This document shows positions 1 to 64,000 of a DNA stretch of 64,000 nt, in pieces. A program made the position numbers and the translations under genes. Each line of letters opens with the position of its first letter. Within the stretch, counting starts at the first letter, position 1. Origin of the DNA: Succiniclasticum ruminis DSM 9236 (GTDB lineage: Bacteria; Bacillota; Negativicutes; Acidaminococcales; Acidaminococcaceae); contig NZ_FONL01000003.1 of the NCBI RefSeq assembly GCF_900112895.1, positions 62,001 to 126,000 of the forward strand, read 5' to 3'. The notes beneath the pieces were generated by a model that was given only the letters and a program-made list of their open reading frames with translations, was not told the DNA's origin and did no database searches.

Positions 1-498
1 GGGTTGCACTTTACGAAAGAACTGCTGCAGAAAATCAAGGACATGGGCTGTGAGGAAGTGTTTGTCACCCTTAATGTAGGGCTGGGAACTTTCCGGCCGG
101 TTACGGAGGAAAACATTGAAGACCATCCCATGCACAGGGAATTCTACAGCGTGACCCCGGAAGCCGCGGCTGCCATCAACAGGGCGAAGGCGGAAGGCCG
201 CCGGATCGTTGCGGTGGGGACGACAGCGGTGCGCACGTTGGAATCTGCGGGCGCTACGGGAGAAGTAAAAGCCGGCAGCAGCTGGACGCAGATTTACATT
301 TATCCCGGCTTCCAATGGCATATTGTGGACGCGCTGGTAACGAATTTCCATCTGCCCCAGAGCACGCTGCTGATGCTGGTATCTTCCCTGTCTTCCAGGG
401 AAGTGATGCTACACACCTATGCGGAGGCAGTGAAACGGGAATACCGTTTCTTCTCTTTTGGCGATGCCATGTTTATTACAGACCTGGAACACAAATAA
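1..498 (+). CDS. queA: QueA, tRNA ribosyltransferase-isomerase (C-terminal part)
   Basis: QueA moves the ribosyl part of S-adenosylmethionine onto 7-aminomethyl-7-deazaguanine in tRNA, making epoxyqueuosine in the cytoplasm. Only the last 165 residues are here: the frame is open from base 1, so the start lies before the window. The visible part carries conserved family blocks: [10 protein letters not shown] near the start, [13 protein letters not shown] in the middle and [15 protein letters not shown] near the end. tgt, which acts one step earlier in queuosine synthesis, starts 34 bp downstream, the usual queA-tgt pairing. Identity is secure; only completeness is lacking. Confidence 0.95.
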
Positions 499-508
499 TC
501 TTTTGTAG

Positions 509-1672
<1,164 letters not shown>

Positions 1673-1711
1673 AAGACATGCTGCTGCAGCGAATGAAAAA
1701 TGTTGGTAAAG

Positions 1712-1750
1712 AAAAACTGTAAGAGTAAGTTTTCCTCTTACAGTTTTTTT
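1712..1750 (+). terminator. Intrinsic terminator of queA-tgt
   Basis: A 13-bp perfect hairpin (AAAACTGTAAGAG paired with CTCTTACAGTTTT) is followed by a T run, 40 bp after tgt. Confidence 0.9.
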
Positions 1751-2077
1751 AATTTTCAATAATAATTATCAATAGCATTGTAAAAAAGTCATTTCCCTGA
1801 ATTCAAAACAGATGGCATAACTTCTGAAATGCAATTGACATTTTTGTAAAATAATTGTATTATTAAAATGAACTTAAAACAGTAATAGTTACTAATAAAA
1901 TCGCTTTTTTAACAAGCTGTGCTTGAAGATGCGTGACACTGAAACGTTCGCCGGAACTGCCGGCATATTTTTCGTTTTCTAAACCCGCTTCTTCCTCTCT
2001 CACAGGTACATGCTTCCTTCGTTTATCAGAGACTGATTTAGTAGTCATCAATGGTTTTGTTGAGGAGGTAATGTAAC
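1751..2077 (+). promoter_or_regulatory. Promoter and long untranslated leader of the DnaA-like gene
   Basis: This stretch of about 330 bp has no convincing gene. It contains a near-consensus promoter: TTGACA at 1835-1840, a 17-bp spacer, and TATTAT at 1858-1863. Transcription from there would give a leader of about 205 nt before the ATG at 2078. A GC-rich inverted repeat (GCCGGAACTGCCGGC) lies near 1950-1966 in that leader. I recognise no known riboswitch. The ribosome binding site GGAGG is at 2064-2068. Confidence 0.7.
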
Positions 2078-2476
2078 ATGTCCGCTATTGCACCGATTTC
2101 TATGCAGGAAGTAAGCGAAAAGGTTTTGCTGGCACGTAAGGGCCGTCTGGAAGAAGACGCGCAGTTTGTGGTAAACCCGAGGCTGTGCTCTACAGAGTTT
2201 GTTCCTCTGGAAGAGCGTATGGCCGGCGAAAAACCGGAGATTGCCGCTTGTCTTGCGAAACTGAAAGAAAAGGTCGGCAGTGAAACGTTTGCCAAACGCT
2301 TTAACGTCTTACAGAACATCAACCGTTCCGGAAAAAATCTGTTGATCGTTTCCGGCAACGAAAGGCTTCGCACCCTGTTGCTGAAAGAACACCTGCATGA
2401 CATTATGGAAGCGTTTTCCGTGGATAATGTCAGGATTGTCGGCGGGGCAGGCTTTGGCGGGATAGACGCATTTTAA
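2078..2476 (+). CDS. Small protein resembling DnaA domain I
   Basis: A 132-residue protein. Residues about 58-122 read like the N-terminal domain I of DnaA: a helix (AKLKEKVGSETFAKRF), a short strand region (NLLIVSGNERLR) and a helix plus final strand (LLKEHLHDIMEAF, VRIVGG). This compares with the DnaA pattern of W/F helix, 'L.I..PN.F...WL', then 'Y...I..AL' and 'VRFV'. There is no AAA+ ATPase or DNA-binding domain, so it cannot be an initiator itself. Domain I of DnaA binds DnaB helicase and regulators, so this could be a partner or mimic; that is inference from a distant pattern match. It has its own strong promoter and stands alone, 63 bp before the next gene. Confidence 0.5.
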   Translation: MSAIAPISMQEVSEKVLLARKGRLEEDAQFVVNPRLCSTEFVPLEERMAGEKPEIAACLAKLKEKVGSETFAKRFNVLQNINRSGKNLLIVSGNERLRTLLLKEHLHDIMEAFSVDNVRIVGGAGFGGIDAF

Positions 2477-2539
2477 AACATTCCCGGTACTGTTTCCGCG
2501 CGTGCGGGGACAGGCCGGGTTTTCTTTGGAGAGATAACT

Positions 2540-3493
2540 GTGAAACAGCTGTTTAATTATTCTACGGTTCCGGGATATGAAGAAGCCATCCGGCGCACCG
2601 GCAAGTCGCTGGAGGATTTTCTGGCTATGCTGGGGCTGGATGGGATCGAGCTTCTGGTATACCGGAGCGAACCGTACATGCGTCCCTTTGACAATGTTGC
2701 GGTAGGCGCCCACCTGCGTTCCTGGTCCTGCTGGTATGATCTGTGGAAGAATAATAAGGACCGCCTTTACCAGATCTTCCGGAGCGACGAAGCGTTGCGG
2801 GATTATTACGGCGGTACCCAGAAACGGGCCTGGCTGCTGCAGATCAAGCGGAACATCCAGGCGGCCCTGATTGAAAAACCGGAGTATCTGGTGTACCGGG
2901 TAGAGGAAGTTTCCCCGGCGGAGCAATACTCCTGGAATTTCGATCACACTAACGCAGAAGTTATGAAAATGGCGGCCCGGGTCTTTAACCGGGTCAGCGA
3001 CCAGGTCCCTGCGGATACGAAAGTGCTGTTTGAGAATTCCTGGTGGCCGGGGCTGACGCTGCAGAATGCAAAGCAGACGGGAGAATTCCTGGAAAAAATA
3101 AAATTCGATAATATCGGGCTGATGCTGGATACGGGGCATCTGCTGAATACCAATCCGGATCTGCAGAGCGAGCGGGAAGGCATCGATTACATCTGTCAAA
3201 TCCTAAAAAATTTGGGCGAACTCCGGTATTACATCAAAGGAGTGCATCTGAGCTGTTCCCTGTCGGGGGAATATCAGCGGCAGTCGCCCCGGATGATTCC
3301 CTCGCTGGAAAACGATGCCCGGCTGTTAAGCCATGTCTGTAATATTGACCAGCATAGGCCTTTTACCGATCCGGCTGTATTAAAGATTTTTGAGCTGATT
3401 GAACCGGATTATGTAGTGCATGTGTTGTATTACGATGATTTTAACCAGCTGGCGCGACAGATTACAGAGCAAAAACAGTTGTTGAATGCATAG
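2540..3493 (+). CDS. Sugar phosphate isomerase/epimerase-like TIM-barrel protein
   Basis: A 317-residue protein of the xylose isomerase-like TIM barrel superfamily (AP endonuclease 2 type). Supporting blocks are LGLDGIELLVYR near residue 33, VLFENSWWPG near 160, IGLMLDTGHLLNT near 190 and YIKGVHLSCS near 230. These carry the Glu, Asp/His and His positions that bind a metal in this fold. The substrate cannot be told from sequence. The start is a GTG at 2540 with GGAGAGA just upstream at 2528-2534. It lies 63 bp after the DnaA-like gene and may be cotranscribed with it; a strong hairpin follows. Confidence 0.75.
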   Translation: MKQLFNYSTVPGYEEAIRRTGKSLEDFLAMLGLDGIELLVYRSEPYMRPFDNVAVGAHLRSWSCWYDLWKNNKDRLYQIFRSDEALRDYYGGTQKRAWLLQIKRNIQAALIEKPEYLVYRVEEVSPAEQYSWNFDHTNAEVMKMAARVFNRVSDQVPADTKVLFENSWWPGLTLQNAKQTGEFLEKIKFDNIGLMLDTGHLLNTNPDLQSEREGIDYICQILKNLGELRYYIKGVHLSCSLSGEYQRQSPRMIPSLENDARLLSHVCNIDQHRPFTDPAVLKIFELIEPDYVVHVLYYDDFNQLARQITEQKQLLNA

Positions 3494-3504
3494 TGTGGAA
3501 AAGG

Positions 3505-3555
3505 AAAACCGGTACAGGATTGAGCGATGCAATTCTGTACCGGTGTTTTAATTTT
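3505..3555 (+). terminator. Intrinsic terminator
   Basis: The hairpin ACCGGTACAGGATTG / CAATTCTGTACCGGT is followed by GTTTTAATTTTG, 15 bp after the isomerase-like gene. Confidence 0.85.
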
Positions 3556-3631
3556 GTTTCGTCATGTCTTATCCGGCAGATGAGCGGCGTCGAGGTTTCT
3601 TTTTCGGAATTTTTCAAGGCGCTGGGAAATG

Positions 3632-3640
3632 TGATATAAT
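3632..3640 (+). promoter_or_regulatory. Extended -10 promoter
   Basis: TGATATAAT is a perfect extended -10 element (TGnTATAAT). The -35 region (TTTCAA at 3612-3617) is weak. It serves the exported protein gene starting at 3707. Confidence 0.6.
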
Positions 3641-3706
3641 TATTTTAAAATAGTAAGCTAACAAATTGAACTAACAGATAAATATGTGTTGAAACAGGAG
3701 GGAAAA

Positions 3707-4459
3707 ATGAAAAAAATTGTACTGCTGCTTCTTTCTCTTTTAATGCTGGTCAACAGTGCTACGGTTTTCGCAAAATGGAGCGACCGGGACATTGTGGAAC
3801 GGATCCGCACCGTGGGCAATACGCCTGCTGCCCAGAAAAAGGCAGATAAAATATTCAGTGAACGCCTGAAGGAAGCAGAAGCAAAGCGTGCCAGGGAGAG
3901 AGCAGAAGCAGAACAGGGATACCGTACGGTGAGCCGCAGGCCGGTAGTTGCCATCGTGTACGAAAACAATGCCAAAACAAAATACGACAATACCATTGAC
4001 AAAAAGCTGTTTGAATATCTGGATGCCGCCCTGCCGGTCAGAACCTACGAACTGATTGACGGCAGAGACTACAAGGCGCAACTGGCGGAAAACGGTATTG
4101 AAGATATCGCGGACGCGGAACGGGCGGATATCGTGGACATATTGGCAGGCAGCGGGGTAGATTATTTTCTGTATCTGGGTATAAATCCGGTGCAGGTCAA
4201 GGACAAGGGAAGCCTGTTCGCAGCAGGTAAAATCGCCAACACATCCCTGCCATTCAGAATCATTGACATTAACAACAACAAATATATTTATACGAAGACC
4301 TATACGGAATCGGCAAAAACCATGTCTGCCATCGGAGGTGTCGGCAGTAAGTCCGTTACACTGGAAATTATGACAAGGGTGGGCAAACAAATCCAGGCGG
4401 CCATTGAAAGCCGGCTTCCGAAGACTATCTCATATACGGAACAGATTGTGCGCGAGTAG
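3707..4459 (+). CDS. Exported protein of unknown function
   Basis: A 250-residue protein with a clear signal peptide: MKK, a leucine-rich core over residues 4-17, and a likely cut after FA at about residue 23. A charged, coiled-coil-like stretch follows (residues 35-75, rich in Lys, Glu and Ala). The mature part has an alpha/beta pattern (VVAIVYENN, YELIDGRDY, GVDYFLYLGINPV) and a threonine/serine-rich end. The layout loosely recalls CsgG/LpoB-type envelope proteins, but I see no diagnostic motif. ATG 3707 has GGAGGG at 3697-3702; an upstream in-frame GTG at 3686 would spoil the signal peptide. The DUF2939 membrane protein gene follows 87 bp later. Confidence 0.7.
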   Translation: MKKIVLLLLSLLMLVNSATVFAKWSDRDIVERIRTVGNTPAAQKKADKIFSERLKEAEAKRARERAEAEQGYRTVSRRPVVAIVYENNAKTKYDNTIDKKLFEYLDAALPVRTYELIDGRDYKAQLAENGIEDIADAERADIVDILAGSGVDYFLYLGINPVQVKDKGSLFAAGKIANTSLPFRIIDINNNKYIYTKTYTESAKTMSAIGGVGSKSVTLEIMTRVGKQIQAAIESRLPKTISYTEQIVRE

Positions 4460-4546
4460 AAGGAGATAATTTGTTCCGGCTGGTGTGGCATAGAATTACT
4501 TTCAAATTGTGCCGCGAAGCAGGCGCTTAAAGAGGAGGTTGCTTGT

Positions 4547-5266
4547 ATGTCTGGGTTTTTAAAGAAAATCGGTTTGGGAATACTGGCAGTTGTAATACTG
4601 GGGCTGGCGTTCTTTTTCTTTTATGTTGCCAAAACACCCCAGTACTCACTGTATCTTATCCATAAAGCCGTGCAGAGTCACGATACCGTTTCCTTTGAGC
4701 AGCATGTAGATCTGGACAATATTTACAGCAAAGGCATTGACGATCTGATTGCGTCGGGACTGAAAGGGAAGAAGAGCATCGGGGCCGATCCGTTTTCCGC
4801 CAGCATAATCAAACTGGTGAAACCGACGGTGGTCAAAGCCATAAAAGATGCCACGCTGGAGTCTGTAATGCGGGAAAGGCCGAAGGATAACGTTCCGGCC
4901 GTGTCGAAGGAAAACGGGCAGACCGCGCAAAATGAAAATGTCTTAAAAAAGAAGAACAGGAAAGAGGATGCAATCCCCCTTGTAAAGAAGCTGAAGGAGA
5001 GAGTTGACGTCTCTAATTTAATAATCAAAGATGCGTCGATTACGCAAAAAGACAGTAATACAGCGGATGTTTCCGCGCTTTTGCACAATAACAAACTGAA
5101 TAAGGATTTCAATATTAATTTCCGTATGGACAAGCTTGCCAACGGGGAGTGGCAGATAAAGGAAATCACGAACTTTGTCGAGTTGCTGACAAAAGTGGAA
5201 GAGGCCACCAAACAGGCTGCCAGAGAAACAGTGAATGAAACGGTGCAGGAAAAGAAAAAACAGTAG
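4547..5266 (+). CDS. DUF2939 family membrane-anchored protein
   Basis: A 239-residue protein with one N-terminal membrane segment (residues 9-28, ILAVVILGLAFFFFYVA) and the rest outside. Directly after the anchor comes the block YSLYLIHKAVQSHD...FEQHVDLD, typical of DUF2939. A lysine-rich linker occupies residues about 105-150, and a second folded part ends with GEWQIKEITNFVELL. The tail is rich in Glu and Lys. The function of the family is unknown. GAGGAGG lies 8-14 bp before the ATG. It follows the exported protein at 3707 without a clear terminator, so the two may be cotranscribed. Confidence 0.75.
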   Translation: MSGFLKKIGLGILAVVILGLAFFFFYVAKTPQYSLYLIHKAVQSHDTVSFEQHVDLDNIYSKGIDDLIASGLKGKKSIGADPFSASIIKLVKPTVVKAIKDATLESVMRERPKDNVPAVSKENGQTAQNENVLKKKNRKEDAIPLVKKLKERVDVSNLIIKDASITQKDSNTADVSALLHNNKLNKDFNINFRMDKLANGEWQIKEITNFVELLTKVEEATKQAARETVNETVQEKKKQ

Positions 5267-5367
5267 ATGCAACGTTTACTGCAATAAGATATTTTTGTAA
5301 AGACAGGCCATATTATAAAGGCAGGCGAACGAATTTTTGTTGTAATAAAAGTGAAAGGGGAAACATC

Positions 5368-6384
5368 ATGGACTATGCTGAACTGATGGAACTGGCCCGT
5401 CCCAGACTGGGAAAGGACTGCAAAGGATGCCTGATTTGCAACGGGCGTGCCTGCGGGAATAAGATGCCGGGGCCGGGCGCGAAGGGCATTGGCGATACGG
5501 CGATTCGCAACTATGAAAAATGGAAAGAAATCCGTATCAATATGGACACGCTGGTGGAACGGAAACCCGTGGACATGAGTCTGGACTTTTTCGGTAAACG
5601 CCTGAAATACCCAATCATCGCCGGACCGGTCGGGTTAGTTGCTGTGCATTACAGTGATGCCTATACGGATAACACATATAATGACGAGCTGGTTTCCGGC
5701 TGTGCCGCGGAAGGAATCGTAGCCATGACCGGTGACGGAGCCGATGCCACGGTGATGCAGTCGGCCTGCGCGGCCATAAAAAAGACCGGCGGCATGGGGA
5801 TTCCTACGGTGAAACCCTGGGGGCCGGAAACATTGCAGGAAAAGTTTGCTCTGGTAAAGGAAAGCGGCGCGTTTGCCTGCGCCATGGACGTGGACGGGGC
5901 AGGACTGCCCTTCCTGAAAAAGCTGAATACATCGGCGGGCTCCAAATCCCGGGAAGAACTGGCTGAAATTATCCGCAATGCCGGTCTGCCTTTTATTGTG
6001 AAGGGAATCATGACGGTAAAAGGCGCTTTAAAAGCAAAAGAGGCTGGCGCTTCTGCCATTGTGGTATCCAACCACGGCGGCAGGGTGCTGGATCAGTGTC
6101 CTGCCACTGCAGAGGTGCTGCCGGAAATTGTTGACGCGGTACAGGGTGAAATGAAGATCCTGGTGGATGGCGGTATCCGCTCGGGCGTCGATATTTTCAA
6201 AGCCCTGGCCATCGGGGCGGACGCAGTCATCATTGCCCGCCCGTATGTGACGGCGGTATATGGCGCCGGCGCGGAAGGAATCCATGTACTGACTCAAAAA
6301 CTGGCGGCAGAACTGGAAGACACGATGGAAATGTGCGGCGCCCATACTCTGGCGGAAATTACGCGGGATATGGTGAGATTGTAA
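5368..6384 (+). CDS. FMN-dependent alpha-hydroxy-acid oxidizing protein
   Basis: A 338-residue flavoprotein of the FMN-dependent alpha-hydroxy-acid dehydrogenase family (lactate oxidase and glycolate oxidase relatives). The family signature VSNHGGRVLDQCPATAEVL (near residue 230) holds the catalytic His and substrate-binding Arg, and ILVDGGIRSGVDIFKALAIG forms the FMN phosphate site. The N-terminus is unusual for classical members: it has CKGCLICNGRACG, a four-cysteine cluster in the first 30 residues that could bind iron-sulfur or be a redox switch. This cysteine-rich type is common in anaerobes, and its substrate is not established. AAAGGGG precedes the ATG. It stands alone ahead of the methionine genes. 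Confidence 0.85.
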   Translation: MDYAELMELARPRLGKDCKGCLICNGRACGNKMPGPGAKGIGDTAIRNYEKWKEIRINMDTLVERKPVDMSLDFFGKRLKYPIIAGPVGLVAVHYSDAYTDNTYNDELVSGCAAEGIVAMTGDGADATVMQSACAAIKKTGGMGIPTVKPWGPETLQEKFALVKESGAFACAMDVDGAGLPFLKKLNTSAGSKSREELAEIIRNAGLPFIVKGIMTVKGALKAKEAGASAIVVSNHGGRVLDQCPATAEVLPEIVDAVQGEMKILVDGGIRSGVDIFKALAIGADAVIIARPYVTAVYGAGAEGIHVLTQKLAAELEDTMEMCGAHTLAEITRDMVRL

Positions 6385-6481
6385 ACCTCATTGCATAGGA
6401 ACACTTTTCGTGAGTTTTCTGTAACATTCGAAACAGTTGTGCCAAAATAATAATATTTTTTCAAAAAAGTTGAATTTTTAT

Positions 6482-6510
6482 TTGACATTGTTCGTTTCCT
6501 CTGCTATTTT
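6482..6510 (+). promoter_or_regulatory. Promoter of the metA T-box leader
   Basis: TTGACA at 6482-6487, a 17-bp spacer, and TATTTT at 6505-6510 preceded by TG (extended -10). Transcription would begin near 6517, just before the T-box. Confidence 0.8.
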
Positions 6511-6539
6511 TAATCACAAGTTAAATACTATGATTTGGC

Positions 6540-6860
6540 TGTGAAGAGAAGAGTACGCAGAGGAAACTGCCACAGAGAGCTTTCATTCCGGTGCAAGAAA
6601 GCGCAGGGAACTTTGCCGAAGATGGCCTTGGAGCTGACTGGTCGAAGTAATTGAGACCGTCCGGGCGCACCCGTTACAGTGCTGGGGTATTCAAGGAGAA
6701 GTCCCGCGTACCCGAGAAGCTGGTCTTGTAATTTTTACAATTGCTGCTCGTGGTATGAGGATAACATCCCGCGTACCCGAGGAGGCCGGATGTGTGAGCA
6801 TCCGGTAAATATGGGTGGTAACACGATGCTTTCGTCCCATTGGGGCGGAAGCATTTTTTA
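6540..6860 (+). promoter_or_regulatory. T-box riboswitch leader controlling metA
   Basis: The 3' end has the T-box sequence GGGTGGTAACACG at about 6814-6826. It is followed by the competing terminator hairpin, GATGCTTTCGTCCC with GGGCGGAAGCATTTTTT. The 5' part has Stem I features: GAGAAGAGTACG, AGAGAGCTTTC, GGTGCAAGAAAGC, then GGAGCTGACTGG. In T-boxes, uncharged tRNA pairs with TGGT through its ACCA end and lets transcription continue. The downstream metA and a candidate ATG specifier at 6622-6624 point to tRNA-Met, but the specifier assignment needs folding. A 15-bp sequence beginning TCCCGCGTACC occurs twice, at 6702-6716 and 6767-6781. Confidence 0.88.
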
Positions 6861-6897
6861 GTTTCAGGCAGTTCACAACCACAGGGAGGAGTTATGT

Positions 6898-7821
6898 ATG
6901 CCGGTGAAAATCACAAATGAGTTGTCTGCAGTGGAAAATCTGCAAAAAGAAGGAATTATAGCCATCACAGAGCAGCGGGCCGTGACCCAGGATATCCGCC
7001 CGCTGAAGATCCTGATCCTGAACCTGATGCCCCTGAAGAAGCCCACCGAACTGCAGTTGCTGCGGCTGCTGGGCAACAGCCCGCTCCAGATTGAAGTGGA
7101 CTTTGCCCGTACAGTGTCCCGGGAAACTACCCACACGGATAATACCTATCTGGACAAAGCGTATCTGGAGTTCGCGGACATCAAAGACCGGTACTACGAT
7201 GGGTTTATCATCACGGGGGCGCCGGTGGAATGCTTCGAGTTTGAAGAGGTGGAATACTGGCAGGAACTGGTGGATTACATCCAGTGGGCCCAAAGCCACG
7301 TGTTCTCTGTACTCTCCCTCTGCTGGGCCGCCCAGGCCGTGCTGTATTATCATTACGGCGTTCAAAAGCATGTGCTGCCCCGCAAACTGTCCGGCATTTA
7401 TCCTTACGGGCTGACGGTGAAGTATCATCCGCTGTTGCGGGGCTTCGACGACCGTTACTTTATTCCCCAGTCCCGCCACACGGACATCGACCATCAGGCA
7501 GTGGACGCCACGCCGGATCTGAAAGTGCTTTCCCGCTCGCTGGAACGGGGCATCAACATCTGTTGTACGGAGGACATGCGCCGGGTCTTTGTACTGGGGC
7601 ACTTCGAATACGACAGGGAAACCCTGGCCACCGAGTACATCCGGGATAAGAAGAAGGGTATGGACCCGGACCTTCCGGAATATTACTATCCGGACAACGA
7701 CAGCACTGAGCAGCCGGTGTTCAAGTGGTGCAGCTACGCCCACCTGTTTTACGGAAACTGGCTGAACATGGTCTATCAGGAAACGCCTTATGATTTGCTG
7801 ACACTGAAGAAAAGGGAATAA
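6898..7821 (+). CDS. metA: Homoserine O-acetyltransferase (MetA family)
   Basis: MetA acylates homoserine, the first committed step of methionine synthesis. The 307-residue protein has the family landmarks at standard positions: catalytic Cys142 in SLCWAAQA, and His235 and Glu237 in GHFEYDRE. Position 111 is Glu (GAPVE), the residue associated with acetyl-CoA use in MetA enzymes, whereas succinyl-CoA users have Gly there. So I call it an acetyltransferase despite the older 'succinyltransferase' family name. The next gene, metY, uses O-acetylhomoserine, which agrees. The start is an ATG with GGGAGGAG upstream. Expression is predicted to rise when tRNA-Met is uncharged, through the T-box leader. 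Confidence 0.95.
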   Translation: MPVKITNELSAVENLQKEGIIAITEQRAVTQDIRPLKILILNLMPLKKPTELQLLRLLGNSPLQIEVDFARTVSRETTHTDNTYLDKAYLEFADIKDRYYDGFIITGAPVECFEFEEVEYWQELVDYIQWAQSHVFSVLSLCWAAQAVLYYHYGVQKHVLPRKLSGIYPYGLTVKYHPLLRGFDDRYFIPQSRHTDIDHQAVDATPDLKVLSRSLERGINICCTEDMRRVFVLGHFEYDRETLATEYIRDKKKGMDPDLPEYYYPDNDSTEQPVFKWCSYAHLFYGNWLNMVYQETPYDLLTLKKRE

Positions 7822-7957
7822 GGCGGAACAAACAAAGCCGTTTTGCAATTCAGCAAGACGCGCGTGAGCAGTTCTGAAAGGAAATAAACAATTACTGGTT
7901 AACTTCTGCAATCCCATTGCAGGCAAAAATAATAATTATAAAAAAGGAGAGAACATC

Positions 7958-9244
7958 ATGGCAAACTATAAATTTGAAACATTGCAGTTACACGTTGGAC
8001 AGGAACAGGCAGACCCGGCAACGGATTCCAGGGCGGTGCCGATTTACCAGACGACTTCCTATGTATTCCACAACAGTCAGCACGCGGCGGACCGCTTCGG
8101 TCTGAAGGATGCCGGCAATATCTATGGACGCCTGACCAATTCCACCCAGGACGTGCTGGAAAAACGGCTGGCAGCACTGGAAGGCGGTAGCGCGGCACTG
8201 GCCCTGGCCTCCGGCGCGGCAGCGGTGACTTACGCTGTGCAGGCGCTGGCAGCGAACGGCGGTCACATTGTGGCCCAGAAAACCATCTACGGCGGCAGCT
8301 TTAACCTGCTGGAACACACGCTGCCTGCGTACGGCATCAAAACGACTTTTGTGGACGCACATAACCTGAACGAAATAGAAAATGCCATTCAGGAAAACAC
8401 CCGGGCTATTTATCTGGAAACTCTGGGCAATCCCAACAGCGATATTCCCGACATTGATGCCGTGGCGGAAATTGCCCATAAACACGGCCTGCCGCTGGTT
8501 ATCGACAACACCTTCGGCACCCCGTATCTGATCCGTCCTATTGAACACGGCGCGGACGTGGTAATCCATTCCGCTACAAAGTTTATCGGCGGTCACGGCA
8601 CCACATTAGGCGGCATTATCGTGGACGGGGGGAAGTTTGACTGGAAGAAGAGCGGCAAGTTCCCCAACATCGCGGACCCGAATCCCAGTTATCACGGCGT
8701 GTCTTTCTATGATGCCGTAGGCCCCGCTGCCTTCGTAACCTATATCCGCGCCATCCTGTTGCGGGACACCGGCGCCTGCATTTCACCCTTCAACGCCTTC
8801 CTTTTATTACAGGGAGTGGAAACCCTGTCGCTGCGGTTGGAGCGCCATGCGGAAAATACGAAAAAGGTCGTGGAATATCTAAGCGCGCACCCGCTGGTGG
8901 AAAGCGTAAGCCATCCGTCCCTGCCCGGACATCCGGACCACGCATTGTATGAAAAGTACTTCCCCAACGGCGGCGCCTCCATCTTCACTTTTGAAATCAA
9001 AGGCGGACAGGAAGCTGCCTGGAAGTTTATCGACAGCCTGAAGATTTTCTCCCTGCTGGCCAACGTGGCGGACGTGAAGAGCCTGGTAATCCATCCGGCT
9101 TCCACCACTCATTCCCAGCTGACGGAAACGGAACTGAAAGACCAGGGCATTTCGCCCAGCACCATCCGCCTTTCCATCGGCACGGAACACATCGACGACA
9201 TCATCGCGGACCTGGAAAACGGGTTTGTGGCGATGCAGAAATAA
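7958..9244 (+). CDS. metY: O-acetylhomoserine aminocarboxypropyltransferase (sulfhydrylase)
   Basis: This PLP enzyme makes homocysteine from O-acetylhomoserine and sulfide. At 428 residues it matches the long MetY form of the Cys/Met PLP family rather than MetB/MetC (about 380). Landmarks are TLQLHVGQEQ at the start, RLTNSTQDVLEKR, LYLETLGNPNSDIPD-like substrate region, VIDNTFGTPYL, and the PLP lysine in HSATKFIGGHGT. The C-terminal block VADVKSLVIHPASTTHSQL is also typical. AAAGGAGAG precedes the ATG. The 136-bp gap after metA shows no obvious terminator, so both are probably under the T-box. Together they form a direct-sulfhydrylation route to methionine. Confidence 0.95.
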   Translation: MANYKFETLQLHVGQEQADPATDSRAVPIYQTTSYVFHNSQHAADRFGLKDAGNIYGRLTNSTQDVLEKRLAALEGGSAALALASGAAAVTYAVQALAANGGHIVAQKTIYGGSFNLLEHTLPAYGIKTTFVDAHNLNEIENAIQENTRAIYLETLGNPNSDIPDIDAVAEIAHKHGLPLVIDNTFGTPYLIRPIEHGADVVIHSATKFIGGHGTTLGGIIVDGGKFDWKKSGKFPNIADPNPSYHGVSFYDAVGPAAFVTYIRAILLRDTGACISPFNAFLLLQGVETLSLRLERHAENTKKVVEYLSAHPLVESVSHPSLPGHPDHALYEKYFPNGGASIFTFEIKGGQEAAWKFIDSLKIFSLLANVADVKSLVIHPASTTHSQLTETELKDQGISPSTIRLSIGTEHIDDIIADLENGFVAMQK

Positions 9245-9255
9245 ACAGAGGAACA

Positions 9256-9291
9256 GGAAAACAGCGTCTGCATAAGGAGACGCTGTTTTCT
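9256..9291 (+). terminator. Probable terminator of metA-metY
   Basis: The hairpin GAAAACAGCGTCT / AGACGCTGTTTTC is strong, but its T tract is short. Confidence 0.7.
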
Positions 9292-9369
9292 GTAGCAGGG
9301 GGTTAATAAACATTTTTGCGTGCATATTGGTTTTATTCGTTGCACATCGGAAATTTCCCTAAATTCCTA

Positions 9370-9402
9370 TTGACATAGTATGAAATAAGTGCTATAACTA
9401 TG
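9370..9402 (+). promoter_or_regulatory. cysK promoter with shared sulfur-type operator
   Basis: TTGACA at 9370-9375, a 17-bp spacer and TATAAC at 9393-9398. An inverted repeat, CATAGT (9374-9379) and ACTATG (9397-9402), spans the promoter. The whole block, including the spacer, is nearly identical to the nifS promoter at 12537-12567, which suggests a common regulator. Confidence 0.75.
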
Positions 9403-9486
9403 TTTGAGAAGAAAAGAGCACGGATTCGTTTACCGGCGCTTCCGTAGGAAACTTCTGAATTTAGAATAGAAAAGAAGGGAAACGTT

Positions 9487-10419
9487 ATGGCTAAGATTTT
9501 CAAAGGGACTTTGGGATTAATCGGCAATACCCCCCTGGTGGAAGTTGTCAATATTGAAAAAGAGTTAGGCCTGCAAGCTACAATTCTGGTGAAGCTGGAA
9601 TATTTTAACCCGGCAGGCAGCGTGAAGGACCGCATTGCCAAGGCTATGATCGAAGACGCGGAAGCGAAAGGTCTGCTGAAGCCGGGCGCTGTCATCATCG
9701 AGCCCACTTCCGGTAACACCGGTATCGGTCTGGCAGCAATCGCGGCGGCCAAAGGGTACCGTATCATCCTCACTATGCCGGAAACCATGAGCGTGGAACG
9801 CCGCAATATCCTGAAAGCCTATGGCGCGGAAATTGTACTGACGGAAGGCGCGAAGGGCATGAAGGGCGCTATCGCCAAAGCAGACGATCTGGCGAAGGAA
9901 ATCCCCAACAGCTTTATTCCCGGCCAGTTTGTAAATCCGGCCAACCCGGCCATCCATAAAGCCACTACCGGTCCGGAGATCTGGAACGATACCGACGGCA
10001 AAGTTGACATCTTTATCGCGGGCGTAGGCACCGGCGGAACCGTAACGGGTACCGGTGAATATCTGAAAGAACAGAACCCCAGTGTGAAAGTCGTGGCGCT
10101 GGAACCGGCAGATTCTCCCGTGTTGTCCGAAGGCAGGGCAGGCGCTCATAAGATTCAGGGCATCGGCGCAGGCTTTGTACCGGAAGTACTGAATACCAAG
10201 CTTTACGACGAAGTATTTAAAGCGGAAAGCGCGGACGCCTTTGCGGCGGCCAAACTGCTGGCGAAAAAAGAAGGCATCTCCGTAGGCATTTCCTCCGGCG
10301 CGGCGCTGCATGGGGCCATTGAACTGGCAAAACGTCCGGAGAACAAGGGCAAGGTCATTGTAGCCCTGCTTCCGGACAGCGGTGACCGGTATTATTCTAC
10401 CCCGTTGTTTACGGAATAA
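9487..10419 (+). CDS. cysK: Cysteine synthase A
   Basis: CysK makes L-cysteine from O-acetylserine and sulfide using PLP. The protein is 310 residues, the usual length. It has the PLP lysine in NPAGSVKDR (Lys near residue 44), the substrate loop [12 protein letters not shown], the phosphate-binding [12 protein letters not shown] and the end block [14 protein letters not shown]. The N-terminal IGNTPLVEV is also characteristic. It has its own promoter/operator shared with nifS, which fits joint control of cysteine supply and desulfuration. The tRNA-Cys-like gene starts 24 bp after the stop codon with no terminator between, so they are probably cotranscribed. Confidence 0.96.
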
Positions 10420-10443
10420 AAGATATATCGTTAACGTCCAAAA

Positions 10444-10520
10444 GGCGGCGTAGCCAAGTGTTTAAGGCACTAGTCCGCAAGACTATCATTCCCTGTGTTC
10501 AAATCCAGGCGCCGCCTCCA
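10444..10520 (+). tRNA. tRNA-Cys (anticodon GCA), structurally aberrant
   Basis: A 77-nt cloverleaf with a perfect 7-bp acceptor stem (GGCGGCG/CGCCGCC), encoded CCA, discriminator T73 and anticodon GCA, which are the identity elements for cysteine. Several normally invariant features are absent. Position 33 is C, not U. The D-loop (AAGTGTTTAA) has no G18-G19 pair. Position 27-43 is C-U, and the T-stem carries an extra bulged T (CCTG-T-G / C-CAGG), though the T-loop TTCAAAT is intact. It sits 24 bp behind cysK in the same transcript and is followed by a terminator. It may be a working but unusual tRNA, a sensor, or a decaying copy. Confidence 0.75.
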
Positions 10521-10533
10521 ATTATATAAATAA

Positions 10534-10583
10534 TAAACTGTACCGTTTAAAAAGCCAAAGGGCCGGCGCGGTACAGTTTTTTA
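10534..10583 (+). terminator. Terminator of cysK-tRNA unit
   Basis: The hairpin AAACTGTACCG / CGGTACAGTTT is followed by TTTATTAT, 14 bp after the tRNA CCA end. Confidence 0.9.
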
Positions 10584-10664
10584 TTATAAAAAAGCAGATA
10601 AAGCCTTTGACTGGCGGTTTGTTTTCCTCTTTTTAAAAGTTGCCCAAAAAACACAAATTACAGG

Positions 10665-10693
10665 TTGTAATTTATTTAAAGGTGTGATATGAT
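10665..10693 (+). promoter_or_regulatory. Promoter of binding-protein gene
   Basis: TTGTAA at 10665-10670, a 17-bp spacer and TATGAT at 10688-10693 with an upstream TG (extended -10). Confidence 0.7.
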
Positions 10694-10773
10694 TTATCTA
10701 ACTTAAATAACAACGTGTTATTAAAAGTCGGCGACGCCTGCTGTGTCTGGCGGACAGAAATGGGAGGAAAACC

Positions 10774-11559
10774 ATGAAAAAGTTTTTATGCTTTGTATTA
10801 ACAATGATTTTTATGCTTGCTTTTATGGGCTGTGGCGGTGAGAAAAAAGCAGATGTGCCTGCGCAGAAAGCTGTATCGAAGACAGTGCTTCACGTGGGAA
10901 CTAACGCGAATTACCCGCCCTTTGAGTATTACCAGAAGGCCTCCAAAGCTTTCATAGGCTTTGATGTCGAACTGATGCAGGGTGTGGCCAGAGAAATGGG
11001 CTACAGCAAGGTGGAATTTGTGGATATGGAATTCAATAAACTGCTTCCTTCCCTGAAAGAGGGGAAGGTGGATGTGGTTATTTCCTGTCTGACGGTTACG
11101 GATGACCGCAAAAAAGAGGTCGATTTTACGCAGCCCTATCTTGTCAGCGCAAATGTAGCGGTTGGTTCCACTGACGCAAAAACCCGCAGCACAGGCGCCA
11201 TGAAGGGTAAACGTATCGCGGTTGAGACCGGAAGCATCCACGTAAAACAAGCAAGACAGTATTCGGATACTGTCGTTGAATGCGGCGGAGCGGAAGAAGC
11301 GTTAAAACTGATCATGGACAAGAGGGCAGATTTTGCTATCATGGACAATTATACAGCACGCTTTTTCATCACTCATTTTTACAACGGGAAACTGAGCATT
11401 ATGGCGGAACTGCAGGACGATACAGATACCCGTGTCGGGATTGCCGTAGCCAAAGGGAATAAAGAATTGATGGATAAACTGAATACGGGTCTGCGGAAAT
11501 ACCGTGAGGACGCCGCGTATTACCAGATGAAGAACAATTACTTTGGCAAACTTCTGTAA
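10774..11559 (+). CDS. Amino-acid-binding lipoprotein (SBP family 3), orphan
   Basis: A 261-residue extracytoplasmic solute-binding protein of the polar amino acid ABC transporter type. It has a lipoprotein signal peptide with lipobox FMGC, so Cys20 is the likely lipid-bearing residue. It shows the family-3 signature pattern: NANYPPFEY, GFDVELMQGVAREMG, VDVVISCLTVTDDRKKEVDFTQPY, KGKRIAVETGS and DFAIMDNYTA. No permease or ATPase gene is adjacent, so it must borrow a transporter coded elsewhere or act as a sensor. Its place between cysK and nifS makes cystine or a sulfur amino acid a possible ligand, which is inference. A TetR regulator follows. Confidence 0.85.
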   Translation: MKKFLCFVLTMIFMLAFMGCGGEKKADVPAQKAVSKTVLHVGTNANYPPFEYYQKASKAFIGFDVELMQGVAREMGYSKVEFVDMEFNKLLPSLKEGKVDVVISCLTVTDDRKKEVDFTQPYLVSANVAVGSTDAKTRSTGAMKGKRIAVETGSIHVKQARQYSDTVVECGGAEEALKLIMDKRADFAIMDNYTARFFITHFYNGKLSIMAELQDDTDTRVGIAVAKGNKELMDKLNTGLRKYREDAAYYQMKNNYFGKLL

Positions 11560-11595
11560 GGCACGGGAAAGTAATCGGCCAAAGCAAATATTATA

Positions 11596-11607
11596 AACCG
11601 TTCGGTT
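11596..11607. promoter_or_regulatory. Candidate TetR operator
   Basis: The inverted repeat AACCG-TT-CGGTT, of the ACCGnnCGGT kind common for TetR proteins, lies about 100 bp upstream of the TetR gene at 11704. A TATAAT at 11670-11675 lies between them. Confidence 0.45.
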
Positions 11608-11703
11608 CAGATGCGTTTATTTGTCAATAACCGGTATAATGCAAGCACCAAAATCTAAGCCGGATATGATATAATAATAAAAACGATGAAGGAAGACGGT
11701 GCG

Positions 11704-12342
11704 ATGGATTTTATCAGGGCGCGGGGAGAAGAACAGAAAAAAATCAGGATACAACAGATTGTAGATGCTGCGGCTATGCTTTATGAGGAAGTAGGCTATG
11801 ACAAAGTCACGTTCTCGCAAATTGGCAGAAAACTGAGTTTTTCCCGTCTGAATCTGTACAATTATTACCACTGCAAGGAAGATATTTTCCTTACCCTTCT
11901 GTTACAGGACAGAGGGAAAATGGTAGAAGACGCCAGGAGAACCTTTTCAGGAGCAGTAACAGACAGGGACGCATTCTGCCATGCCTGGGCGTCGCTGATG
12001 CTGCGTCACCAGCGGATGCTGTCTCTGTTCAGCATTACGAATACGGTGATACTGCGAGATGCTTCTTCAGAAATGCACAGGCGTTTCCGCTCGGAGATGA
12101 GCCAGACCACTGACAAATTGATTTCGCTGGTGCAGGAGCTGTTTCCGGCGTTTACCCCTGAACAGGCGCTTCTCTTTTTGGAATGTGAGAGCAGTTATGC
12201 CCTGACGCTGTATCCGGCAAGCCTGGAATATAAAAACAGTCAGCACATTGAAATTTTTCCCGATGCAGGCAGGGGAACCCGGAATTTTGTTTCGTTATAC
12301 GTTCCGTTTTTGAAAGTTTTACTGAAAGGGCTGGAAAAATAA
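11704..12342 (+). CDS. TetR/AcrR family transcriptional regulator
   Basis: A 212-residue one-component repressor. Residues about 10-60 form the TetR DNA-binding domain: IVDAAAMLYEEVGYDKVTFSQIGRKL, then LNLYNYYHCKEDIF, the classic helix-turn-helix end with Tyr-rich recognition helix and KEDIF motif. The C-terminal half is a ligand-binding helical domain of unknown specificity. It is a clear paralogue of the TetR protein at 61368, sharing the start MDFIRAR, NLYNY..CKEDIFLTLLLQD and LTLYPASLEYK. ATG 11704 was preferred over ATG 11686 because GGAAGA lies 7 bp upstream and the paralogue begins at the same point. A candidate palindromic operator lies upstream. Confidence 0.88.
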   Translation: MDFIRARGEEQKKIRIQQIVDAAAMLYEEVGYDKVTFSQIGRKLSFSRLNLYNYYHCKEDIFLTLLLQDRGKMVEDARRTFSGAVTDRDAFCHAWASLMLRHQRMLSLFSITNTVILRDASSEMHRRFRSEMSQTTDKLISLVQELFPAFTPEQALLFLECESSYALTLYPASLEYKNSQHIEIFPDAGRGTRNFVSLYVPFLKVLLKGLEK

Positions 12343-12378
12343 GTTACTCCTTAATTGAATAGTTTTTCTTAAGTAAAG

Positions 12379-12420
12379 CAAACCGGCGTCAGCAAGGATC
12401 AGGCTGATACCGGTTTTTCT
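12379..12420 (+). terminator. Terminator, member of a repeated hairpin family
   Basis: AAACCGGCGTCAGC pairs with GCTGATACCGGTTT, then TTTCT. It shares CAGGCTGATACCGG exactly with the hairpin at 15027-15068. Confidence 0.8.
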
Positions 12421-12536
12421 GATTTTGAACGGTGGAGATTTTTATAATTTTTTTTCTGTATCTGCGGTTTATGCATCATAAGATTCAGGTGTGTTTTCAT
12501 GGCTGATATTACATTGTTAAATTCATATAAAACCCA

Positions 12537-12567
12537 TTGACATAGTATGAAATAGATGCTATAACTA
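12537..12567 (+). promoter_or_regulatory. nifS promoter/operator matching that of cysK
   Basis: TTGACA at 12537-12542, a 17-bp spacer and TATAAC at 12560-12565. The first 18 bases from the TTGACA are the same as in the cysK promoter, and the dyad ATAGT...ACTAT is kept. The leader to the nifS start is about 130 nt and I see no further structure in it. Confidence 0.75.
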
Positions 12568-12702
12568 TAACTAAAGAAAATCGAGCCGGTGAGCAATATG
12601 CAAACAGATGCAGAAGCAAAGGAACGAAAGGTTGTTAAAGCGCCCTGAACCATAACAGCCGGCGGGATAATGGGCGTATTAGTAATGAAAGGAAGAGATA
12701 AT

Positions 12703-13905
12703 TTGCGTAATCATATGGTATATGCCGATAATGCGGCAACGACTAAGATGAGCCCCGCAGCCATTAAGGCAATGCTGCCGTACATGGAAACCATATGGGG
12801 CAATCCGTCCAGCCTGTATGGTGCCGGGCAGCGGGCTGCGGAAGCGTTGCAGTCGGCCAGGGAGCGGATTGCGGCGTGCTTTGGGGCATCGGCAGGGGAA
12901 ATCTATTTTACCTCCGGTGGAAGCGAAGCGGATAACCAGGCCATTATCTCCGCGGCAAAAATCGGGGAGCGTAAAGGGAAGAAGCATATCATTTCTTCTG
13001 CATTTGAACATCATGCGGTGCTCCATACGCTGAAGAAACTGGAAAAGGCCGGATTTGAAATTGAGCTGCTGGATGTGCATGAAAACGGACTGATACATCC
13101 GTCTCAGGTTGCGGATGCCATTCGTGAAGACACGTGTCTTGTCACGATTATGTACGCCAACAACGAAATCGGATCCATCCAGCCTATTGTGGAAATCGGG
13201 GCGATCTGCAAAGAAAAAGGGGTGTTATTCCATACTGACGCCGTGCAGGCAGCCGGGCATCTGCCGATTCATGTAGTTGAACAGAACATTGATATGTTGT
13301 CTCTTTCTGCTCATAAATTCCACGGTCCCAAAGGGATTGGCGTACTATATGCGCGTAAGGGGATCCCGCTGACCAATATTATCGAAGGCGGGGCGCAGGA
13401 GCGCGGTAAACGGGGCGGCACGGAAAACGTACCGGCGATTTTGGGTATGGCGACGGCGTTGGAAGAGGCGTGCGCTCATATGGAAGAAAACACGAAAATG
13501 GTACTGAAACTGCGGAACCGGCTGATTGAGGGACTTTCCAAAATTCCGCACAGTGTTTTGAACGGAGATTTGGAGAAACGACTGCCGGGTAACGTCAATT
13601 TCTGTTTTGAAGGCATCGAGGGCGAAAGCCTGCTGTTGTTGCTGGATGATAAGGGAATCTGCGCTTCTTCCGGCTCGGCCTGTACGTCTGGTTCGCTGGA
13701 CCCGAGCCACGTCCTGTTAGCGATCGGAAGGCCGCATGAAGTAGCGCACGGTTCGCTCAGGCTGTCTCTGTGTGAAGAAAACACGGAAGAAGAGGTGGAG
13801 TATATTTTGCAGTCTGTTCCGGACATTGTGGAATATCTACGCGGCATTTCCCCGTTATGGAAAGATAAAGTGAAAGGCAAACGGGCATTTCTGTTGCCGG
13901 AATAA
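12703..13905 (+). CDS. nifS: Cysteine desulfurase (NifS/IscS type)
   Basis: This PLP enzyme takes sulfur from cysteine for iron-sulfur cluster assembly. The roughly 400-residue protein has the family start VYADNAATTKMSPAA, the PLP lysine in SLSAHKFHGPKGIG, the active-site cysteine loop ASSGSACTSGSLDPSHVL, and GGAQERGKRGGTENVP. The start is uncertain. TTG 12703 has GGAAGAG 5 bp upstream and is chosen; an in-frame ATG at 12670 would add 11 residues and ATG 12715 would begin at VYADNAAT. It is followed after 19 bp by iscU, forming a compact NifS-IscU module, and shares its promoter type with cysK. Confidence 0.94.
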   Translation: MRNHMVYADNAATTKMSPAAIKAMLPYMETIWGNPSSLYGAGQRAAEALQSARERIAACFGASAGEIYFTSGGSEADNQAIISAAKIGERKGKKHIISSAFEHHAVLHTLKKLEKAGFEIELLDVHENGLIHPSQVADAIREDTCLVTIMYANNEIGSIQPIVEIGAICKEKGVLFHTDAVQAAGHLPIHVVEQNIDMLSLSAHKFHGPKGIGVLYARKGIPLTNIIEGGAQERGKRGGTENVPAILGMATALEEACAHMEENTKMVLKLRNRLIEGLSKIPHSVLNGDLEKRLPGNVNFCFEGIEGESLLLLLDDKGICASSGSACTSGSLDPSHVLLAIGRPHEVAHGSLRLSLCEENTEEEVEYILQSVPDIVEYLRGISPLWKDKVKGKRAFLLPE

Positions 13906-13924
13906 GGACAGGGAGGTTTTGTTA

Positions 13925-14341
13925 ATGGCACTGTACAGTGAAAAAGTGATGGACCACTTCCGCCATCCGAGAAATGTGGGAAGCATAGAAAACGCCGATG
14001 GTATCGGCGAAGTAGGCAATGCAAAATGCGGCGATATCATGAAAATATATCTGAAGATCGACAATGATATAGTGACGGATGTGAAGTTTGAAACGTTTGG
14101 CTGTGGCTCGGCGATTGCGTCCAGTTCCATGGCAACGGAACTGATTAAAGGCAAACCCGTAAGCGAAGTTTTGCAGCTTACCAACAAAGCGGTAACGGAA
14201 GCGCTGGACGGATTGCCCGCGCATAAACTGCATTGCTCCGTATTGGCGGAGGAAGCCATTCAGGCGGCGATTAATGATTACAAAAGCAAACAGAAAATCC
14301 GGGCGGTGGGCTCGTTAGCAAAAGCGGAAGAATCAAAATGA
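13925..14341 (+). CDS. iscU: Iron-sulfur cluster scaffold IscU/NifU-like
   Basis: A 138-residue scaffold on which NifS assembles iron-sulfur clusters. It has the three cluster cysteines in context: VGNAKCGD (first), FGCGSAIASSS (second) and HKLHCSVLAEEAI (third), with the start YSEKVMDHFRHPRNVG. ATG 13925 has GGGAGG at 13911-13916; the TTG six bases earlier is less likely. Compared with classical IscU, the C-terminus (QKIRAVGSLAKAEESK) is slightly longer. Its stop codon overlaps the start of the C39-like gene (ATGA, 14338-14341), so the three genes nifS, iscU and the protease are almost surely one operon with coupled translation. Confidence 0.94.
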   Translation: MALYSEKVMDHFRHPRNVGSIENADGIGEVGNAKCGDIMKIYLKIDNDIVTDVKFETFGCGSAIASSSMATELIKGKPVSEVLQLTNKAVTEALDGLPAHKLHCSVLAEEAIQAAINDYKSKQKIRAVGSLAKAEESK

Positions 14342-14958
14342 GAATCCCATTGCGTTATCAGGTTTCGGAATATGACTGCGGACCAACTTCCCTGCTGAAC
14401 GCACTGAATTACCTGTTCCAGCGGGAGGAGATTTCGCCGGAACTGATCCGTAACATCATGCTGTATTCACTGGATTGCTACGGCAGCGGCGGCGCACCGG
14501 GAAAACGCGGAACCTCCCGCATGGCCATGATGTTTCTCAGCAACTGGCTGGAGGGCGTTGGCAAGACGGGTATCCTGCCGGTAGAAAGCCGTTACCTTTC
14601 GGGCAGGGACGTGCGCATGGATGCCCACAGTTTCCTTGTGGATGCACTGCACCGGAATGGTGTGGCGGTTGTACGGCTGTATCTGGACGGGGAACACTAT
14701 GTGCTTCTTACCGGGGAAAAAGAGGGACGCGTTTACCTGTTCGATCCTTACTACCTGCCCGACGGGCTTGCGGAAACTGACATAGAAAATACGACGGGCC
14801 ACCCGTTCCATTACAACCGTATCGTGCCCTTTTCATATTTTAACAGGGAAACGCAGGCGCCTTACGCATTGGGCAGTGAAGCGGAACGGGAAGCGGTGCT
14901 GCTGTTTGATACGCGGACGAAGCTGACGGAAGAAAAAGCCATCGAGTATTTCATTTAA
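14338..14958 (+). CDS. C39-like cysteine peptidase family protein
   Basis: A 206-residue protein with a papain-like C39 pattern: the cysteine block SEYDCGPTSLLNAL at residues 10-23, and a later histidine block GEHYVLLTGEKEGRVYLFDPYY at about 118-140 with Asp after it. That gives a complete Cys-His-Asp set. There is no signal peptide, membrane segment or ABC domain, so it is not a bacteriocin exporter and is probably cytoplasmic. It overlaps iscU by 4 bases, which ties its expression to iron-sulfur assembly. Whether it cleaves peptides or has another thiol reaction is unknown. A hairpin terminator follows. Confidence 0.75.
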   Translation: MRIPLRYQVSEYDCGPTSLLNALNYLFQREEISPELIRNIMLYSLDCYGSGGAPGKRGTSRMAMMFLSNWLEGVGKTGILPVESRYLSGRDVRMDAHSFLVDALHRNGVAVVRLYLDGEHYVLLTGEKEGRVYLFDPYYLPDGLAETDIENTTGHPFHYNRIVPFSYFNRETQAPYALGSEAEREAVLLFDTRTKLTEEKAIEYFI

Positions 14959-15026
14959 GTGGGGTATTTCTAATAGGTGTTTCGCTAATTGAATATCATC
15001 TTTTAATAGCAAAGATAATCATATAA

Positions 15027-15068
15027 TCCGGTATCGGTCAGAAGCAGGCTGATACCGGAGTTTCTGTT
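15027..15068 (+). terminator. Terminator of the nifS operon, repeated hairpin family
   Basis: TCCGGTATCGGTC pairs imperfectly with GCTGATACCGGA, followed by GTTTCTGTTTTTT. It is related to the hairpins at 12379 and 18135. Confidence 0.75.
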
Positions 15069-15102
15069 TTTTACGCGTTATTTTCTAAATCAGGTTGGCA
15101 TA

Positions 15103-15111
15103 TGGTATAAT
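15103..15111 (+). promoter_or_regulatory. Extended -10 promoter of asparaginase
   Basis: TGGTATAAT, an extended -10 element, about 60 bp before the start codon; no good -35 is visible. Confidence 0.5.
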
Positions 15112-15171
15112 ATAACAGACGTAAAACCATTGATAACTTTAAATTTGATTTTTTGGAGAGGTTGAAACGCT

Positions 15172-16167
15172 ATGAAACAAATAGCAAATGTGCATATCAT
15201 CGCAACCGGCGGCACCATCGCCGGGCGGGCGGATTCGGCAGCTGCCACAGTAGGCTACAAAGCAGGGGAACTGACGGTTGGACAGCTGATAGCGTCTGTG
15301 CCGGGATTAGATAAGCTGGCGAATCTTTCCGGAGAGCAGCTTTGCAATATCGACAGCAAAGATATGAAGGAAGCAATCTGGCTGCAGCTGGCGCAGCGTG
15401 TGGAGGAAGCGGCAGAACGGAATGATGTGGACGGTATCGTCATCACCCACGGTACGGATACCCTGGAAGAAACGGCCTATTTCCTGCAGCTGACGGTAAA
15501 GACGGACAAACCCATCGTGCTGACGGGCGCAATGCGTCCGGCTACTGCCATCAGCGCAGACGGTCCTATGAACATCTGGCAGTCTGTGCAGGTTGCGGCA
15601 GACGAAAGCGCAAAAAGGCGTGGCGTGCTTGTGGTGATGAACGGACAGATTAACGGGGCGGAAACCGTTACAAAAATCAATGTCAACGCGTTGGAAGCGT
15701 TCCAGTCACCGGGAAGCGGGGCCGAAGGCGTTATCGTGGACGGGAAGATTTTCTGGCAGTCTCAGGATATAACGGACGCATTATCTGCGAACAAAATGAA
15801 ATTCTCCATAAAGAATCTCACGGAACTTCCCAAAGTGAGAATCATCTACGGCTATGTAGGCGGCGATGACGGACTGTTTGTGAAGGCGGCCCTGCAGGAC
15901 GGAGCCAGGGGATTGGTGTATGCGGCTTGTGGAAATGGCAGCGTACCGGAAAAACTGGCAGGTCTGTTAAAAGAAACGGTTGCATCCGGCGTACCTGTAG
16001 CGATTGCCACCCGTTGCGGCGGGGGTGTCGTGGTTTTATCTGAAATAATGACGGCAACGAATGGCTTTATCGCAGCAGGTACGTTGAATCCGCAAAAAGC
16101 AAAAATCTTGTTGCAGCTCGCGTTGACGAAAACAAATAATGTGAAAGAGATCCAAAAGATTTTTTGA
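15172..16167 (+). CDS. L-asparaginase (type II family, no signal peptide)
   Basis: Hydrolyses L-asparagine to aspartate and ammonia. The 331-residue protein holds both catalytic threonine motifs of the family: ATGGTIAG at residues 11-18, and VITHGTDTLEETAYFL with the Thr-Asp pair near residue 90. TGAMRPATAISADGPMN, the conserved loop after it, is also present. The C-terminal half has YGYVGGDDGLFVKAAL and ACGNGSVP, as in type II enzymes. It lacks the signal peptide seen on periplasmic AnsB, so it probably works in the cytoplasm. GGAGAGG precedes the ATG. It appears to be a single-gene unit; the csoR promoter begins 47 bp after the stop. Confidence 0.92.
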   Translation: MKQIANVHIIATGGTIAGRADSAAATVGYKAGELTVGQLIASVPGLDKLANLSGEQLCNIDSKDMKEAIWLQLAQRVEEAAERNDVDGIVITHGTDTLEETAYFLQLTVKTDKPIVLTGAMRPATAISADGPMNIWQSVQVAADESAKRRGVLVVMNGQINGAETVTKINVNALEAFQSPGSGAEGVIVDGKIFWQSQDITDALSANKMKFSIKNLTELPKVRIIYGYVGGDDGLFVKAALQDGARGLVYAACGNGSVPEKLAGLLKETVASGVPVAIATRCGGGVVVLSEIMTATNGFIAAGTLNPQKAKILLQLALTKTNNVKEIQKIF

Positions 16168-16213
16168 TTTTCGTAAGAGTTAGTTAAGTGACTGAGGCAG
16201 AAGGAGTCCGGGC

Positions 16214-16269
16214 TTGACAACCGGCAGAGTTTCCTTATAATTAAAAATAATAGGTATGGGGGTATACCC
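16214..16269 (+). promoter_or_regulatory. csoR promoter and auto-operator
   Basis: Perfect TTGACA (16214-16219) and TATAAT (16236-16241) with a 16-bp spacer. Just downstream is a copper-type operator (GGTAT at 16253-16257, ATACC at 16264-16268, with the palindrome GGGTATACCC). This implies autorepression. Confidence 0.85.
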
Positions 16270-16289
16270 TGCAACAGGAGGTTTATTGT

Positions 16290-16565
16290 ATGATTCAATG
16301 TATGGATTCAGAAAATCTTCACCGCCGGTTTAAGAAGATTATCGGCCAAATCAATGCTATTGACCGGATGGTTGATGAGGACATTCCCTGTGAAGATATC
16401 CTGGCACAGATTAATGCGGCCAAGTCTGCGCTGCATAAGGCAGGGCAGGTGGTTCTGGAAGGCCATATCCAGCATTGTGTCCGGGAAGGCATTGAAAAAG
16501 GAGATGCGGACAGAACCATTGCGCGCTTTACGAAAGCGGTGGAACGGTTTGCCAATATGAAATAA
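16290..16565 (+). CDS. csoR: CsoR-family copper-sensing repressor
   Basis: A 91-residue all-helical repressor that lets go of DNA when it binds Cu(I). The three ligands of true CsoR proteins are visible at Cys34 (DIPCED), His59 and Cys63 (GHIQHC), and the helix-1 start HRRFKKIIGQINAIDRMV is typical of the CsoR/FrmR family. The C-H-C set favours copper over nickel or formaldehyde sensors. AGGAGG precedes the ATG. Matching operators (TATACCC/GGGTATA type) lie in its own promoter and twice in the next promoter at 16680-16744. No copper ATPase gene follows in this window, which is unusual for csoR. Confidence 0.92.
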   Translation: MIQCMDSENLHRRFKKIIGQINAIDRMVDEDIPCEDILAQINAAKSALHKAGQVVLEGHIQHCVREGIEKGDADRTIARFTKAVERFANMK

Positions 16566-16597
16566 GAAATTACCCACCAAAAGAGAACCGGATCAGT

Positions 16598-16641
16598 ACA
16601 ACAGCGGAGCCCCGCAATAGGGGTTTTTCCGCTGTTTTATA
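16598..16641 (+). terminator. Terminator of csoR
   Basis: AACAGCGGA pairs with TCCGCTGTT around an inner CCCC/GGGG pairing, followed by TTATATTTG. Confidence 0.8.
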
Positions 16642-16679
16642 TTTGTATTTGAAATAATTGTAAAATCCATTTTCACCTC

Positions 16680-16744
16680 TTGACAACATATACCCCTATG
16701 GGTATAATACCACTAAAGACAATACAAATACCCGTATGGGTATA
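16680..16744 (+). promoter_or_regulatory. Consensus promoter with two CsoR operators
   Basis: TTGACA (16680-16685), a 17-bp spacer and TATAAT (16703-16708) form a perfect sigma-70 promoter. The spacer and -10 are occupied by the inverted repeat TATACCC-CTAT-GGGTATA (16689-16706). A second copy, ATACCC-GTAT-GGGTAT (16728-16743), lies just after the expected start of transcription. CsoR should block this promoter tightly until copper is present. Confidence 0.88.
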
Positions 16745-16806
16745 ACGATGTTAAAATATTGAAATTACTGATTTGTCGCAGCATTGTGTGTAAGGGGAAG
16801 GGAGAT

Positions 16807-16890
16807 ATGAAGATGAGCTTCAGTAAAAAATACGGTTTTGAATATGATAATTCATTTATGTTTTGGGGTTTCCTGTGGCTAATGAAATAA
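16807..16890 (+). CDS. 27-residue peptide under copper-type control
   Basis: A short reading frame of 27 codons, the only one between the CsoR-controlled promoter and a strong terminator at 16933-16966. AAGGGGA lies 8 bp before the first ATG (16807), and AGGGAG lies 8 bp before a second ATG (16813), so initiation is well supported. The N-terminal half is polar (KKYGFEYDNS) and the C-terminal third is strongly hydrophobic and aromatic (FMFWGFLWLM) ending in Lys. It has four methionines, which can bind Cu(I), but no Cys or His. I recognise no family. It may be a membrane micropeptide of the copper response, or the RNA itself may be the product. Confidence 0.6.
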   Translation: MKMSFSKKYGFEYDNSFMFWGFLWLMK

Positions 16891-16932
16891 AAACAGCCCG
16901 GGGTGAGAGTGATTGCTTTGTAATTCTTCAAC

Positions 16933-16966
16933 GTGCGCTTCTTCTGTAGAAGAGGCGCTTTTTCTA
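16933..16966 (+). terminator. Terminator of the copper-type micropeptide transcript
   Basis: GCGC-T-TCTTCT pairs with AGAAGA-G-GCGC around a short loop, followed by TTTTTC. Confidence 0.85.
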
Positions 16967-17000
16967 TATACGTTGTTTTTTCTTAATTCTTTATATTTTT

Positions 17001-17061
17001 GGTTGACGAATTCCATCGAGTTAACTATAATTATGTTAACGTTAACGATAAGGAAGTTAAC
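17001..17061 (+). promoter_or_regulatory. bioB promoter with biotin-type operators
   Basis: TTGACG (17003-17008), a 17-bp spacer and TATAAT (17026-17031). GGTTGAC covers the -35, GTTAAC repeats lie at 17036-17047, and GTTAACC at 17055-17061. The same arrangement occurs ahead of bioD (23616-23705). The GGTTAAC/GTTAACC half-sites resemble BirA operators of Firmicutes. Confidence 0.75.
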
Positions 17062-17087
17062 CAAAATAGAGAAAAGAGGCATCAAGT

Positions 17088-18086
17088 ATGACGATTTCGG
17101 AACTGACTGCAAAAATAATAAAAGAGGATTACCGGATTACCCGTGACAACCTGGATAAAGAACTGCTGCTCACGGCAGATCTGGAAGAGATGCTGGATTG
17201 CGCCGGCAAACTGCAGAAGCATTTCTGCGGGAATCTGGTGGACTTCTGTTCCATCATCAATGGGCGGAGCGGACGCTGCAGTGAAGACTGTAAATACTGC
17301 GCCCAGGCTGCCTGCAACCATACCGGTATTGACGAATACGGCTTTTTGCCGAAAGACAAGATTTTTGCGGCCGCGAAAGCAAACCAGGACGCGGGCGTGA
17401 ACCGCTTTGCCATTGTCACTGCGGGCCGGGCGTTAAAGGGTAAGGATTTTGACAAAGCCATTGAAGCCTATAAAGAAATGAACGCAAAACTGAAGATTCA
17501 ACTTTGCGCTTCCATGGGGTTTATTGACGCGGAACAGTTCCGCCGCCTGAAGGAAGCGGGCGTTACCAGCTATCATCATAATATCGAAACCTCCCGCCGC
17601 AATTTTCCGAATATCTGTACCACCCACACCTTTGAGGATAAAATCCGAACCATAAGGATTGCCCAAAAAGAAGGCATGTGCGTCTGCTCCGGCGGTATCA
17701 TCGGCATGGGGGAAACCTGGGACGACCGTATCGATATGGCGCTGACGCTGGCCGAACTGGGAATTGAGTCCATTCCGCTGAACGCCCTGATGCCGATCAA
17801 GGGTACGCCGCTGCAGGATACCCCGGAGATTTCCGCAGAGGATGTGGCCCGTACGGTCGCTATCTTTCGTTTCATCAACCCCACGGCAAACATCCGCCTG
17901 GGAGCAGGCCGGGGCATTCTGCCGAAGTCCGGGGAGACGGTCATTGGCAGAGGGGCTTCCGCTTCCATCACAGGCAACATGCTGACTACTGCCGGCGCCG
18001 CAACGATTGATAGTGACATGCAGATGTTAAAGAGACTGGGCCTGACGAATAACCCGGAAGAGGCGCAACCCGGAAGCAGAAACTGA
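17088..18086 (+). CDS. bioB: Biotin synthase
   Basis: BioB inserts sulfur into dethiobiotin using radical SAM chemistry and a sacrificial iron-sulfur cluster. The 332-residue protein has the radical SAM motif CSEDCKYC near residues 64-71, plus other family blocks: NLVDFCSIINGRSG, CASMGFIDAEQF, SYHHNIETSRRNF and LNALMPIKGTPL. The region ends with INPTANIRLGAGRG, which carries the Arg ligand of the second cluster. AAAGAGG precedes the ATG. The other biotin genes (bioD-bioA-bioY) are 6 kb away but have the same operator pattern, so the regulon is split but jointly controlled. Confidence 0.97.
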   Translation: MTISELTAKIIKEDYRITRDNLDKELLLTADLEEMLDCAGKLQKHFCGNLVDFCSIINGRSGRCSEDCKYCAQAACNHTGIDEYGFLPKDKIFAAAKANQDAGVNRFAIVTAGRALKGKDFDKAIEAYKEMNAKLKIQLCASMGFIDAEQFRRLKEAGVTSYHHNIETSRRNFPNICTTHTFEDKIRTIRIAQKEGMCVCSGGIIGMGETWDDRIDMALTLAELGIESIPLNALMPIKGTPLQDTPEISAEDVARTVAIFRFINPTANIRLGAGRGILPKSGETVIGRGASASITGNMLTTAGAATIDSDMQMLKRLGLTNNPEEAQPGSRN

Positions 18087-18134
18087 AAGCATTATATGTA
18101 ATGTGATATGCAAAAAGAATGGAATAGTATAAAA

Positions 18135-18181
18135 AAGACCGGTATCAGTCAGGTTTTGACCGATACCGGCTTTCTCTTTTT
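18135..18181. terminator. Bidirectional terminator between bioB and the YjiH gene
   Basis: AGACCGGTATCAGTCA pairs with TTGACCGATACCGGCT, with T runs on the plus strand and an AAAAAAG run giving T on the minus strand. It belongs to the repeated hairpin family. Confidence 0.85.
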
Positions 18182-18210
18182 ATCAAAGTGTAAATATGTA
18201 CATCTCGGAA

Positions 18211-19578
18211 CTAAAAGATCATATGCGCAAAAGCGGAAGCGATGATAAGGCTGATCACAGTCCGTTCTAAAAACAGGACGAAAAGCTCAGGCAGGTTTAC
18301 CGGGATTTTGGAACCCAGGATCAGGCCGCCTACTTCGGAAAGGTAAATCAGCTGGGTTACGGAAACCACCGCAACGATAAACCGTGTCATGTTACTGGTG
18401 ATGGTGCTTGCCGCCAGGATGGACGGGGTAAACATGTCGGTGAATCCGACCACCATTGTTTTGGAGGCCGCTGCGGCTTCCGGAATGTCGAGCAGGTTGA
18501 GAAGGGGCATGAAGGGGAGCCCCAGAGTTTCAAATACAGTAGTGTTCAGCGCCAGTACCAGTGCCAGAGTTCCGATACACATGACCACAGGCAGTACGCC
18601 GAACCACATGCCAGCGGCATTCTTCAGGCTGCTTTCCAGAAACTGCCCAATTCCTTTATACTCCGCGACACGTTTGCATGCCAGGTCCAGACCGTAATCC
18701 CAGGAAGAGGTATAGCCTTCGGGAAGTTCTTCCCCCATGGCTTTGCCGGGCACAAGAAACGTGTCCTTTTTTAAAGACAGGGGAGGGATGCGGGGCAATA
18801 CCAGAGCGCAGACGATTCCGATGACGCAGACCACCAGATAATAAATCCCGAAATAATCCATCAGCTTGACCTGGGCCAGTACCACAATGCTGAAGGTGAT
18901 GGAAACAGCGGAAAAGGTAGTGGCCACAATGGCCGCTTCCCGCTCGGAATAGTAACCGTCTTCGTACTGGTTTGCTGTAAGCATTACGCCCAGAGTGCCG
19001 TCGCCGATCCAGGAGGTGATGCAGTCTACCGCCGCACGGCCCGGAATGGTGAAAAGGGGGCGCATGACTTTTGTCAGCAGCGCTCCGATAAACTCCAGCA
19101 GGCCGAAATCCAAAAGGAACGGGAGCAGCAGTCCGGCCAGCAGGAAGATGATGACAAGGACGGATAACAGTTCGGTGAGGACGAATCCCCCGGCGTCTGC
19201 CATGGTAATCATATGGATAATGCCCGTATCGTTTTCGCCGGCGTCAATCTTCAGATATGTCAGCCAGATAAAGACGGCGCCAATGACCCGGATCAGGGCC
19301 CAGACGGGCGTGGCGGAAAAGGTCTTGTCCACGACGGGGTAGGTTGTGATGAAACTGGGGCGTTTCAGGGATATTACCCCCAAAATGGCTGAAATGGTAA
19401 CGATGGCAACGCACAGCAGCGGAAGGTAATCGCCCAAGGCTGTACCAATCATATCGGCCATAATTTTTACCACGATGGTCCAGTTGTCATTGTATTTGAT
19501 AGGCACCATAAATAAAAGGATGCCGAGCAGCGAGGGGATCAGGAACCCTGCCATGAGTTTTCCGTTTCTTGCTTTCAT
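18211..19578 (-). CDS. YjiH family membrane protein with nucleoside-recognition (gate) domains
   Basis: A 455-residue polytopic membrane protein with about ten hydrophobic segments. Two gate-like regions (residues about 145-255 and 330-450) have the pattern of nucleoside recognition domains: FLLDFGLLEFIGALLTKVMRPLF, CITSWIGDGTLGVMLT, and KTMVVGFTDMFTPSILA. This is the YjiH/YtvI-like family found with amino acid metabolism genes in Firmicutes; its transported substrate is not established. It reads toward bioB and shares a bidirectional terminator with it. Its upstream leader has paired GC-rich repeats (CCCGGGT and ACCGGGGG) but matches no riboswitch I know. Confidence 0.82.
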   Translation of the reverse strand: MKARNGKLMAGFLIPSLLGILLFMVPIKYNDNWTIVVKIMADMIGTALGDYLPLLCVAIVTISAILGVISLKRPSFITTYPVVDKTFSATPVWALIRVIGAVFIWLTYLKIDAGENDTGIIHMITMADAGGFVLTELLSVLVIIFLLAGLLLPFLLDFGLLEFIGALLTKVMRPLFTIPGRAAVDCITSWIGDGTLGVMLTANQYEDGYYSEREAAIVATTFSAVSITFSIVVLAQVKLMDYFGIYYLVVCVIGIVCALVLPRIPPLSLKKDTFLVPGKAMGEELPEGYTSSWDYGLDLACKRVAEYKGIGQFLESSLKNAAGMWFGVLPVVMCIGTLALVLALNTTVFETLGLPFMPLLNLLDIPEAAAASKTMVVGFTDMFTPSILAASTITSNMTRFIVAVVSVTQLIYLSEVGGLILGSKIPVNLPELFVLFLERTVISLIIASAFAHMIF

Positions 19579-19922
19579 AAACGTATCTATAATCCGAATC
19601 CATACTCAGGGATCCCGGATTTTCCTTTCCCCCGGTTACCCGGGTTGATTGGTCTGTTCCGCCAGATTATCCGTTGACAGGCTTTGCGTGTTTTGAAAAA
19701 ACGATGCGGTTTACTTACGATAACTATAACACTAAATCGAAAAAGTTAAAATAACAAAATGAAAAAAGGAACTTATTCATTGTGTTTCTGCCAAAACTGT
19801 GTTAAATTTTACTTAAGGAAACGCATCCACCGCATTTATTTATGGCTGTAAAATACCCGGACAAATCCGGAGAAAGGAAGATTCCGTCACTGTTTCATGG
19901 GACTGGATCATATACAGGGAAA
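19579..19922. other. Divergent intergenic region
   Basis: These 344 bp separate two divergent genes and hold no convincing reading frame. On the plus strand TTGTGT (19780-19785), 17 bp, then TAAATT (19803-19808) could drive the binding-protein gene. On the minus strand a TATAGT-like -10 lies near 19725. Inverted GC-rich blocks near 19613-19650 would form a hairpin in the leader of the YjiH gene. Confidence 0.4.
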
Positions 19923-20684
19923 ATGAAAAAATATTTACTGTGCCTTATCAGCATCCTGATGGCACTTTGCGTTACTGCCGGTTGCGGCAGAGAGAAAAAG
20001 GCTGATGGCCCGAAGGTGTTGAAAGTCGGGACGGAAGTTACATTCCCGCCTTTTGAATTCAGAGAGCAGGGAAGCAAAGAAATCACTGGTTTTGATATGG
20101 ATCTGATTCGCGCAATCGGAAAAAAACTGGACATGCAGGTCGAGATTCTGGACATGGACTTTGAAGCGCTGATCCCCGCTGTCAAACGGGGAAACCTGAA
20201 TCTGGTCATTGCCGGTATGACGATTACGAAGGACCGGCAAAAAATCGTAGATATGAGTGAGCCCTACTATACTTCGGGGTTAGTTCTTGTGGTAGGTAAA
20301 GGCAATACTGCGATTCAAAAACCGGAAGACCTGAAAGGAAAAGCCGTGGCGGTACAGATCGGGACTACCGGCGAGGTGAAGGCGAAACAGCTGACAGGGG
20401 AAAAGGTTCGGGGTTTTAAAACCAATGAAGAAGTGTTCAACGCGCTGAAGGAAAAAACGGTGGAAGCTCTCATCATTGACAAACCTGTTGCCCAATATTT
20501 CATTAACAAGCATCATCCGGATGTCGTGATTGTCGGAAATACTTTCGAAACAGAGACTTATGGCATTGTGATGCGCCGGCACGGGGAACTGACGCCGAAA
20601 ATCAATAAGGCTCTCGCGGAACTGAAAAACAGCGGGGAGTACGACAGGATTTACGAAAAATGGTTTGGGAAAGATAGTAAATAA
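19923..20684 (+). CDS. Amino-acid-binding lipoprotein (SBP family 3), second orphan
   Basis: A 253-residue binding protein of the polar amino acid type. The signal peptide ends in the lipobox TAGC. Family-3 blocks are VGTEVTFPPFEF, GFDMDLIRAIGKKL, LNLVIAGMTITKDRQKIVDMSEPYY, KGKAVAVQIGTTGEVKA and EALIIDKPVAQYF. The last block and the GTTGE sequence match glutamine/arginine-type binding proteins. As with the protein at 10774, no permease or ATPase gene is adjacent. ATG 19923 (MKKYLL) begins a proper signal peptide; an in-frame ATG at 19842 lacks a ribosome binding site. The neighbouring divergent YjiH gene may be functionally linked. Confidence 0.85.
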   Translation: MKKYLLCLISILMALCVTAGCGREKKADGPKVLKVGTEVTFPPFEFREQGSKEITGFDMDLIRAIGKKLDMQVEILDMDFEALIPAVKRGNLNLVIAGMTITKDRQKIVDMSEPYYTSGLVLVVGKGNTAIQKPEDLKGKAVAVQIGTTGEVKAKQLTGEKVRGFKTNEEVFNALKEKTVEALIIDKPVAQYFINKHHPDVVIVGNTFETETYGIVMRRHGELTPKINKALAELKNSGEYDRIYEKWFGKDSK

Positions 20685-20791
20685 TAACGTGCGCATAGGC
20701 AGTAAAGCGTAGTTACGGAGATGCATATAACGGAAACAGAACTGGTTCAGACCATGCTTTCCGGTTTAAAAAATCGACCTCAAATATTCAC

Positions 20792-20820
20792 TTGCATTTT
20801 TAAATCGTTTGTGCTATTAT
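20792..20820 (+). promoter_or_regulatory. Promoter of the pan operon leader
   Basis: TTGCAT (20792-20797), a 17-bp spacer and TATTAT (20815-20820) with upstream TG (extended -10). The expected start of transcription is near 20827. Confidence 0.75.
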
Positions 20821-20825
20821 CTTCG

Positions 20826-20980
20826 CGGAATAAGAAAGGCATGGAAGGTATCCCCAGGGGAACTTTACCAGTACGCCGTGCTTATTCCGGACAATGTCAC
20901 ACATCGCTTGGATCATTAAGACCGGGACGAGACGCTAAATGGCTTCGTATGCGCATCTTACCGGATGCGCATTTTTTATT
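20826..20980 (+). promoter_or_regulatory. Structured leader and terminator before panS-panC-panD
   Basis: The predicted RNA begins with a 9-bp closing stem (CGGAATAAG at 20826-20834, CTTATTCCG at 20881-20889). This encloses CATGG/CCGTG and GGTA/TACC pairings with purine-rich internal loops. A linker of about 60 nt follows. A perfect 9-bp hairpin, ATGCGCATC (20949-20957) with GATGCGCAT (20964-20972), then has a T run and can act as a terminator. This looks like an attenuator or riboswitch for pantothenate genes. The bioinformatic pan motif RNA occupies the same kind of site, but I cannot confirm the match. The rest of 20685-21067 holds no convincing gene. Confidence 0.6.
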
Positions 20981-21067
20981 TAGCTCTCCGGTAAGCGCAG
21001 GCACGGCCACAGGTTGTGCGGCTGCGCGTCAGTGTTCCCCATGGGGACGTTTTGCAAAGGAGGAGAC

Positions 21068-22075
21068 ATGAAAAAGTTTTGTGAGCTCATCGGCAAGTAT
21101 TTCGGTGTAGTCATCATCTTATTCTTCATCGGCGGCATGACCTGCCCCCCGGCTTTCACCTGGGTACTGGGAAAACTGGCAGGGTTTTCGCTTTTGAGCA
21201 TGATGCTGGGAATCATTATGTTCGGCATGGGGACCACCATGGAACTGAAAGATTTCCGGCTGATTCTGCAGCGTCCCCGGGACGTATTCTTAGGCGCGGT
21301 TGCCCAATATGCCATCATGCCTTTTCTGGCATACCTGCTTTCGAGGGCCTTCAATCTTGATCCGGCCCTTACGGTAGGCGTGGTACTGGTAGGCACCTGC
21401 CCCGGCGGCACCGCTTCCAACGTAATCACGTTTATCAGCAAAGGAGACCTGGCCCTTTCCGTAACCATGACGACGGTTTCCACGCTGTTGTCGCCCATTA
21501 TGACCCCGCTCCTCACGTATCTCATTATCGGTCAGCGGATTGATTTCAGTCCCGTTGCCATGTTCTGGAGCATCGTACAGATCGTTATCATTCCCATCGG
21601 TTTCGGTGTAGCGCTGCGCCACTTTTTCCCGGACTGGTGCGAAAAGGCAAAAGCATATCTGCCGGCTCTGTCCTGCCTGTGCATTTCCCTGCTGATCGCC
21701 GGCCTGGCGGGTGCAAGCCGCGACGCGATTCTGGCTTCTTCCGCTACAATCATGGCTGTCGTAGTTCTGCACAACCTGCTGGGCAGCGCCTTGGGCTTTG
21801 CGCTTGGCCGCTTCTCCGGCATGAGCTGGAAAAAGTGTGTGGCCCTTTCCATTGAAGTGGGCATGCAGAATTCCGGCCTGGCTGCCGGTCTGGCCAAAAC
21901 CCATTTCCCGGCTCTTGCCGCCGCGGCAGTGCCCGGCGCCATCTTCAGCAGCTGGCATAACATTTCCGGCAGCATACTGGCCTGGCTGTATGTGAATTAC
22001 CTGAATCCCCGCTACGACGAGGAATTGAGAAACGATGCATGCAGGATTTCCGAAAATGCAGAACCTGCCCATTAA
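21068..22075 (+). CDS. panS: BASS-family transporter, likely pantoate/ketopantoate (PanS-like)
   Basis: A 335-residue membrane protein of the bile acid:sodium symporter (BASS) fold with about ten membrane segments. Family landmarks are MMLGIIMFGMGTTMELKDF near residue 45, VGTCPGGTASNVITFISKGD near 113, and VALSIEVGMQNSGLAAGLA near 258, which hold the sodium-binding and crossover residues. PanS of enteric bacteria, which carries ketopantoate or pantoate, belongs here. Position directly before panC and panD, behind a shared leader, supports that substrate, though the assignment rests on context. ATG 21068 follows GGAGGAG; an upstream in-frame start at 21014 would add an unlikely N-terminus. Confidence 0.8.
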   Translation: MKKFCELIGKYFGVVIILFFIGGMTCPPAFTWVLGKLAGFSLLSMMLGIIMFGMGTTMELKDFRLILQRPRDVFLGAVAQYAIMPFLAYLLSRAFNLDPALTVGVVLVGTCPGGTASNVITFISKGDLALSVTMTTVSTLLSPIMTPLLTYLIIGQRIDFSPVAMFWSIVQIVIIPIGFGVALRHFFPDWCEKAKAYLPALSCLCISLLIAGLAGASRDAILASSATIMAVVVLHNLLGSALGFALGRFSGMSWKKCVALSIEVGMQNSGLAAGLAKTHFPALAAAAVPGAIFSSWHNISGSILAWLYVNYLNPRYDEELRNDACRISENAEPAH

Positions 22076-22139
22076 ACCGGCAGGAGTTATAAAGACTGAT
22101 TTTATCAAGACATTGTAAAGAGATACAGGAGGCAGAAAC

Positions 22140-22991
22140 ATGAAGTTAGTAAAAACTGTGGCAGAGTTACAGAAGATAGTGAAAGAAACCAAAAAAGCGG
22201 GCAAAAGCATCGGTCTGGTTCCCACCATGGGCGCCCTGCATGAAGGCCATGCCTCGCTGATTAAGGCAGCCCATGCGGAAAACGATTTTACGATCGTCAG
22301 CGATTTTGTCAATCCGACCCAGTTCGGTCCCACAGAAGACCTGGACGCCTATCCCCGTACGCTGGAACACGACTGCAAACTGGCGGAGGAAATGGGGGCG
22401 GACGTGCTGTTCGCGCCGTCTCCCAAGGAAATGTATCCCAGCCGGGATATGACCTGGGTCGAAGTGACGGGCGACATCACCAAAGTGCTGTGCGGACGTA
22501 CCCGTCCCATCCATTTCCGCGGCGTGGCTACCGTCGTAAGCAAACTGTTCAATCTGGCCCAGCCGGACAAGGCGTACTTTGGCCAGAAGGACGCGCAGCA
22601 GGCGCAGGTCCTGAAACGCATGGTAAAAGACCTGTTCTTCCCACTGGAGATTCGTGTCATGCCGATTGTGCGGGAAGCGGACGGGCTGGCCAAGAGCAGC
22701 CGCAACGTCTATCTGAACAAAGCCGAACGAAGCGCCGCGGTAATTCTGAGCAAAGCGCTGGCAAAGGCTAAAGCTGCTTTTGAAGCAGGGGAACGGGACA
22801 GCGCGAAACTAATTGCGCTGGTTACGGAAATGATTCAGACAGAACCTTTGTCCAACATTGACTATGTTGAAATGTATCAGCTTCCGGATCTTACGCCTGC
22901 GGAAAAGACGGTGACGGCAGATCATCTGCTGGCTGTGGCCGTGAAATTTGGCACGACGCGCCTGATCGACAACATCATTCTGCAGAAATAA
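22140..22991 (+). CDS. panC: Pantothenate synthetase
   Basis: PanC joins pantoate and beta-alanine using ATP, the last step of pantothenate synthesis. The 283-residue protein has the HIGH-like nucleotide motif VPTMGALHEGHASLI, the pantoate site FVNPTQFGPTEDLDAYPR, FRGVATVVSKLFNL, FGQKDAQQ and the KSSRN signature (AKSSRNVYL). AGGAGG precedes the ATG. It lies 64 bp after panS and 103 bp before panD, in the same direction. No panB is seen here, so pantoate may be imported by PanS or made elsewhere in the genome. Confidence 0.97.
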   Translation: MKLVKTVAELQKIVKETKKAGKSIGLVPTMGALHEGHASLIKAAHAENDFTIVSDFVNPTQFGPTEDLDAYPRTLEHDCKLAEEMGADVLFAPSPKEMYPSRDMTWVEVTGDITKVLCGRTRPIHFRGVATVVSKLFNLAQPDKAYFGQKDAQQAQVLKRMVKDLFFPLEIRVMPIVREADGLAKSSRNVYLNKAERSAAVILSKALAKAKAAFEAGERDSAKLIALVTEMIQTEPLSNIDYVEMYQLPDLTPAEKTVTADHLLAVAVKFGTTRLIDNIILQK

Positions 22992-23024
22992 GAAAAAGCT
23001 GAACAGAAAAAGCAGGTTAATAAA

Positions 23025-23066
23025 AACAAATTAGCAAAACAGATTTACATAACAAATTAGCAAAAC
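23025..23066 (+). repeat. Short direct repeat between panC and panD
   Basis: The 16-mer AACAAATTAGCAAAAC occurs at 23025-23040 and again at 23051-23066. No function is evident. Confidence 0.8.
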
Positions 23067-23094
23067 CAGAGAAAACTTTCAGGAGGATAAGCGA

Positions 23095-23508
23095 ATGCTT
23101 TATACTATGTTTCACGGTAAAATTCATCGCGCTGTGGTAACCCAGGCGCGGCTGGATTATATGGGAAGCATAACCATTGACGAGGATCTTCTGGACGCGG
23201 CGGGCATTTTGCCCGGCGAAAAGGTCCAGATCGTGAATAACAATAACGGGGAGAGGCTGGAAACCTATACCATTGCCGGAGAACGGGGCAGCGGCGTCAT
23301 CTGCCTGAACGGGGCCGCCGCGCGCAAAGCCCAGGTGGGCGACGTTGTCATCATCATTGCCTATGGCCTGATGGATGCCAAAGAGGCGAAGGAAAACGAG
23401 CCCAAAGTTGTGATGGTAGACGAACATAACCGCATTGTTGCGGATATCGGCAGGGAAAAGGCAAACCAGACAAATACCGACGCAATGACAAAAGCAAAAC
23501 GGTGTTAA
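23095..23508 (+). CDS. panD: Aspartate 1-decarboxylase proenzyme
   Basis: PanD makes beta-alanine from aspartate and uses a pyruvoyl group formed by self-cleavage. The cleavage site Gly24-Ser25 is visible in [13 protein letters not shown], and Lys9 and Tyr22 are in their usual places ([11 protein letters not shown]). [15 protein letters not shown] and the [10 protein letters not shown] block follow. At 137 residues it is slightly longer than the usual 115-127 because of a polar tail. AGGAGG precedes the ATG. With panC and panS it gives beta-alanine, ligation and pantoate supply in one transcript. Confidence 0.97.
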
Positions 23509-23548
23509 TTACGTTCCGGTATTTCCGGAATACTGTCATGTAATAAAT

Positions 23549-23589
23549 ACAGCAGCTGTACTTTTTACGGTATGGCTGCTGTTTTTTTA
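23549..23589 (+). terminator. Terminator of the pan operon
   Basis: ACAGCAGC pairs with GCTGCTGT, followed by TTTTTTTA. Confidence 0.85.
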
Positions 23590-23615
23590 CCCGGGTTTCA
23601 CTATTCTGAAGGAAC

Positions 23616-23705
23616 AAGGTTAACCTAAACAAAAACAAGGTTGACGTATTTACGATTCCGCTTTATAATTTTAACGTAAACCACTGCCGAAAGCGAGGTT
23701 AACGT
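23616..23705 (+). promoter_or_regulatory. bioD promoter with biotin-type operators
   Basis: TTGACG (23641-23646), a 17-bp spacer and TATAAT (23664-23669) repeat the bioB promoter design. Half-sites are AGGTTAACCT (23617-23626), GGTTGAC over the -35, GTAAACC (23676-23682) and GGTTAACG (23698-23705). BirA is the expected regulator. Confidence 0.75.
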
Positions 23706-23716
23706 TGCGGAGGCAG

Positions 23717-24490
23717 ATGGTGAAGGCATCTATTAAACCAAAGAAAGAAGGTATGGGTTTGCTTGCAATAGGCATTACGGCAACGGATACGGAAATGGGT
23801 AAGACCGTGGTGACAGGCGCATTGGCAGCTGCGTTGCGCTTCCGCGGTATTACGCCGGGCATTTTCAAACCGGTTGCTTCCGGATGTGTGCGGCGGCAGG
23901 ATGGGGAACTGATTTCTACCGATGCGGAGTTCCAGATGAAATGCGCGGGCTATCCTGACACATTGCGCAAAGAAGTGATTCCTGTAGTATTGGAAGCTGC
24001 TTTGGCTCCGGCGGAAGCCAGCAGGCTGGAAGGCATAACGCTTCAGCCGGAAAGAATGATCGAAGGGGCGAAAGCCTGTATAACCGGTCATGAGATCTCC
24101 GTGCTGGAAGGCATCGGAGGTATCACGGCGCCGATTACGGAAGACTTTCTGGTAAAGGACTATTTTAAAGCCCTGGGTATTCCTGTATTAATCGTAGTAA
24201 AACCGATATTGGGAAACGTAAATCATGCGGTGCTGACTTCGTATTACTGTCAGCAGCACGGTATTCCGGTACTGGGGTTCCTTGTGAACGGATGGAATGA
24301 AGAAACAGCGGGAGATTTGGAGAAAGGAAATCTTTATTATTACGAAAAACTGACAGGACTTCCGGTTTTGGGAAAGCTTCCCAAGATGACTGAGGAAGAA
24401 ATGAATGATCCACGGAAGCTGGCTTTGATTACGGAGCAAACTGTTGAACTGGACAAAATCCTGGAACTGGCAAAAGGAATGCGTATTTAA
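23717..24490 (+). CDS. bioD: Dethiobiotin synthetase
   Basis: BioD closes the ureido ring of dethiobiotin using CO2 and ATP. The roughly 257-residue protein has a P-loop in the form GITATDTEMGKTVV, the FKPVASG motif with the catalytic Lys, and VLEGIGGITAPI, the conserved VEGAGG-like block. Glycine before T-D-T in the usual P-loop is replaced by Ala, a mild oddity. The start is not certain: ATG 23717 lies 3 bp behind GGAGG, GTG 23720 lies at a better distance, and ATG 23753 would start right at GLLAIGIT. It is first in bioD-bioA-bioY, with gaps of 19 and 15 bp. Confidence 0.94.
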   Translation: MVKASIKPKKEGMGLLAIGITATDTEMGKTVVTGALAAALRFRGITPGIFKPVASGCVRRQDGELISTDAEFQMKCAGYPDTLRKEVIPVVLEAALAPAEASRLEGITLQPERMIEGAKACITGHEISVLEGIGGITAPITEDFLVKDYFKALGIPVLIVVKPILGNVNHAVLTSYYCQQHGIPVLGFLVNGWNEETAGDLEKGNLYYYEKLTGLPVLGKLPKMTEEEMNDPRKLALITEQTVELDKILELAKGMRI

Positions 24491-24509
24491 AGAACAAGGA
24501 GACACTCAG

Positions 24510-25901
24510 ATGAACAAATGGGAAGAATTGGACAAAAAATATATCTGGCACCCCTTTACCCAGATGAAAGGCTGGTTGAAGAATCCCCAGCTTGTAATTG
24601 ATCATGGGGACGGTGTGAAACTGTATGATACAGATGGGAAAGAATATCTGGATGCCATCAGCAGTTTGTGGGTTAATATCCACGGGCACCGGCGGAAAGA
24701 AATCAATGAAGCAATCATTGCGGAATTAAACAAAGTGGAACACAGCACGTTGCTGGGCCTGATTAACGAACCTTCCGCAGAACTGGCGGAAAAGCTGGTG
24801 GAGGTTACGCCGGAAGGGCTGAATAAAGTGTTCTATTCGGATGACGGATCCACTGCCGTGGAGGCTGCTATCAAGATTGCATTCCAGTACTGGAATTACG
24901 CCGGACATCCGGAGAAGAAAGATTTTATCAACTTGGGCGATTCTTATCACGGCGATACGGTAGGCGCTGTTTCGGTTGGTAATGTGGAAGTATTCCACAA
25001 GGCCTATAAGCCGTTGCTGTTTTCGACCCACCGTGTCAGCTGCCCGTCGTTCTACCATACTAAAATGGACGTGCGGTCGGAAAAGGAATTCCTGGATGCT
25101 TTATTAAAGGAATTGGAAGATTACCTGAAAGAGCACGCATCCCATACGGCGGCCATGATTATCGAGCCGTTGTGCCAATGTGCCGCAGGCATGCTGATGC
25201 AGCCGAAAGGTTACATCAAAGGCGTCCGGGACCTGACGAAAAAATACAATGTGCTGCTGATCGTGGATGAAGTGGCGGTGGGATTTGGGCGAACCGGCCT
25301 GATGTACGCCTGCAAACATGAAAATGTACTGCCGGACATGATGTGTCTTTCCAAAGGCATCAGCGCCGGTTATCTGCCGTTAGGAGCAACGCTGGTGACG
25401 GACGAAATTTACAACGCCTTTTTGGGCGAACCTACAGAGTATAAGACGTTCTATCACGGACATTCTTATACGGGGAATAACCTTGCCTGCGCAGCGGGAC
25501 TGGCCAGCCTCCGGATATTCGAGAACGATGATGTGATTGCCGGCCTTCCGCCCAAAATGGAAATGATCCGTCAGCATTTTGAACGTATCAACGCAATGGA
25601 ATTTGTAGGAGATGCGCGCCAGTGCGGTATGCTGGGCGGCATTGAGCTGATGCGTGACAAAGCGAATAAGGTCCCCTTTGATCCCGGCCTGTTAATGGCG
25701 GGCGGCATCTGTCAGAATGCGCGGAAGTACGGACTCATTATCCGTAACATCGGCGACGTGATCGTCTTTATGCCACCGTTGTGTTCCACTCCGGTAGAAA
25801 TTGATGAAATGCTGTCGCGCTTGACAAAATCCATGGAAGAAATATTTGACAGAGTGCGTAACCGGAACATGGATGCGTTTTCCGATCCCTGCGCGTTTTG
25901 A
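24510..25901 (+). CDS. bioA: Adenosylmethionine-8-amino-7-oxononanoate aminotransferase
   Basis: BioA uses SAM as amino donor to make 7,8-diaminopelargonate, the substrate of BioD. The 463-residue class-III PLP aminotransferase has WHPFTQMKGW at the start, SSLWVNIHGH, SDDGSTAVEAAIKIA, LLIVDEVAVGFGRTG with the PLP Asp, the PLP lysine in CLSKGISAGYLPLGAT, and HGHSYTGNNLACAAGLA. WHP and the YTGN block are specific to BioA against other class-III enzymes. ATG 24510 has AAGGAGA 8 bp upstream; an earlier in-frame ATG at 24444 would overlap bioD. It sits between bioD and bioY in one operon. Confidence 0.96.
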   Translation: MNKWEELDKKYIWHPFTQMKGWLKNPQLVIDHGDGVKLYDTDGKEYLDAISSLWVNIHGHRRKEINEAIIAELNKVEHSTLLGLINEPSAELAEKLVEVTPEGLNKVFYSDDGSTAVEAAIKIAFQYWNYAGHPEKKDFINLGDSYHGDTVGAVSVGNVEVFHKAYKPLLFSTHRVSCPSFYHTKMDVRSEKEFLDALLKELEDYLKEHASHTAAMIIEPLCQCAAGMLMQPKGYIKGVRDLTKKYNVLLIVDEVAVGFGRTGLMYACKHENVLPDMMCLSKGISAGYLPLGATLVTDEIYNAFLGEPTEYKTFYHGHSYTGNNLACAAGLASLRIFENDDVIAGLPPKMEMIRQHFERINAMEFVGDARQCGMLGGIELMRDKANKVPFDPGLLMAGGICQNARKYGLIIRNIGDVIVFMPPLCSTPVEIDEMLSRLTKSMEEIFDRVRNRNMDAFSDPCAF

Positions 25902-25916
25902 TTGGAGGAATAAACT

Positions 25917-26492
25917 GTGCGCAATTCAAAATTACGAAACCATATCCTTTGCGCGATTTTTACTGCGCTGATAGCCATTGGGGCCTTCATTCGCATTCCG
26001 GTTCCCGTAGTGCCTTTTACCCTGCAGTTTCTGTTTACCACACTGGCAGGCGTGCTGTTGGGTTCACGCCTCGGTGCAATCAGCGTGGTCCTGTATATCG
26101 CGCTGGGGTTGTTGGGAGTGCCTGTCTTTGCGGAAGGCGGTGGGCCCGGCTATATCCTTAAACCAAGCTTCGGTTATTTGCCGGGATTTGCCATCGGCGC
26201 CTATATTTCCGGCTATTTTGCGGAAAAACCCGGAGCCTCCTCATTCAAAAATCTGCTGCTGGGAAATGCTTTGAACCTGGCTGTTGTTTATCTGTGCGGC
26301 ATGGTTTACTGCTATGTAATCAGCAATTATTATCTGGGGACACCCATTGCAGTCTGGCCGCTGGTATTGTACTGTTTCATCCTGGCAGTGCCGGGAGATG
26401 CCGTGCTGTGCGTGGTCGCTGCCATTTTAGGGTCCCGGCTTGTGCCGGTTGTTGGCGTGAAAGCTTGCCATACGTCCGGAAACAGAATATAA
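25917..26492 (+). CDS. bioY: Biotin transporter substrate-binding membrane protein BioY
   Basis: BioY is the S-component of biotin ECF transporters. The 191-residue protein has six hydrophobic segments and the family blocks FIRIPVPVVPFTLQ, LAGVLLGSRLGAISVVLYIALGLLGVPVF, GPGYILKPSFGYLPGFAIGAYISG and YCFILAVPGDAVL. The start codon is GTG, with GGAGG upstream at 25902-25906. As last gene of bioD-bioA-bioY it links uptake with synthesis under one biotin-responsive promoter. No EcfA/EcfT genes are near, so it either uses shared energising modules or works alone. Confidence 0.95.
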   Translation: MRNSKLRNHILCAIFTALIAIGAFIRIPVPVVPFTLQFLFTTLAGVLLGSRLGAISVVLYIALGLLGVPVFAEGGGPGYILKPSFGYLPGFAIGAYISGYFAEKPGASSFKNLLLGNALNLAVVYLCGMVYCYVISNYYLGTPIAVWPLVLYCFILAVPGDAVLCVVAAILGSRLVPVVGVKACHTSGNRI

Positions 26493-26504
26493 ATTTATTG
26501 GAAA

Positions 26505-26557
26505 AAATCAGGACGCTTCATTTTTATATGAAGTCAGTCCTGATTCTTTTTTTGTAA
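26505..26557 (+). terminator. Terminator of bioD-bioA-bioY
   Basis: AATCAGGACG... pairs with ...GTCCTGATT, followed by CTTTTTTTG. Confidence 0.88.
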
Positions 26558-26642
26558 AAGCAGGTAACATTATGTTATAGTAACAGTAAAGTAATAAATG
26601 AAATGAAATGCAAGAGCAGAGAAAAGGAAAAACAAAACCAGT

Positions 26643-29141
26643 ATGAAAGATAACAGAATGGCCCCGCAGCACATTATCGTCCGCGGGGCAAAAGTACATA
26701 ATCTGAAAAACATTGATGTGGACATCCCTCTCGGCAAGCTGGTGGCTATTGCGGGTGTTTCCGGATCCGGAAAATCCTCGCTGGCGCTGGGCACGTTGTA
26801 TGCGGAAGGGTCGCGACGATATCTGGAGGCCCTTTCCACCTATACCCGGCGCCGCATTACCCAGGCAGGCCGGGCCGAGGTTGATGAGATTAGACATGTC
26901 CCTGCTGCGCTTGCTTTGCATCAGCGTCCGGGCATTCCCGGCATCCGCAGTACCTTCGGAACCGCTTCGGAACTGCTGAACAGCCTGCGTCTGCTGTTCT
27001 CACGGCTGGGCAGTCATTGCTGCCCCAACGGGCATCCCTGCCCGCCGGACATGAATGTGGCACTGATGCTGCCTACGAAATGTCCAGTCTGCGGTGAAGA
27101 GTTTTACGGTCCCGGCGCAGAAGCAATGGCCTTTAATTCGGAAGGCGCCTGCCCCTCCTGTTCCGGCACGGGTGTGATCCGCACCGTGAATGAGGATTCG
27201 CTGGTGCCTGACGACTCCCTGACCATCGATGAAGGCGCCGTGGCGCCCTGGCAGACCCTGATGTGGTCCCTGATGAAGGATATCGCCCGGGATCTGGGAG
27301 TGCGCACCGATGTCCCATTCCGCGACCTGACTCCGGAAGAAAAGGAAATCGTCTTCCACGGACCGGCCAAAAAGCATCATCTTCTCTATATGAACGAGAA
27401 GACGAACATGGCGGGGGAGATGGATTTTACTTATTATAATGCTGTCTATACGGTGGAGAACGCGCTGGCCAAAGTCAAAGACGAAAAAGGAATGAAACGG
27501 GTGGAAAAATTCCTGCACGAGTCCGTTTGTCCTGATTGCGGCGGCACCAGGCTCTCAGAGAAAGTTCGCTCCACAACGCTGGCGGGAAAGAATCTGGCGG
27601 AAGCGACAGCTATGACGCTGGCGGATCTGATCCCGTGGGTGCAGTCTGTACCGGAAACGTTGCCGGAGGAGATGCGTCCCATGGCGGAGAGCATCATCCA
27701 GTCGTTTTTGGACAATGCCAAAAGGTTACTTGACCTCGGCCTCGGGTATCTGACCCTTGACCGGGCCAGTAATACACTCTCTACCGGTGAACGGCAGCGG
27801 GTGCAACTGGCCCGCGCTGTCCGCAACGAAACAACGGGCGTTTTATATGTACTGGACGAGCCCAGCATCGGGCTTCATCCGTCTAACATTGACGGCCTGA
27901 TGAACGTGGTGGACAGCCTGATTGCCGACGGCAACTCCGTGGTGCTGGTGGACCACGATGTCCGGGTGCTGAAACAGGCAGACCATATGATCGAGCTGGG
28001 GCCTCTGGCCGGTACCCAGGGAGGAACCGTTCTGGCCCAGGGCAGCATTAATGAGATTCTGGCAGCCGGCGCATCCAAAATTGCGCCTTTTCTGGCAGAT
28101 ACCGGGCATATGAAGATACGCAGCCGCGTTAAAGCGGCGGACGTGTTCCGCCTGGGAACGATTCGCATGGAGACGTGTCCGATCCACACCGTGCACGCGC
28201 TGAATGTTGCAATCCCCAAAGGCAGACTGACGGCGGTGACTGGCGTGTCCGGCTCCGGCAAAACGACGCTGGTGCTGGAGAGCCTGATTCCCGGACTGAC
28301 GGCGCACTGTGCAGGGGAGAAGTTGCCTTTTCCGGTGAAAACTGTTGAAGCGGAGGGAATCCGCCGCGCTAACCTGATTGATGCGTCGCCCATCGGCATC
28401 AATATCCGTTCCACGGTGGCAACCTACAGCGGCATTCTGGATGAACTGCGCAAGCTGTTCGCAGGGACGGATGCGGCGAAAGCCGGGAAGCTGAAAGCCG
28501 GCGATTTCTCCTACAACACCGGTTCCCTGCGTTGTCCGGTCTGCGACGGAACCGGGCAAATCTCCCTTGACGTGCAGTTTTTGCCGGATGTAACCATAAC
28601 CTGTCCGGAGTGCGACGGAAAACGCTACAGTGGGGAGGCGGAGAAAATCCTCTGGAAGCCGAAGGGAGCCGAAGAGGCGTTTTCCCTGCCCGCGCTGATG
28701 GCGATGACTGTGGACGACACGTTGGAACTGTTTAAGGACAGGAAGAGAATATACGAAAAACTAAAAGTGCTGCACGATCTCGGTCTGGGCTATCTTACCC
28801 TCGGAGAAGACACTCCGGCTCTTTCCGGCGGTGAGGCGCAGCGGCTGAAACTGGCCAGTGAAATGGGACGGACCCAGGAAGATTCCGTGTTCGTATTTGA
28901 TGAGCCGACAATCGGCCTGCACCCGCTGGATGTTAAGGTACTGCTGGGCGTGTTTGACCGTCTGGTGGAAGCAGGCGCTACCGTCCTTGTGATCGAGCAC
29001 GATCTGGATGTGATTGCCAACGCGGACTATGTCATCGACATGGGACCGGGCGGCGGCGAACAGGGCGGGCGTATCGTGGCCTGCGGAACGCCGGAGCAGA
29101 TCCGGCAGTCCAAAGAGAGCATTACCGGACGGTATCTGTAA
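26643..29141 (+). CDS. UvrA-like ABC ATPase lacking the UvrB-binding domain
   Basis: An 832-residue relative of UvrA, about 110 shorter than the repair protein. Two ABC halves are visible: Walker [11 protein letters not shown] near residue 38, signature [15 protein letters not shown] and DEPSIGLHP; then [25 protein letters not shown] and [10 protein letters not shown]. Zinc-finger pairs [12 protein letters not shown] and [17 protein letters not shown] are also present. After the first Walker A and the RYLEALSTY block, the chain passes straight from RLLFSRLG to the first zinc finger, so the UvrB-binding insertion is missing. Such paralogues are linked in some bacteria to drug or damage tolerance. 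Here it is a single gene after the biotin operon. Confidence 0.88.
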
Positions 29142-29183
29142 AAAGCGCCAATCATTAAGTCAGGGAGAACGGGAGGGAAGACC

Positions 29184-29840
29184 ATGAGTTCTATTCTGGA
29201 CAAGTACAAGGTGTTTTATAATGATAAGGTAATCGGTTACTACTATATCTACAGCAACCATAAGGCAACGTATTACACAGAATGGGGCTGTCCCTGGGAT
29301 ATGGAAGACAAGCTGAAGGAACTGGGGCTTGAAAAGGAATTGCAGGAAACAAAACCCCTGAAGGTGTTTACCGATTTGATCAATGACGCAAACCGGGTGC
29401 CGGGAAGAAGGCGTATCCTGTATCGGAAAGGCCCCTTGCTGCTGGAACGTTACCCCAAGGATACAGGGGAACGGTTTACAGTCTACCGGCGCGACGCCAG
29501 GAAAGGGACGCCGGAGTATTCGCCGCTTTCTCACGATGCGCCTCATTATGAAGGACCGAAGACCCCGGAAGGAATGCGCGAATGGGCTTCCTGGTATGCT
29601 TTCAACAAGATGGATGACGGAACCTATGAAGCGGAACTGGACGAAGCCTGGTGGTGGGGCGGCGGCCACAATGACGGCGGCACCATCCACCGTGAGATAC
29701 CGGAAGAATGGTTTGACTTGCCCTACGAGGACTTTCTGGGGGAAGTAGTGACTCTTGCGGCGGCGTCCCACTATGGATTTACTGCTGAAATATTGCTGGA
29801 GAAGAAAGGCCTGAAAGAGTTCTTCGGATTCGGTGAATAA
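29184..29840 (+). CDS. Conserved-looking protein of unknown function
   Basis: A 218-residue soluble protein without signal peptide or membrane segment. It is rich in aromatic residues, starts with YKVFYNDKVIGYYYIYSNH, and has a Trp/Gly-rich stretch, EAWWWGGGHNDGGTIHREIPEEWF, near residues 155-178. I recognise no family. GGGAGGGAAG precedes the ATG at good distance, and codon use resembles the neighbours, so it is a real gene. It follows the UvrA-like gene by 42 bp in the same direction and may be cotranscribed with it. Confidence 0.65.
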   Translation: MSSILDKYKVFYNDKVIGYYYIYSNHKATYYTEWGCPWDMEDKLKELGLEKELQETKPLKVFTDLINDANRVPGRRRILYRKGPLLLERYPKDTGERFTVYRRDARKGTPEYSPLSHDAPHYEGPKTPEGMREWASWYAFNKMDDGTYEAELDEAWWWGGGHNDGGTIHREIPEEWFDLPYEDFLGEVVTLAAASHYGFTAEILLEKKGLKEFFGFGE

Positions 29841-29928
29841 CGTGGCTGTTACGGAACCCCTCTTGACTTAGAGCGGGCTTTATCGTATATGATTAAAAAA
29901 CAAAACAGTAAAGGAGAAACGGACTATC

Positions 29929-30768
29929 ATGGTTACCCGCCGTCTGCTGCAACTCTGTTCGGCCATTTTATATAATTGTAATTTAATCAGCGATATCCCT
30001 GCGAAATATATCAACAGCGAATTCTGCGTGCCGGGGCTGAACTGCCGTTACTGCCCGGCGTCGGTGGCGGGCTGCCCGCTGAATTTCATGCAGCGGCTGT
30101 TTGCGGACGGTCTGGCCCATCTGCCCCTGCGGGTTTTATGCTGGCTGCTGTTGCTGGCATTGGCCTTTGGCCGGTTCATCTGCGGCTGGCTCTGTCCCTT
30201 CGGGCTGGTACAGGATCTGCTGGACAAAATTCCGGCGCCAAAAATCAAAAAGAATGAATGGACGCGTCGGCTCAGTTATCTGAAATATGTATTCCTGATA
30301 CTTTGCGTGATCGTCATTCCCTTCGGCTTTTTCCTGGGAGGCAGCAGGGTTATGGCCTTTTGCCAGTACGTTTGTCCCAACCTGCCTTTTTCCAACTTCC
30401 TTATGACCTTATCTTCAGGGGGAAGTATCCGTCCGTATATGTTTCTCAATTACCGCTTCGCCATTCTGGCAGCGGTGATTGTATTATCGGTGTTCCTGTT
30501 CCGGCCCTTCTGCCGTTTCATCTGCCCGTTAGGCGCGTTCTATGGCCTGTTTAACAGAATCGCGTTGCTTTCCGTCAAGCTGGACGAAAGCAAGTGCGTG
30601 CACTGCAACGCCTGCCTGCGGACCTGTAAAATGGACATCAGAAAAGTGGGAGACTGTGAGTGCATCTCCTGCGGCGACTGCAAGGCAGCCTGTAAGTTTG
30701 GGGCCATCCGGTTCGGTTGGGAAAAAAAGCAGAACAGCGTACAGAAAACAGAATTGAAAACCAAATAA
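29929..30768 (+). CDS. NapH/CcoG-like membrane iron-sulfur protein
   Basis: A 279-residue polytopic membrane protein with about four hydrophobic segments. Two copies of the polyferredoxin membrane motif occur (CGWLCPFGLVQD near residue 84 and CRFICPLGAFYG near 194). A C-terminal two-cluster ferredoxin domain follows: CVHCNACLRTCKMDI and CISCGDCKAACKFGAI. An N-terminal cysteine patch (CVPGLNCRYCPASVAGCPLNF) is an added feature. Proteins of this type pass electrons from quinol or flavin to periplasmic or membrane partners. No partner reductase gene is adjacent. A promoter-like TTGACT (29863-29868) with TATGAT (29888-29893) lies upstream, though the spacer is 19 bp. Confidence 0.88.
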   Translation: MVTRRLLQLCSAILYNCNLISDIPAKYINSEFCVPGLNCRYCPASVAGCPLNFMQRLFADGLAHLPLRVLCWLLLLALAFGRFICGWLCPFGLVQDLLDKIPAPKIKKNEWTRRLSYLKYVFLILCVIVIPFGFFLGGSRVMAFCQYVCPNLPFSNFLMTLSSGGSIRPYMFLNYRFAILAAVIVLSVFLFRPFCRFICPLGAFYGLFNRIALLSVKLDESKCVHCNACLRTCKMDIRKVGDCECISCGDCKAACKFGAIRFGWEKKQNSVQKTELKTK

Positions 30769-30829
30769 AATGTCGAACAGAAAACCAAATAGAATACAAG
30801 AAGTGTTTTTTGAAGGAGGTAACTGAAAC

Positions 30830-31534
30830 ATGAAACGGATACATGCATTTGGTGTAGCGGCGCTGACTGTACTGATGCTTCTGCCCGTTGCGGGAGAAGC
30901 CGGATCTGCCAAAGAGATGTTGTCGCCCGCATGGGTTTCGGCGCTGCCTGCCGCCGCAAAGACGGAGCAGCTTATAGTGGTTGGCGGCGTAGGCCAGACC
31001 ACTGCCTGGGTATCCATGCACCGGAAAGATAACAAGGGCAACTGGCATCAGATCATGACGACGCCCGGGTTTATAGGCAAGGCAGGATTGGGAAAGGAAA
31101 AAGAAGGCGATGCCAAATCTCCAGTGGGAACTTTCCGGCTTAACAGGGCTTTTGGCATAGCGTCGGACCCTGGCTGCGCCATACCCTACACAAAAGTCGA
31201 CAACAATATGTACTGGTCGGGGGATCAGCGCCCCGGCATGCAGTATGACCGCATGGTGGATATCCGCAAGTATCCGGATCTGAACAAAGAGGACAGCGAG
31301 CATATCATAGATTACACGGAGCATTACCAGTACTGCCTGAACATAAACTATAACAGGCTGCATACGCCCGGTCTTGGCTCGGCGCTCTTCATGCACTGCT
31401 TCGGTCCCAATAAACCGTTTACCGGCGGCTGCGTCGCCGTTCCCAAGGATAAGATGCGTTTCGTGATGAAACATGTGCAGCCCGACTGCCTGATCGTAAT
31501 CGATTCCCTGGAAAATCTTGGCGGGAAGTTATAA
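30830..31534 (+). CDS. Exported L,D-transpeptidase (YkuD fold)
   Basis: A 234-residue secreted protein with a signal peptide over residues 1-25. The YkuD catalytic pattern is present near the C-terminus: ALFMHCFGPNKPFTGGCVAVP, giving the His...Gly-Cys motif in which the Cys attacks the peptidoglycan stem peptide. Upstream GDAKSPVGTFRLNRAFG matches the conserved TPxGxF entry strand. It probably makes 3-3 crosslinks or attaches groups to peptidoglycan outside the membrane. A perfect AAGGAGG lies 6-12 bp before the ATG. The NapH-like gene ends 61 bp before it, and a hairpin follows. Confidence 0.9.
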   Translation: MKRIHAFGVAALTVLMLLPVAGEAGSAKEMLSPAWVSALPAAAKTEQLIVVGGVGQTTAWVSMHRKDNKGNWHQIMTTPGFIGKAGLGKEKEGDAKSPVGTFRLNRAFGIASDPGCAIPYTKVDNNMYWSGDQRPGMQYDRMVDIRKYPDLNKEDSEHIIDYTEHYQYCLNINYNRLHTPGLGSALFMHCFGPNKPFTGGCVAVPKDKMRFVMKHVQPDCLIVIDSLENLGGKL

Positions 31535-31593
31535 TAAAGCGGCGTGTGCTCTGATAAATCGGCTGTGGTTTTCGGCGCAGGCAAAAAAGTTCT

Positions 31594-31634
31594 TCTAAAA
31601 ACAAAAAACGGCGGTCTGTATGACCGCCGATGCA
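31594..31634. terminator. Terminator between convergent genes
   Basis: CGGCGGTC-TGTAT-GACCGCCG forms a strong hairpin. An upstream A run gives a T tract on the minus strand, where it ends the 31674-32165 gene; it may also stop the plus-strand gene. Confidence 0.75.
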
Positions 31635-31673
31635 ATAATAAAAACTGTACACATTACCTGGCAAACTGCGGAA

Positions 31674-32165
31674 TTAATCCTTTTGACTGAGGATGGCGTG
31701 CAGCCCTTCTCTCAGTTCCCTGAAATGTTTCGGGAAATTCTCCGAGCCTTCCGCCCGTATTTTCCTGTCGCCGTTGACGGTGGCATTGAGGGAGAACATG
31801 ATTCCGTCATTAACGTTTTTCGGGTGCTTGCCGTGGAAACCGTCCCAGGAAACCAGTTCGCAGTCGTTCAACAGTTTCAGTATCCTGTCAGCGCTGCACA
31901 CCGTTTGTCTCTGAGGAATGCGCTTATCCTCGTTTTTTTCATATCGTATCGCGTATTCAACAACTTCGGCGTCCTTGTCTTTCATCACAATTTCGTACTC
32001 AGTGGTGAATCGCATACCCATCAGACGAAGTGTGACAATCTCAAAAGAAGTAATCTTTTCAGTCGGTTTTCCCATGCCAAACATGTGTGAAACAGATGGA
32101 AATGCCATCAGCGCTGCGGCTGCTAACAGGAGCATGAAAGCCCGTTTCATATTTTTGCTGCTCAT
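31674..32165 (-). CDS. Exported protein of unknown function
   Basis: A 163-residue protein with an N-terminal signal segment (AFMLLLAAAALMAFPSVS). The mature part has an alternating beta pattern (SFEIVTLRLMGMRFTTEYEIV, VEYAIRYEKN, GIMFSLNATVNGDRKI) and contains the pair of blocks ILKLLNDCELVSWDGF and HFRELREGLHAIL. Such a layout is seen in small lipid- or ligand-binding envelope proteins, but I name no family. AAGGTGG lies 7 bp before the ATG on this strand. It faces the L,D-transpeptidase gene. Confidence 0.65.
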   Translation of the reverse strand: MSSKNMKRAFMLLLAAAALMAFPSVSHMFGMGKPTEKITSFEIVTLRLMGMRFTTEYEIVMKDKDAEVVEYAIRYEKNEDKRIPQRQTVCSADRILKLLNDCELVSWDGFHGKHPKNVNDGIMFSLNATVNGDRKIRAEGSENFPKHFRELREGLHAILSQKD

Positions 32166-32270
32166 TTTGATTCCACCTTTTTATTATTTTGTCTTTCAAT
32201 CAATTATATCATATGGACAGCCCTGCGACACAAGGATTGTGAAATAATAATTAAAACTCGTAGTAACTTT

Positions 32271-32310
32271 GACAGCTGTGGTTTTTCTGCAGCTGTTTTG
32301 TTATAATAAA
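32271..32310 (+). promoter_or_regulatory. Hairpin fused to a -10 element (copy 1)
   Basis: ACAGCTG...CAGCTGT hairpin, then TTTTGTTATAAT with TATAAT at 32302-32307. The same arrangement recurs at 33070 and 62029. It ends about 30 bp before the DUF1638 gene. Confidence 0.65.
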
Positions 32311-32337
32311 CAAAAATTATATTTGTGAGGCGATACG

Positions 32338-33033
32338 ATGAATCTGGACAAAACAATCATGAATCAGGATAAGACAATCATATTGGCCTGCAGTTCACTT
32401 ACGGAATATGTGGAAGCGGCACAGGCCAGCGTGGGAACAAAAATGCGGGTCAGATATCTCAACCGGATTTATCACAGAGACCCCGCTGAAATGCAGGAAC
32501 ATATCAAAGCGGAACTGGAACGGATGCCGGAGGGGATTGACACGGTTCTGGTCTGCATGGGATTTTGCGGTGGTTCCTGGAATCTGGTGCAGTCCCGTTA
32601 CCGTCTTGTCATTCCGCGGGTGGATGACTGCGTATCGCTTTTGCTGCAGACTAAGGATGATCCTGTCAGCAACCTGAAAACGCCCGGTCATCTTTATGTG
32701 CGGGCTATGGATCCTTCTACGGAATCCTTTAAAGCCATTTTTGAAAGATTGGTAAAAACATACAATGTAGATGAGGAGACAGCGAAAAAGCGGCATAAGG
32801 AATGGATGGATTTATATAACACCATATCCGTTATGGACACGGGCATCAATCAGTGCCGCCGGCCGGAATACGCGGCTGTTGTAAAAAAGGATGCGGACTG
32901 GCTTGGCGCGAAGATGGAATACGTAGAGGCCGGCACCCATCTTCTGGAAAAACTGTTTAGCGGAAGGTGGGACGATCAGTTCCTGGTTCTCGAACCGGGC
33001 CGCGCTGTCCAAAAAGAAGAAATGCTGGTTTAG
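32338..33033 (+). CDS. DUF1638 family protein
   Basis: A 231-residue cytoplasmic protein with the DUF1638 hallmarks: ILACSSLTEYVEAA at the start, LVCMGFCGGSWNLV near residue 77, and RLVIPRVDDCVSLLL near residue 92. In methanogens and anaerobes DUF1638 genes often lie with corrinoid methyltransferases or reductive-activation genes; none is next to it here, so no reaction can be given. The N-terminus has an imperfect six-codon duplication (NLDKTI/NQDKTI), and the second ATG is a possible alternative start, but GAGGCGAT lies close before the first. Confidence 0.82.
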   Translation: MNLDKTIMNQDKTIILACSSLTEYVEAAQASVGTKMRVRYLNRIYHRDPAEMQEHIKAELERMPEGIDTVLVCMGFCGGSWNLVQSRYRLVIPRVDDCVSLLLQTKDDPVSNLKTPGHLYVRAMDPSTESFKAIFERLVKTYNVDEETAKKRHKEWMDLYNTISVMDTGINQCRRPEYAAVVKKDADWLGAKMEYVEAGTHLLEKLFSGRWDDQFLVLEPGRAVQKEEMLV

Positions 33034-33069
33034 AATGTCCGAAAACATCTGAAAGAAATAATACAGGAA

Positions 33070-33110
33070 CAGTCGTAGATTTTTCTGCGACTGTTTTGTT
33101 ATAATTAAAA
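33070..33110 (+). promoter_or_regulatory. Hairpin fused to a -10 element (copy 2)
   Basis: ACAGTCG...CGACTGT hairpin followed by TTTTGTTATAATTAAAA; TATAAT at 33100-33105. It serves both as probable terminator of the DUF1638 gene and as promoter for the tetR remnant. Confidence 0.65.
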
Positions 33111-33140
33111 CAACGTATTTTTATAAAAGAAGGTACGGGC

Positions 33141-33533
33141 ATGATTATTCGACAGACAACGAAGGAAGTATTGGCGGCTTCCATGATGGAGCTGGCCAAA
33201 ACCAAATCGGTTGATAAAATTTCGATAAAAGAGATTGTACAGAACTGCGGGCTGACGGCAACCACGTTTTATAATCATTTTCAGGACAAATACCAGCTGC
33301 TGGCCTGGATTTACAACCGGAAAGTGGAGGCGCTGTTTGCTGAAACCAGCGGCATTGTGACATGGCATCAGTTTTTGATGGCCGTCTGTACTCCATTACA
33401 GGAAAACCGGACTTTTTATAAGAACGTATTAAAAAACACAGCGGGTCAGACATCGTTCCGATACAGGACTAACGATTACGCGATTTCCCTGTTGGTTGCC
33501 TGCAGGGAAACGAAACGCCGTTTATCGGCGTAG
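33141..33533 (+). pseudogene. Truncated TetR-type regulator (5' part)
   Basis: The frame codes for 130 residues. The first 60 or so are a good TetR DNA-binding domain of the DhaS kind: TTKEVLAASMMELAKTKSVDKISIKEIV, then LTATTFYNHFQDKYQLLAWIY. Helical C-terminal domain sequence continues to about ISLLV near base 33485. From there the bases match a flavodoxin-domain reading in another frame, and the TetR frame runs into a stop at 33531-33533. Normal members are about 180 residues, so the end was lost, probably by a deletion joining it to the gene at 33488-34096. The truncated product could still bind DNA. Confidence 0.75.
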
Positions 33534-34096
33534 TTTCCTTTGGTAACGCGTATTACGGCGTGGCTCTTACGGAAATGAAAGAACGGGCGGAAAGCAGGGG
33601 TTTCCGGGTTTGCGCGTTAGGCGCTTTTGTGTCGCGGCATTCCATGGCGCCGGAAGTAGGTGTCGGCCGGCCGGACGCAAAGGACGAAGCAATCATGGCG
33701 GATTTTGGGCGCAAGGCTTATGAAAAAATCCTGGTAGGAGACTATACCCTTCACAAGCAGCCGGTTACCCACTGGTCTTCGTCAGAGTGGGCAAACCAGA
33801 CTATCGCTTTCCGTGAGAAGAATAAAGAACCCTACTGTTTCCCAAAAGAGTTCAGAGCTAAAAAAATATCAGATGACTGCATCAAATGTAAAACCTGTGT
33901 CCGGAACTGTCCGGTGGATACGATTGACATAGAAAACAAAACATTTGACATTGATGCCTGCATTGGCTGCTACGGCTGCATAAACCGATGCCCGATGCAC
34001 GCCATCTCTGTCACCGGTCCGGAGGTGACAGAATTTATGAAAGGTTTTATTGATATGTTTAAAAACACACGGCTGGAACCGGAATTGTTTCTATAA
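33488..34096 (+). pseudogene. EFR1-type flavodoxin-ferredoxin protein, N-terminus lost
   Basis: The open frame has the second half of an EFR1 family protein. Reading upstream without a start, PVGCLQGNETPFIGVVSFGN (33488-33547) matches the later flavodoxin domain, then GFRVCALGAFVSRHSMAP, and a two-cluster ferredoxin end, CIKCKTCVRNCPVDTI and CIGCYGCINRCPMHAI. The first roughly 90 residues, with the FMN phosphate loop (FSGTGNS in the intact paralogue at 58987), are missing. An internal GTG at 33560 could start a 178-residue ferredoxin-like fragment, but it has no clear ribosome binding site. The neighbouring tetR 5' part is fused to it by a deletion. Confidence 0.75.
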
Positions 34097-34148
34097 TCCG
34101 CTAATATCTGCTATAATAATCATAGTTCAGTTACCGGAGGCGAAATCC

Positions 34149-34784
34149 ATGAGCAAAAAAATCGTAGCAGTAAACGCCAGCCCGCGTAAAGGGTGGAATA
34201 CGGACACGCTGGTGACGGAAGCGGCGAAAGGCGCGGAGTCGGCCGGCGCAGAGATTCAGAAGTTTGATTTGTACCGGCTGGAAAAATTCACCGGCTGTAT
34301 TTCCTGTTTCGGCTGCAAAAAGGAAAAGTTTAAAGGACATTGTATTTGCCGTGACGGATTGACTCCGGTGCTGGACGCGATCCGGGAAGCAGACGGGCTG
34401 ATCATCGGTTCGCCGGTGTATCTTTCAGAAATGACCGCAGTATTCCGTTCCCTGTATGAGCGTCTGACTTTCCAGAACCTTACGTATAACAAGGAAAACT
34501 ATTGCTGCAATGCCCACATGATCCCCGTGCTGCTGATCATGACCAGCAACGCGCCGGATACGTATTATACCCAGTTGCTGGAAAATTACCGCAAGACCCT
34601 GAACCTTCTGGTAGGTCCGACGGAGATCCTTGTCAGCGGTGACACGCTGCAATTGAAAGATTACAGCAAGCTGGACTGGCCCTGGACACTATTTGACCCG
34701 GAAGCCAAAAAAGCGCGTCACGAAACGGTGTTCCCACAGGAATGCAAAAAAGCCTTTGAGATGGGCGCGGCGCTGCTGAGATAA
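34149..34784 (+). CDS. Flavodoxin-like NAD(P)H-dependent FMN/iron-sulfur flavoprotein
   Basis: A 211-residue flavoprotein of the NADPH-dependent FMN reductase/ISF family. The FMN phosphate loop is NASPRKGWNTDTL (residues 8-20). A cysteine cluster, CISCFGCKKEKFKGHC, lies near residues 48-63, in the place where iron-sulfur flavoproteins bind a cluster, and DGLIIGSPVYLSEMTAVFRSL forms the second flavin loop. The start ATG 34149 has GGAGG at 34136-34140. Its physiological acceptor is unknown. It follows the EFR1 remnant by 52 bp and may have been part of the same unit before the deletion. Confidence 0.85.
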   Translation: MSKKIVAVNASPRKGWNTDTLVTEAAKGAESAGAEIQKFDLYRLEKFTGCISCFGCKKEKFKGHCICRDGLTPVLDAIREADGLIIGSPVYLSEMTAVFRSLYERLTFQNLTYNKENYCCNAHMIPVLLIMTSNAPDTYYTQLLENYRKTLNLLVGPTEILVSGDTLQLKDYSKLDWPWTLFDPEAKKARHETVFPQECKKAFEMGAALLR

Positions 34785-34971
34785 ACCGGGCAGAGCGGCA
34801 GGGCGCCGGAGTTCTTCTGACCGCCTGTAATACAGTTTCACAGTCTCTGTCATAACCATCGGTGTACTAATACGCCGGCGGTTTTCGTTTTTTAAATGGA
34901 TTTGTCCGATTTACAGTTCCCGTGGAAACGATTTTAAAATGTGAATTAACTATGAATTTTCGTTTTCAACC

Positions 34972-35002
34972 TTGACTTAAAGTGAACTTTAATAAATAAC
35001 AT
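34972..35002 (+). promoter_or_regulatory. MerR-type promoter with 19-bp spacer
   Basis: TTGACT (34972-34977), a 19-bp spacer and TAACAT (34997-35002). The dyad TTAAAGT-GA-ACTTTAA (34977-34992 region) fills the spacer. The long spacer with a central dyad is characteristic of promoters activated by MerR proteins. Confidence 0.7.
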
Positions 35003-35081
35003 ATAGTTAACAAATGCCATATATAAAAACCAATTGCTGTCGAGCCTTTCTCTTATATATCAACAAAAGGAGCTGTGCATC

Positions 35082-35522
35082 TTGTCTTACACTATTTCCG
35101 AAGCTGCCGAAAAAACCGGACTGCCGCCGTCCACCATCCGTTTTTACGACAAAGAAGGGCTGCTGCCTAACATCAAACGCAAAAACGGCATCCGCGTCTT
35201 TGAAGACATGGACCTGCGGCTGATGGGTCTTCTGACCTGCCTGAAAAACACGGGCATGCCCATCAAGCGTATCCGCAATTATGTGGAACTGACTTCCAAA
35301 GGCGACGAAACCCTGCAGGCGCGCTATGAAATCATCAAGGCGCAGCGTCAGTTTGTGTTGGATCAGATCGAACAACTGCAGTATTATCTGGAAGAACTGG
35401 ATTTCAAAGACTGGTACTATAACAAAGCGCTGGCCACCGGTTCGGAAAGCGCAATCAATTTAGATGATTACGAAAAGGAAACGGGAAAGAAAGCCCCGGA
35501 CGATCCCAACCGTGAGGACTAA
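35082..35522 (+). CDS. MerR family transcriptional regulator
   Basis: A 146-residue regulator. Residues 1-70 form the winged-helix MerR domain: YTISEAAEKTGLPPSTIRFYDKEGLLPNIKRKNGIRVF, ending in the usual LLTCLKNTGMPIKRIRNYVEL. A dimerisation coiled coil follows (residues 85-115). There are no cysteines positioned for metal sensing, so it belongs to the broad HTH-MerR group sensing organic or carbonyl stress. The start is TTG 35082 with AAGGAG 9 bp upstream. Its own promoter has the MerR-type 19-bp spacer dyad, so autoregulation is likely. The metallo-hydrolase gene follows 29 bp downstream and is a probable target. Confidence 0.9.
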   Translation: MSYTISEAAEKTGLPPSTIRFYDKEGLLPNIKRKNGIRVFEDMDLRLMGLLTCLKNTGMPIKRIRNYVELTSKGDETLQARYEIIKAQRQFVLDQIEQLQYYLEELDFKDWYYNKALATGSESAINLDDYEKETGKKAPDDPNRED

Positions 35523-35551
35523 ACGTAATTCGTGAAAATGAAGCAAAAACC

Positions 35552-36661
35552 ATGAAAATTATTTTGAAAGTTATACTGGCATTAGTGCTGATCATTGCAG
35601 CCGGCGTATATTTTTACAGTCAGCGCCCGGAATTCGGGCGGACGCCTACAGGCAAACGGCTGGCCCGTATCCAGCAGTCGCCCCATTATTATAACGGGCG
35701 CTTCTGGTCGATTGTCCCGGTGGAGAAGCCGGTGGAAACCAGCCAGTTTCAGGCGACGATGCGTTTTTTGTTTGGCAAAACGCCGGAGCGGCTGATTCCC
35801 GCGGAACCCATGGTGTCCCGGAAAACGGATCTGCGCCAACTCGATCTGCAACAGGACACAGTAGTCTGGATGGGGCATTCCACGTTTTACCTGCAGCTGG
35901 GCGGCAACAGGATTCTGATCGATCCGGTCTTCAGTGAATGGGCCTCGCCGCTGCCGTTCATCAATAAAGTCTTTGCCGGAAGCAACGTCTACACGGCGGA
36001 GGACATCCCCGATATCGACCTGCTGGTGATTTCCCATGACCACTGGGATCATCTGGATTATCCCACCCTGATGGCCTTGAAACCGAAAATTAAAAAGATT
36101 GTGGTGCCTCTGGGCATCGGGGAACATTTTGAGTATTGGGGATTTGACCTGGATAAAATCACGGAAGAAGACTGGTACACGCCGGTTAAACTTTCGGAGC
36201 AGCTTACCGTTCACATCCTGCCGGCCCAGCATTTTACCGGGCGTTTCCTGAACGCGAACCAGTCGGAAGCCTGTGCCTTTGCCTTCATTACGCCCCAGCG
36301 CAAGGTGTTTTACAGCGGAGACGGCGGTTACACCAAAGAGTTTAAAGAGTTCGGCAATACTTTTGGCGGTTTTGACCTTGCTATATTGGAAAACGGACAG
36401 TATAACAAAGACTGGCCGAAGATTCACATGAACCCGAAGGAAACCGCGCAGGCAGGGGAAGATTTAAAAGCAAAAACGGTGCTGCCCTGTCACGGAGGCA
36501 AGTTTTCGTTAGCCCGCCATCCCTGGGATGAACCCTATATCTGGCTGGCAGAAGAAAGCAAAAATAAATCCTACAAATTGCTGACGCCCCGCATCGGGGA
36601 GGCGGCGGTCATCGGGGAGAACACGGAACACTTCGTCCCCTGGTGGAAAGAGATGAAATGA
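35552..36661 (+). CDS. Membrane-anchored metallo-beta-lactamase-fold hydrolase
   Basis: A 369-residue protein with an N-terminal membrane anchor (residues 4-22, ILKVILALVLIIAAGVYFY). The catalytic domain shows VVWMGHSTFYLQLGGNRILIDPVFS, then the metal-binding motif SHDHWDHLDYPT, a second His in LPAQHFTGR, an Asp in YSGDGGYTKEF, and a final His in LPCHGGKFSLARHPW. This pattern is that of the UlaG/NAPE-PLD-like branch, which cleaves phosphodiester or lactone bonds. The real substrate is unknown. It lies 29 bp after merR, in the same direction, so it is probably under MerR control. Confidence 0.88.
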   Translation: MKIILKVILALVLIIAAGVYFYSQRPEFGRTPTGKRLARIQQSPHYYNGRFWSIVPVEKPVETSQFQATMRFLFGKTPERLIPAEPMVSRKTDLRQLDLQQDTVVWMGHSTFYLQLGGNRILIDPVFSEWASPLPFINKVFAGSNVYTAEDIPDIDLLVISHDHWDHLDYPTLMALKPKIKKIVVPLGIGEHFEYWGFDLDKITEEDWYTPVKLSEQLTVHILPAQHFTGRFLNANQSEACAFAFITPQRKVFYSGDGGYTKEFKEFGNTFGGFDLAILENGQYNKDWPKIHMNPKETAQAGEDLKAKTVLPCHGGKFSLARHPWDEPYIWLAEESKNKSYKLLTPRIGEAAVIGENTEHFVPWWKEMK

Positions 36662-36718
36662 TCCGGCAGAGTTTCCATTCATGCCTGAAAAGCATTTCCC
36701 GCAATTAATAACAGGTAT

Positions 36719-36747
36719 TTGTTTCATACACGCGTATTACTTATAAT
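36719..36747 (+). promoter_or_regulatory. Promoter of the cupin/decarboxylase-like gene
   Basis: TTGTTT (36719-36724), a 17-bp spacer and TATAAT (36742-36747). Confidence 0.65.
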
Positions 36748-36787
36748 AAAAATGCAATACCAAGCTTTGAGGGGAGCGTGCATATTC

Positions 36788-37669
36788 ATGAAAAACAGTT
36801 GGAAAAAAGTGTTGGCGGCCTTTGCAGGTGCGTCGATCCTTATGTCAGTGAGTTTAAATTATGTGGAGGCAGCAGCAATGACAAATCCGAATCAGAGAGT
36901 TGCAAAGAAAATTGTGCAAACGGCAGGCAGGGACAGGTTGGGGGATTTTGCCCCGGACTTTGCCCGTTACAATGACGATATTTTATTTGGCGAGGTGTGG
37001 TCGAAGAACGATGTGCTTTCGTTACACGACCGCAGTATCGTAACTGTTTCCGGACTGGTAGGCAGCGGCGTCATTGACAGTTCGCTGAAGTATCATATCC
37101 AGTCGGCGAAGAATAACGGGGTTACCAAAGCGGAGATGGCAGAAATCATTACCCAGCTGGGATTCTACACCGGTTGGCCGAAAGCCTGGGCCGCGTTCAA
37201 CATGGCGAAGGAAGTGTATGCGGAACCGGCGGCTGCGGCAGCGGCTGTGACAGACAAAGAAAAGTTCCAGCAGGAGATCATGTTCCCCATTGGCGAACCG
37301 AACACGGCGTATGCAAAGTATTTTATCGGACAAAGTTATCTGTACCCGGTTTCCACGCAGCAGGTTGCCATGTATAACGTGACCTTTGAGCCGGGCTGCC
37401 GCAACAACTGGCATATCCATCACGCCAAATCCGGCGGCGGCCAGATGCTGATTTGCGTAGGCGGCCAGGGCTGGTATCAGGAATACGGAAAACCGGCGGT
37501 GAAACTGCTGCCCGGAACCGTGGTCAACATTCCTGCCAATGTGAAGCACTGGCATGGCGCCGCGGCAGACTCCTGGATGTCCCATCTGGCCATTGAAGTA
37601 GCCGGCGAAGAAACCAGCAACGAATGGTGCGAACCGGTAACGGATGCGGAATACAAAAAACTGAAATAA
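36788..37669 (+). CDS. Exported carboxymuconolactone decarboxylase-like plus cupin protein
   Basis: A 293-residue two-domain protein with a signal peptide (residues 1-29, cut after VEAA). The first domain (about 40-145) is carboxymuconolactone decarboxylase/AhpD-like: FARYNDDILFGEVWSKNDVLSLHDRSIVTVSGL and ITQLGFYTGWPKAWAAFNMA, but without the CxxC pair of AhpD. The second (about 175-280) is a cupin: FEPGCRNNWHIHHAKSGGGQMLIC gives the metal-binding His-x-His...Gln/Glu, and VNIPANVKHWHGAAADSWMSHLAI gives the second His. The cytoplasmic version of this fusion is common beside LysR and aldo/keto reductase genes; an exported one is unusual. GGGGAG precedes the ATG. Confidence 0.88.
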   Translation: MKNSWKKVLAAFAGASILMSVSLNYVEAAAMTNPNQRVAKKIVQTAGRDRLGDFAPDFARYNDDILFGEVWSKNDVLSLHDRSIVTVSGLVGSGVIDSSLKYHIQSAKNNGVTKAEMAEIITQLGFYTGWPKAWAAFNMAKEVYAEPAAAAAAVTDKEKFQQEIMFPIGEPNTAYAKYFIGQSYLYPVSTQQVAMYNVTFEPGCRNNWHIHHAKSGGGQMLICVGGQGWYQEYGKPAVKLLPGTVVNIPANVKHWHGAAADSWMSHLAIEVAGEETSNEWCEPVTDAEYKKLK

Positions 37670-37757
37670 TCAAGCGAAATATGTAATGCCCGTCGGGCTG
37701 TGCCTGAAGTTCGCCTTTGGCACGGCTTTACGGGCATTCGTAATAACGGAGGATCCT

Positions 37758-38786
37758 ATGTTAAAAAAACTTGCGATCGCACTGACTGCCATTACATTTA
37801 CACTGGCTTTAACCGGCTGCGGCGGAGAAAAGAAGACCGCAGAGGCAAAAGATGTGAAACCGGCTGCCACGGTTGCGGCTGTGAATTATATCAAACCGGA
37901 AGTCAACCATAAACCGCTGCGCTTTCTGACGGAAGATAAGAGCGCGCCTATTGTCTATTTTACCAAAGACATTTCAGCCGGCGGCCTGATGAAAGTGTAC
38001 AAAGCCCTGGGGCAGGAAAAGAAAGGAAAAGTCGCCATCAAGGTCTCTTTTGGAGCCGAAGGGGAACAGTATCTGGATCCGATACTGATGGCGGAACTGA
38101 TGAAGGAAACGCAGGGCACATTTGTGGATACCAACGGCTTCACCGCGCCCCGCAATACGGCGAAAGGAAATTACGCCATGGCGGAAAAGCACGGCTTTAC
38201 CAAAGTCGGGCCGGTGGATGTGCTGGATGCGGACGGGGATGTTGACATGCCGGTGCAGAACGGGTATCACCTGAAATATACCCGTACCGGATCCCATATT
38301 CAGAACTACGATACCTTCGTGGCGGTACACCGTTTTAAGACCCATTACATTGCCCAGTTAGGCGGTAATATCAAAAATATATCTTTGTCCCTCGGTTCCC
38401 TTTCCGGAAAAGCGCTGATCCACAGCGCGGGCAAAAACGACAAAACCTATCAGTGGGCCGATGACGACACCACGGCTCAGTGCTTCGCGGACGCGGCCAA
38501 AGCGGCGATGGACTATAAGAAAGGGCGCTGGGTGTTTATCAATGTGCTGGATGCCTTTAAAGCGGAAGACAAATGCGTGAATGTGCAAGACCGTAAAAGC
38601 GTCGGCATTCTTGCCTCCGCTGACCCGGTAGCGTTGGACCAGGCCTGTGTGGATTTTGAATTCGGTGCGGCTAAGGACGATGCCACAAGAGCTGCGTGGG
38701 AAAAGCACCACAGCGTCAACGTACTGGAGTTTGCAGAAAAGATAAATATTGGGAAACGTCATTACCGTATGGTTTCCGTGGATTAA
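37758..38786 (+). CDS. DUF362 domain lipoprotein
   Basis: A 342-residue protein with lipobox LTGC at residues 18-21, so it is anchored outside the membrane. The rest is a DUF362 domain: VYFTKDISAGGLMKVY, KVAIKVSFG, TFVDTNGFTAPRNT, VDVLDADGDVDMPV, HRFKTHYIAQLGGNIKNISLSLGS, and VGILASADPVALDQACVDF. It lacks the ferredoxin-type cysteines that DUF362 proteins sometimes carry. It is a paralogue of the cytoplasmic DUF362 protein at 43925. The gap to the previous gene contains a long inverted repeat (AATGCCCGT...ACGGGCATT, about 37685-37741). CGGAGG lies 5 bp before the ATG. Confidence 0.87.
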   Translation: MLKKLAIALTAITFTLALTGCGGEKKTAEAKDVKPAATVAAVNYIKPEVNHKPLRFLTEDKSAPIVYFTKDISAGGLMKVYKALGQEKKGKVAIKVSFGAEGEQYLDPILMAELMKETQGTFVDTNGFTAPRNTAKGNYAMAEKHGFTKVGPVDVLDADGDVDMPVQNGYHLKYTRTGSHIQNYDTFVAVHRFKTHYIAQLGGNIKNISLSLGSLSGKALIHSAGKNDKTYQWADDDTTAQCFADAAKAAMDYKKGRWVFINVLDAFKAEDKCVNVQDRKSVGILASADPVALDQACVDFEFGAAKDDATRAAWEKHHSVNVLEFAEKINIGKRHYRMVSVD

Positions 38787-38792
38787 AAGTAC

Positions 38793-38826
38793 AAGGCCGT
38801 CGTTCCTGATTTGGAGCGGCGGCCTT
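38793..38826. terminator. Hairpin between convergent genes
   Basis: AAGGCCGTCGTTCC pairs with GGAGCGGCGGCCTT, placed between the DUF362 lipoprotein gene and the converging LysR gene. Confidence 0.75.
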
Positions 38827-38888
38827 ACTGTATTCTGAAAGTTATTAAATTGAAGTGGATATTGAAGCGAATGCTGAGGAATCAGCAT

Positions 38889-39776
38889 TCATACCGGGAA
38901 ATCCGGACGCGTTTTGTAGTAACGTTGCAATATCCGGATAAAATCGGATACAAGCTCCCGTCTGTCGCTGGCGTGGGTGCAAAGGACGCAGGAAATAGTT
39001 TCTTTGCAGTCGAAACGCGTCCAGGCAAATTCCCCGTTGTGGTCATTGAGAAAACCGGGCGCCAGGCAGATACCTTTATGGGATGCCACATTGGTGAGCG
39101 TGGTGTCGTGGTCATTGCTGTTAAAGTGGGCAAGATGAAGTTTCTGCAGCACCCGCTGTTGTACAGCGCGCAGTTCCGGCTGGGAACCGCCGCCCACCAT
39201 CAGCGTGCGTCCTGCCAAATCGTCAATCACGATTTTGTCTTTTTGCGCCAGCGGATCCGTCGTTTCGCTGATGAGATAAATTTTGCTTTTGAACAGCGGA
39301 TGAATTTTTATGTCGGGGATGCGTTTCATGTCTTCCTCTCTGGCAAAGACCATATCCTGCTCGCCCCGTAGAAACCTGTCGAAACTGTGGAGGGGGATAA
39401 ATTCCGGCGTAACGGAAACGCCTTCATGGGTGTGCTCAAATTCTTCAATCGCCTGAGGCAGGAAATAAATAGCGGAACGCATGGGCAGGCCGACGGTCAG
39501 GTTGGAGTGATACCGGCGGCTGTTATTCTGCCCCTGCTCAATGGCGCGTTTTAATTCATCCCGCAGATTTCCCAAAACCAGACAGAATTGTTGTCCCGCC
39601 GGGGTGAGAGCGGCGCCTTTCCCGGAACGGTGGAAAATCGGGAAGCCGATTTCCTCTTCCGCGGTTTTAATGTGGTAGGTCAGAGTCGGCTGCGTAATAT
39701 AAAGATTTTCGGCAGCCCGGTTGAAATTCAGCGTCTGCGCCAGCATCAGGATGCAGTCAATTTGTTTGCTGTTCAT
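38889..39776 (-). CDS. LysR family transcriptional regulator (LysR-1)
   Basis: A 295-residue LysR regulator. The N-terminal helix-turn-helix is clear: LMLAQTLNFNRAAENLYITQPTLTYHIKTAEEEIGFPIFHR. The ligand-binding part follows (YHSNLTVGLP... and LVSDFIRILQRYY at the end). It is divergent from the aldo/keto reductase gene at 40034, the usual arrangement for a LysR protein and its target. Between them lies a perfect dyad ATAGAAA-A-TTTCTAT (39890-39904). ATG 39776 has GGAGG 7 bp upstream on this strand; an in-frame ATG seven codons earlier lacks one. The inducer is unknown. Confidence 0.92.
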   Translation of the reverse strand: MNSKQIDCILMLAQTLNFNRAAENLYITQPTLTYHIKTAEEEIGFPIFHRSGKGAALTPAGQQFCLVLGNLRDELKRAIEQGQNNSRRYHSNLTVGLPMRSAIYFLPQAIEEFEHTHEGVSVTPEFIPLHSFDRFLRGEQDMVFAREEDMKRIPDIKIHPLFKSKIYLISETTDPLAQKDKIVIDDLAGRTLMVGGGSQPELRAVQQRVLQKLHLAHFNSNDHDTTLTNVASHKGICLAPGFLNDHNGEFAWTRFDCKETISCVLCTHASDRRELVSDFIRILQRYYKTRPDFPV

Positions 39777-39889
39777 AATATTCCTCCATTGGTGCATTGT
39801 CCATTTTCCTGTATTACGGAAGTAAGGTACGGAAACCGATTGTGGTCGGAACTATTCGGGCCTGCAGGCTTTTCCCTTATTATAATCTA

Positions 39890-39954
39890 ATAGAAAATTT
39901 CTATCAATAATAAAATAATACAATTGGACTTTTTGTATATCCGTCTTTTATAAT
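39890..39954 (+). promoter_or_regulatory. LysR-1 binding site and aldo/keto reductase promoter
   Basis: Perfect inverted repeat ATAGAAA-A-TTTCTAT (39890-39904), with a T-N11-A core, is followed by TTGGAC (39924-39929) and TATAAT (39949-39954) with a long 19-bp spacer, as expected for an activator-dependent promoter. Confidence 0.7.
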
Positions 39955-40033
39955 CGGTATAGAGAAAAAGAAGGCGGCATCAGCCGGTCGACGAAAAATC
40001 TGATTTAAGAATGCTCAAAAGGAGGCACACACA

Positions 40034-41026
40034 ATGCAGTATGTAAAATTCGGTAACACGGGTATGGATGTTTCCCGTATTTGTCTGGGTATGATGAGCT
40101 TTGGCAAACCCGGAAAAGAAAACGGCGTTTTCCCCTGGGCAAAAGACTATGAAGAAGGCAAGGATATTTTCAAAAAAGCAATTGATCTGGGTATCAACTA
40201 TTTCGATACAGCCAATGTTTATCAAATGGGTTCCAGCGAAGAAATCACCGGACGTTATATTAAAGAATTCGGTTTGAACCGGGACGAAATCGTAGTGGCC
40301 ACGAAAGTCAATTTTGAAATGCGTTCGGGCCGTCCTAACGGTGGCGGCCTGTCCCGTAAAAATATCATGACAGAAATCGACCACAGCCTGGAACGTCTGG
40401 GCATGGATTATGTGGATGTGTATCAGATCCACCGTCTGGATCCCAACACACCCATGGAAGAAATCATGGAAGCGCTGCACGACGTAGTAAAGAGTGGCAA
40501 GGCGAGGTACATCGGCGCATCTACCATTTTTGCCTGGCAGCTGGAACGCCTGCAGTGTATTGCGGAGCGCAATCATTGGACGAAATTTGTTTCCCTTCAA
40601 CCCCAATACAATTTGATTTACCGGGAAGAAGAACGGGAAATTATGCCCCTGTGTCAGGACCGGAAGATGGCGGTGGTTCCCTGGAGCCCGCTGGCCGGCG
40701 GTCGCTGCGCACATCCCTGGGGAACGGAGACGGGACGGAACAAGATTGATGAGGTTTCCCCTATGGTATGGAATGCTACAAATGATGTAGATAAAGTGGT
40801 GGTGGACAATCTGGAAAAAGTTGCGAAAGCCCACGGTCGCACCATGGCCCAGGAAGCACTGGCGTGGATGTTGTCTAAACCTTACATTACTGCGCCGATC
40901 GTGGGAACAACCTGTGTGCAGCACGTTGTAGAAGCGGTATCCGCTCTCGATATTAAACTGGACGAAGAAGAAATCAAAGCATTGGAAGCGCCTTATGTTC
41001 CGCACATTAAAACCGGCGCGTTCTGA
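40034..41026 (+). CDS. Aldo/keto reductase
   Basis: A 330-residue NADPH-dependent aldehyde/ketone reductase of the YajO/Tas type. The catalytic tetrad is visible: Asp and Tyr in YFDTANVYQMGSSEE, Lys in VVATKVNFEM, and His in VYQIHRLDPNTP. The NADP-binding end is PIVGTTCVQHVVEAVSALDI. AAAGGAGG precedes the ATG. It is the first gene of a compact run (hydrolase 22 bp later, then SDR 14 bp, then flavodoxin) and is divergent from LysR-1, its likely regulator. Probable role: reducing reactive carbonyls; actual substrate unknown. Confidence 0.92.
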   Translation: MQYVKFGNTGMDVSRICLGMMSFGKPGKENGVFPWAKDYEEGKDIFKKAIDLGINYFDTANVYQMGSSEEITGRYIKEFGLNRDEIVVATKVNFEMRSGRPNGGGLSRKNIMTEIDHSLERLGMDYVDVYQIHRLDPNTPMEEIMEALHDVVKSGKARYIGASTIFAWQLERLQCIAERNHWTKFVSLQPQYNLIYREEEREIMPLCQDRKMAVVPWSPLAGGRCAHPWGTETGRNKIDEVSPMVWNATNDVDKVVVDNLEKVAKAHGRTMAQEALAWMLSKPYITAPIVGTTCVQHVVEAVSALDIKLDEEEIKALEAPYVPHIKTGAF

Positions 41027-41048
41027 GATAACAGGAGAGAACGAAAAG

Positions 41049-42185
41049 ATGAAAACAACACGAAAAAAGATTTGGAAGTCCCTCGCTTTGGGCCTGACAT
41101 TATCCATTGGTATGTATATGCTTCCTGTAATGTCTGCAGAGGCAGCTGTTCAAAAACCGCTTACCATTGCGGAACAGGGCTCTTTCACCGTGGGCGGCAC
41201 TTATAAACAGCATCCGGGCACATTTTCACAGGAAAATTTCATTGCGGAAGATGGACAGCGGGCGTACGGGGACTTTGCCTATGTGGAATATCAGAAGCCG
41301 GTAAAAGCAAAAAGAATGCCGCTGGTTTTCCAGCATGGAGGAGCCCAGTCAAAACGAACTTGGGAATCCGGTCCGGATGGGCGGGAAGGATTTAATACCA
41401 TGTTTGTCCGCGCCGGTTACTCGGTGTATCTGGTGGACCAGCCCCGCAGCGGTGAATCCAATCTTTCAACAGAAGCCGTAACGCCGGATACACCCTGGGC
41501 CAGTAATCCCATGTACGGTGATAAGACCCTGTATGTTCTTTCCCGCGTCGGCCATTACGATGAAGCGGGCAATCCTGTGCCCAATGCCCAGTTCCCGGCA
41601 GGGGAAAAGAATTATCAGGCCTTCCAGCAGAGCTGGACCATCGGTTCAGGTCCTTTGGATAACGACCTGAATGCCGATGTACTTGCGAAATTAGCGGATC
41701 AGCAGAAAGACGGGGCGGTACTGGTTACACACTCCATGGGCGGCACCATCGGCTGGCGTACGGCCATCCGTTCAGATAAAGTTAAAGGCATTATTGCGTA
41801 TGAACCGGGTGGAACTCCCTTTATTTTCCCGGAAACGGAAATGCCGAAAATTACTGAAGCGCGTTTTAAAGCGCTGTCCGCTTCGGCTATGGGCGTACCC
41901 ATGGAAGATTTTCTAAAGCTGACCAGGATTCCGATTATTCTCTACTACGGGGATTATATCAAGATTGGTTCGGAAAATGTGGGTGAGGATAAATGGGGTA
42001 CAGAATACGCCATGGCACAGCAATTCGTGGCGGCAATCAATCGCCACGGCGGCGATGCCACCCTGGTGCATCTGCCAGAGATTGGAATTAAAGGCAATTC
42101 CCATTTCCTCATGCAGGAAAAAAACAACGCAGAGATCTTGAAGCTGGCGCTTAACTGGCTGAAGAAAAAAGGCCTGGATAAGTAA
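41049..42185 (+). CDS. Exported alpha/beta hydrolase (esterase-like)
   Basis: A 378-residue alpha/beta hydrolase with a signal peptide (residues 1-33, hydrophobic LALGLTLSIGMYMLPVM, cut near AEA). The oxyanion area is FQHGGAQSKRTWESGPDGREGF, the nucleophile elbow is VTHSMGGTIGW with Ser in the middle, and the final His is in IKGNSHFLMQEKNN. It is a paralogue of the minus-strand protein at 46702: both have the GPDGREGF/TPDGREGF block, the elbow and the NSHFLM/NTHFLM end. It is translated 22 bp after the aldo/keto reductase, so it belongs to the LysR-1-linked operon. Substrate unknown. Confidence 0.88.
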   Translation: MKTTRKKIWKSLALGLTLSIGMYMLPVMSAEAAVQKPLTIAEQGSFTVGGTYKQHPGTFSQENFIAEDGQRAYGDFAYVEYQKPVKAKRMPLVFQHGGAQSKRTWESGPDGREGFNTMFVRAGYSVYLVDQPRSGESNLSTEAVTPDTPWASNPMYGDKTLYVLSRVGHYDEAGNPVPNAQFPAGEKNYQAFQQSWTIGSGPLDNDLNADVLAKLADQQKDGAVLVTHSMGGTIGWRTAIRSDKVKGIIAYEPGGTPFIFPETEMPKITEARFKALSASAMGVPMEDFLKLTRIPIILYYGDYIKIGSENVGEDKWGTEYAMAQQFVAAINRHGGDATLVHLPEIGIKGNSHFLMQEKNNAEILKLALNWLKKKGLDK

Positions 42186-42199
42186 CGGAGGATGGTATT

Positions 42200-43027
42200 A
42201 TGAGCAAAGATGTAATGATTGTAACCGGCGCGGGACAAATCAGCATGGCAATTGCCCGCAGGGTTGGCTTTGGGAAGAAGATTGTGCTGGGTGATAAGAA
42301 TCCGAAGAACTGTGAAACGATAGCAAAGATAATGACGGACGCGGGATTTGATGTGGAACCCTTTGAGATGGATTTGTCTTCCCGTGAATCCATCATCGCC
42401 ACGATCAAAAAGGCGCAGGAATTTGGCGAAATCAAATATATGGTAAACGGGGCAGGCGTGTCTCCGTCTCAGGCTCCCATTGAAGCAATTTTAAAAGTTG
42501 ACCTCTACGGAACGGCGGTGTTGCTGGAAGAAGTGGGCAAAGTGATTGCCAAAGGTGGGTGCGGCGTCACCATTTCCAGTCAGTCCGGCTGGCGTATGCC
42601 GCAGCTGACGCCGGAAGAAGACAGACAACTAGCAACTACGCCGACAGAAGAGCTGCTGAATCTTGAAATTTTACAGCCGAATCATATTAGAGACACATTG
42701 CATGCATATCAAATGGCTAAACGTTGCAACGAAAAGCGCGTGATGGCAGAATGTGTGAAGTGGGGCGAACGGGGTGCGAGACTGAACGACATTGCGCCCG
42801 GTATTATAGTAACACCGCTGGCGATTGATGAATTTAACGGACCCCGGGGTGATTTTTACAAGAATATGTTTGCAAAATGCCCGGCAGGCAGACCCGGTAC
42901 GGCAGATGAGGTGGCAAACGTGGCGGCACTTTTAATGAGCGAAGCAGGCGCGTTTATCACCGGCTCCACCTTCCTCATTGACGGTGGGGCGACTGCGAGC
43001 TATTTTTATGGGCCGTTGCAACCGTAA
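42200..43027 (+). CDS. SDR family oxidoreductase
   Basis: A 275-residue short-chain dehydrogenase/reductase. The dinucleotide site is VTGAGQISMAIARRV, a variant of TGxxxGxG with Ile-Ser where Gly-Ile is normal. NGAGVSP replaces the usual NNAG block. The active-site block is YQMAKRC with Tyr-x3-Lys, and the end GRPGTADEVANVAALLMSEAGAFITGSTFLIDGGA is typical. An insertion with EEDRQLATTPTEELLNLEIL sits before the active-site Tyr. GGAGG lies 11 bp before the ATG. It is 14 bp after the exported hydrolase and probably cotranscribed with it. Confidence 0.88.
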   Translation: MSKDVMIVTGAGQISMAIARRVGFGKKIVLGDKNPKNCETIAKIMTDAGFDVEPFEMDLSSRESIIATIKKAQEFGEIKYMVNGAGVSPSQAPIEAILKVDLYGTAVLLEEVGKVIAKGGCGVTISSQSGWRMPQLTPEEDRQLATTPTEELLNLEILQPNHIRDTLHAYQMAKRCNEKRVMAECVKWGERGARLNDIAPGIIVTPLAIDEFNGPRGDFYKNMFAKCPAGRPGTADEVANVAALLMSEAGAFITGSTFLIDGGATASYFYGPLQP

Positions 43028-43150
43028 TAGTTCAGGTAAAAAATTAGGCGTTAAGGAAATGTCCGTATGAACTGCAAACGAATGAATCAGCGCTGCAGAT
43101 CCTTACGAAACAGAACGGATCGCGGAGCTGGAGAAAGGAGCATATTCATC

Positions 43151-43717
43151 ATGGCAAAAGTTTTAATTGCGTATTATTCACGCAAAGGGCAGAATTACTG
43201 GAACGGCAGCATTAAAAATCTGGCGAAAGGCAACACGGAAGTCGTAGCTGAAATGATTCAAAAGGCTGTTGGCGGGGATTTGTTTGAAATTGAAACGGTA
43301 AAGGAATATCCTGTGGATTACACCGAATGTACAGAGGTGGCAAAAGAAGAATTGAGGGCCAAGGCCCGTCCGGAACTGAAAGCCTATCCGGAAAGCATGG
43401 ATGAATATGACGTTATCTTTTTAGGTTATCCCTGCTGGTGGGGCACCATGCCTATGGGCGTGTACACATTCCTGGAACACTTTAATTTTTCCGGCAAAAA
43501 AATCGTGCCCTTCTGTACCCACGAAGGCAGCCGCATGGGAGGCAGCGTGAACCAGATCAAAAAGACAGCGCCCGGTGCTGTGGTGCCGGAAGGCCTTCCC
43601 GTTCACGGGGCGGAAGCAGCGGAAGCCGAAGACGAGGTCGCGGCCTGGGCAAAAAAGTCCCTGTCAGCGGAAGCGGGCGAGGCAGGATTCATAAAACGAA
43701 CGCTGCATCTGGGGTAA
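43151..43717 (+). CDS. Flavodoxin (cytoplasmic)
   Basis: A 188-residue flavodoxin-like protein. The start LIAYYSRKGQNYWNGSIKNL fills the phosphate-loop position with an insertion (compare the usual YFSRTGNT). The flavin-contacting blocks LGYPCWWGTMPMGVYTFLEHFNFSGKKIVPFCTHEGS are clearly conserved. It is paralogous to the lipoprotein flavodoxin at 44971, which has YPIWWSDLPMAVYTFLE at the same place. No signal peptide is present, so it stays in the cytoplasm. AAAGGAG lies 10 bp before ATG 43151. The 123-bp gap after the SDR gene shows no terminator, so it may end the LysR-1-linked operon. Confidence 0.88.
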   Translation: MAKVLIAYYSRKGQNYWNGSIKNLAKGNTEVVAEMIQKAVGGDLFEIETVKEYPVDYTECTEVAKEELRAKARPELKAYPESMDEYDVIFLGYPCWWGTMPMGVYTFLEHFNFSGKKIVPFCTHEGSRMGGSVNQIKKTAPGAVVPEGLPVHGAEAAEAEDEVAAWAKKSLSAEAGEAGFIKRTLHLG

Positions 43718-43766
43718 AAGTAAAAATAAATTCAGCAGAAAACGGCAGAACGCTCCATTGTTTTTG

Positions 43767-43834
43767 CTATGCTTTTTTGTTATAGCAGTGCTGCAAAACA
43801 GGCATTGTACATTCTGGCGAAGATAGGTTATAAC
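43767..43834 (+). promoter_or_regulatory. LysR-2-type promoter, copy B (DUF362/flavodoxin unit)
   Basis: CTAT-N11-ATAG at 43767-43785 (T-N11-A LysR box), then GGCATTGTAC with TTGTAC at 43805-43810 as -35, an 18-bp spacer, and TATAAC at 43829-43834. It shares its layout and long stretches with copies A (49072) and C (52724). Confidence 0.8.
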
Positions 43835-43924
43835 TATATTATGGAAGTTTGTATTCTTTTTTAAACACGCCACGAAGGCAGGTTGCGGGACGCAGGAGCG
43901 TCCGGCGTAAGAAAGGAGACCATC

Positions 43925-44866
43925 ATGACAGAATTCAAACAGGCGCCGGTTGTAGGAAGCAAGCGGGTGGACGCAGGAGCGCCCGGAACGAAAGCAAAGG
44001 TTTATTTTACCCGTACGATTGACGCGGAACATTTAATTAAGCTTTACAATTTAGTGAATGAAAATATTTACGGCAAAGTAGCTATTAAGCTGCACACCGG
44101 AGAAAAGCACGGTCCCAACATTTTGCCCCGGGATATGGTACAGGCTTTTCAGGCGACCGTTCCTGACAGCGCCATCGTGGAAACGAATACACTGTATCCG
44201 GGCGACCGCTATACCACGGAAGAGCATCGGGACACGCTGAAAGTGAACGGCTGGACTTTCTGCCCGGTGGATATTCTGGATGAAGAAGGCGATGTAGCAT
44301 TGCCGGTACGCAACGGCTTACGGTTGAAAGAAGTGCATATGGGCGGTCATCTCACCGACTATGATTCCCTGATTGTGCTGACGCATTTTAAAGGACATGC
44401 CATGGGCGGATTTGGCGGTTCCATGAAAAATATCGCTATCGGCTGCGCTTCCGGACAGGTCGGCAAACGGGAAGTGCATCTGGTAGTGGACGACATGCCG
44501 GCTAATTTTGAAGAATGGCCCATGAAAGAACAGTTTATGGAAACCATGGCGGATTCCGCTAAGGCGACCTGTGATTATTTCGGCAAACACATTGTGTTCC
44601 TCAATGTGATGCGCCGCATGTCCGTAGACTGCGACTGCGCAGGTGTGGCAGCGGAAGAACCCACCATTGCGGATATCGGCATCTGTGCTTCCACGGATAT
44701 TCTGGCCATTGATCAGGCCTGCTGTGACATGGTATTCACCAAACCGGAAGGCGACCAGAAGGATCTGGTGGAACGCATCACCAGCCGTCACGGTTTGCAT
44801 CAGCTCACCGCCATGCGGAAACAGAAGATGGGCAATCCCCAATACGAACTGATCGAAGTGGAATGA
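43925..44866 (+). CDS. DUF362 domain protein (cytoplasmic)
   Basis: A 313-residue DUF362 protein without signal peptide. Blocks shared with the lipoprotein at 37758 are VYFTRTIDAEHLIKLY, KVAIKLHTGE, IVETNTLYPGDRYTTEEHRDT, VDILDEEGDVALPV, THFKGHAMGGFGGSMKNIAIG and IGICASTDILAIDQACCDM. Several cysteines (CDCAGVA and the ACC pair) could be redox-active, but there is no ferredoxin CxxCxxC motif. It has its own LysR-2-type promoter 90 bp upstream and leads into the lipoprotein flavodoxin gene 104 bp later. Function of the family is not established; DUF362 is often linked with iron-sulfur or quinone chemistry. Confidence 0.87.
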   Translation: MTEFKQAPVVGSKRVDAGAPGTKAKVYFTRTIDAEHLIKLYNLVNENIYGKVAIKLHTGEKHGPNILPRDMVQAFQATVPDSAIVETNTLYPGDRYTTEEHRDTLKVNGWTFCPVDILDEEGDVALPVRNGLRLKEVHMGGHLTDYDSLIVLTHFKGHAMGGFGGSMKNIAIGCASGQVGKREVHLVVDDMPANFEEWPMKEQFMETMADSAKATCDYFGKHIVFLNVMRRMSVDCDCAGVAAEEPTIADIGICASTDILAIDQACCDMVFTKPEGDQKDLVERITSRHGLHQLTAMRKQKMGNPQYELIEVE

Positions 44867-44970
44867 ATGACGTTGCAGCAGCATGCTGAAAGCAACGTAC
44901 GTAAAGCTTGCAACAGACAGGCTGCAAAACAGTTTTGAATTACTGGTTTAAAAACGAGGGGGTAATTATA

Positions 44971-45654
44971 ATGAAACGGGTTTTATTTTTCCTGACCGCG
45001 GTTTTTCTGTTAGCTGCGTTCGCCGGTGGTTGCGGTGGTGAAAAGAAAGCGGAAAAGCCGGCGGCAAAACCGGCAGCAACGGAAACGAAAAAAGCGGAAG
45101 CGGCTCCGGCTCCTTCGGCAGGAGGCAAAAAAATTTTAGTCGCATACTTCTCCCGAACGGGTGAAGAGTACGGCGTGGGTGTAATCACCAAAGGCAATAC
45201 AGCGGTGGTTGCGGATGCCATTGCGGAAATTACCGGAGCAGATAAATTTGAAATAAAAACGGTGAAAGCGTATCCCCAGGCCTATCGGGAAACTACGGAC
45301 GTGGCAAAAAAAGAGAAGCAGGACAACGTCCGTCCGGAAATTGTGGGCAAACCGGGAAATCTGAAAGACTACGATACGGTATTTTTAGGTTATCCCATCT
45401 GGTGGAGCGACCTGCCCATGGCCGTATACACTTTTTTGGAAAACAACGACTTTAACGGCAAGACCATCATTCCGTTTTGCACCAGCGCAGGCAGCTATAT
45501 GACCGGCAAGGAAAGCCGCATTACCGACCACGCCAAAGGCGCAACAGTCCTGAACAAAGGGCTGGGCCTGCCGGGCCGTATGTCCCAGGAAGATCCGAAA
45601 GCGGTGAAGTCCGAAGTGGGAAAATGGCTTAAGGAGATTGGCTACGCAAAATAA
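44971..45654 (+). CDS. Flavodoxin lipoprotein (extracytoplasmic)
   Basis: A 227-residue protein with a lipoprotein signal peptide (MKRVLFFLTAVFLLAAFAGGC, lipid Cys at 21), an Ala/Lys/Pro-rich linker (residues about 25-52), and a complete flavodoxin domain: ILVAYFSRTGEEYGVG phosphate loop, YDTVFLGYPIWWSDLPMAVYTFLE and TIIPFCTSAGSYM. Flavodoxins are normally cytoplasmic, so surface anchoring is notable. It is a close relative of the cytoplasmic flavodoxin at 43151. GAGGGGG lies before the ATG. It is probably cotranscribed with the DUF362 gene and ends at a strong terminator. Confidence 0.9.
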   Translation: MKRVLFFLTAVFLLAAFAGGCGGEKKAEKPAAKPAATETKKAEAAPAPSAGGKKILVAYFSRTGEEYGVGVITKGNTAVVADAIAEITGADKFEIKTVKAYPQAYRETTDVAKKEKQDNVRPEIVGKPGNLKDYDTVFLGYPIWWSDLPMAVYTFLENNDFNGKTIIPFCTSAGSYMTGKESRITDHAKGATVLNKGLGLPGRMSQEDPKAVKSEVGKWLKEIGYAK

Positions 45655-45668
45655 AATATCTTATTCTT

Positions 45669-45698
45669 ACGGCCGCAGATGATTCTGCGGCCGTTTTT
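45669..45698. terminator. Terminator between convergent genes
   Basis: ACGGCCGCAGA-TGAT-TCTGCGGCCGT, followed by TTTTGTT on the plus strand. Confidence 0.9.
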
Positions 45699-45699
45699 G

Positions 45700-46686
45700 T
45701 TACTTACACTGCTTTTCCCAGAAGGCGGCAGCGCGATGGATCCAGCCTTCGGCAACAGTGCCTTCCCCCAGTCCGAAACCGTGGGGCAGGCCGGGGAAGA
45801 TTTCGATTTCCGCATCAGTGCCGTTGGCGCGGATGGCCTGTATGCGACGCTGCATGGTGTGGGAAGAAGCAATCCAGTCGCCGGTGCCGACGCAGTTATA
45901 GGTCGGGGGTTCGTTGCCGTAGACTTCAGACAGACCGGTGTATTGCATAATCACAGCTGCCGGACGGGGGCAGGGCTTTTCACCGAAGGATTCTGTACCG
46001 AGGGAACCCAGCCAGGCTGCCATGCGGGCGCCGGCGGAACCGCCCCAGAGGGAATAGTTGGACGGATCAACCTGCAATTCGCCGGCGTGAGTATGGATAA
46101 AGGCGATGGCCCGGGCCAAATCTTCACAGGCCTTTTGCGCATCGGGGCGGTAAATCAGAGCGAAAGCGTTGTAATCTTTCCTGGATAATTCCAACGCATG
46201 GGGAAAACTGTCGTGCATAGCGCCTACGTAGGAAAAACCGCCGCCTGCGTTTAACAGGGCAAACCGATTGCCCGGCCTGCCCCGGAAGAAAAAGAGACCC
46301 GTATTGCGTTTGCGCGGGTCTTTTTGTTTTTCTTCGTCAGAGTAGATGTCGTAAAAAATCTGCTGGCCCTTTTGTGCCTGCGTTTTCATATAGTTTACGA
46401 TTTCCACAGTGCGTTCCGGTCGGACATTGTTATACCAAACCAAAATATCGCCGATGTCTTTCAAAGCAAGGTCACGGCTGATGTGCCGGTCCACCGGGAA
46501 AATCAGCCGGCCGTGGCTGCGAAACGCAGGATCGTTTATTACATCAACAACTTTTGTTTCCAAATGGAACGGTGTTTCTGCTTGCATGGCGGATTCCTTT
46601 TTTGCGCTGCTTTTGCTTTCGCCGCAACCGGTGCAGGTGATCAGCATCAGGGACAGAGAGAGGATTAGAAAAATTGTTTTTTTCAT
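45700..46686 (-). CDS. Alpha/beta hydrolase, probable lipoprotein
   Basis: A 328-residue hydrolase with an N-terminal hydrophobic signal ending in cysteines (LITCTGCGES), which suggests a lipoprotein. Fold landmarks are a GGGFSYVG oxyanion loop, the Ser elbow LWGGSAGARMAAWLG, and GLPHGFGLGEGT with the catalytic His. This set is typical of the BD-FAE/acetylesterase-like branch (fold-3). Substrate is unknown; short-chain esters are usual. It converges on the flavodoxin lipoprotein gene and lies 15 bp after the 46702 hydrolase on the same strand, so the two are likely cotranscribed. Confidence 0.85.
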   Translation of the reverse strand: MKKTIFLILSLSLMLITCTGCGESKSSAKKESAMQAETPFHLETKVVDVINDPAFRSHGRLIFPVDRHISRDLALKDIGDILVWYNNVRPERTVEIVNYMKTQAQKGQQIFYDIYSDEEKQKDPRKRNTGLFFFRGRPGNRFALLNAGGGFSYVGAMHDSFPHALELSRKDYNAFALIYRPDAQKACEDLARAIAFIHTHAGELQVDPSNYSLWGGSAGARMAAWLGSLGTESFGEKPCPRPAAVIMQYTGLSEVYGNEPPTYNCVGTGDWIASSHTMQRRIQAIRANGTDAEIEIFPGLPHGFGLGEGTVAEGWIHRAAAFWEKQCK

Positions 46687-46701
46687 TTTTATTGTTTTGG
46701 T

Positions 46702-47814
46702 TTATTTATCCAGCTTTTGTTCCCGCAGCCACTTGTCGAACAAATCAGCCAGCTGCCCGTTGTTCAGGTCGCTCATGAGGAAATGCGTGTTGCCTTTGAT
46801 ACCCAGCTTTGGCAGTTCCACCAGTGTGGCATTGCCGCCGTGCCGGTTGATGGCTTCCGTAAATTTCCGGGCCATCTGCAGACGGACGCGCCAGTTTTCA
46901 CCACCCAATTTGTTGGTTACCTCTTCCGGAATATAATCGCCAAAATACATGACGATGGGAATCTCCGTCAGCCGCCGGAACTGTTCCATGGGAACGGGAA
47001 CACCGGAGGCTGTGCCGGTTAAACTGGGCATGGGGTCCGGTACTTCACCTTCCGGGAACACGTAACCGCCCGGCTCGTAGGAAGCCACTGCTTTTACATT
47101 TTTATTGCCCATGGCGGAAAGCCAGCCGGGGAAACCGCCTGCGGAATGGGTAACCAGGACGACGCCGTTTGCGTTTTTGGACGAAGAACCGTTCTTCGCT
47201 GTCATGGCAACGGTCTTATCAATGGCGGCGCTGATGGATGCTACATCCGTTTTCATATTATGAGCGCTTACGTCCGGCGTCATTTCCCGGAAAAACTGAT
47301 CCAGTGTTTCCGCGTCTTTAGGGAACTGCACGTCGCTGTGATAATTCGGGTATTCGCCCAACCGCCAGATATCGAACCACAGCATCTCGTCCGCTTTGGG
47401 AGTCAGAGTCGTTGTGGCAGAAGTTTTACCGGCGCGCCCCCGTCCGGGCAAATCCATGATAAAAGCGGGGTAGTGCCTGCGCAGCATTAAAGTGGAGAAA
47501 CCTTCCCGTCCGTCCGGCGTCATTTCCCAACAAAGGCCGGACCCGCCGTAACCGTGGATAAAAAGCAACGGCGCGTTTTTGGCCCTGGCGGGAATCTGAT
47601 AACTGACAATAGCATGGTCGGCGCGATAGCTTTGTCCCTGCTCGATGGGACTGGCCCAGCCGCCAAACTTTTTGTTGTCATAGGTTCCTTCGCGCTGGAT
47701 GGTAATTCCCCCGGCGGCAAAATGTCCCTGGGTCTCCAGCGTCAGTTTTTCATTGGCAAAAGCGCCGGTAGAAAACAGTGTCAGCATGGCGAGGAGTGCA
47801 GCAGTTTTTTTCAT
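46702..47814 (-). CDS. Exported alpha/beta hydrolase, paralogue of 41049
   Basis: A 370-residue exported hydrolase with signal peptide MKKTAALLAMLTLFSTGAFA. Landmarks are FIHGYGGSGLCWEMTPDGREGF, the Ser elbow LVTHSAGGFPGW, SYEPGGYVFP and the end IKGNTHFLMSDLNN with the catalytic His. It matches the hydrolase at 41049 block by block, so the island has two diverged copies. ATG 47814 has AGGAAAGGG upstream on this strand; an in-frame ATG eight codons earlier is less likely. It lies on the minus strand downstream of the aldo/keto reductase at 47919, with a 104-bp gap, and may share that gene's transcript. Confidence 0.87.
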   Translation of the reverse strand: MKKTAALLAMLTLFSTGAFANEKLTLETQGHFAAGGITIQREGTYDNKKFGGWASPIEQGQSYRADHAIVSYQIPARAKNAPLLFIHGYGGSGLCWEMTPDGREGFSTLMLRRHYPAFIMDLPGRGRAGKTSATTTLTPKADEMLWFDIWRLGEYPNYHSDVQFPKDAETLDQFFREMTPDVSAHNMKTDVASISAAIDKTVAMTAKNGSSSKNANGVVLVTHSAGGFPGWLSAMGNKNVKAVASYEPGGYVFPEGEVPDPMPSLTGTASGVPVPMEQFRRLTEIPIVMYFGDYIPEEVTNKLGGENWRVRLQMARKFTEAINRHGGNATLVELPKLGIKGNTHFLMSDLNNGQLADLFDKWLREQKLDK

Positions 47815-47918
47815 GATAAAACCCTTTCCTGTTATCAATTATCAAATTTATAGTTTCTGTTTAAATTGCAATAGCATTCTTATCTTTATTTTATTTTGTT
47901 TCTTTTGTTTTTATTCGT

Positions 47919-48911
47919 TTACTTTTTTACCGGTGATCCGCCGAAGACAGCGGACATTTTCATGTGATTCAGCTTTGTATCTATAGCCGCCACTTCGTCT
48001 GCGGTTAAAATCACATCTGCCGCGCCGAGGTTTTCTTTTATGCGCGAAAGTTTACGGGAGCCGGGTATCGGTACGATATACGGCTTTTTACAGAGCATCC
48101 ACGCCAGCGAGATCTGGGCGGGGGATGCGCTTTTTTCTTTTGCCAGCGTATGAATCAGCGCCAGCAGTTCCCGGTTCTGTGCAAAGGCTTCGTCGGCATA
48201 TTGGGGCATAACGCTGCGATAGTCTTCCTTGCTGAACGTTTCGCCCGCCTTGAAGGCGCCGGAAAGAATACCGTTGGCCAGCGGTGAAAAGGCAACATAA
48301 CCTATCGTTAATTCTTCCAGTACGGGGAACAGACTTTCATGCCAGCGGGCCATCATGGAGTACCGGTTCTGGATACAGGTGACGGGACAGACGGCGTGGG
48401 CTGCACGCAGATAGGTTTCGTCTGCTTCGGAAATACCCCAATGCAGTATTTTTCCTTCTTTAATTAAATCGGCCATCGCGCCCGCCACTTCTTCCGCCGG
48501 AATTTTGGGATCGATGCGGTGCTGGTAATACAGGTCGATTACATCCACGCCCAGTCGTTTCAGACTTCCGTCAATGGATTTGCGGATCGTTGCCGGACGG
48601 GAATCCATGACGAGCTGGCGGTTTTCGTGGCGCACGCCGAACTTGGTGGCTATTTTTACTTCATTGCAGATGGGCGCCAGCGCTTTTCCCACCAGCTCTT
48701 CGTTATAACTGGTGCTGCCGTCGGCGTATTCTCCCACATAACACTCTGCAGTATCAAAGAACGTGCAGCCTTCTTCCGCCGCCGCGCGGATCGCTGCAAT
48801 TGCGTCGGCCTCATCGGTGGGCGCGCCATAGGCATGCGAAAAACCCATGCAGCCCAGGCCTACGGCGGAGACGGTTAAATCGTTGCCCAATGTGCGATAG
48901 TTCATGTTCAT
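47919..48911 (-). CDS. Aldo/keto reductase (second copy)
   Basis: A 330-residue aldo/keto reductase. The tetrad is seen as FFDTAECY (Asp, Tyr), IATKFGV (Lys) and YYQHRIDPKIP (His), and the cofactor end is PIPGSRKLSRIKENLGA. It resembles the YakC/IolS branch and differs clearly from the reductase at 40034, so it is not a recent duplicate. Two ATGs are possible: 48911, with GAGG only 3 bp away, and 48905, with GAGG 9 bp away; the second may be the true start. It is first of a minus-strand run of three genes (reductase and two hydrolases). Confidence 0.9.
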   Translation of the reverse strand: MNMNYRTLGNDLTVSAVGLGCMGFSHAYGAPTDEADAIAAIRAAAEEGCTFFDTAECYVGEYADGSTSYNEELVGKALAPICNEVKIATKFGVRHENRQLVMDSRPATIRKSIDGSLKRLGVDVIDLYYQHRIDPKIPAEEVAGAMADLIKEGKILHWGISEADETYLRAAHAVCPVTCIQNRYSMMARWHESLFPVLEELTIGYVAFSPLANGILSGAFKAGETFSKEDYRSVMPQYADEAFAQNRELLALIHTLAKEKSASPAQISLAWMLCKKPYIVPIPGSRKLSRIKENLGAADVILTADEVAAIDTKLNHMKMSAVFGGSPVKK

Positions 48912-49071
48912 TATCCTCGTCTTTCTTGCGGTTTCCGTGATGTATTTTACAAATAACGTGCTCCGCTTTTTCTGCGTTGTCTTTATTGTAAATTGCCTTT
49001 TCTCGTTTGTACAATATCAGAAACGAATAACAGTATAAGCAAAACGGATAGTGAAATACGGTTTGATTTCT

Positions 49072-49138
49072 CTATGCGTTTTTGTTATAGCACATTGCGG
49101 AATCGGCATTGTACTTTTTCAACGGAAAACAATACAAT
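49072..49138 (+). promoter_or_regulatory. LysR-2-type promoter, copy A (hydrolase/cupin unit)
   Basis: CTAT-N11-ATAG at 49072-49090, then CACATTGC and GGCATTGTAC with TTGTAC at 49109-49114 (-35), an 18-bp spacer, and TACAAT at 49133-49138. The remaining bases of 48912-49269 hold no convincing gene; the leader after the start of transcription is about 125 nt. Confidence 0.82.
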
Positions 49139-49269
49139 CAAATCAGCAAAGCGGAAACCAAATCGGATTTTTCTATAAGTTGTATTCCGTGCAGTACCGT
49201 TTCCGCACTGCGCGGAAGATGCCGGAACTGTTTCGACCGGTTATATTTAAAAAAGAAAGGATGAAAAAC

Positions 49270-50355
49270 ATGATGTTTAAGAAAAAAATGATGGCAGCTT
49301 CTCTGATGGCGCTCGTATTAGGCTTCTCTACCATGGCTTTTGCAGCGGAAGCACCGGCTGAAAACCCCTTTGGTCTTGTGTACCGCGGCGCTATTACACA
49401 AAACGAAAAAGGCAAGGTGAATATCCGTCCTGTGGAGTACAAGGTGGAAGGCATCAAGGTCGCGGCGAATCTCTACCTGCCGGCAGATTATGACGAGAAA
49501 AGCAGCAAGCGTTATCCTGCCGTGACTGTCGCCCATCCCAACGGAGGCAGCAAGGAGCAGGTGGCCGGTCTTTATGCCCAGCGGTTGGCGGAGCTTGGCT
49601 ATATCGCCATTGCCTGTGATGCCCGCTATCAGGGAGAGAGCGGCGGAGAGCCGAGACTGAGGGATTATCCCTCGAACCGCATAAAGGACATCAGCGGCAT
49701 GGTGGATTATCTCTCTACGCTCCCGAAAGTGGATAAGTCTCGTATCGGCTCCCTCGGTATCTGCGGAGGCGGCGGCTACACATTGGCGGCGGCGCAGACC
49801 GACAAACGCATCAAGGCGGTGGCCAGCCTCTCCATGTTCAACTCCGGCAGAGTGCGTCGGAACGGCTTCCTGGACGCGGATATCAAGGGCGCTCAAGCAA
49901 GAATGCAAAGGGCGGCGGCCGCGAGAGATAAAGAACTGGCGGGGGAAATCGTCTATGAGGGCTTCCTGCCCCCCAATTCCACTGATGAACAACTGCGGGC
50001 GAAAATGGCAGAGCTTCCCGAAAACACCCTCTACCGTGACGGCATTGAATACTATGGCCTGACGCACCGCCATCCGAACGCCACGGGGAGCTACACCACG
50101 GAATCCTTCATGAAGCTCATGGCCTTTGATGTGGAAGACAGAATGGATCTCATCAACCAGCCACTCCTGATGATCGCAGGAGAAAAGGCAGACACCCTCT
50201 ATATGACGAAGGATGCTTTTGCCAAGGCAAGCGGCGCGGAGAACAAAGAACTTTTCATGATTGAAGGCGCCAGCCATATCCGCACCTATTGGGTGCCGGA
50301 GTATGTGAACAAGGCAGTCAATAAGCTGAAAGAATTCTACGGAAAACATCTGTAA
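49270..50355 (+). CDS. Exported alpha/beta hydrolase (dienelactone-hydrolase-like)
   Basis: A 361-residue exported hydrolase with signal peptide ending FSTMAFA. Fold landmarks are NLYLPADYDEKSSKRYPAVTVAHPNGG, CDARYQGESGGEP, and the nucleophile elbow LGICGGGGYT, where Cys replaces the usual Ser, as in dienelactone hydrolases. LMIAGEKADTLYM holds the Asp region and GASHIRTYW the His. It belongs to the branch often annotated only as alpha/beta hydrolase. The first ATGs at 49261, 49270 and 49273 compete; GAAAGG is best spaced for 49270. It follows LysR-2-type promoter A and precedes the cupin gene by 46 bp. Confidence 0.87.
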   Translation: MMFKKKMMAASLMALVLGFSTMAFAAEAPAENPFGLVYRGAITQNEKGKVNIRPVEYKVEGIKVAANLYLPADYDEKSSKRYPAVTVAHPNGGSKEQVAGLYAQRLAELGYIAIACDARYQGESGGEPRLRDYPSNRIKDISGMVDYLSTLPKVDKSRIGSLGICGGGGYTLAAAQTDKRIKAVASLSMFNSGRVRRNGFLDADIKGAQARMQRAAAARDKELAGEIVYEGFLPPNSTDEQLRAKMAELPENTLYRDGIEYYGLTHRHPNATGSYTTESFMKLMAFDVEDRMDLINQPLLMIAGEKADTLYMTKDAFAKASGAENKELFMIEGASHIRTYWVPEYVNKAVNKLKEFYGKHL

Positions 50356-50401
50356 TAATAAATGGTTGGGTCGTAACCGGCATGGTGGAAAGGTGATTTT
50401 T

Positions 50402-51298
50402 ATGAACAAAAAAATGATTGCGGCGTTGGGATTGTGTCTGTGCAGCATCGCGTCCTTTGCGTTTGCCGACACAGGAAACTGGAAATATCCGCCGGGCAAG
50501 GATGTGTCCAGCCGGTTTGCCGGCACGGTGTATCGCAACGATCTGATTGATCTGGATCCTACATACAATGTTCCCCAGACAAATTGTATTTCTTTTGAGC
50601 CGGGCAGCCGCAGCGCCTGGCATGTACACGGCGGCATGGTGGTCGTGGGACTGGATGGCGTCGGTCTGCTGCAGATTGACGGGCAGCCTGCTATGATCAT
50701 CCGCAAAGGCGATGTGTTACAGATTCCCGCCGGTGTCAGCCACTGGCACGGGGCGGCAAAAGATTCCCGTTTCCAGCAGCTGGTGATTTACGATAAAAAC
50801 TGGAAAGCGCCCGCCGGCCTGAAGGCCCGCACCGGCATGATTTCCGACGAGGAATACGCAAATCTGGAACTGGTAGAAGCGCCCCGGAAGGCAGTTCCTG
50901 CCAAAGGGTTCACCTTTGCCGCAGAAAAATTCAATTCGCCGAACTTTAACAAACCGGTGTATCTGGGTCGGACTTTAACAACACCGAATGCGGCGGGCGC
51001 GCCTGCATATTCCTATGTGTTCTTCCCCAAAGGCGTTTACAACAAATGGCATATGCACGGGGAAGGGCAGATCCTGATCGCAACTGACGGAATCGGCCTG
51101 CACCAGATGCGCAACGGCGAGATTCAGGTGATGCGGCCCGGCGATGTGGCCTACTGCCCGCCGGGGGAAACCCACTGGCACGGCGCCGCGCCTGACAGCA
51201 GCTTTGCCCATCTGGCCGTGAGCCCGGCAGGAAAGCATACGGTAGAGTGGTACGACTTCCTGGATAAAAAGGAATACAAAAAGGCAGCGGTGAAATAA
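50402..51298 (+). CDS. Exported double-cupin protein
   Basis: A 298-residue protein with a signal peptide (residues 1-22, cut after FAFA) and two cupin domains. Cupin 1 (about residues 60-145) has FEPGSRSAWHVHGGMVVVGLDGVG and IPAGVSHWHGAAKDS. Cupin 2 (about 195-285) has FFPKGVYNKWHMHGEGQILIATDGIG and CPPGETHWHGAAPDS. Each has the His-x-His...second His set for one metal. It is related to the cupin half of the protein at 36788 (VKHWHGAAADS). It probably forms an operon with the exported hydrolase under LysR-2-type control. AAAGGTGA precedes the ATG. Confidence 0.9.
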   Translation: MNKKMIAALGLCLCSIASFAFADTGNWKYPPGKDVSSRFAGTVYRNDLIDLDPTYNVPQTNCISFEPGSRSAWHVHGGMVVVGLDGVGLLQIDGQPAMIIRKGDVLQIPAGVSHWHGAAKDSRFQQLVIYDKNWKAPAGLKARTGMISDEEYANLELVEAPRKAVPAKGFTFAAEKFNSPNFNKPVYLGRTLTTPNAAGAPAYSYVFFPKGVYNKWHMHGEGQILIATDGIGLHQMRNGEIQVMRPGDVAYCPPGETHWHGAAPDSSFAHLAVSPAGKHTVEWYDFLDKKEYKKAAVK

Positions 51299-51352
51299 AT
51301 ACTGTTCTGTATAAGTTGTCTTCTTCAAAACGATTTGTAAACGCAACTTAAA

Positions 51353-51425
51353 TTGAAAAACGCTCTGCGTGATGTGAAACAAACAGAAACGGGTTTCACA
51401 AACATGCAGAGCGTTATTTTTACTT
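51353..51425. terminator. Long hairpin between convergent genes
   Basis: AACGCTCTGC...GTGAAAC pairs with GTTTCAC...GCAGAGCGTT, with T runs after it on the plus strand. Confidence 0.8.
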
Positions 51426-51493
51426 TTTTTTTGAAAATGGCAGAGATGTTTTAAAGATTTCAACAGCAGTACAGAAACGAATACATCGTCTTG

Positions 51494-52663
51494 TTAATAC
51501 GCCGATGCGAAAATTTCCCGGATGTCTTCCCGGGTCAGCCTGCGGTAGCTGCCGGGGGAGAGGAAGCAGGTGTCGGCAATTTCTTCCGCCTGTTGTTTGT
51601 CTGTTACGCCCAGTTCCCACAGGGTGGTGGGCAGGCCGATTTCCTTAATAAAATCTGCCAGGGCGTCAATCCCCGCCAATGCCAGCTCTTCATCGGTTTT
51701 TCCTGTTGGATCGATGCCCCATACGTTTGTGGCGAAGCGTACGAATTTGGGCAGGCCGTCCTTATAAATGTGACGGTAGTAGGGCGGATGCAGTACGGCC
51801 AGGCCGCAACCGTGGTTGCAGTCTGTGTACGCGCCGACCTGATGCTCCATCAGGTGGCACTCGAAGTCGGTCTTTTTGCCTAATTTCAGCACGCGGTTTT
51901 CTGCCATGGTAGAGGCCCATACCAGATTGCTGCGGGCTGTGTAGTCATCCGGATCGGCGATCGCTTTGCGCAGATCGCGGATGACGCCCCGCATCAGGGC
52001 TTCATTGATATCGTCGGATACGTTGTCCTCATTAGGAAGGCTGAAATAGATTTCCATCATGTGGGACAGGGAATCAAAGCTGCCGGAAACCATCTGTTTC
52101 TTCGGCACGCTGTAGGTGTACAGCGGATCAAGCAGCGCAAACTGTGCGTTCAGCGCCGGATAATCGCGGCCGGTTTTAATCTTCATGATTTCGTTGGTAA
52201 TGACGGCGCCGCCGTTCATTTCGCTGCCGGTACCGGTCACGGTCATGACGATGCCCAGTGGGACAGGAGAGACAGAAACGGTTCCGGCTTTCATCCAGAA
52301 ATCATCCCAGACGTCCCCATCGTATACGGCGGCCAGTGAGATTGCTTTGCAGCAGTCCATGACGGATCCACCGCCCACGGCCAGGATCAGGTCGATCTGT
52401 TTTTCTTTTGCAAGCTTTGCGCCTTCCAGCACTTTAGTGTAAACCGGGTTGGACATAATGCCGGAAAACTCCGTCACGGTTTTTCCCGCCGCTTTTAAAA
52501 TTTCCGTAATTTCTTCATAAATTCCGTTGCGTTTAATGGAGCCTCCGCCGTAAGCAAGCATCACATTTTCGCCGTACTGTTTCAGAACGTCCGGCAGGTA
52601 CTGACTGACACAGCCTTTGCCGAAGTATGCCTTTGTCGAATTCTCAAAAATAAAATTTTCCAT
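51494..52663 (-). CDS. Iron-containing alcohol dehydrogenase
   Basis: A 389-residue group-III alcohol dehydrogenase of the YqhD/BdhA type. The NAD(P) site is LILAVGGGSVMDCCKAISLA with GGGS, and metal ligands appear as Asp in LNAQFALLDP, His in DSLSHMMEIYFS, and His residues in ECHLMEHQVGAYTDCNHGCGLAVLHP. YqhD-type enzymes reduce short aldehydes such as acrolein and malondialdehyde with NADPH, which would fit an aldehyde-detoxifying island. ATG 52663 has GGGAGG 7 bp upstream on this strand. It is divergent from LysR-2, and LysR-2-type promoter C lies between them. Confidence 0.93.
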   Translation of the reverse strand: MENFIFENSTKAYFGKGCVSQYLPDVLKQYGENVMLAYGGGSIKRNGIYEEITEILKAAGKTVTEFSGIMSNPVYTKVLEGAKLAKEKQIDLILAVGGGSVMDCCKAISLAAVYDGDVWDDFWMKAGTVSVSPVPLGIVMTVTGTGSEMNGGAVITNEIMKIKTGRDYPALNAQFALLDPLYTYSVPKKQMVSGSFDSLSHMMEIYFSLPNEDNVSDDINEALMRGVIRDLRKAIADPDDYTARSNLVWASTMAENRVLKLGKKTDFECHLMEHQVGAYTDCNHGCGLAVLHPPYYRHIYKDGLPKFVRFATNVWGIDPTGKTDEELALAGIDALADFIKEIGLPTTLWELGVTDKQQAEEIADTCFLSPGSYRRLTREDIREIFASAY

Positions 52664-52723
52664 GTTAGTTCCTCCCTTGACGTTGCACAGGTGCAAAGCC
52701 TTCTGGCCTTTGTTTACAGTTCT

Positions 52724-52790
52724 ATTGTAGAGTTTGCGGAGAAAAAAGTACAATACCAATCCTGCAATGTGTTATAATAAAATTGCATAG
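52724..52790 (-). promoter_or_regulatory. LysR-2-type promoter, copy C (alcohol dehydrogenase)
   Basis: On the minus strand: CTAT-N11-ATAA box from 52790, then CACATTGC and GGTATTGTAC, with -35 TTGTAC at 52753-52748, an 18-bp spacer, and -10 TACAAT at 52729-52724. On the plus strand the same DNA offers a TATAAT at 52773-52778 for the LysR-2 gene, so binding here may also autoregulate. Confidence 0.82.
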
Positions 52791-52832
52791 TGAGAGACGG
52801 GAACCCAGGATTGTTTCAGGAGGGAATTCATC

Positions 52833-53690
52833 ATGATTGAACTGGCGCAGCTCCGGCATCTGGCAGCGTTCCATCAGTCTGGCACGCTGTCTCAGGCAGC
52901 AGAAGAGCTTCATATTTCCCAGCCGGCATTAAGCCGTTCTATGCAGAAGCTGGAAGAAGAACTGCAGGTGCCGTTGTTTGAACGGCAGAAAAATAAAATA
53001 CGCTTGAACGCAAACGGTCAGATGGCGGTAGAACATGCTCAGCGTATTTTAGAAGATGTGAAGGAAATGGCGGAACAGGTACGGGCTTTGGACCGCCGCA
53101 GCCATACCATCGCGTTGGGCAATTGCGCTCCCGCCCCCGGCTGGTCAGCTGTGCCGGTGCTTTCCAATTTATATCCTGGGATGACCATTTCTTCGGAAGT
53201 ACAGGAGATTCCGCAACTGATTGACGGTTTGCGGGACGGAACTTATCAGATCATCACGCTTCCGTATGCGCTGGCGGACGAAGCCTTTTATTGCCAGGCT
53301 GCACAAAAGGAAACGCTGTTCCTTTGCCTGCCGCCAAAGCACCCCTGTGCACAAAAAGTCGAAACCGGGATGAACCTGGAAGAAATCGACGGAGAGACGG
53401 TGCTCCTGTTTTCCACGCTGGGCTTCTGGCATTCCGTTCATGTTAAGTTGATGCCCCATTCCCGTTTTTTAATTCAGCACGACCGGGATACATTCAGCGA
53501 GCTGGTGAATACCACCATGCTGCCATCTTTTATGACGAATCTTTCGGTAAAATATTTCGGGAAAAACAATGACCGGGTGCTGGTTCCCCTGTTGAACCCG
53601 GAGGCCAGCGTAACTTTCCACTTCCTTTGCCGGAAAGAGAATTACAAAAAGCTGAAACCGTTTTTCAGGCAGTTGCCAAAGGGTGAATAG
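52833..53690 (+). CDS. LysR family transcriptional regulator (LysR-2)
   Basis: A 285-residue LysR regulator. The DNA-binding helix-turn-helix is LRHLAAFHQSGTLSQAAEELHISQPALSRSMQKLEEELQVPLFER. The ligand domain has IALGNCAPAPGWSAVPVLSNLYP and ends in FRQLPKGE. A cysteine in the first strand of the sensor domain (GNCAPAP) is near the ligand pocket. It is divergent from the alcohol dehydrogenase gene, and its own upstream region carries copy C of the long promoter block also found at 43767 and 49072. I therefore infer it is the regulator of all three units. AGGAGGG precedes the ATG. Confidence 0.92.
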   Translation: MIELAQLRHLAAFHQSGTLSQAAEELHISQPALSRSMQKLEEELQVPLFERQKNKIRLNANGQMAVEHAQRILEDVKEMAEQVRALDRRSHTIALGNCAPAPGWSAVPVLSNLYPGMTISSEVQEIPQLIDGLRDGTYQIITLPYALADEAFYCQAAQKETLFLCLPPKHPCAQKVETGMNLEEIDGETVLLFSTLGFWHSVHVKLMPHSRFLIQHDRDTFSELVNTTMLPSFMTNLSVKYFGKNNDRVLVPLLNPEASVTFHFLCRKENYKKLKPFFRQLPKGE

Positions 53691-53766
53691 CAGATATCGT
53701 GAACAGTTTCACAATGTCTTTGTAATAGAAATTACAGTTTTTTTAAACAGAAAGCAGGAAAACCAC

Positions 53767-54327
53767 ATGAAACACAGAAAAATCTGGCAGTTGTTGCTCA
53801 CAATCTTGTTGATGGGTGTGATGTTTGCAGGCTGCGCTTCAGCAGGCACAAAAACGGCGAACAACAATGGAAGCGCATCTGCGTCGCAAAAAACGGAAGA
53901 AACATCCGGGGCAGTGAAAAAGAAAGCTGCGGTAAAGAAAGAAAATGGAGAAAAAGGAACTGCTATGTCTGACACAAACCTGAAAATTAAAGTGGTTGCA
54001 AACGGTAAAGAAATTGTATTTGCGCTGAACGATACTTCCGTGTCCCGGTCGTTCTATGCGCAGCTACCGTTAACTGTTGATGTGGAAAATTACAGTAACA
54101 ACGAAAAAATCTTCCAGCCTCCCAAAAAGCTGGACTGCAGCAAGGCGCAGGAAGGGGCCTGCCCTGTGGGGTCAATTGCCTATTTCTCGCCCTGGAACAA
54201 CGTGTGCATGTATTACGGCGATATGTCACGCTACCCCGGCTTATATGTGATGGGCAAGGCGGTGAGCGGAGTGGAACAAATCCGTAACATAACGGGAAAA
54301 GTGAAAATAGAAGCAGTCAGGCAGTAA
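53767..54327 (+). CDS. Cyclophilin-like fold lipoprotein
   Basis: A 186-residue lipoprotein (lipobox FAGC at residues 19-22). A low-complexity linker rich in Ser, Lys and Thr follows (to about residue 68). The rest resembles the cyclophilin-like domain PF18050: LKIKVVANGKEIVFALNDTSVSRSFYAQLPLTVDVENY, NEKIFQPPKKLDCS, and GSIAYFSPWNNVCMYYGDMSRYPGLYVMGKAVSG. Catalytic residues of prolyl isomerases are not conserved in this family; it is usually found with flavodoxins and reductases. It lies 76 bp after LysR-2 and 21 bp before a flavodoxin-like gene, which keeps that association. Confidence 0.85.
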   Translation: MKHRKIWQLLLTILLMGVMFAGCASAGTKTANNNGSASASQKTEETSGAVKKKAAVKKENGEKGTAMSDTNLKIKVVANGKEIVFALNDTSVSRSFYAQLPLTVDVENYSNNEKIFQPPKKLDCSKAQEGACPVGSIAYFSPWNNVCMYYGDMSRYPGLYVMGKAVSGVEQIRNITGKVKIEAVRQ

Positions 54328-54348
54328 CAAACAAACGGAGGAATCACC

Positions 54349-54891
54349 ATGGCGAAAAAAGTATTAGTTATCAGCACAAGCATGAGAGGTAACAGCAACT
54401 CGGAAAAACTGGCGGAGGCGTTTGCGGACGGTGCGAAAGCGGCGGGCAATGAAGTGGAACTGGTTTCCCTGAAAAATAAAACGATTGCCTTTTGCAAAGG
54501 CTGCCTTGCCTGCCAGCAGACAGGTCATTGCGTAATCAAAGACGACGCGAATGCCATTACGGATAAAATTTTGGAGGCGGACGTGGTCGCCTGGGCGACG
54601 CCCATTTACTATTACGAGATGAGCGGACAGATGAAGACTATGATCGACCGCGCCAACTCCCTGTTCCCGAAAGATTACAAATTCCGGGACGTGTATCTTC
54701 TGACCGCGGCGGCAGAAGATGAGCCGGATGTGGATGAAGGCGCTGTCCACGGATTAAAAGGCTGGATTGCCTGCTTTGAAAAAGCGCGCTTTGCGGGTAA
54801 GGTCTGCGCGTGCGGTGTAGGTACTCCCGGAGAGATCAAAGGGAATGCAAAGCTGGCGGAAGCCTATGAAATGGGAAAAGGGATTGTGTGA
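54349..54891 (+). CDS. Flavodoxin-like NAD(P)H-dependent oxidoreductase
   Basis: A 180-residue flavoprotein of the NADPH-dependent FMN reductase family. The phosphate loop is STSMRGNSNSEKLAEAF. CKGCLACQQTGHC forms a four-cysteine region, and VAWATPIYYYEMSGQMKTMIDRANSLF gives the flavin-binding loop. This last block closely resembles that of the protein at 57945 (LASPLYYWFISGFLKNTFDRLF). GGAGG lies 7 bp before the ATG. It follows the cyclophilin-like lipoprotein by 21 bp and is likely cotranscribed with it. Confidence 0.88.
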   Translation: MAKKVLVISTSMRGNSNSEKLAEAFADGAKAAGNEVELVSLKNKTIAFCKGCLACQQTGHCVIKDDANAITDKILEADVVAWATPIYYYEMSGQMKTMIDRANSLFPKDYKFRDVYLLTAAAEDEPDVDEGAVHGLKGWIACFEKARFAGKVCACGVGTPGEIKGNAKLAEAYEMGKGIV

Positions 54892-54937
54892 GTATAAGTG
54901 ATGCTTGCCCGACAAATTTAATTCAGAATCGTAATGA

Positions 54938-55825
54938 ATGACAATGACGATGGGCACTCTTATGGTGATGTTGAGCGCTGCGATGTGGGGGCTCAGCGGG
55001 GTATGCGGGCAGTTTCTGTTTGAAAATTATCATCCGTACCCGGTCTGGCTGATTGCAGTGCGGCAGGTGGCAGCGGGGATATTATTTCTGCTGTTCATGC
55101 GTATAAAAGGAGAACCGCTGTTAGCTTTATGGCGGAGCGGGCGCAAAAATATTACAGAGATGCTTTGGTTCACCCTGGGGCTTTTGGGCGCGCAGTTTAT
55201 GTATTATTACACGATCAGCGTTTCCAACGCGCCCACCTCGACCATCCTGCAGTATCAGGCGCCGATATTCATTATTCTATGGCAGGCTTTTGTCCGGAGG
55301 CGCATGCCGGAAGGGCGGGAACTGCTGGGCGTTGTGCTGGCCATGACCGGCGTGTTCCTCATCAGTACCCATGGCGATCCGTCGCATCTGGTCATTTCTC
55401 CCGTGGCGCTGGCATCAGGAGAGCTTTCTGCCATTGCGCTTTGCATTTATATGATTGCGCCGGAAAACATCCTGAAACAGTTTCCGACCATGCTGATCAT
55501 GGGATGGGGGCAACTGATCTCTTCGTTGTTCCTCTTACCGTTCTGTAATCTCACTGATTCCGGTGTAAGCGCCTGGACGCCTGCAGCAGCAGGCGCGGTA
55601 GCGTTTATTATTCTGGGGGGAACAATCATTCCCTTTACACTGTTTCTGGCAGGGGTGAAACTTATCGGGCCGACGAAAGCGTCGCTTATCAGCTGTTTTG
55701 AACCCCTCGCTACAATCCTCTTTACCGTTTTCTTTTTGGGAACCGTGCTGCTTACCGTTGATTACGCAGGGATGGCACTCATTATGATTACGGTGTTTAT
55801 GTTAAGCATGAAGAAGAATACGTGA
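54938..55825 (+). CDS. EamA/DMT family transporter
   Basis: A 295-residue membrane protein of the drug/metabolite transporter superfamily with ten hydrophobic segments in two EamA repeats (roughly residues 5-140 and 150-292). Landmarks are AAMWGLSGVCGQFLFE in segment 1, NAPTSTILQYQAPIFIILW in segment 4, and GPTKASLISCFEPLATILFTVFFLGT in the last repeat. The substrate is not predictable. Three in-frame ATGs in the first five codons and no good ribosome binding site leave the exact start open. It follows the flavoprotein by 46 bp, possibly in the same transcript, and ends at a terminator. Confidence 0.88.
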   Translation: MTMTMGTLMVMLSAAMWGLSGVCGQFLFENYHPYPVWLIAVRQVAAGILFLLFMRIKGEPLLALWRSGRKNITEMLWFTLGLLGAQFMYYYTISVSNAPTSTILQYQAPIFIILWQAFVRRRMPEGRELLGVVLAMTGVFLISTHGDPSHLVISPVALASGELSAIALCIYMIAPENILKQFPTMLIMGWGQLISSLFLLPFCNLTDSGVSAWTPAAAGAVAFIILGGTIIPFTLFLAGVKLIGPTKASLISCFEPLATILFTVFFLGTVLLTVDYAGMALIMITVFMLSMKKNT

Positions 55826-55847
55826 AAATAGTAAAACCTGTAATTAA

Positions 55848-55892
55848 AATGCCCTCACTCTGATGTGTTTCAGGGTGAGGGCATAAATTATT
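55848..55892 (+). terminator. Terminator of the EamA gene
   Basis: ATGCCCTCACTCTGA... pairs with ...CAGGGTGAGGGCAT, then AAATTATTCTTTT. Confidence 0.85.
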
Positions 55893-55907
55893 CTTTTCTG
55901 TTTCCAC

Positions 55908-55935
55908 TTGCATTTTCTGAAAAAACGTATATAAT
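55908..55935 (+). promoter_or_regulatory. Promoter of the glycine riboswitch
   Basis: TTGCAT (55908-55913), a 16-bp spacer and TATAAT (55930-55935). Confidence 0.75.
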
Positions 55936-55959
55936 AAGTGCTGTCGTACAACTGAACAA

Positions 55960-56165
55960 AGGTGGATGAATCTTGTGGGAGAACGGCGCAAGCCTGCCGA
56001 AGGAGCTAAACTCTCAGGCGCTGTAAAAAGCGGAACCATAAGGGGACACGACTCTGGAGAGTCCCGGCACGGATGCGGTTCAGCCGTTTTTCCGGTACGG
56101 GCGCCGAAGGTGCACGGAAGCTTACGAGGCTTTCTTATCTCTCAGGCAAAAGGACAGAGAAAGAT
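55960..56165 (+). promoter_or_regulatory. Tandem glycine riboswitch
   Basis: Two glycine aptamers in a row. Aptamer 1 has GGGAGAAC, GCCGAAGGAGC, AAACTCTCAGGCGC, GCGGAACC, GGGGACACGACTCTGGAGAG. Aptamer 2 has GGGCGCCGAAGGTGCACGG, then TCTCTCAGGCAAAAGGACAGAGA. The GCCGAAGGnGCnA and CTCTCAGG elements are diagnostic. A terminator hairpin at 56196-56234 lies between the aptamers and the transporter gene, so glycine should set read-through. Whether glycine turns the gene on or off cannot be told from inspection. Confidence 0.95.
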
Positions 56166-56195
56166 TTCAGGACGTTTCCTGTTATTTTGATTTGC

Positions 56196-56234
56196 AAACT
56201 TATCTCCGGAGCAGTTGGAGGTAAGTTTTTTATT
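56196..56234 (+). terminator. Riboswitch expression-platform terminator
   Basis: AACTTATCTCC pairs with GGAGGTAAGTT, followed by TTTTATTTTG, 22 bp before the symporter ATG. Confidence 0.82.
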
Positions 56235-56256
56235 TTGTACCCTTGGAGGAGAAACT

Positions 56257-57669
56257 ATGAATCTGGAGTTGTTGAACGAAATTGACAGTTTTGTCTGGGG
56301 ACCGCCGTTGCTTGTGCTGCTCGTGGGAACCGGCGTTTTTCTGAGTCTGCGCCTGGGATTCTTGCAGGTTGCGCGGCTGCCCAAAGCGCTGGGACTCATT
56401 TTTAAGGCAAAGAGCCAGGGCGAAGGGGACACCTCGTCGTTCCGGGCGTTGTGCACGGCTCTTGCCGCCACCATCGGCACCGGTAATATCGTCGGCGTGG
56501 CTACGGCCGTGAAAGCCGGCGGACCCGGCGCGCTGTTCTGGATGTGGGTGGCTGCGTTTTTCGGCATGGCGACCAAATATGCGGAAGGATTGCTGGCTGT
56601 GAAATACCGCGGCGTGGACGAACATGGCGAAATTGCCGGCGGTCCCATGTTTTATATTGAAAACGGCATGGGCAGGCAATGGAAACCGCTGGCTGTGTTT
56701 TTCGCGGCTGCGGGCGTGCTGGTTGCTTATTTTGGCATCGGCACCTTCGCCCAGGTGAATTCCATTGTGGATATTACAAAACTTTCCATCGGACTCGATC
56801 CCATGTATACGGCTGTCGTACTCACACTGGCAGTTGCCGCGGTAACCATCGGCGGGCTGCAGTCCATCGCCTCGGTTGCCAGCAAGATCGTTCCGGCAAT
56901 GGCGGTGATTTACTTTGTCGCGACGGTTGGTTTCCTGCTTATGTTCATTGACAAAGTGCCCGGTGCGGTGATGGAAGTGCTGCGCTGCGCATTTACGCCG
57001 ACAGCGGCGGCGGGAGGATTTGCCGGGGCAAGTGTCATGCTGGCCATGCGGTCCGGCGTGGCCCGCGGCGTGTTCTCCAACGAGTCCGGTCTGGGCTCTG
57101 CACCCATTGTGGCCGCTGCGGCTAAGACAAAATGGCCGGCGGAACAGGGACTGGTGTCCATGACAGGCACTTTTATCGACACGATTATCATCTGTACCCT
57201 TACCGGACTCACCCTTGTGGTATCCGGGCTGTGGAAGGGTGACCTGAACGGGGCGGCGCTGACTCAGGCGGCTTTCATGCAGGGCTATCCGGAAGCAGGG
57301 AAAATCGTGCTGATGGTGGGTCTTGTGCTGTTTGCCTTCACCACTATTTTGGGATGGAATTATTACGGGGAACGCTGCATCGTTTATCTGGCCGGCGTGA
57401 AGGCCATTCTTCCGTACCGTATCATTTTTATTGTGCTGGTAGCCGTGGGCGCTTTCCTGAAGTTAGAAGCTATCTGGGTGCTGGCGGATATTGTCAACGG
57501 CCTCATGGCGATTCCGAACCTGATCGCCCTGCTGGCGCTCAGCGGCGTGGTGGCTGCCGAGACGAAACGGTATTTCAAGCATGTTGAACAAGGGGATGTT
57601 GACGAGGTGAATGGGCTTCTGCCGGACGGACCGGAAGAAGTGATTGAACAAAAACTGGAAGGCAGATGA
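56257..57669 (+). CDS. Alanine/glycine:cation symporter (AgcS family)
   Basis: A 470-residue sodium-coupled carrier of alanine or glycine with about eleven membrane segments. The family signature is clear: FRALCTALAATIGTGNIVGVATAVKAGGPGALFWMWVAAFFGMATKYAE near residues 61-110, and the block RGVFSNESGLGSAPIVAAAA near residue 270. GWNYYGERC also belongs to the family. Because the gene stands behind a tandem glycine riboswitch, glycine is the likely main substrate. ATG 56257 follows TTGGAGGAG; the upstream in-frame GTG at 56215 lies inside the terminator hairpin. A strong terminator follows at 57690. Confidence 0.95.
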   Translation: MNLELLNEIDSFVWGPPLLVLLVGTGVFLSLRLGFLQVARLPKALGLIFKAKSQGEGDTSSFRALCTALAATIGTGNIVGVATAVKAGGPGALFWMWVAAFFGMATKYAEGLLAVKYRGVDEHGEIAGGPMFYIENGMGRQWKPLAVFFAAAGVLVAYFGIGTFAQVNSIVDITKLSIGLDPMYTAVVLTLAVAAVTIGGLQSIASVASKIVPAMAVIYFVATVGFLLMFIDKVPGAVMEVLRCAFTPTAAAGGFAGASVMLAMRSGVARGVFSNESGLGSAPIVAAAAKTKWPAEQGLVSMTGTFIDTIIICTLTGLTLVVSGLWKGDLNGAALTQAAFMQGYPEAGKIVLMVGLVLFAFTTILGWNYYGERCIVYLAGVKAILPYRIIFIVLVAVGAFLKLEAIWVLADIVNGLMAIPNLIALLALSGVVAAETKRYFKHVEQGDVDEVNGLLPDGPEEVIEQKLEGR

Positions 57670-57689
57670 GAGTGTCATCGGCAAAAGTA

Positions 57690-57724
57690 AAAAGCCCGCA
57701 CGGTCAAGATGCGGGCTTTTTTCT
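57690..57724 (+). terminator. Terminator of the symporter gene
   Basis: AAAGCCCGCA pairs with TGCGGGCTTT, then TTTTCTTG. Confidence 0.93.
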
Positions 57725-57891
57725 TGCCTTTATATAAAAAACTTGATTTTAACGCGTCGCCTCAATGGCAGCTTTCTCTGACAAAGCAATTAAATAAGCG
57801 AAAAGTATACTACCTGGAGACAAATAAATATGATTGTCTATATATATTAACAGAAAGCAGGCTGGAAAACCGTGCCACGACTGGAGTTGCG

Positions 57892-57925
57892 AAAAAAATC
57901 CGGTCACTAAAGTGACCGGAAAGAG
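57892..57925 (-). terminator. Terminator of the minus-strand flavoprotein gene
   Basis: TCCGGTCACT-AA-AGTGACCGGA, with a run of seven A on the plus strand giving a T tract on the minus strand, where the gene at 57945 ends. The stretch 57725-57890 between the two terminators holds nothing convincing. Confidence 0.85.
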
Positions 57926-57944
57926 GTTTTTGATTATACTTTTA

Positions 57945-58493
57945 TTACTTAATTGATTTTCCGAGATTATATGCTTCGACAAGTTCTGGTTTCCCTTTCG
58001 TGTCCCCGGGTTGCGCTACATAGCCGCATAATATTTTTCCGATGCTTTTCCAGCCGATGTGGCGTTCCAGATGGTCGTACCAGAATTCGCTTTCCTGGAA
58101 TTCATCACCTTCCGCCGCCATAATCAGCGCGGTTAACTTTTTAGGATTTTCATAGTTCGGATCGGCTTCTGCAATGGCAAACAGCCGGTCAAACGTGTTT
58201 TTCAAAAATCCGGAAATGAACCAGTAATAAAGTGGGGACGCAAGCACGACAATGTCCGCTTCTTTGTAAAGGGGATAGATTTTTTCCATGTCGTCGCGCT
58301 GTACACAGGGATGTGCCGCGTCTTTTCCGCCTTTCCAGCAGCCGAGGCAGCCGTTGATTTTCATATGCGCCGGGAAAAATTCCGTCACGGTATGGCCGGC
58401 TTCTTCCGCACCCCGTTTAAAAGCAGCGGTCAGCGAAGCGGTGTTGCCGTTTTTCCGGGGACTTCCATTTAAGATTACAATTTTTTTTGCCAT
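57945..58493 (-). CDS. Flavodoxin-like NAD(P)H-dependent oxidoreductase
   Basis: A 182-residue flavoprotein of the NADPH-dependent FMN reductase family. The phosphate loop is NGSPRKNGNTASLTAAF. A cysteine pair CLGCW plus a later Cys (HPCVQRDDM) lie where iron-sulfur flavoproteins have clusters, though one ligand is missing. IVVLASPLYYWFISGFLKNTFDRLF is the flavin loop. AAAGGAG precedes the ATG on this strand. It is divergent from an HxlR regulator, an arrangement typical for electrophile- or redox-induced flavin reductases, and a shared operator lies between them. Confidence 0.9.
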   Translation of the reverse strand: MAKKIVILNGSPRKNGNTASLTAAFKRGAEEAGHTVTEFFPAHMKINGCLGCWKGGKDAAHPCVQRDDMEKIYPLYKEADIVVLASPLYYWFISGFLKNTFDRLFAIAEADPNYENPKKLTALIMAAEGDEFQESEFWYDHLERHIGWKSIGKILCGYVAQPGDTKGKPELVEAYNLGKSIK

Positions 58494-58562
58494 TTAAATC
58501 AGCTCCTTTGCGCATTGATTTTTCCTGTTCGGTATGATACCATGAAGCGGGAAATGTAACAA

Positions 58563-58590
58563 GTACCAACATTTAAGTTAGGTACTTACC
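58563..58590. promoter_or_regulatory. Candidate HxlR operator
   Basis: GTACCAAC-N6-TTAGGTACTTACC: an imperfect inverted repeat of GTACC and GGTAC in the divergent region. It resembles TACT/AGTA-type operators of HxlR/YodB proteins. Confidence 0.55.
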
Positions 58591-58602
58591 CGGAGGTAAG
58601 AA

Positions 58603-58935
58603 ATGGGAAAAAAGCGGATTGAAGATGCAAATTTTAACGAAACCGGATACAGCTACACCCTTTCCCTGATTTCAGGTAAGTATAAACCGGTCATCCTGTA
58701 CTGCCTGATGGAATATGAACCGGTCCGGTTTAACGAAATGCAGCGGTATCTGCAAAAGGTGGCGGATAAAACCCTCAGCCAGAATTTGAAAGAACTGGAA
58801 GCCGATGATCTTATCATGCGTAAGGTTTATCCGCAGATTCCTCCCAAGGTTGAGTATTCGCTGACCAAGCGGGGGCATTCCCTTGTCAAAGTACTGGATA
58901 AGCTTTGCGATTGGGGAAATGAAAACCGGAAATAA
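58603..58935 (+). CDS. HxlR family transcriptional regulator
   Basis: A 110-residue winged-helix regulator. The HxlR pattern is clear: TLSLISGKYKPVILYCLMEYEPVRFNEMQRYL, then ADKTLSQNLKELEADDLIMRKVYPQIPPKVEYSLTKRGHSL. In this family (YodB, HypR) a single Cys near the N-terminus often senses electrophiles; here only Cys residues in helix 2 (LYCLM) and near the end (LCDWG) are present, so a different sensing mode is possible. CGGAGG lies before the ATG. It is divergent from the flavoprotein at 57945 and 51 bp ahead of the EFR1 gene, both plausible targets. Confidence 0.93.
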   Translation: MGKKRIEDANFNETGYSYTLSLISGKYKPVILYCLMEYEPVRFNEMQRYLQKVADKTLSQNLKELEADDLIMRKVYPQIPPKVEYSLTKRGHSLVKVLDKLCDWGNENRK

Positions 58936-58986
58936 TTGTTTTTGATAAAGTCGGCGTGCTGTGAGACGCTAAAAGGACGTGAGTGT

Positions 58987-59757
58987 ATGATTATATATTT
59001 TTCCGGTACCGGGAATTCGTACAGCGTGGCAGAAAAACTGGCTGTAGCGCTGAATGACAGGGCGGTGCCGCTGATCCGGCTGCAGGAAGAACCGGATGCA
59101 TTTGATCTGACAAAAGAAACAAAAATCGGTATTGTGTTTCCCGTGTACTTTGGGGATATTCCCCAACCGTTGGAGGACTATCTGAAAACCGCAGCGCTAA
59201 ATCCTTCCACCTATTTTTATGGCGTAGCGACATGCGGGGGATCTTTTGGCGTTTCGCTGTATCATCTGCGGGAAATTCTGAAATCGCGCAGCTGTAAGTT
59301 AAGTTACGGACGGGTCTGCTATATGATTGCCAACAGTACGGCAACCTGGAAAAAAGAAGTATCGTATGATTACCGTAAGTTGGACGGGGAGGCGAAGGTG
59401 GTAAAAGAAACGGTGCAGGCGGTCACAGACAGAAAGGTTGATACGTCGCTGATGAAGCCGTCGCTTGTGGGAAAGATTATGGCAAGCGGTTTCGTTAAAA
59501 AGTTGGGGATGAAACGTTTTGCCGTTTCCGTTGATCCGGATCATTGTGTCGGCTGCGGTATTTGCGTCCGCATCTGCCCTGCGCATAATATAACGGTACA
59601 GAATCAAAAAGCGGTAACAGGTTCACATTGCGCGCACTGTATGGCCTGTGTGCATGCATGCCCTCATGGCGGCATGCTGGTAAACGGTCACAAGATTAAG
59701 AAGGAAAACCAGTACCGGCATCCGGAAGTGGAAATGAAAGACCTGTTTTTAAGATAA
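58987..59757 (+). CDS. EFR1-type flavodoxin-ferredoxin fusion protein
   Basis: A 256-residue protein with an N-terminal flavodoxin domain and C-terminal ferredoxin domain. The FMN loop is IIYFSGTGNSYSVAEKLA (residues 3-20), then IGIVFPVYFGDIPQPLEDYL and FYGVATCGGSFGVSL. The ferredoxin part has CVGCGICVRICPAHNI and CAHCMACVHACPHGGM, two 4Fe-4S sites. It should exchange electrons between flavin and iron-sulfur carriers in the cytoplasm. It is the intact counterpart of the damaged gene at 33488-34096. ATG 58987 directly precedes the FMN domain; an in-frame upstream start would add an unrelated N-terminus. It follows the HxlR gene closely. Confidence 0.92.
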   Translation: MIIYFSGTGNSYSVAEKLAVALNDRAVPLIRLQEEPDAFDLTKETKIGIVFPVYFGDIPQPLEDYLKTAALNPSTYFYGVATCGGSFGVSLYHLREILKSRSCKLSYGRVCYMIANSTATWKKEVSYDYRKLDGEAKVVKETVQAVTDRKVDTSLMKPSLVGKIMASGFVKKLGMKRFAVSVDPDHCVGCGICVRICPAHNITVQNQKAVTGSHCAHCMACVHACPHGGMLVNGHKIKKENQYRHPEVEMKDLFLR

Positions 59758-59927
59758 AGCGACGCTTTACCCTCGGTCATCGCACAAACTCATTTAATCA
59801 GCGTCTCCATATTTTTTTTGCAAAAAATAAATTCCAACTTGTGATTTAATTATGGCTGTGTTATAATACCCGCGTAATAAATTCCAATATGGTACTTATT
59901 TTCGAAAAGGTTTGTTCGGGAGGATTT

Positions 59928-61295
59928 ATGAGCGTTTATGATAAACTTTTTAAAACGGAGGATGAGCAGAAGTATTTCCGCATAGCGCTGCCTGCGGCAG
60001 TGGAATGTGTTTTTATGAGTTTTCTGGCTTCCGCGGATTTGATCATGGTGGGGTCGCTGGGCGCGGTATCCATTGCCGCCGTCAGCATTTTTGCGCAGCC
60101 CCGCATGGTGCTTCTCTGTTTTGCCCGTTCCATTGCGTCCGCCGTTACGCTGCTGACCGCGAGAAAAGCCGGTGCAAAGGACGTGGTGGGCGTCTCGGAG
60201 CTGTTGCGCAAGTCGCTGTTCCTTGCCGGTATTTTTATGGGACTGCTTCACATCCTGTTTTATTTCCTGCTGGAAAAAATCTTATTGCTGATGGGTGCCG
60301 GAAGCGATTATCTTCCCCAGGCGCTGATGTACAGCCGCATTGCCATCTTTTCGGTATATGTTACGTCCATGACTTCGGTATTGCAGGCCGTCCAGCTTGG
60401 CTTCGGGGAAACGGCCGCGATTATGCGCACAAACGTGACCGGTAATATTGTCAATGTCATTGTGAACGCCCTGCTGATTTTCGGTGTGGGTCCGTTCCCA
60501 AAACTGGGCGTTGTGGGGGCGGCCATCGGTACCGTGACGGGAACGTTGTTTACGCTGTGCGCTACGGTTTATGTTATGAATTACAACAAATACTTTTCCC
60601 AGGGTGGCAGTTTTATTCCTGACAGAAAATATTTTAAAGAGTTTTTACCGTTTTTTGGCAGCATAATCAGCGAGCAGGGCTTTGAACGTCTCGGCATGGT
60701 GCTTTTCACCCGGATGGCAGCGGGTCTCGGCACGGTTCCCTTTGCAGTGCACAGCATCTGTATGAGTGTAGTTGACTATTACTGGGATTTTGCCATGGGG
60801 CTGGGCAAGGCGAACATGGTGCTGGCAGGGCAGAGCTGCGGCGCGAAGAATGAACGGGACTGGCATGTATTCCGTAAAATCGGCGTCAGGTGGGGTCTGA
60901 TTTTTTCCACGGTCAGCTTTGTGTTTATTTTCCTGCTGCGTAAGCCGATTTTCATGGTGTACTCAGACGATCCGGCAGCATTGGCAATGAGCGGGATCAT
61001 AATGTTCGTGGTTGCCATCGTGGGCTATCCGGAAGCGCAGGGGCTGGTGAGCGCCGGCATTTTGCGGGGCAGCGGGAAGACGGCTGTCGTCGCGTTGTAT
61101 TCTTTTGTGTCCATCGCCGTGCTGCGCCCGTTGCTGACTGCGTTATTCCTGTACGTGGCCGGTCTTGGACTGCCTGGGGCCTGGATTGCCTTGTTTCTGG
61201 ATCAGTCTATTCGTGCGGGCTGTGCCACGTTTTTGGTTCGGCGTCTGCAACCGCATATCGGGCGCCATATGGAAGAATTGGGCAAAGCGGCCTGA
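59928..61295 (+). CDS. MATE family efflux transporter
   Basis: A 455-residue membrane protein with twelve hydrophobic segments in two six-segment halves, typical of MATE multidrug exporters. Landmarks are FRIALPAAVECVFMSFLASADLIMVGSLGAVSIAAVSI in segments 1-2, AIMRTNVTGNIVNVIVNALLIFG in the first half, and QGLVSAGILRGSGKTAVVAL in the second half. Exporters of this type use sodium or proton gradients. GGGAGG lies 4 bp before ATG 59928. A TetR regulator gene follows 72 bp later in the same direction and probably controls it. Confidence 0.93.
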   Translation: MSVYDKLFKTEDEQKYFRIALPAAVECVFMSFLASADLIMVGSLGAVSIAAVSIFAQPRMVLLCFARSIASAVTLLTARKAGAKDVVGVSELLRKSLFLAGIFMGLLHILFYFLLEKILLLMGAGSDYLPQALMYSRIAIFSVYVTSMTSVLQAVQLGFGETAAIMRTNVTGNIVNVIVNALLIFGVGPFPKLGVVGAAIGTVTGTLFTLCATVYVMNYNKYFSQGGSFIPDRKYFKEFLPFFGSIISEQGFERLGMVLFTRMAAGLGTVPFAVHSICMSVVDYYWDFAMGLGKANMVLAGQSCGAKNERDWHVFRKIGVRWGLIFSTVSFVFIFLLRKPIFMVYSDDPAALAMSGIIMFVVAIVGYPEAQGLVSAGILRGSGKTAVVALYSFVSIAVLRPLLTALFLYVAGLGLPGAWIALFLDQSIRAGCATFLVRRLQPHIGRHMEELGKAA

Positions 61296-61367
61296 GTATG
61301 ATATATTTTAATCAGGAATAACTGAAATTTTTTATAAAAATGCAGATGCAGACGGGATGTGGCAGCA

Positions 61368-62006
61368 ATGGATTTTATCAGAGCGAGAAGCGAGGAGCAG
61401 AAAAGAATAAGAATAGAACAGATTACAGAAGTGGCGGCGGAGCTGTATGTGGAAATCGGATACGACAAAGTGACTTATTCAGAGATTGGGCGGAAGCTAA
61501 ATTTTACGCGCCGTAACCTGTATAATTATTTTCGTTGCAAGGAAGATATCTTCCTGACACTTTTGCTGCAGGATATTGACAAAATGGTGGAAGATGCTGA
61601 AAAATCATTCACGGAACCGGTCGCGGATCAGGAGAAATTCTGCCTTGCCTGGGCCGGTATGCTGCTTCGTCATCAGCGGATGCTGGCCTTGTTCGGCATT
61701 GTGAATACAGTCATTTTGAAAGATGCTTCTTCCGATGTGCATCGCGGTTTCCGGATCGAGATGAACCGTTCGTTTAACAGGCTGAAGGCGGTGGTGCAAC
61801 GAATCTTTCCCAAGTTTTCTGAGGAACAGGCATGTCAGTTTGTTGAGTACGAAAACAGCTATGCGATGACGTTGTATCCGGCGAGCCTGGAATATAAAGA
61901 GTTCCATCATATCGAAATATTCCCTGATGCAGGCTTTGGCACAAAGGGCTTTGTACCCCAGTTTGTAAAGTATTTGAGGAGGCTGCTGAAAGGGTTGCAG
62001 GAGTAA
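61368..62006 (+). CDS. TetR/AcrR family transcriptional regulator
   Basis: A 212-residue TetR regulator and a close paralogue of the one at 11704. DNA-binding blocks are ITEVAAELYVEIGYDKVTYSEIGRKLNFTRRNLYNYFRCKEDIF. The C-terminal domain shares LRHQRML.LF.I.NTVIL.DASS and LTLYPASLEYK-like sequence (MTLYPASLEYK) with the paralogue, so both may sense similar ligands. ATG 61368 was preferred over GTG 61359. It follows the MATE exporter gene, which suggests it governs efflux, while its paralogue follows a binding lipoprotein gene. Confidence 0.9.
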   Translation: MDFIRARSEEQKRIRIEQITEVAAELYVEIGYDKVTYSEIGRKLNFTRRNLYNYFRCKEDIFLTLLLQDIDKMVEDAEKSFTEPVADQEKFCLAWAGMLLRHQRMLALFGIVNTVILKDASSDVHRGFRIEMNRSFNRLKAVVQRIFPKFSEEQACQFVEYENSYAMTLYPASLEYKEFHHIEIFPDAGFGTKGFVPQFVKYLRRLLKGLQE

Positions 62007-62028
62007 ATTCATAGTTAGTTAACAGCCG

Positions 62029-62063
62029 TGGAATTTATTTTCTGCGGCTGTTTTGTTATAATT
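62029..62063 (+). promoter_or_regulatory. Hairpin fused to a -10 element (copy 3)
   Basis: ACAGCCG...CGGCTGT hairpin, then TTTTGTTATAATTAAAA; TATAAT at 62057-62062. It probably ends the TetR gene and starts the SnoaL-like gene. Confidence 0.65.
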
Positions 62064-62133
62064 AAAAATAACGATGTTTACACATATAAACCGGGTCTTA
62101 TTTGATTCGACGGATGAGAGATAAGGAGGACAC

Positions 62134-62556
62134 ATGAACAGGGCAGAAAACAATACAGCAATCATGAAACAGTTTGAAATTATGATTAACACGGCGGATG
62201 AAGCGTTATCCCGGAAACTGATATCCGAAAAGGCTTCATTTTTCACACCGGCAAGCCCGGTTCCGTTATATGGAGGCAAAGGCTATTTGTCCGTTGTGCA
62301 TTGGATGCGCCAGGGTTTTTCTGATGTACAGTGGAAATTAGAGGAAATGGTCGCTGCCGAGGATAAAGTTGCGGTTCGCTGGACCATGACGGGAACACAT
62401 GACGGTGACTTTTTAGGCATAAAAGCTACCGGAAAGAAGATTTCTGTCTGTGTCATGAACTTTTATTATTTTGATGAAGATGGGAAAATCAGTAACGATA
62501 TTGCGGCGGAAGGTATGATAGGAATCCTGCGCGGCATAGGGGCGATGGACAGATAA
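62134..62556 (+). CDS. SnoaL-like ester cyclase family protein
   Basis: A 140-residue protein of the SnoaL-like/NTF2-fold ester cyclase family. The pattern is FEIMINTADEALSRKLISEKASFF (helices 1-2), PLYGGKGYLSVVHWMRQGFSDVQWKLEEMVAAEDKVAVRWTMTGTHDGDFLGIKATGKKI (the strand-rich core typical of the family), and YYFDEDGKISNDIAAEGMIGIL at the end. These proteins bind small cyclic or aromatic compounds; a real substrate is unknown. AAGGAGG precedes the ATG. The next gene follows 22 bp later. Confidence 0.88.
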   Translation: MNRAENNTAIMKQFEIMINTADEALSRKLISEKASFFTPASPVPLYGGKGYLSVVHWMRQGFSDVQWKLEEMVAAEDKVAVRWTMTGTHDGDFLGIKATGKKISVCVMNFYYFDEDGKISNDIAAEGMIGILRGIGAMDR

Positions 62557-62578
62557 ACCGATGTTTTGAGGTATAATC

Positions 62579-62977
62579 ATGTTTGGTATTTTGGAATGGG
62601 AATGCATTGTTCAGGGGAAAGAACTTGAAAACGTAAAACAAGACCGCAAACACAGCAAGCGGTTTGAACGTTATGAAGTTTCAGAAAACGCGATTTATTT
62701 TGAAGGGAAGTATCTTCCGGTTTCACTGATTAAGAGCATGCGAAGCCAGCCATCTGCGTATCGCCCGCATGGATGTTGCGGTATAGGCATTCCTGTTTTT
62801 AAAATCAGAGTGGAGTACGGCGCGGAGAAGCCTTTGGTTCTGGTTATCGAGCAGGAAGAAAAGGTGGAAGAACTGCTTGACATGGTTATCAAAGCAAATC
62901 CGTACATTACCCTGGAATACTATTTGAGTCCTCATACCGGACTAAAACCGGAAAAGATTTCACCGCCATTATATTGA
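62579..62977 (+). CDS. Protein of unknown function
   Basis: A 132-residue protein without signal peptide. It has a strand-rich core with VSENAIYFEGKYLPVSLIKSMRSQPSAYRPHGCCGIGIPVFKIRVEYG, which reads like a PH-like (bPH) fold: a base line, then 'I..FE.KYLPVSLI' and an 'RVEYG....LVLVIEQEEKVEELLDMV' helix end. HGCCGIGIP is an unusual cysteine pair. I recognise no named family. It lies 22 bp after the SnoaL-like gene and is probably cotranscribed; GAGG is close before the ATG. Confidence 0.6.
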   Translation: MFGILEWECIVQGKELENVKQDRKHSKRFERYEVSENAIYFEGKYLPVSLIKSMRSQPSAYRPHGCCGIGIPVFKIRVEYGAEKPLVLVIEQEEKVEELLDMVIKANPYITLEYYLSPHTGLKPEKISPPLY

Positions 62978-63007
62978 GCAGAAAAAAATATTAGTTTTCT
63001 TAATGCT

Positions 63008-63063
63008 AAAAAATCCCTGTTTGCCACTGAAGTCTATCAGCGCAGGCAGGGATTGATTTTTTC
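63008..63063. terminator. Terminator between convergent genes
   Basis: AAATCCCTG...GCC pairs with GGC AGGGATT, with A and T runs on both sides, so it can work in both directions. Confidence 0.8.
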
Positions 63064-63132
63064 TCAACGCAAACGTTTTCTCAATGCATACTCTTACATA
63101 CTCGTCTCATGCAGTATTACGTTGCCGCAAAA

Positions 63133-63903
63133 TTACAGGAATGCACCGTTGCAGACCTGGATGACCTGTCCTTTTACATGTTTACCCATGTCGGAAGCGA
63201 GGAAAAGGCAGGCGTTTGCCTGATCCATGGGATCGCATTCCGGGCCGGGAAAATATACAAAGTGTTTGCTGAACTCCAGCATCTTTGCGCCACCGGGTTG
63301 TTCGCCTGCTTTATTAGCCAGATGGGCAGGCGTTACGGTAGCGCCCGGAGCCACGGCGTTGATGCGGATATTGGTATTGATCAGACGCATAGCTACGTTT
63401 TTGGTCAGTGTGTTGATAGCGCCTTTAGAGGAGGTATAGGACGCCCCGCAGAAAGGACGGTCTCCATTGACGGAAGAAATGTTGATGATACAGCCTTCGT
63501 TTTTGGGCAGGAATACTTTCAATGCTTCCCGGATAAAACGGAATGGTCCGAACACATTGGTCTGATATACATGCTCCAGCCATTCGTCATCCGTTTCGTC
63601 GATCATTTTCTGTTCGCCGATGGCCGCATTGTTGATGACAATATCAAGATCGCCGTAAACAGTCAGAGCAGTCCGGATTACATTTTTTACGTCTTCCAGA
63701 TTCTTATTGTCCGCTACCACGCCGGTAACTTCCAGTCCCTGTTCTTTCAACCGGTTGACCGCTGCCTCTAATTTCTCTTTGCCCCGCGCGGTCATAACAA
63801 CTTTTGCGCCTTCTTTTGCAAAAAGTTCGGCCATGGTTTCTCCCATTCCATAGCTTGCGCCGGATACGATGGCAACTTTTCCTTCTAACATTTTTTCTTT
63901 CAT
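63133..63903 (-). CDS. SDR family oxidoreductase
   Basis: A 256-residue classical short-chain dehydrogenase/reductase. The dinucleotide loop is VSGASYGMGETMAELFAKEGAKVV (TGxxxGxG type with Ser), the NNAA block is IVINNAAIGEQ, the catalytic Ser and Tyr-x3-Lys are ISSVNGDRPFCGASYTSSKG, and the end is VAPGATVTPAHL. It belongs to the 3-oxoacyl-reductase-like branch; the substrate is unknown. It converges on the 62579 gene. The 97 bp after its start to the window edge hold only its upstream region; AGGAGAC lies before the ATG on this strand. Confidence 0.93.
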   Translation of the reverse strand: MKEKMLEGKVAIVSGASYGMGETMAELFAKEGAKVVMTARGKEKLEAAVNRLKEQGLEVTGVVADNKNLEDVKNVIRTALTVYGDLDIVINNAAIGEQKMIDETDDEWLEHVYQTNVFGPFRFIREALKVFLPKNEGCIINISSVNGDRPFCGASYTSSKGAINTLTKNVAMRLINTNIRINAVAPGATVTPAHLANKAGEQPGGAKMLEFSKHFVYFPGPECDPMDQANACLFLASDMGKHVKGQVIQVCNGAFL

Positions 63904-64000
63904 ATTATCTTGTCTCCTGTCGTTTAATTTTTGGAATTTGAATGTTGTTCCTGCTTTGTATTATAAAAAAACAGCTTCAGAAATGTCTAATACTTATTAT

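Follow-up and report, generated by a model that had tools for sequence, protein, structure and literature searches.

Four promoters lying within 9 kb of each other in Succiniclasticum ruminis DSM 9236 share a long two-box block (blocks A to D, Table 1). We consider it highly probable from sequence comparison that these blocks are LysR-type operator-promoters, by which a single regulator, LysR-2, controls four neighbouring transcription units. The window analysed was a stretch of 64,000 nt (GCF_900112895.1, NZ_FONL01000003.1, 62,001-126,000), to which all positions refer. A preliminary description had reported blocks A, B and C; each was found at its reported place, with TTGTAC-N18-(-10) and CTAT-N11-ATA(G/A) exact in all three. 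The shared "CATTGC-like middle" was present in B and C, while A reads GTGCTGC there. Block D, back to back with B, had been missed, so that there are four such promoters and not three.

Table 1. Positions of the blocks and genes in the window
Feature	Position	Strand	Remarks
Block A	43767-43834	+	before DUF362 gene; box 1 CTAT-N11-ATAG 43767-43785; box 2 TGC-N7-GCA 43792-43804; -35 TTGTAC 43805-43810; 18 bp; -10 TATAAC 43829-43834
Block B	49072-49138	+	before hydrolase-cupin unit; box 1 49072-49090; box 2 49096-49108; -35 49109-49114; 18 bp; -10 TACAAT 49133-49138
Block C	52724-52790	-	before alcohol dehydrogenase gene, divergent from lysR-2; box 1 52790-52772; box 2 52766-52754; -35 52753-52748; 18 bp; -10 TACAAT 52729-52724
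Block D	48985-49051	-	before aldo-keto reductase gene; box 1 CTAT-N11-ATAC 49051-49033; box 2 TTCGTTTCTGATA 49027-49015; -35 TTGTAC 49014-49009; 18 bp; -10 TACAAT 48990-48985
TATAAT	52773-52778	+	candidate -10 of lysR-2, within box 1 of block C
DUF362 protein	43925-44866	+	putative target of A; PF04015; ATG by inspection
Flavodoxin lipoprotein	44971-45654	+	PF12682; lipoprotein signal and ATG by eye
Alpha/beta hydrolase lipoprotein	45700-46686	-	downstream of D; PF20434; lipoprotein signal by eye
Exported alpha/beta hydrolase	46702-47838	-	downstream of D; PF12697; signal peptide by eye
Aldo-keto reductase	47919-48911	-	putative target of D; PF00248
Exported alpha/beta hydrolase (DLH/S15-like)	49270-50355	+	putative target of B; PF01738, PF02129; signal peptide by eye
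Exported double-cupin, (R)-mandelonitrile-lyase-like	50402-51298	+	PF07883; NF049940 170.5 bits (cut-off 140); signal peptide by eye
Iron-type alcohol dehydrogenase/aldehyde reductase	51494-52663	-	putative target of C; PF00465
LysR-2	52833-53690	+	proposed regulator; LTTR of 285 aa; PF00126 68.8 bits, PF03466 44.6 bits
LysR-1	38889-39797	-	other LTTR of the island

Each block comprises about 70 letters, consisting of a CTAT-N11-ATA box (box 1), a second T-N11-A half (box 2), TTGTAC, a spacer of exactly 18 bp and a -10 sequence. The box centres are 21 bp apart in B and C and 22 bp apart in A, which contains one extra base. Pairwise identity among the four blocks amounted to 13-18/19 in box 1 and 8-10/10 in box 2, but to only 2-11/18 in the spacer between -35 and -10. 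Upstream of -35, conservation continues for over 35 bp, and it extends into other families, in agreement with the earlier claim that it exceeds the needs of a core promoter; plain strong core promoters were rejected on this ground. As outlined in PMC5603801, LTTR promoters carry a recognition site (RBS) with T-N11-A near -65 and an activation site (ABS) near -35. Accordingly placed are the boxes of A to D, with box 1 centred at about -64 if transcription is taken to start 7 bp after the -10, and box 2 adjoining TTGTAC. The same design, a T-N11-A recognition box near -65 and a second site by the -35, is described for promoters of the BenM/CbnR/PnpM kind in PMC5603801 and PMC11739112. Unlike in these, the second site also reads T-N11-A in A to D and in most copies outside, and four local promoters seem to depend on the one regulator.

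The pattern exceeds what chance would give. Its 21-base first half had three exact matches in the genome (A, B and C), and allowing up to three mismatches added four matches, compared with five for a reversed control pattern. In a pattern check over the whole 2.54-Mb genome with no candidate limit, the two-box pattern (CTAT-N11-ATA, gap, ATTGTAC) occurred without mismatch at four places, namely A to D, with the same gap in B, C and D and one base more in A. One mismatch admitted one further place, and two mismatches admitted 9 and 13 others for the two gap lengths, as against 17 and 14 for reversed controls. Within the window this pattern gave four perfect scores (14/14), while 15 shuffled windows never exceeded 12. 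A genome scan with a model that includes A to D themselves returned four sites of 54.9-68.6 bits, the next reaching 12.5 bits (150 of 775 first-look candidates scored).

A matrix was also built solely from promoters next to LysR-2 homologues that lie outside the genus (40-50% identity). As a consensus influenced by A to C had served to detect these sites in the first place, the test is not fully blind, but that they fall at the lysR junctions was not a matter of choice. With this outgroup matrix the window ranked as B (54.7), C (51.0), A (42.2) and D (41.6), the next place scoring 11.4. Forty shuffled windows had a mean maximum of 4.4 and a top score of 12.5, and 27 loci of other LysR genes, near-identical orthologues among them, contained no block (best score 13.6).

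LysR-2 possesses both the LysR HTH and the LysR substrate domain and is therefore an LTTR; no NCBIfam family was above cut-off among the 25 of 52 matches listed. Its gene is divergent from that of the alcohol dehydrogenase with block C in between, and location of a regulator gene opposite a target is a general LTTR trait. The preliminary description had C overlapping the lysR-2 promoter as well: a TATAAT indeed lies inside box 1, but no good -35 accompanying it was seen by eye. In the structure model (mean pLDDT 91.2), the top PDB matches were OxyR, BenM and CbnR. The best PDB match in both sequence and fold is OxyR, a thiol-based LTTR, with which LysR-2 shares about 20% identity when the folds are aligned. 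Cys98 of LysR-2 is kept in 12 of 13 alignment rows and immediately follows the first strand of the effector domain, a different place from that of Cys199, which has a role in thiol sensing in OxyR. No characterised member of the LysR-2 family was found in the open-licence literature, where the wording of the search could have missed some.

Across species, the operator accompanies the regulator. Of the 21 LysR-2-type loci examined, 13 carry the block at the lysR junction (sites scoring at least 21), with a gap of 12 (13 in L074) and a best spacer of 18 (19 in L069). Three loci (L064, L065 and L066) apparently equal G002, G007 and G005 and were each counted once; a block present at two contig ends of G007 with identical letters was taken as one. 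In a tree flagged for long branches, G043 among them, 15 of 20 LysR-2-type rows carried the block label (three of them weakly), in contrast to none of 27 other LTTR rows. Homologues of LysR-2 from other families and orders have the same layout next to them, and the equivalent of block C sits at the same place in G002, G005 and G007. Further sites in genomes of the clade or its sisters precede a cupin (G007), a flavin reductase (L067) and a flavodoxin (G010, G013), and G004 and G008 have a matching block ahead of an aldo-keto reductase 58-59% identical to the one behind D. The alcohol dehydrogenase was present at 87-100% identity in exactly four of 14 genus genomes, those with LysR-2 at 74% or more. 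Some relatives deviate. Clade members G004, G008, L075, L076 and L077 had no block at their own lysR junction, G025, G036 and G043 had only weak junction blocks (scores 15-23), and the block of L069 leads to a gene for a Lon-type protease, not a reductase. A candidate site in G025 (20.4 bits in the model scan) was not counted, its outgroup matrix score being 0.4. Among 398 genomes sampled phylum-wide, with at most six candidates scored per genome, one further LysR-2 relative appeared at E <= 1e-60. Most of the named relatives are MAGs, and completeness is only 73-94% in several genus assemblies; absence of a gene is therefore weak evidence.

The outgroup matrix, the uniqueness of the pattern in the genome and its tracking of the LysR-2 clade support control by LysR-2 well. 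The preliminary description had extended this control to all of A, B and C, and block A is where the case is weakest. It is present in G003, G010 and G013, where LysR-2 was not found (assemblies 88-94% complete) and the listed LTTRs all fall outside the LysR-2 clade, so that here the operator persists in genomes that gave no match for its putative regulator. G010, G013 and G006 carry another such block, and G006 is likewise without a LysR-2 match. In G001, G002 and G011 the DUF362 gene has a different LTTR-like promoter (ATGC-N7-GCAT), though G002 has LysR-2. Block A is the least certain member for these two reasons, its retention in relatives in which LysR-2 was not found and its replacement in three others. 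It might thus belong to a different LTTR whose operator is similar and which is also present in G003, G010 and G013, leaving only B, C and D to LysR-2. The extra base and distinct middle of A would fit this arrangement, as would an LTTR (G000:C14:136761) with 95-98% orthologues in these three genomes. We nevertheless regard it as unlikely: A is identical to B at 18/19 positions of box 1 and 10/10 of box 2, the outgroup matrix scores it like D, and such a block is lacking at all 27 loci of other LTTRs.

It is much less probable still that the blocks answer to LysR-1, which shares the island and has orthologues in G001, G002, G005 and G011 (82-91%) and G007 (56%). The three genomes that carry A, G003, G010 and G013, yielded no LysR-1 orthologue (G010 has a 25% match only), whereas G001 and G011 possess LysR-1 but show no block that convinces, their best sites reaching 16.1 and 13.0 bits. 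LysR-1 goes rather with the ATGC-N7-GCAT promoter of G001, G002 and G011, and its own locus scores 11.4 at best. Recent duplication of one promoter cassette with no shared regulator, suggested by the proximity of the four blocks and the near-identical box 1 of A and B, is scarcely credible, since the spacers have diverged while boxes and spacing were kept, and the layout recurs next to homologues of LysR-2 from other families and orders.

For control of all four units by LysR-2, the following mechanism can be proposed. A LysR-2 tetramer would hold box 1 (CTAT-N11-ATAG in its A form) as recognition site and box 2, 21 bp or two turns downstream beside TTGTAC, as activation site. Binding of an effector would shift the tetramer and help RNA polymerase at promoters that keep the 18-bp spacer; from this geometry, we infer activation rather than repression. 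As the recognition box of C covers a possible -10 of lysR-2, LysR-2 probably restrains its own production. The regulon would comprise DUF362-flavodoxin (probably co-transcribed), hydrolase-cupin, aldo-keto reductase-hydrolases and alcohol/aldehyde dehydrogenase units.

The alcohol dehydrogenase scored 244.4 bits with its best NCBIfam model, PRK15138, which we take to represent E. coli YqhD; this is below the cut-off of 645, and the enzyme is YqhD-like rather than YqhD proper. The E. coli gene dkgA is also named yqhE. According to PMC5297802, YqhC is divergent from the YqhD dehydrogenase, linked to the aldo-keto reductase gene yqhE and involved in aldehyde response. LysR-2 is similarly divergent from its dehydrogenase and linked to an aldo-keto reductase, but it is an LTTR and not of the AraC/XylS type like YqhC, and its proposed regulon further includes flavodoxin, DUF362, cupin and exported hydrolases. 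The system is likely to be a LysR counterpart of YqhC-YqhD-DkgA in carbonyl/electrophile reduction, its likely purpose being to reduce and hydrolyse reactive carbonyls or electrophiles on induction. As a system it is of an ordinary kind; its regulator family is uncharacterised and its operator very clear. Quite tentatively, LysR-2 may be the founder of an uncharacterised LTTR family in anaerobic gut bacteria, one that detects reactive carbonyls or other electrophiles directly through Cys98 (in a GSCAPxP loop), its own rigid two-site operator moving between orders and being set before reductases, flavodoxins and exported hydrolases.

The loosely named redox genes of this region (DUF362, flavodoxin lipoprotein, cupin, hydrolases) can now be tested as a single regulon, for which the regulator is named and the operator positions are exact. 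The search matrix can assign targets to LysR proteins of the LysR-2 type, and the conserved Cys offers a direct handle on electrophile sensing in rumen and gut anaerobes.

Judged by sequence comparison, four operator-promoter blocks of about 70 bp in the window (A to D) form a real, well-delimited regulon of a LysR-type transcriptional regulator (LTTR), with LysR-2, the product of an LTTR gene divergent from the alcohol dehydrogenase gene, as the clear candidate regulator. The preliminary description had claimed three such promoters. On inspection of the sequence, A, B and C lay exactly where it had placed them, each with an exact 18-bp spacer; of the CATTGC-like middle it ascribed to all of them, CATTGC is present in B and C and missing from A. 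A pattern scan of the window (CTAT-N11-ATA, gap, ATTGTAC), scored independently of genes, added the fourth, D: A-D gave the only four perfect scores, and 15 shuffled windows all stayed at or below 12 of 14.

Positions of the blocks and of genes discussed in the text (window coordinates)
Feature	Position	Strand	Targets or remarks
Block A	box 43767-43785; TTGTAC 43805-43810; TATAAC 43829-43834	+	DUF362 protein, flavodoxin lipoprotein
Block B	box 49072-49090; TTGTAC 49109-49114; TACAAT 49133-49138	+	exported hydrolase, double cupin
Block C	box 52790-52772; TTGTAC 52753-52748; TACAAT 52729-52724	-	iron-type alcohol dehydrogenase
Block D	49051-48985	-	18-bp spacer and TACAAT; aldo-keto reductase, then two alpha/beta hydrolases
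Aldo-keto reductase	47919-48911		
Double cupin	50402-51298		
LysR-2	52833-53690	+	block C lies between it and the alcohol dehydrogenase
UvrA-like ABC protein	26643-29141		832 aa, with UvrA DNA-binding domain

Each block consists of two T-N11-A halves, the first (box 1) reading CTAT-N11-ATA(G/A/C) and the second (box 2) TGC-N7-G(C/T)A in A-C and TTC-N7-ATA in D. From centre to centre they measure 21 bp in B, C and D; A, with one base more between its halves, measures 22 bp. Assuming a transcription start about 7 bp downstream of the -10 places the centre of the first half at about -64; PMC5603801 puts the T-N11-A recognition site of LTTR promoters at about -65 and the activation site at about -35. 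Pairwise identity among A-D was 13-18 of 19 positions in box 1, 8-10 of 10 in box 2 and 2-11 of 18 in the -35/-10 spacer. Since the boxes are far more identical than this spacer, conservation is limited to boxes and spacing and does not extend to the whole DNA. Blocks B and D stand back to back, their box 1 centres 39 bp apart. In genomes G007 and G005 (L048 at ~8234 and ~10335, L049 at ~532, all on the minus strand) a mirrored second half, (G)TACAATGC(C/T)A, adjoins box 1 upstream, resulting in a long inverted repeat around box 1.

Within the 2.54-Mb genome, the 21-base first half had three exact matches, namely A, B and C, and at up to three mismatches 4 further places versus 5 for a reversed control pattern. 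The mismatch-free two-box pattern occurred only at B, C and D, plus A when the gap was one base longer; one mismatch added one other place, and two mismatches 9 and 13, not above the reversed controls (17 and 14). A 19-block model run over the window's genome recovered four sites (68.6, 58.5, 55.5 and 54.9 bits), with nothing else above 12.5 bits among the 150 of 775 candidates scored. As A-D belonged to its training set and 150 candidates were scored, the two-box searches are the better test of uniqueness.

Orthologues of LysR-2 in G002 (99% identity), G007 (75%) and G005 (74%) all have a block at the position of C, and a scan of the genome collection gave 18 loci with LysR-2 relatives. When 790 kb of loci were scanned for the full layout, 13 of the 21 clade loci had a site of score 21 or more at the lysR junction (G000, i.e. 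the window's genome, G002, G005, G007, G354 and L067-L074; the other eight being G004, G008, G025, G036, G043 and L075-L077). Shuffled sequence yielded 2.9 sites per Mb at score 19 and none at 20 or more, and the four weakest hits of the collection scan (L078-L081, 26-32% identity), included in this layout scan, had no site. A matrix was also built from eight lysR-junction sites, all outside the genus; a reservation is that they had been recognised via an A-C-shaped consensus, their position beside lysR being unchosen. In the window this matrix ranked B first (54.7), then C (51.0), A (42.2) and D (41.6), with 11.4 in fifth place; in 40 shuffled windows the maximum averaged 4.4 (s.d. 3.6) and never exceeded 12.5, and the best score at 27 other-LTTR loci of five genus genomes was 13.6. 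With this outgroup matrix, no block was found at the own lysR of G004, G008, L075, L076 and L077. In a tree of 47 LTTRs, which carries a long-branch warning, 20 LysR-2-type rows split from 27 others with 100/100 support. The block label was borne by 15/20 of the former (three of them, G025, G036 and G043, weak at 15-23 with the outgroup matrix) versus 0/27 of the latter, and none of 500 label shuffles needed as few changes. Five of the seven LTTR genes of the genome (E <= 1e-8) lie within 41 kb (G000:C14:101591-142399), inside and just beyond the window.

Several results count against control by LysR-2. In G003, G010 and G013, block A precedes the same DUF362 gene, no LysR-2 match was obtained at E <= 1e-30, and the LTTRs listed all fall outside the LysR-2 clade. 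A further block is present in G010, G013 and G006 (there cut by the contig end), with flavodoxin downstream where the contig extends; it is decayed in G003, and at the sister species' block position the window's genome has an additional 410-aa gene (L176:7532-8764), directly upstream of flavodoxin. In G006, too, LysR-2 was not found. The blocks of these four genomes (L044, L045, L046, L172, L173, L150) may be served by another regulator, be relics, or reflect missing contigs; incompleteness of metagenome-assembled genomes could account for some of the absences. In G001, G002 and G011 (L086, L087, L088) the DUF362 gene has a different LTTR-like promoter, ATGC-N7-GCAT followed by (G/A)GCATTAGAC-N18-TATAAT, even though G002 possesses LysR-2. 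LysR-1, the other LTTR of the island, is present in these three, and its orthologue was not found in G003, G010 and G013. Because block A occurs in three genomes where no LysR-2 was matched, and because of this other promoter, A is assigned to the LysR-2 regulon with less certainty than B, C and D.

As for function, the alcohol dehydrogenase fits best, below cut-off, to NCBIfam model PRK15138. Elsewhere, blocks face aldo-keto reductases (L067, L068, L074 and G008, also G004 on the basis of 59% identity and, by eye, G354; those of G004 and G008 are 58-59% identical to the reductase of D, and their blocks match in both boxes), a flavin reductase (L067, by a second block across its lysR), a flavodoxin-ferredoxin protein (L070), a cupin (G007) and flavodoxin (G010). 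Except at L069, whose block faces a Lon-type protease, the common theme is NAD(P)H- or flavin-linked reduction, and the island seems to be a counterpart, under a LysR-type regulator, of the E. coli system YqhC-YqhD-DkgA, which PMC5297802 ties to the aldehyde response. The exported double cupin scored 170.5 bits against an NCBIfam cut-off of 140 for (R)-mandelonitrile lyase, an enzyme one would not expect in an anaerobe of the gut.

In LysR-2, the loop that follows the first effector-domain strand reads GNCAPAP (consensus GSCAPxP); all 13 homologue rows keep Pro100 and Pro102, and 12 of them keep Cys98. In a predicted model, strand 92-97 precedes Cys98 and helix 100-113 comes after it; in the alignment, the residue falls near where the effector domain of BenM begins. 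This region is the effector pocket of LTTRs. Direct thiol sensing through Cys98 might be guessed at.

The regulon is new as a member and ordinary in kind. What surprises is that blocks occur in sister species where LysR-2 was not found, and that so rigid a layout has been retained across distant families.
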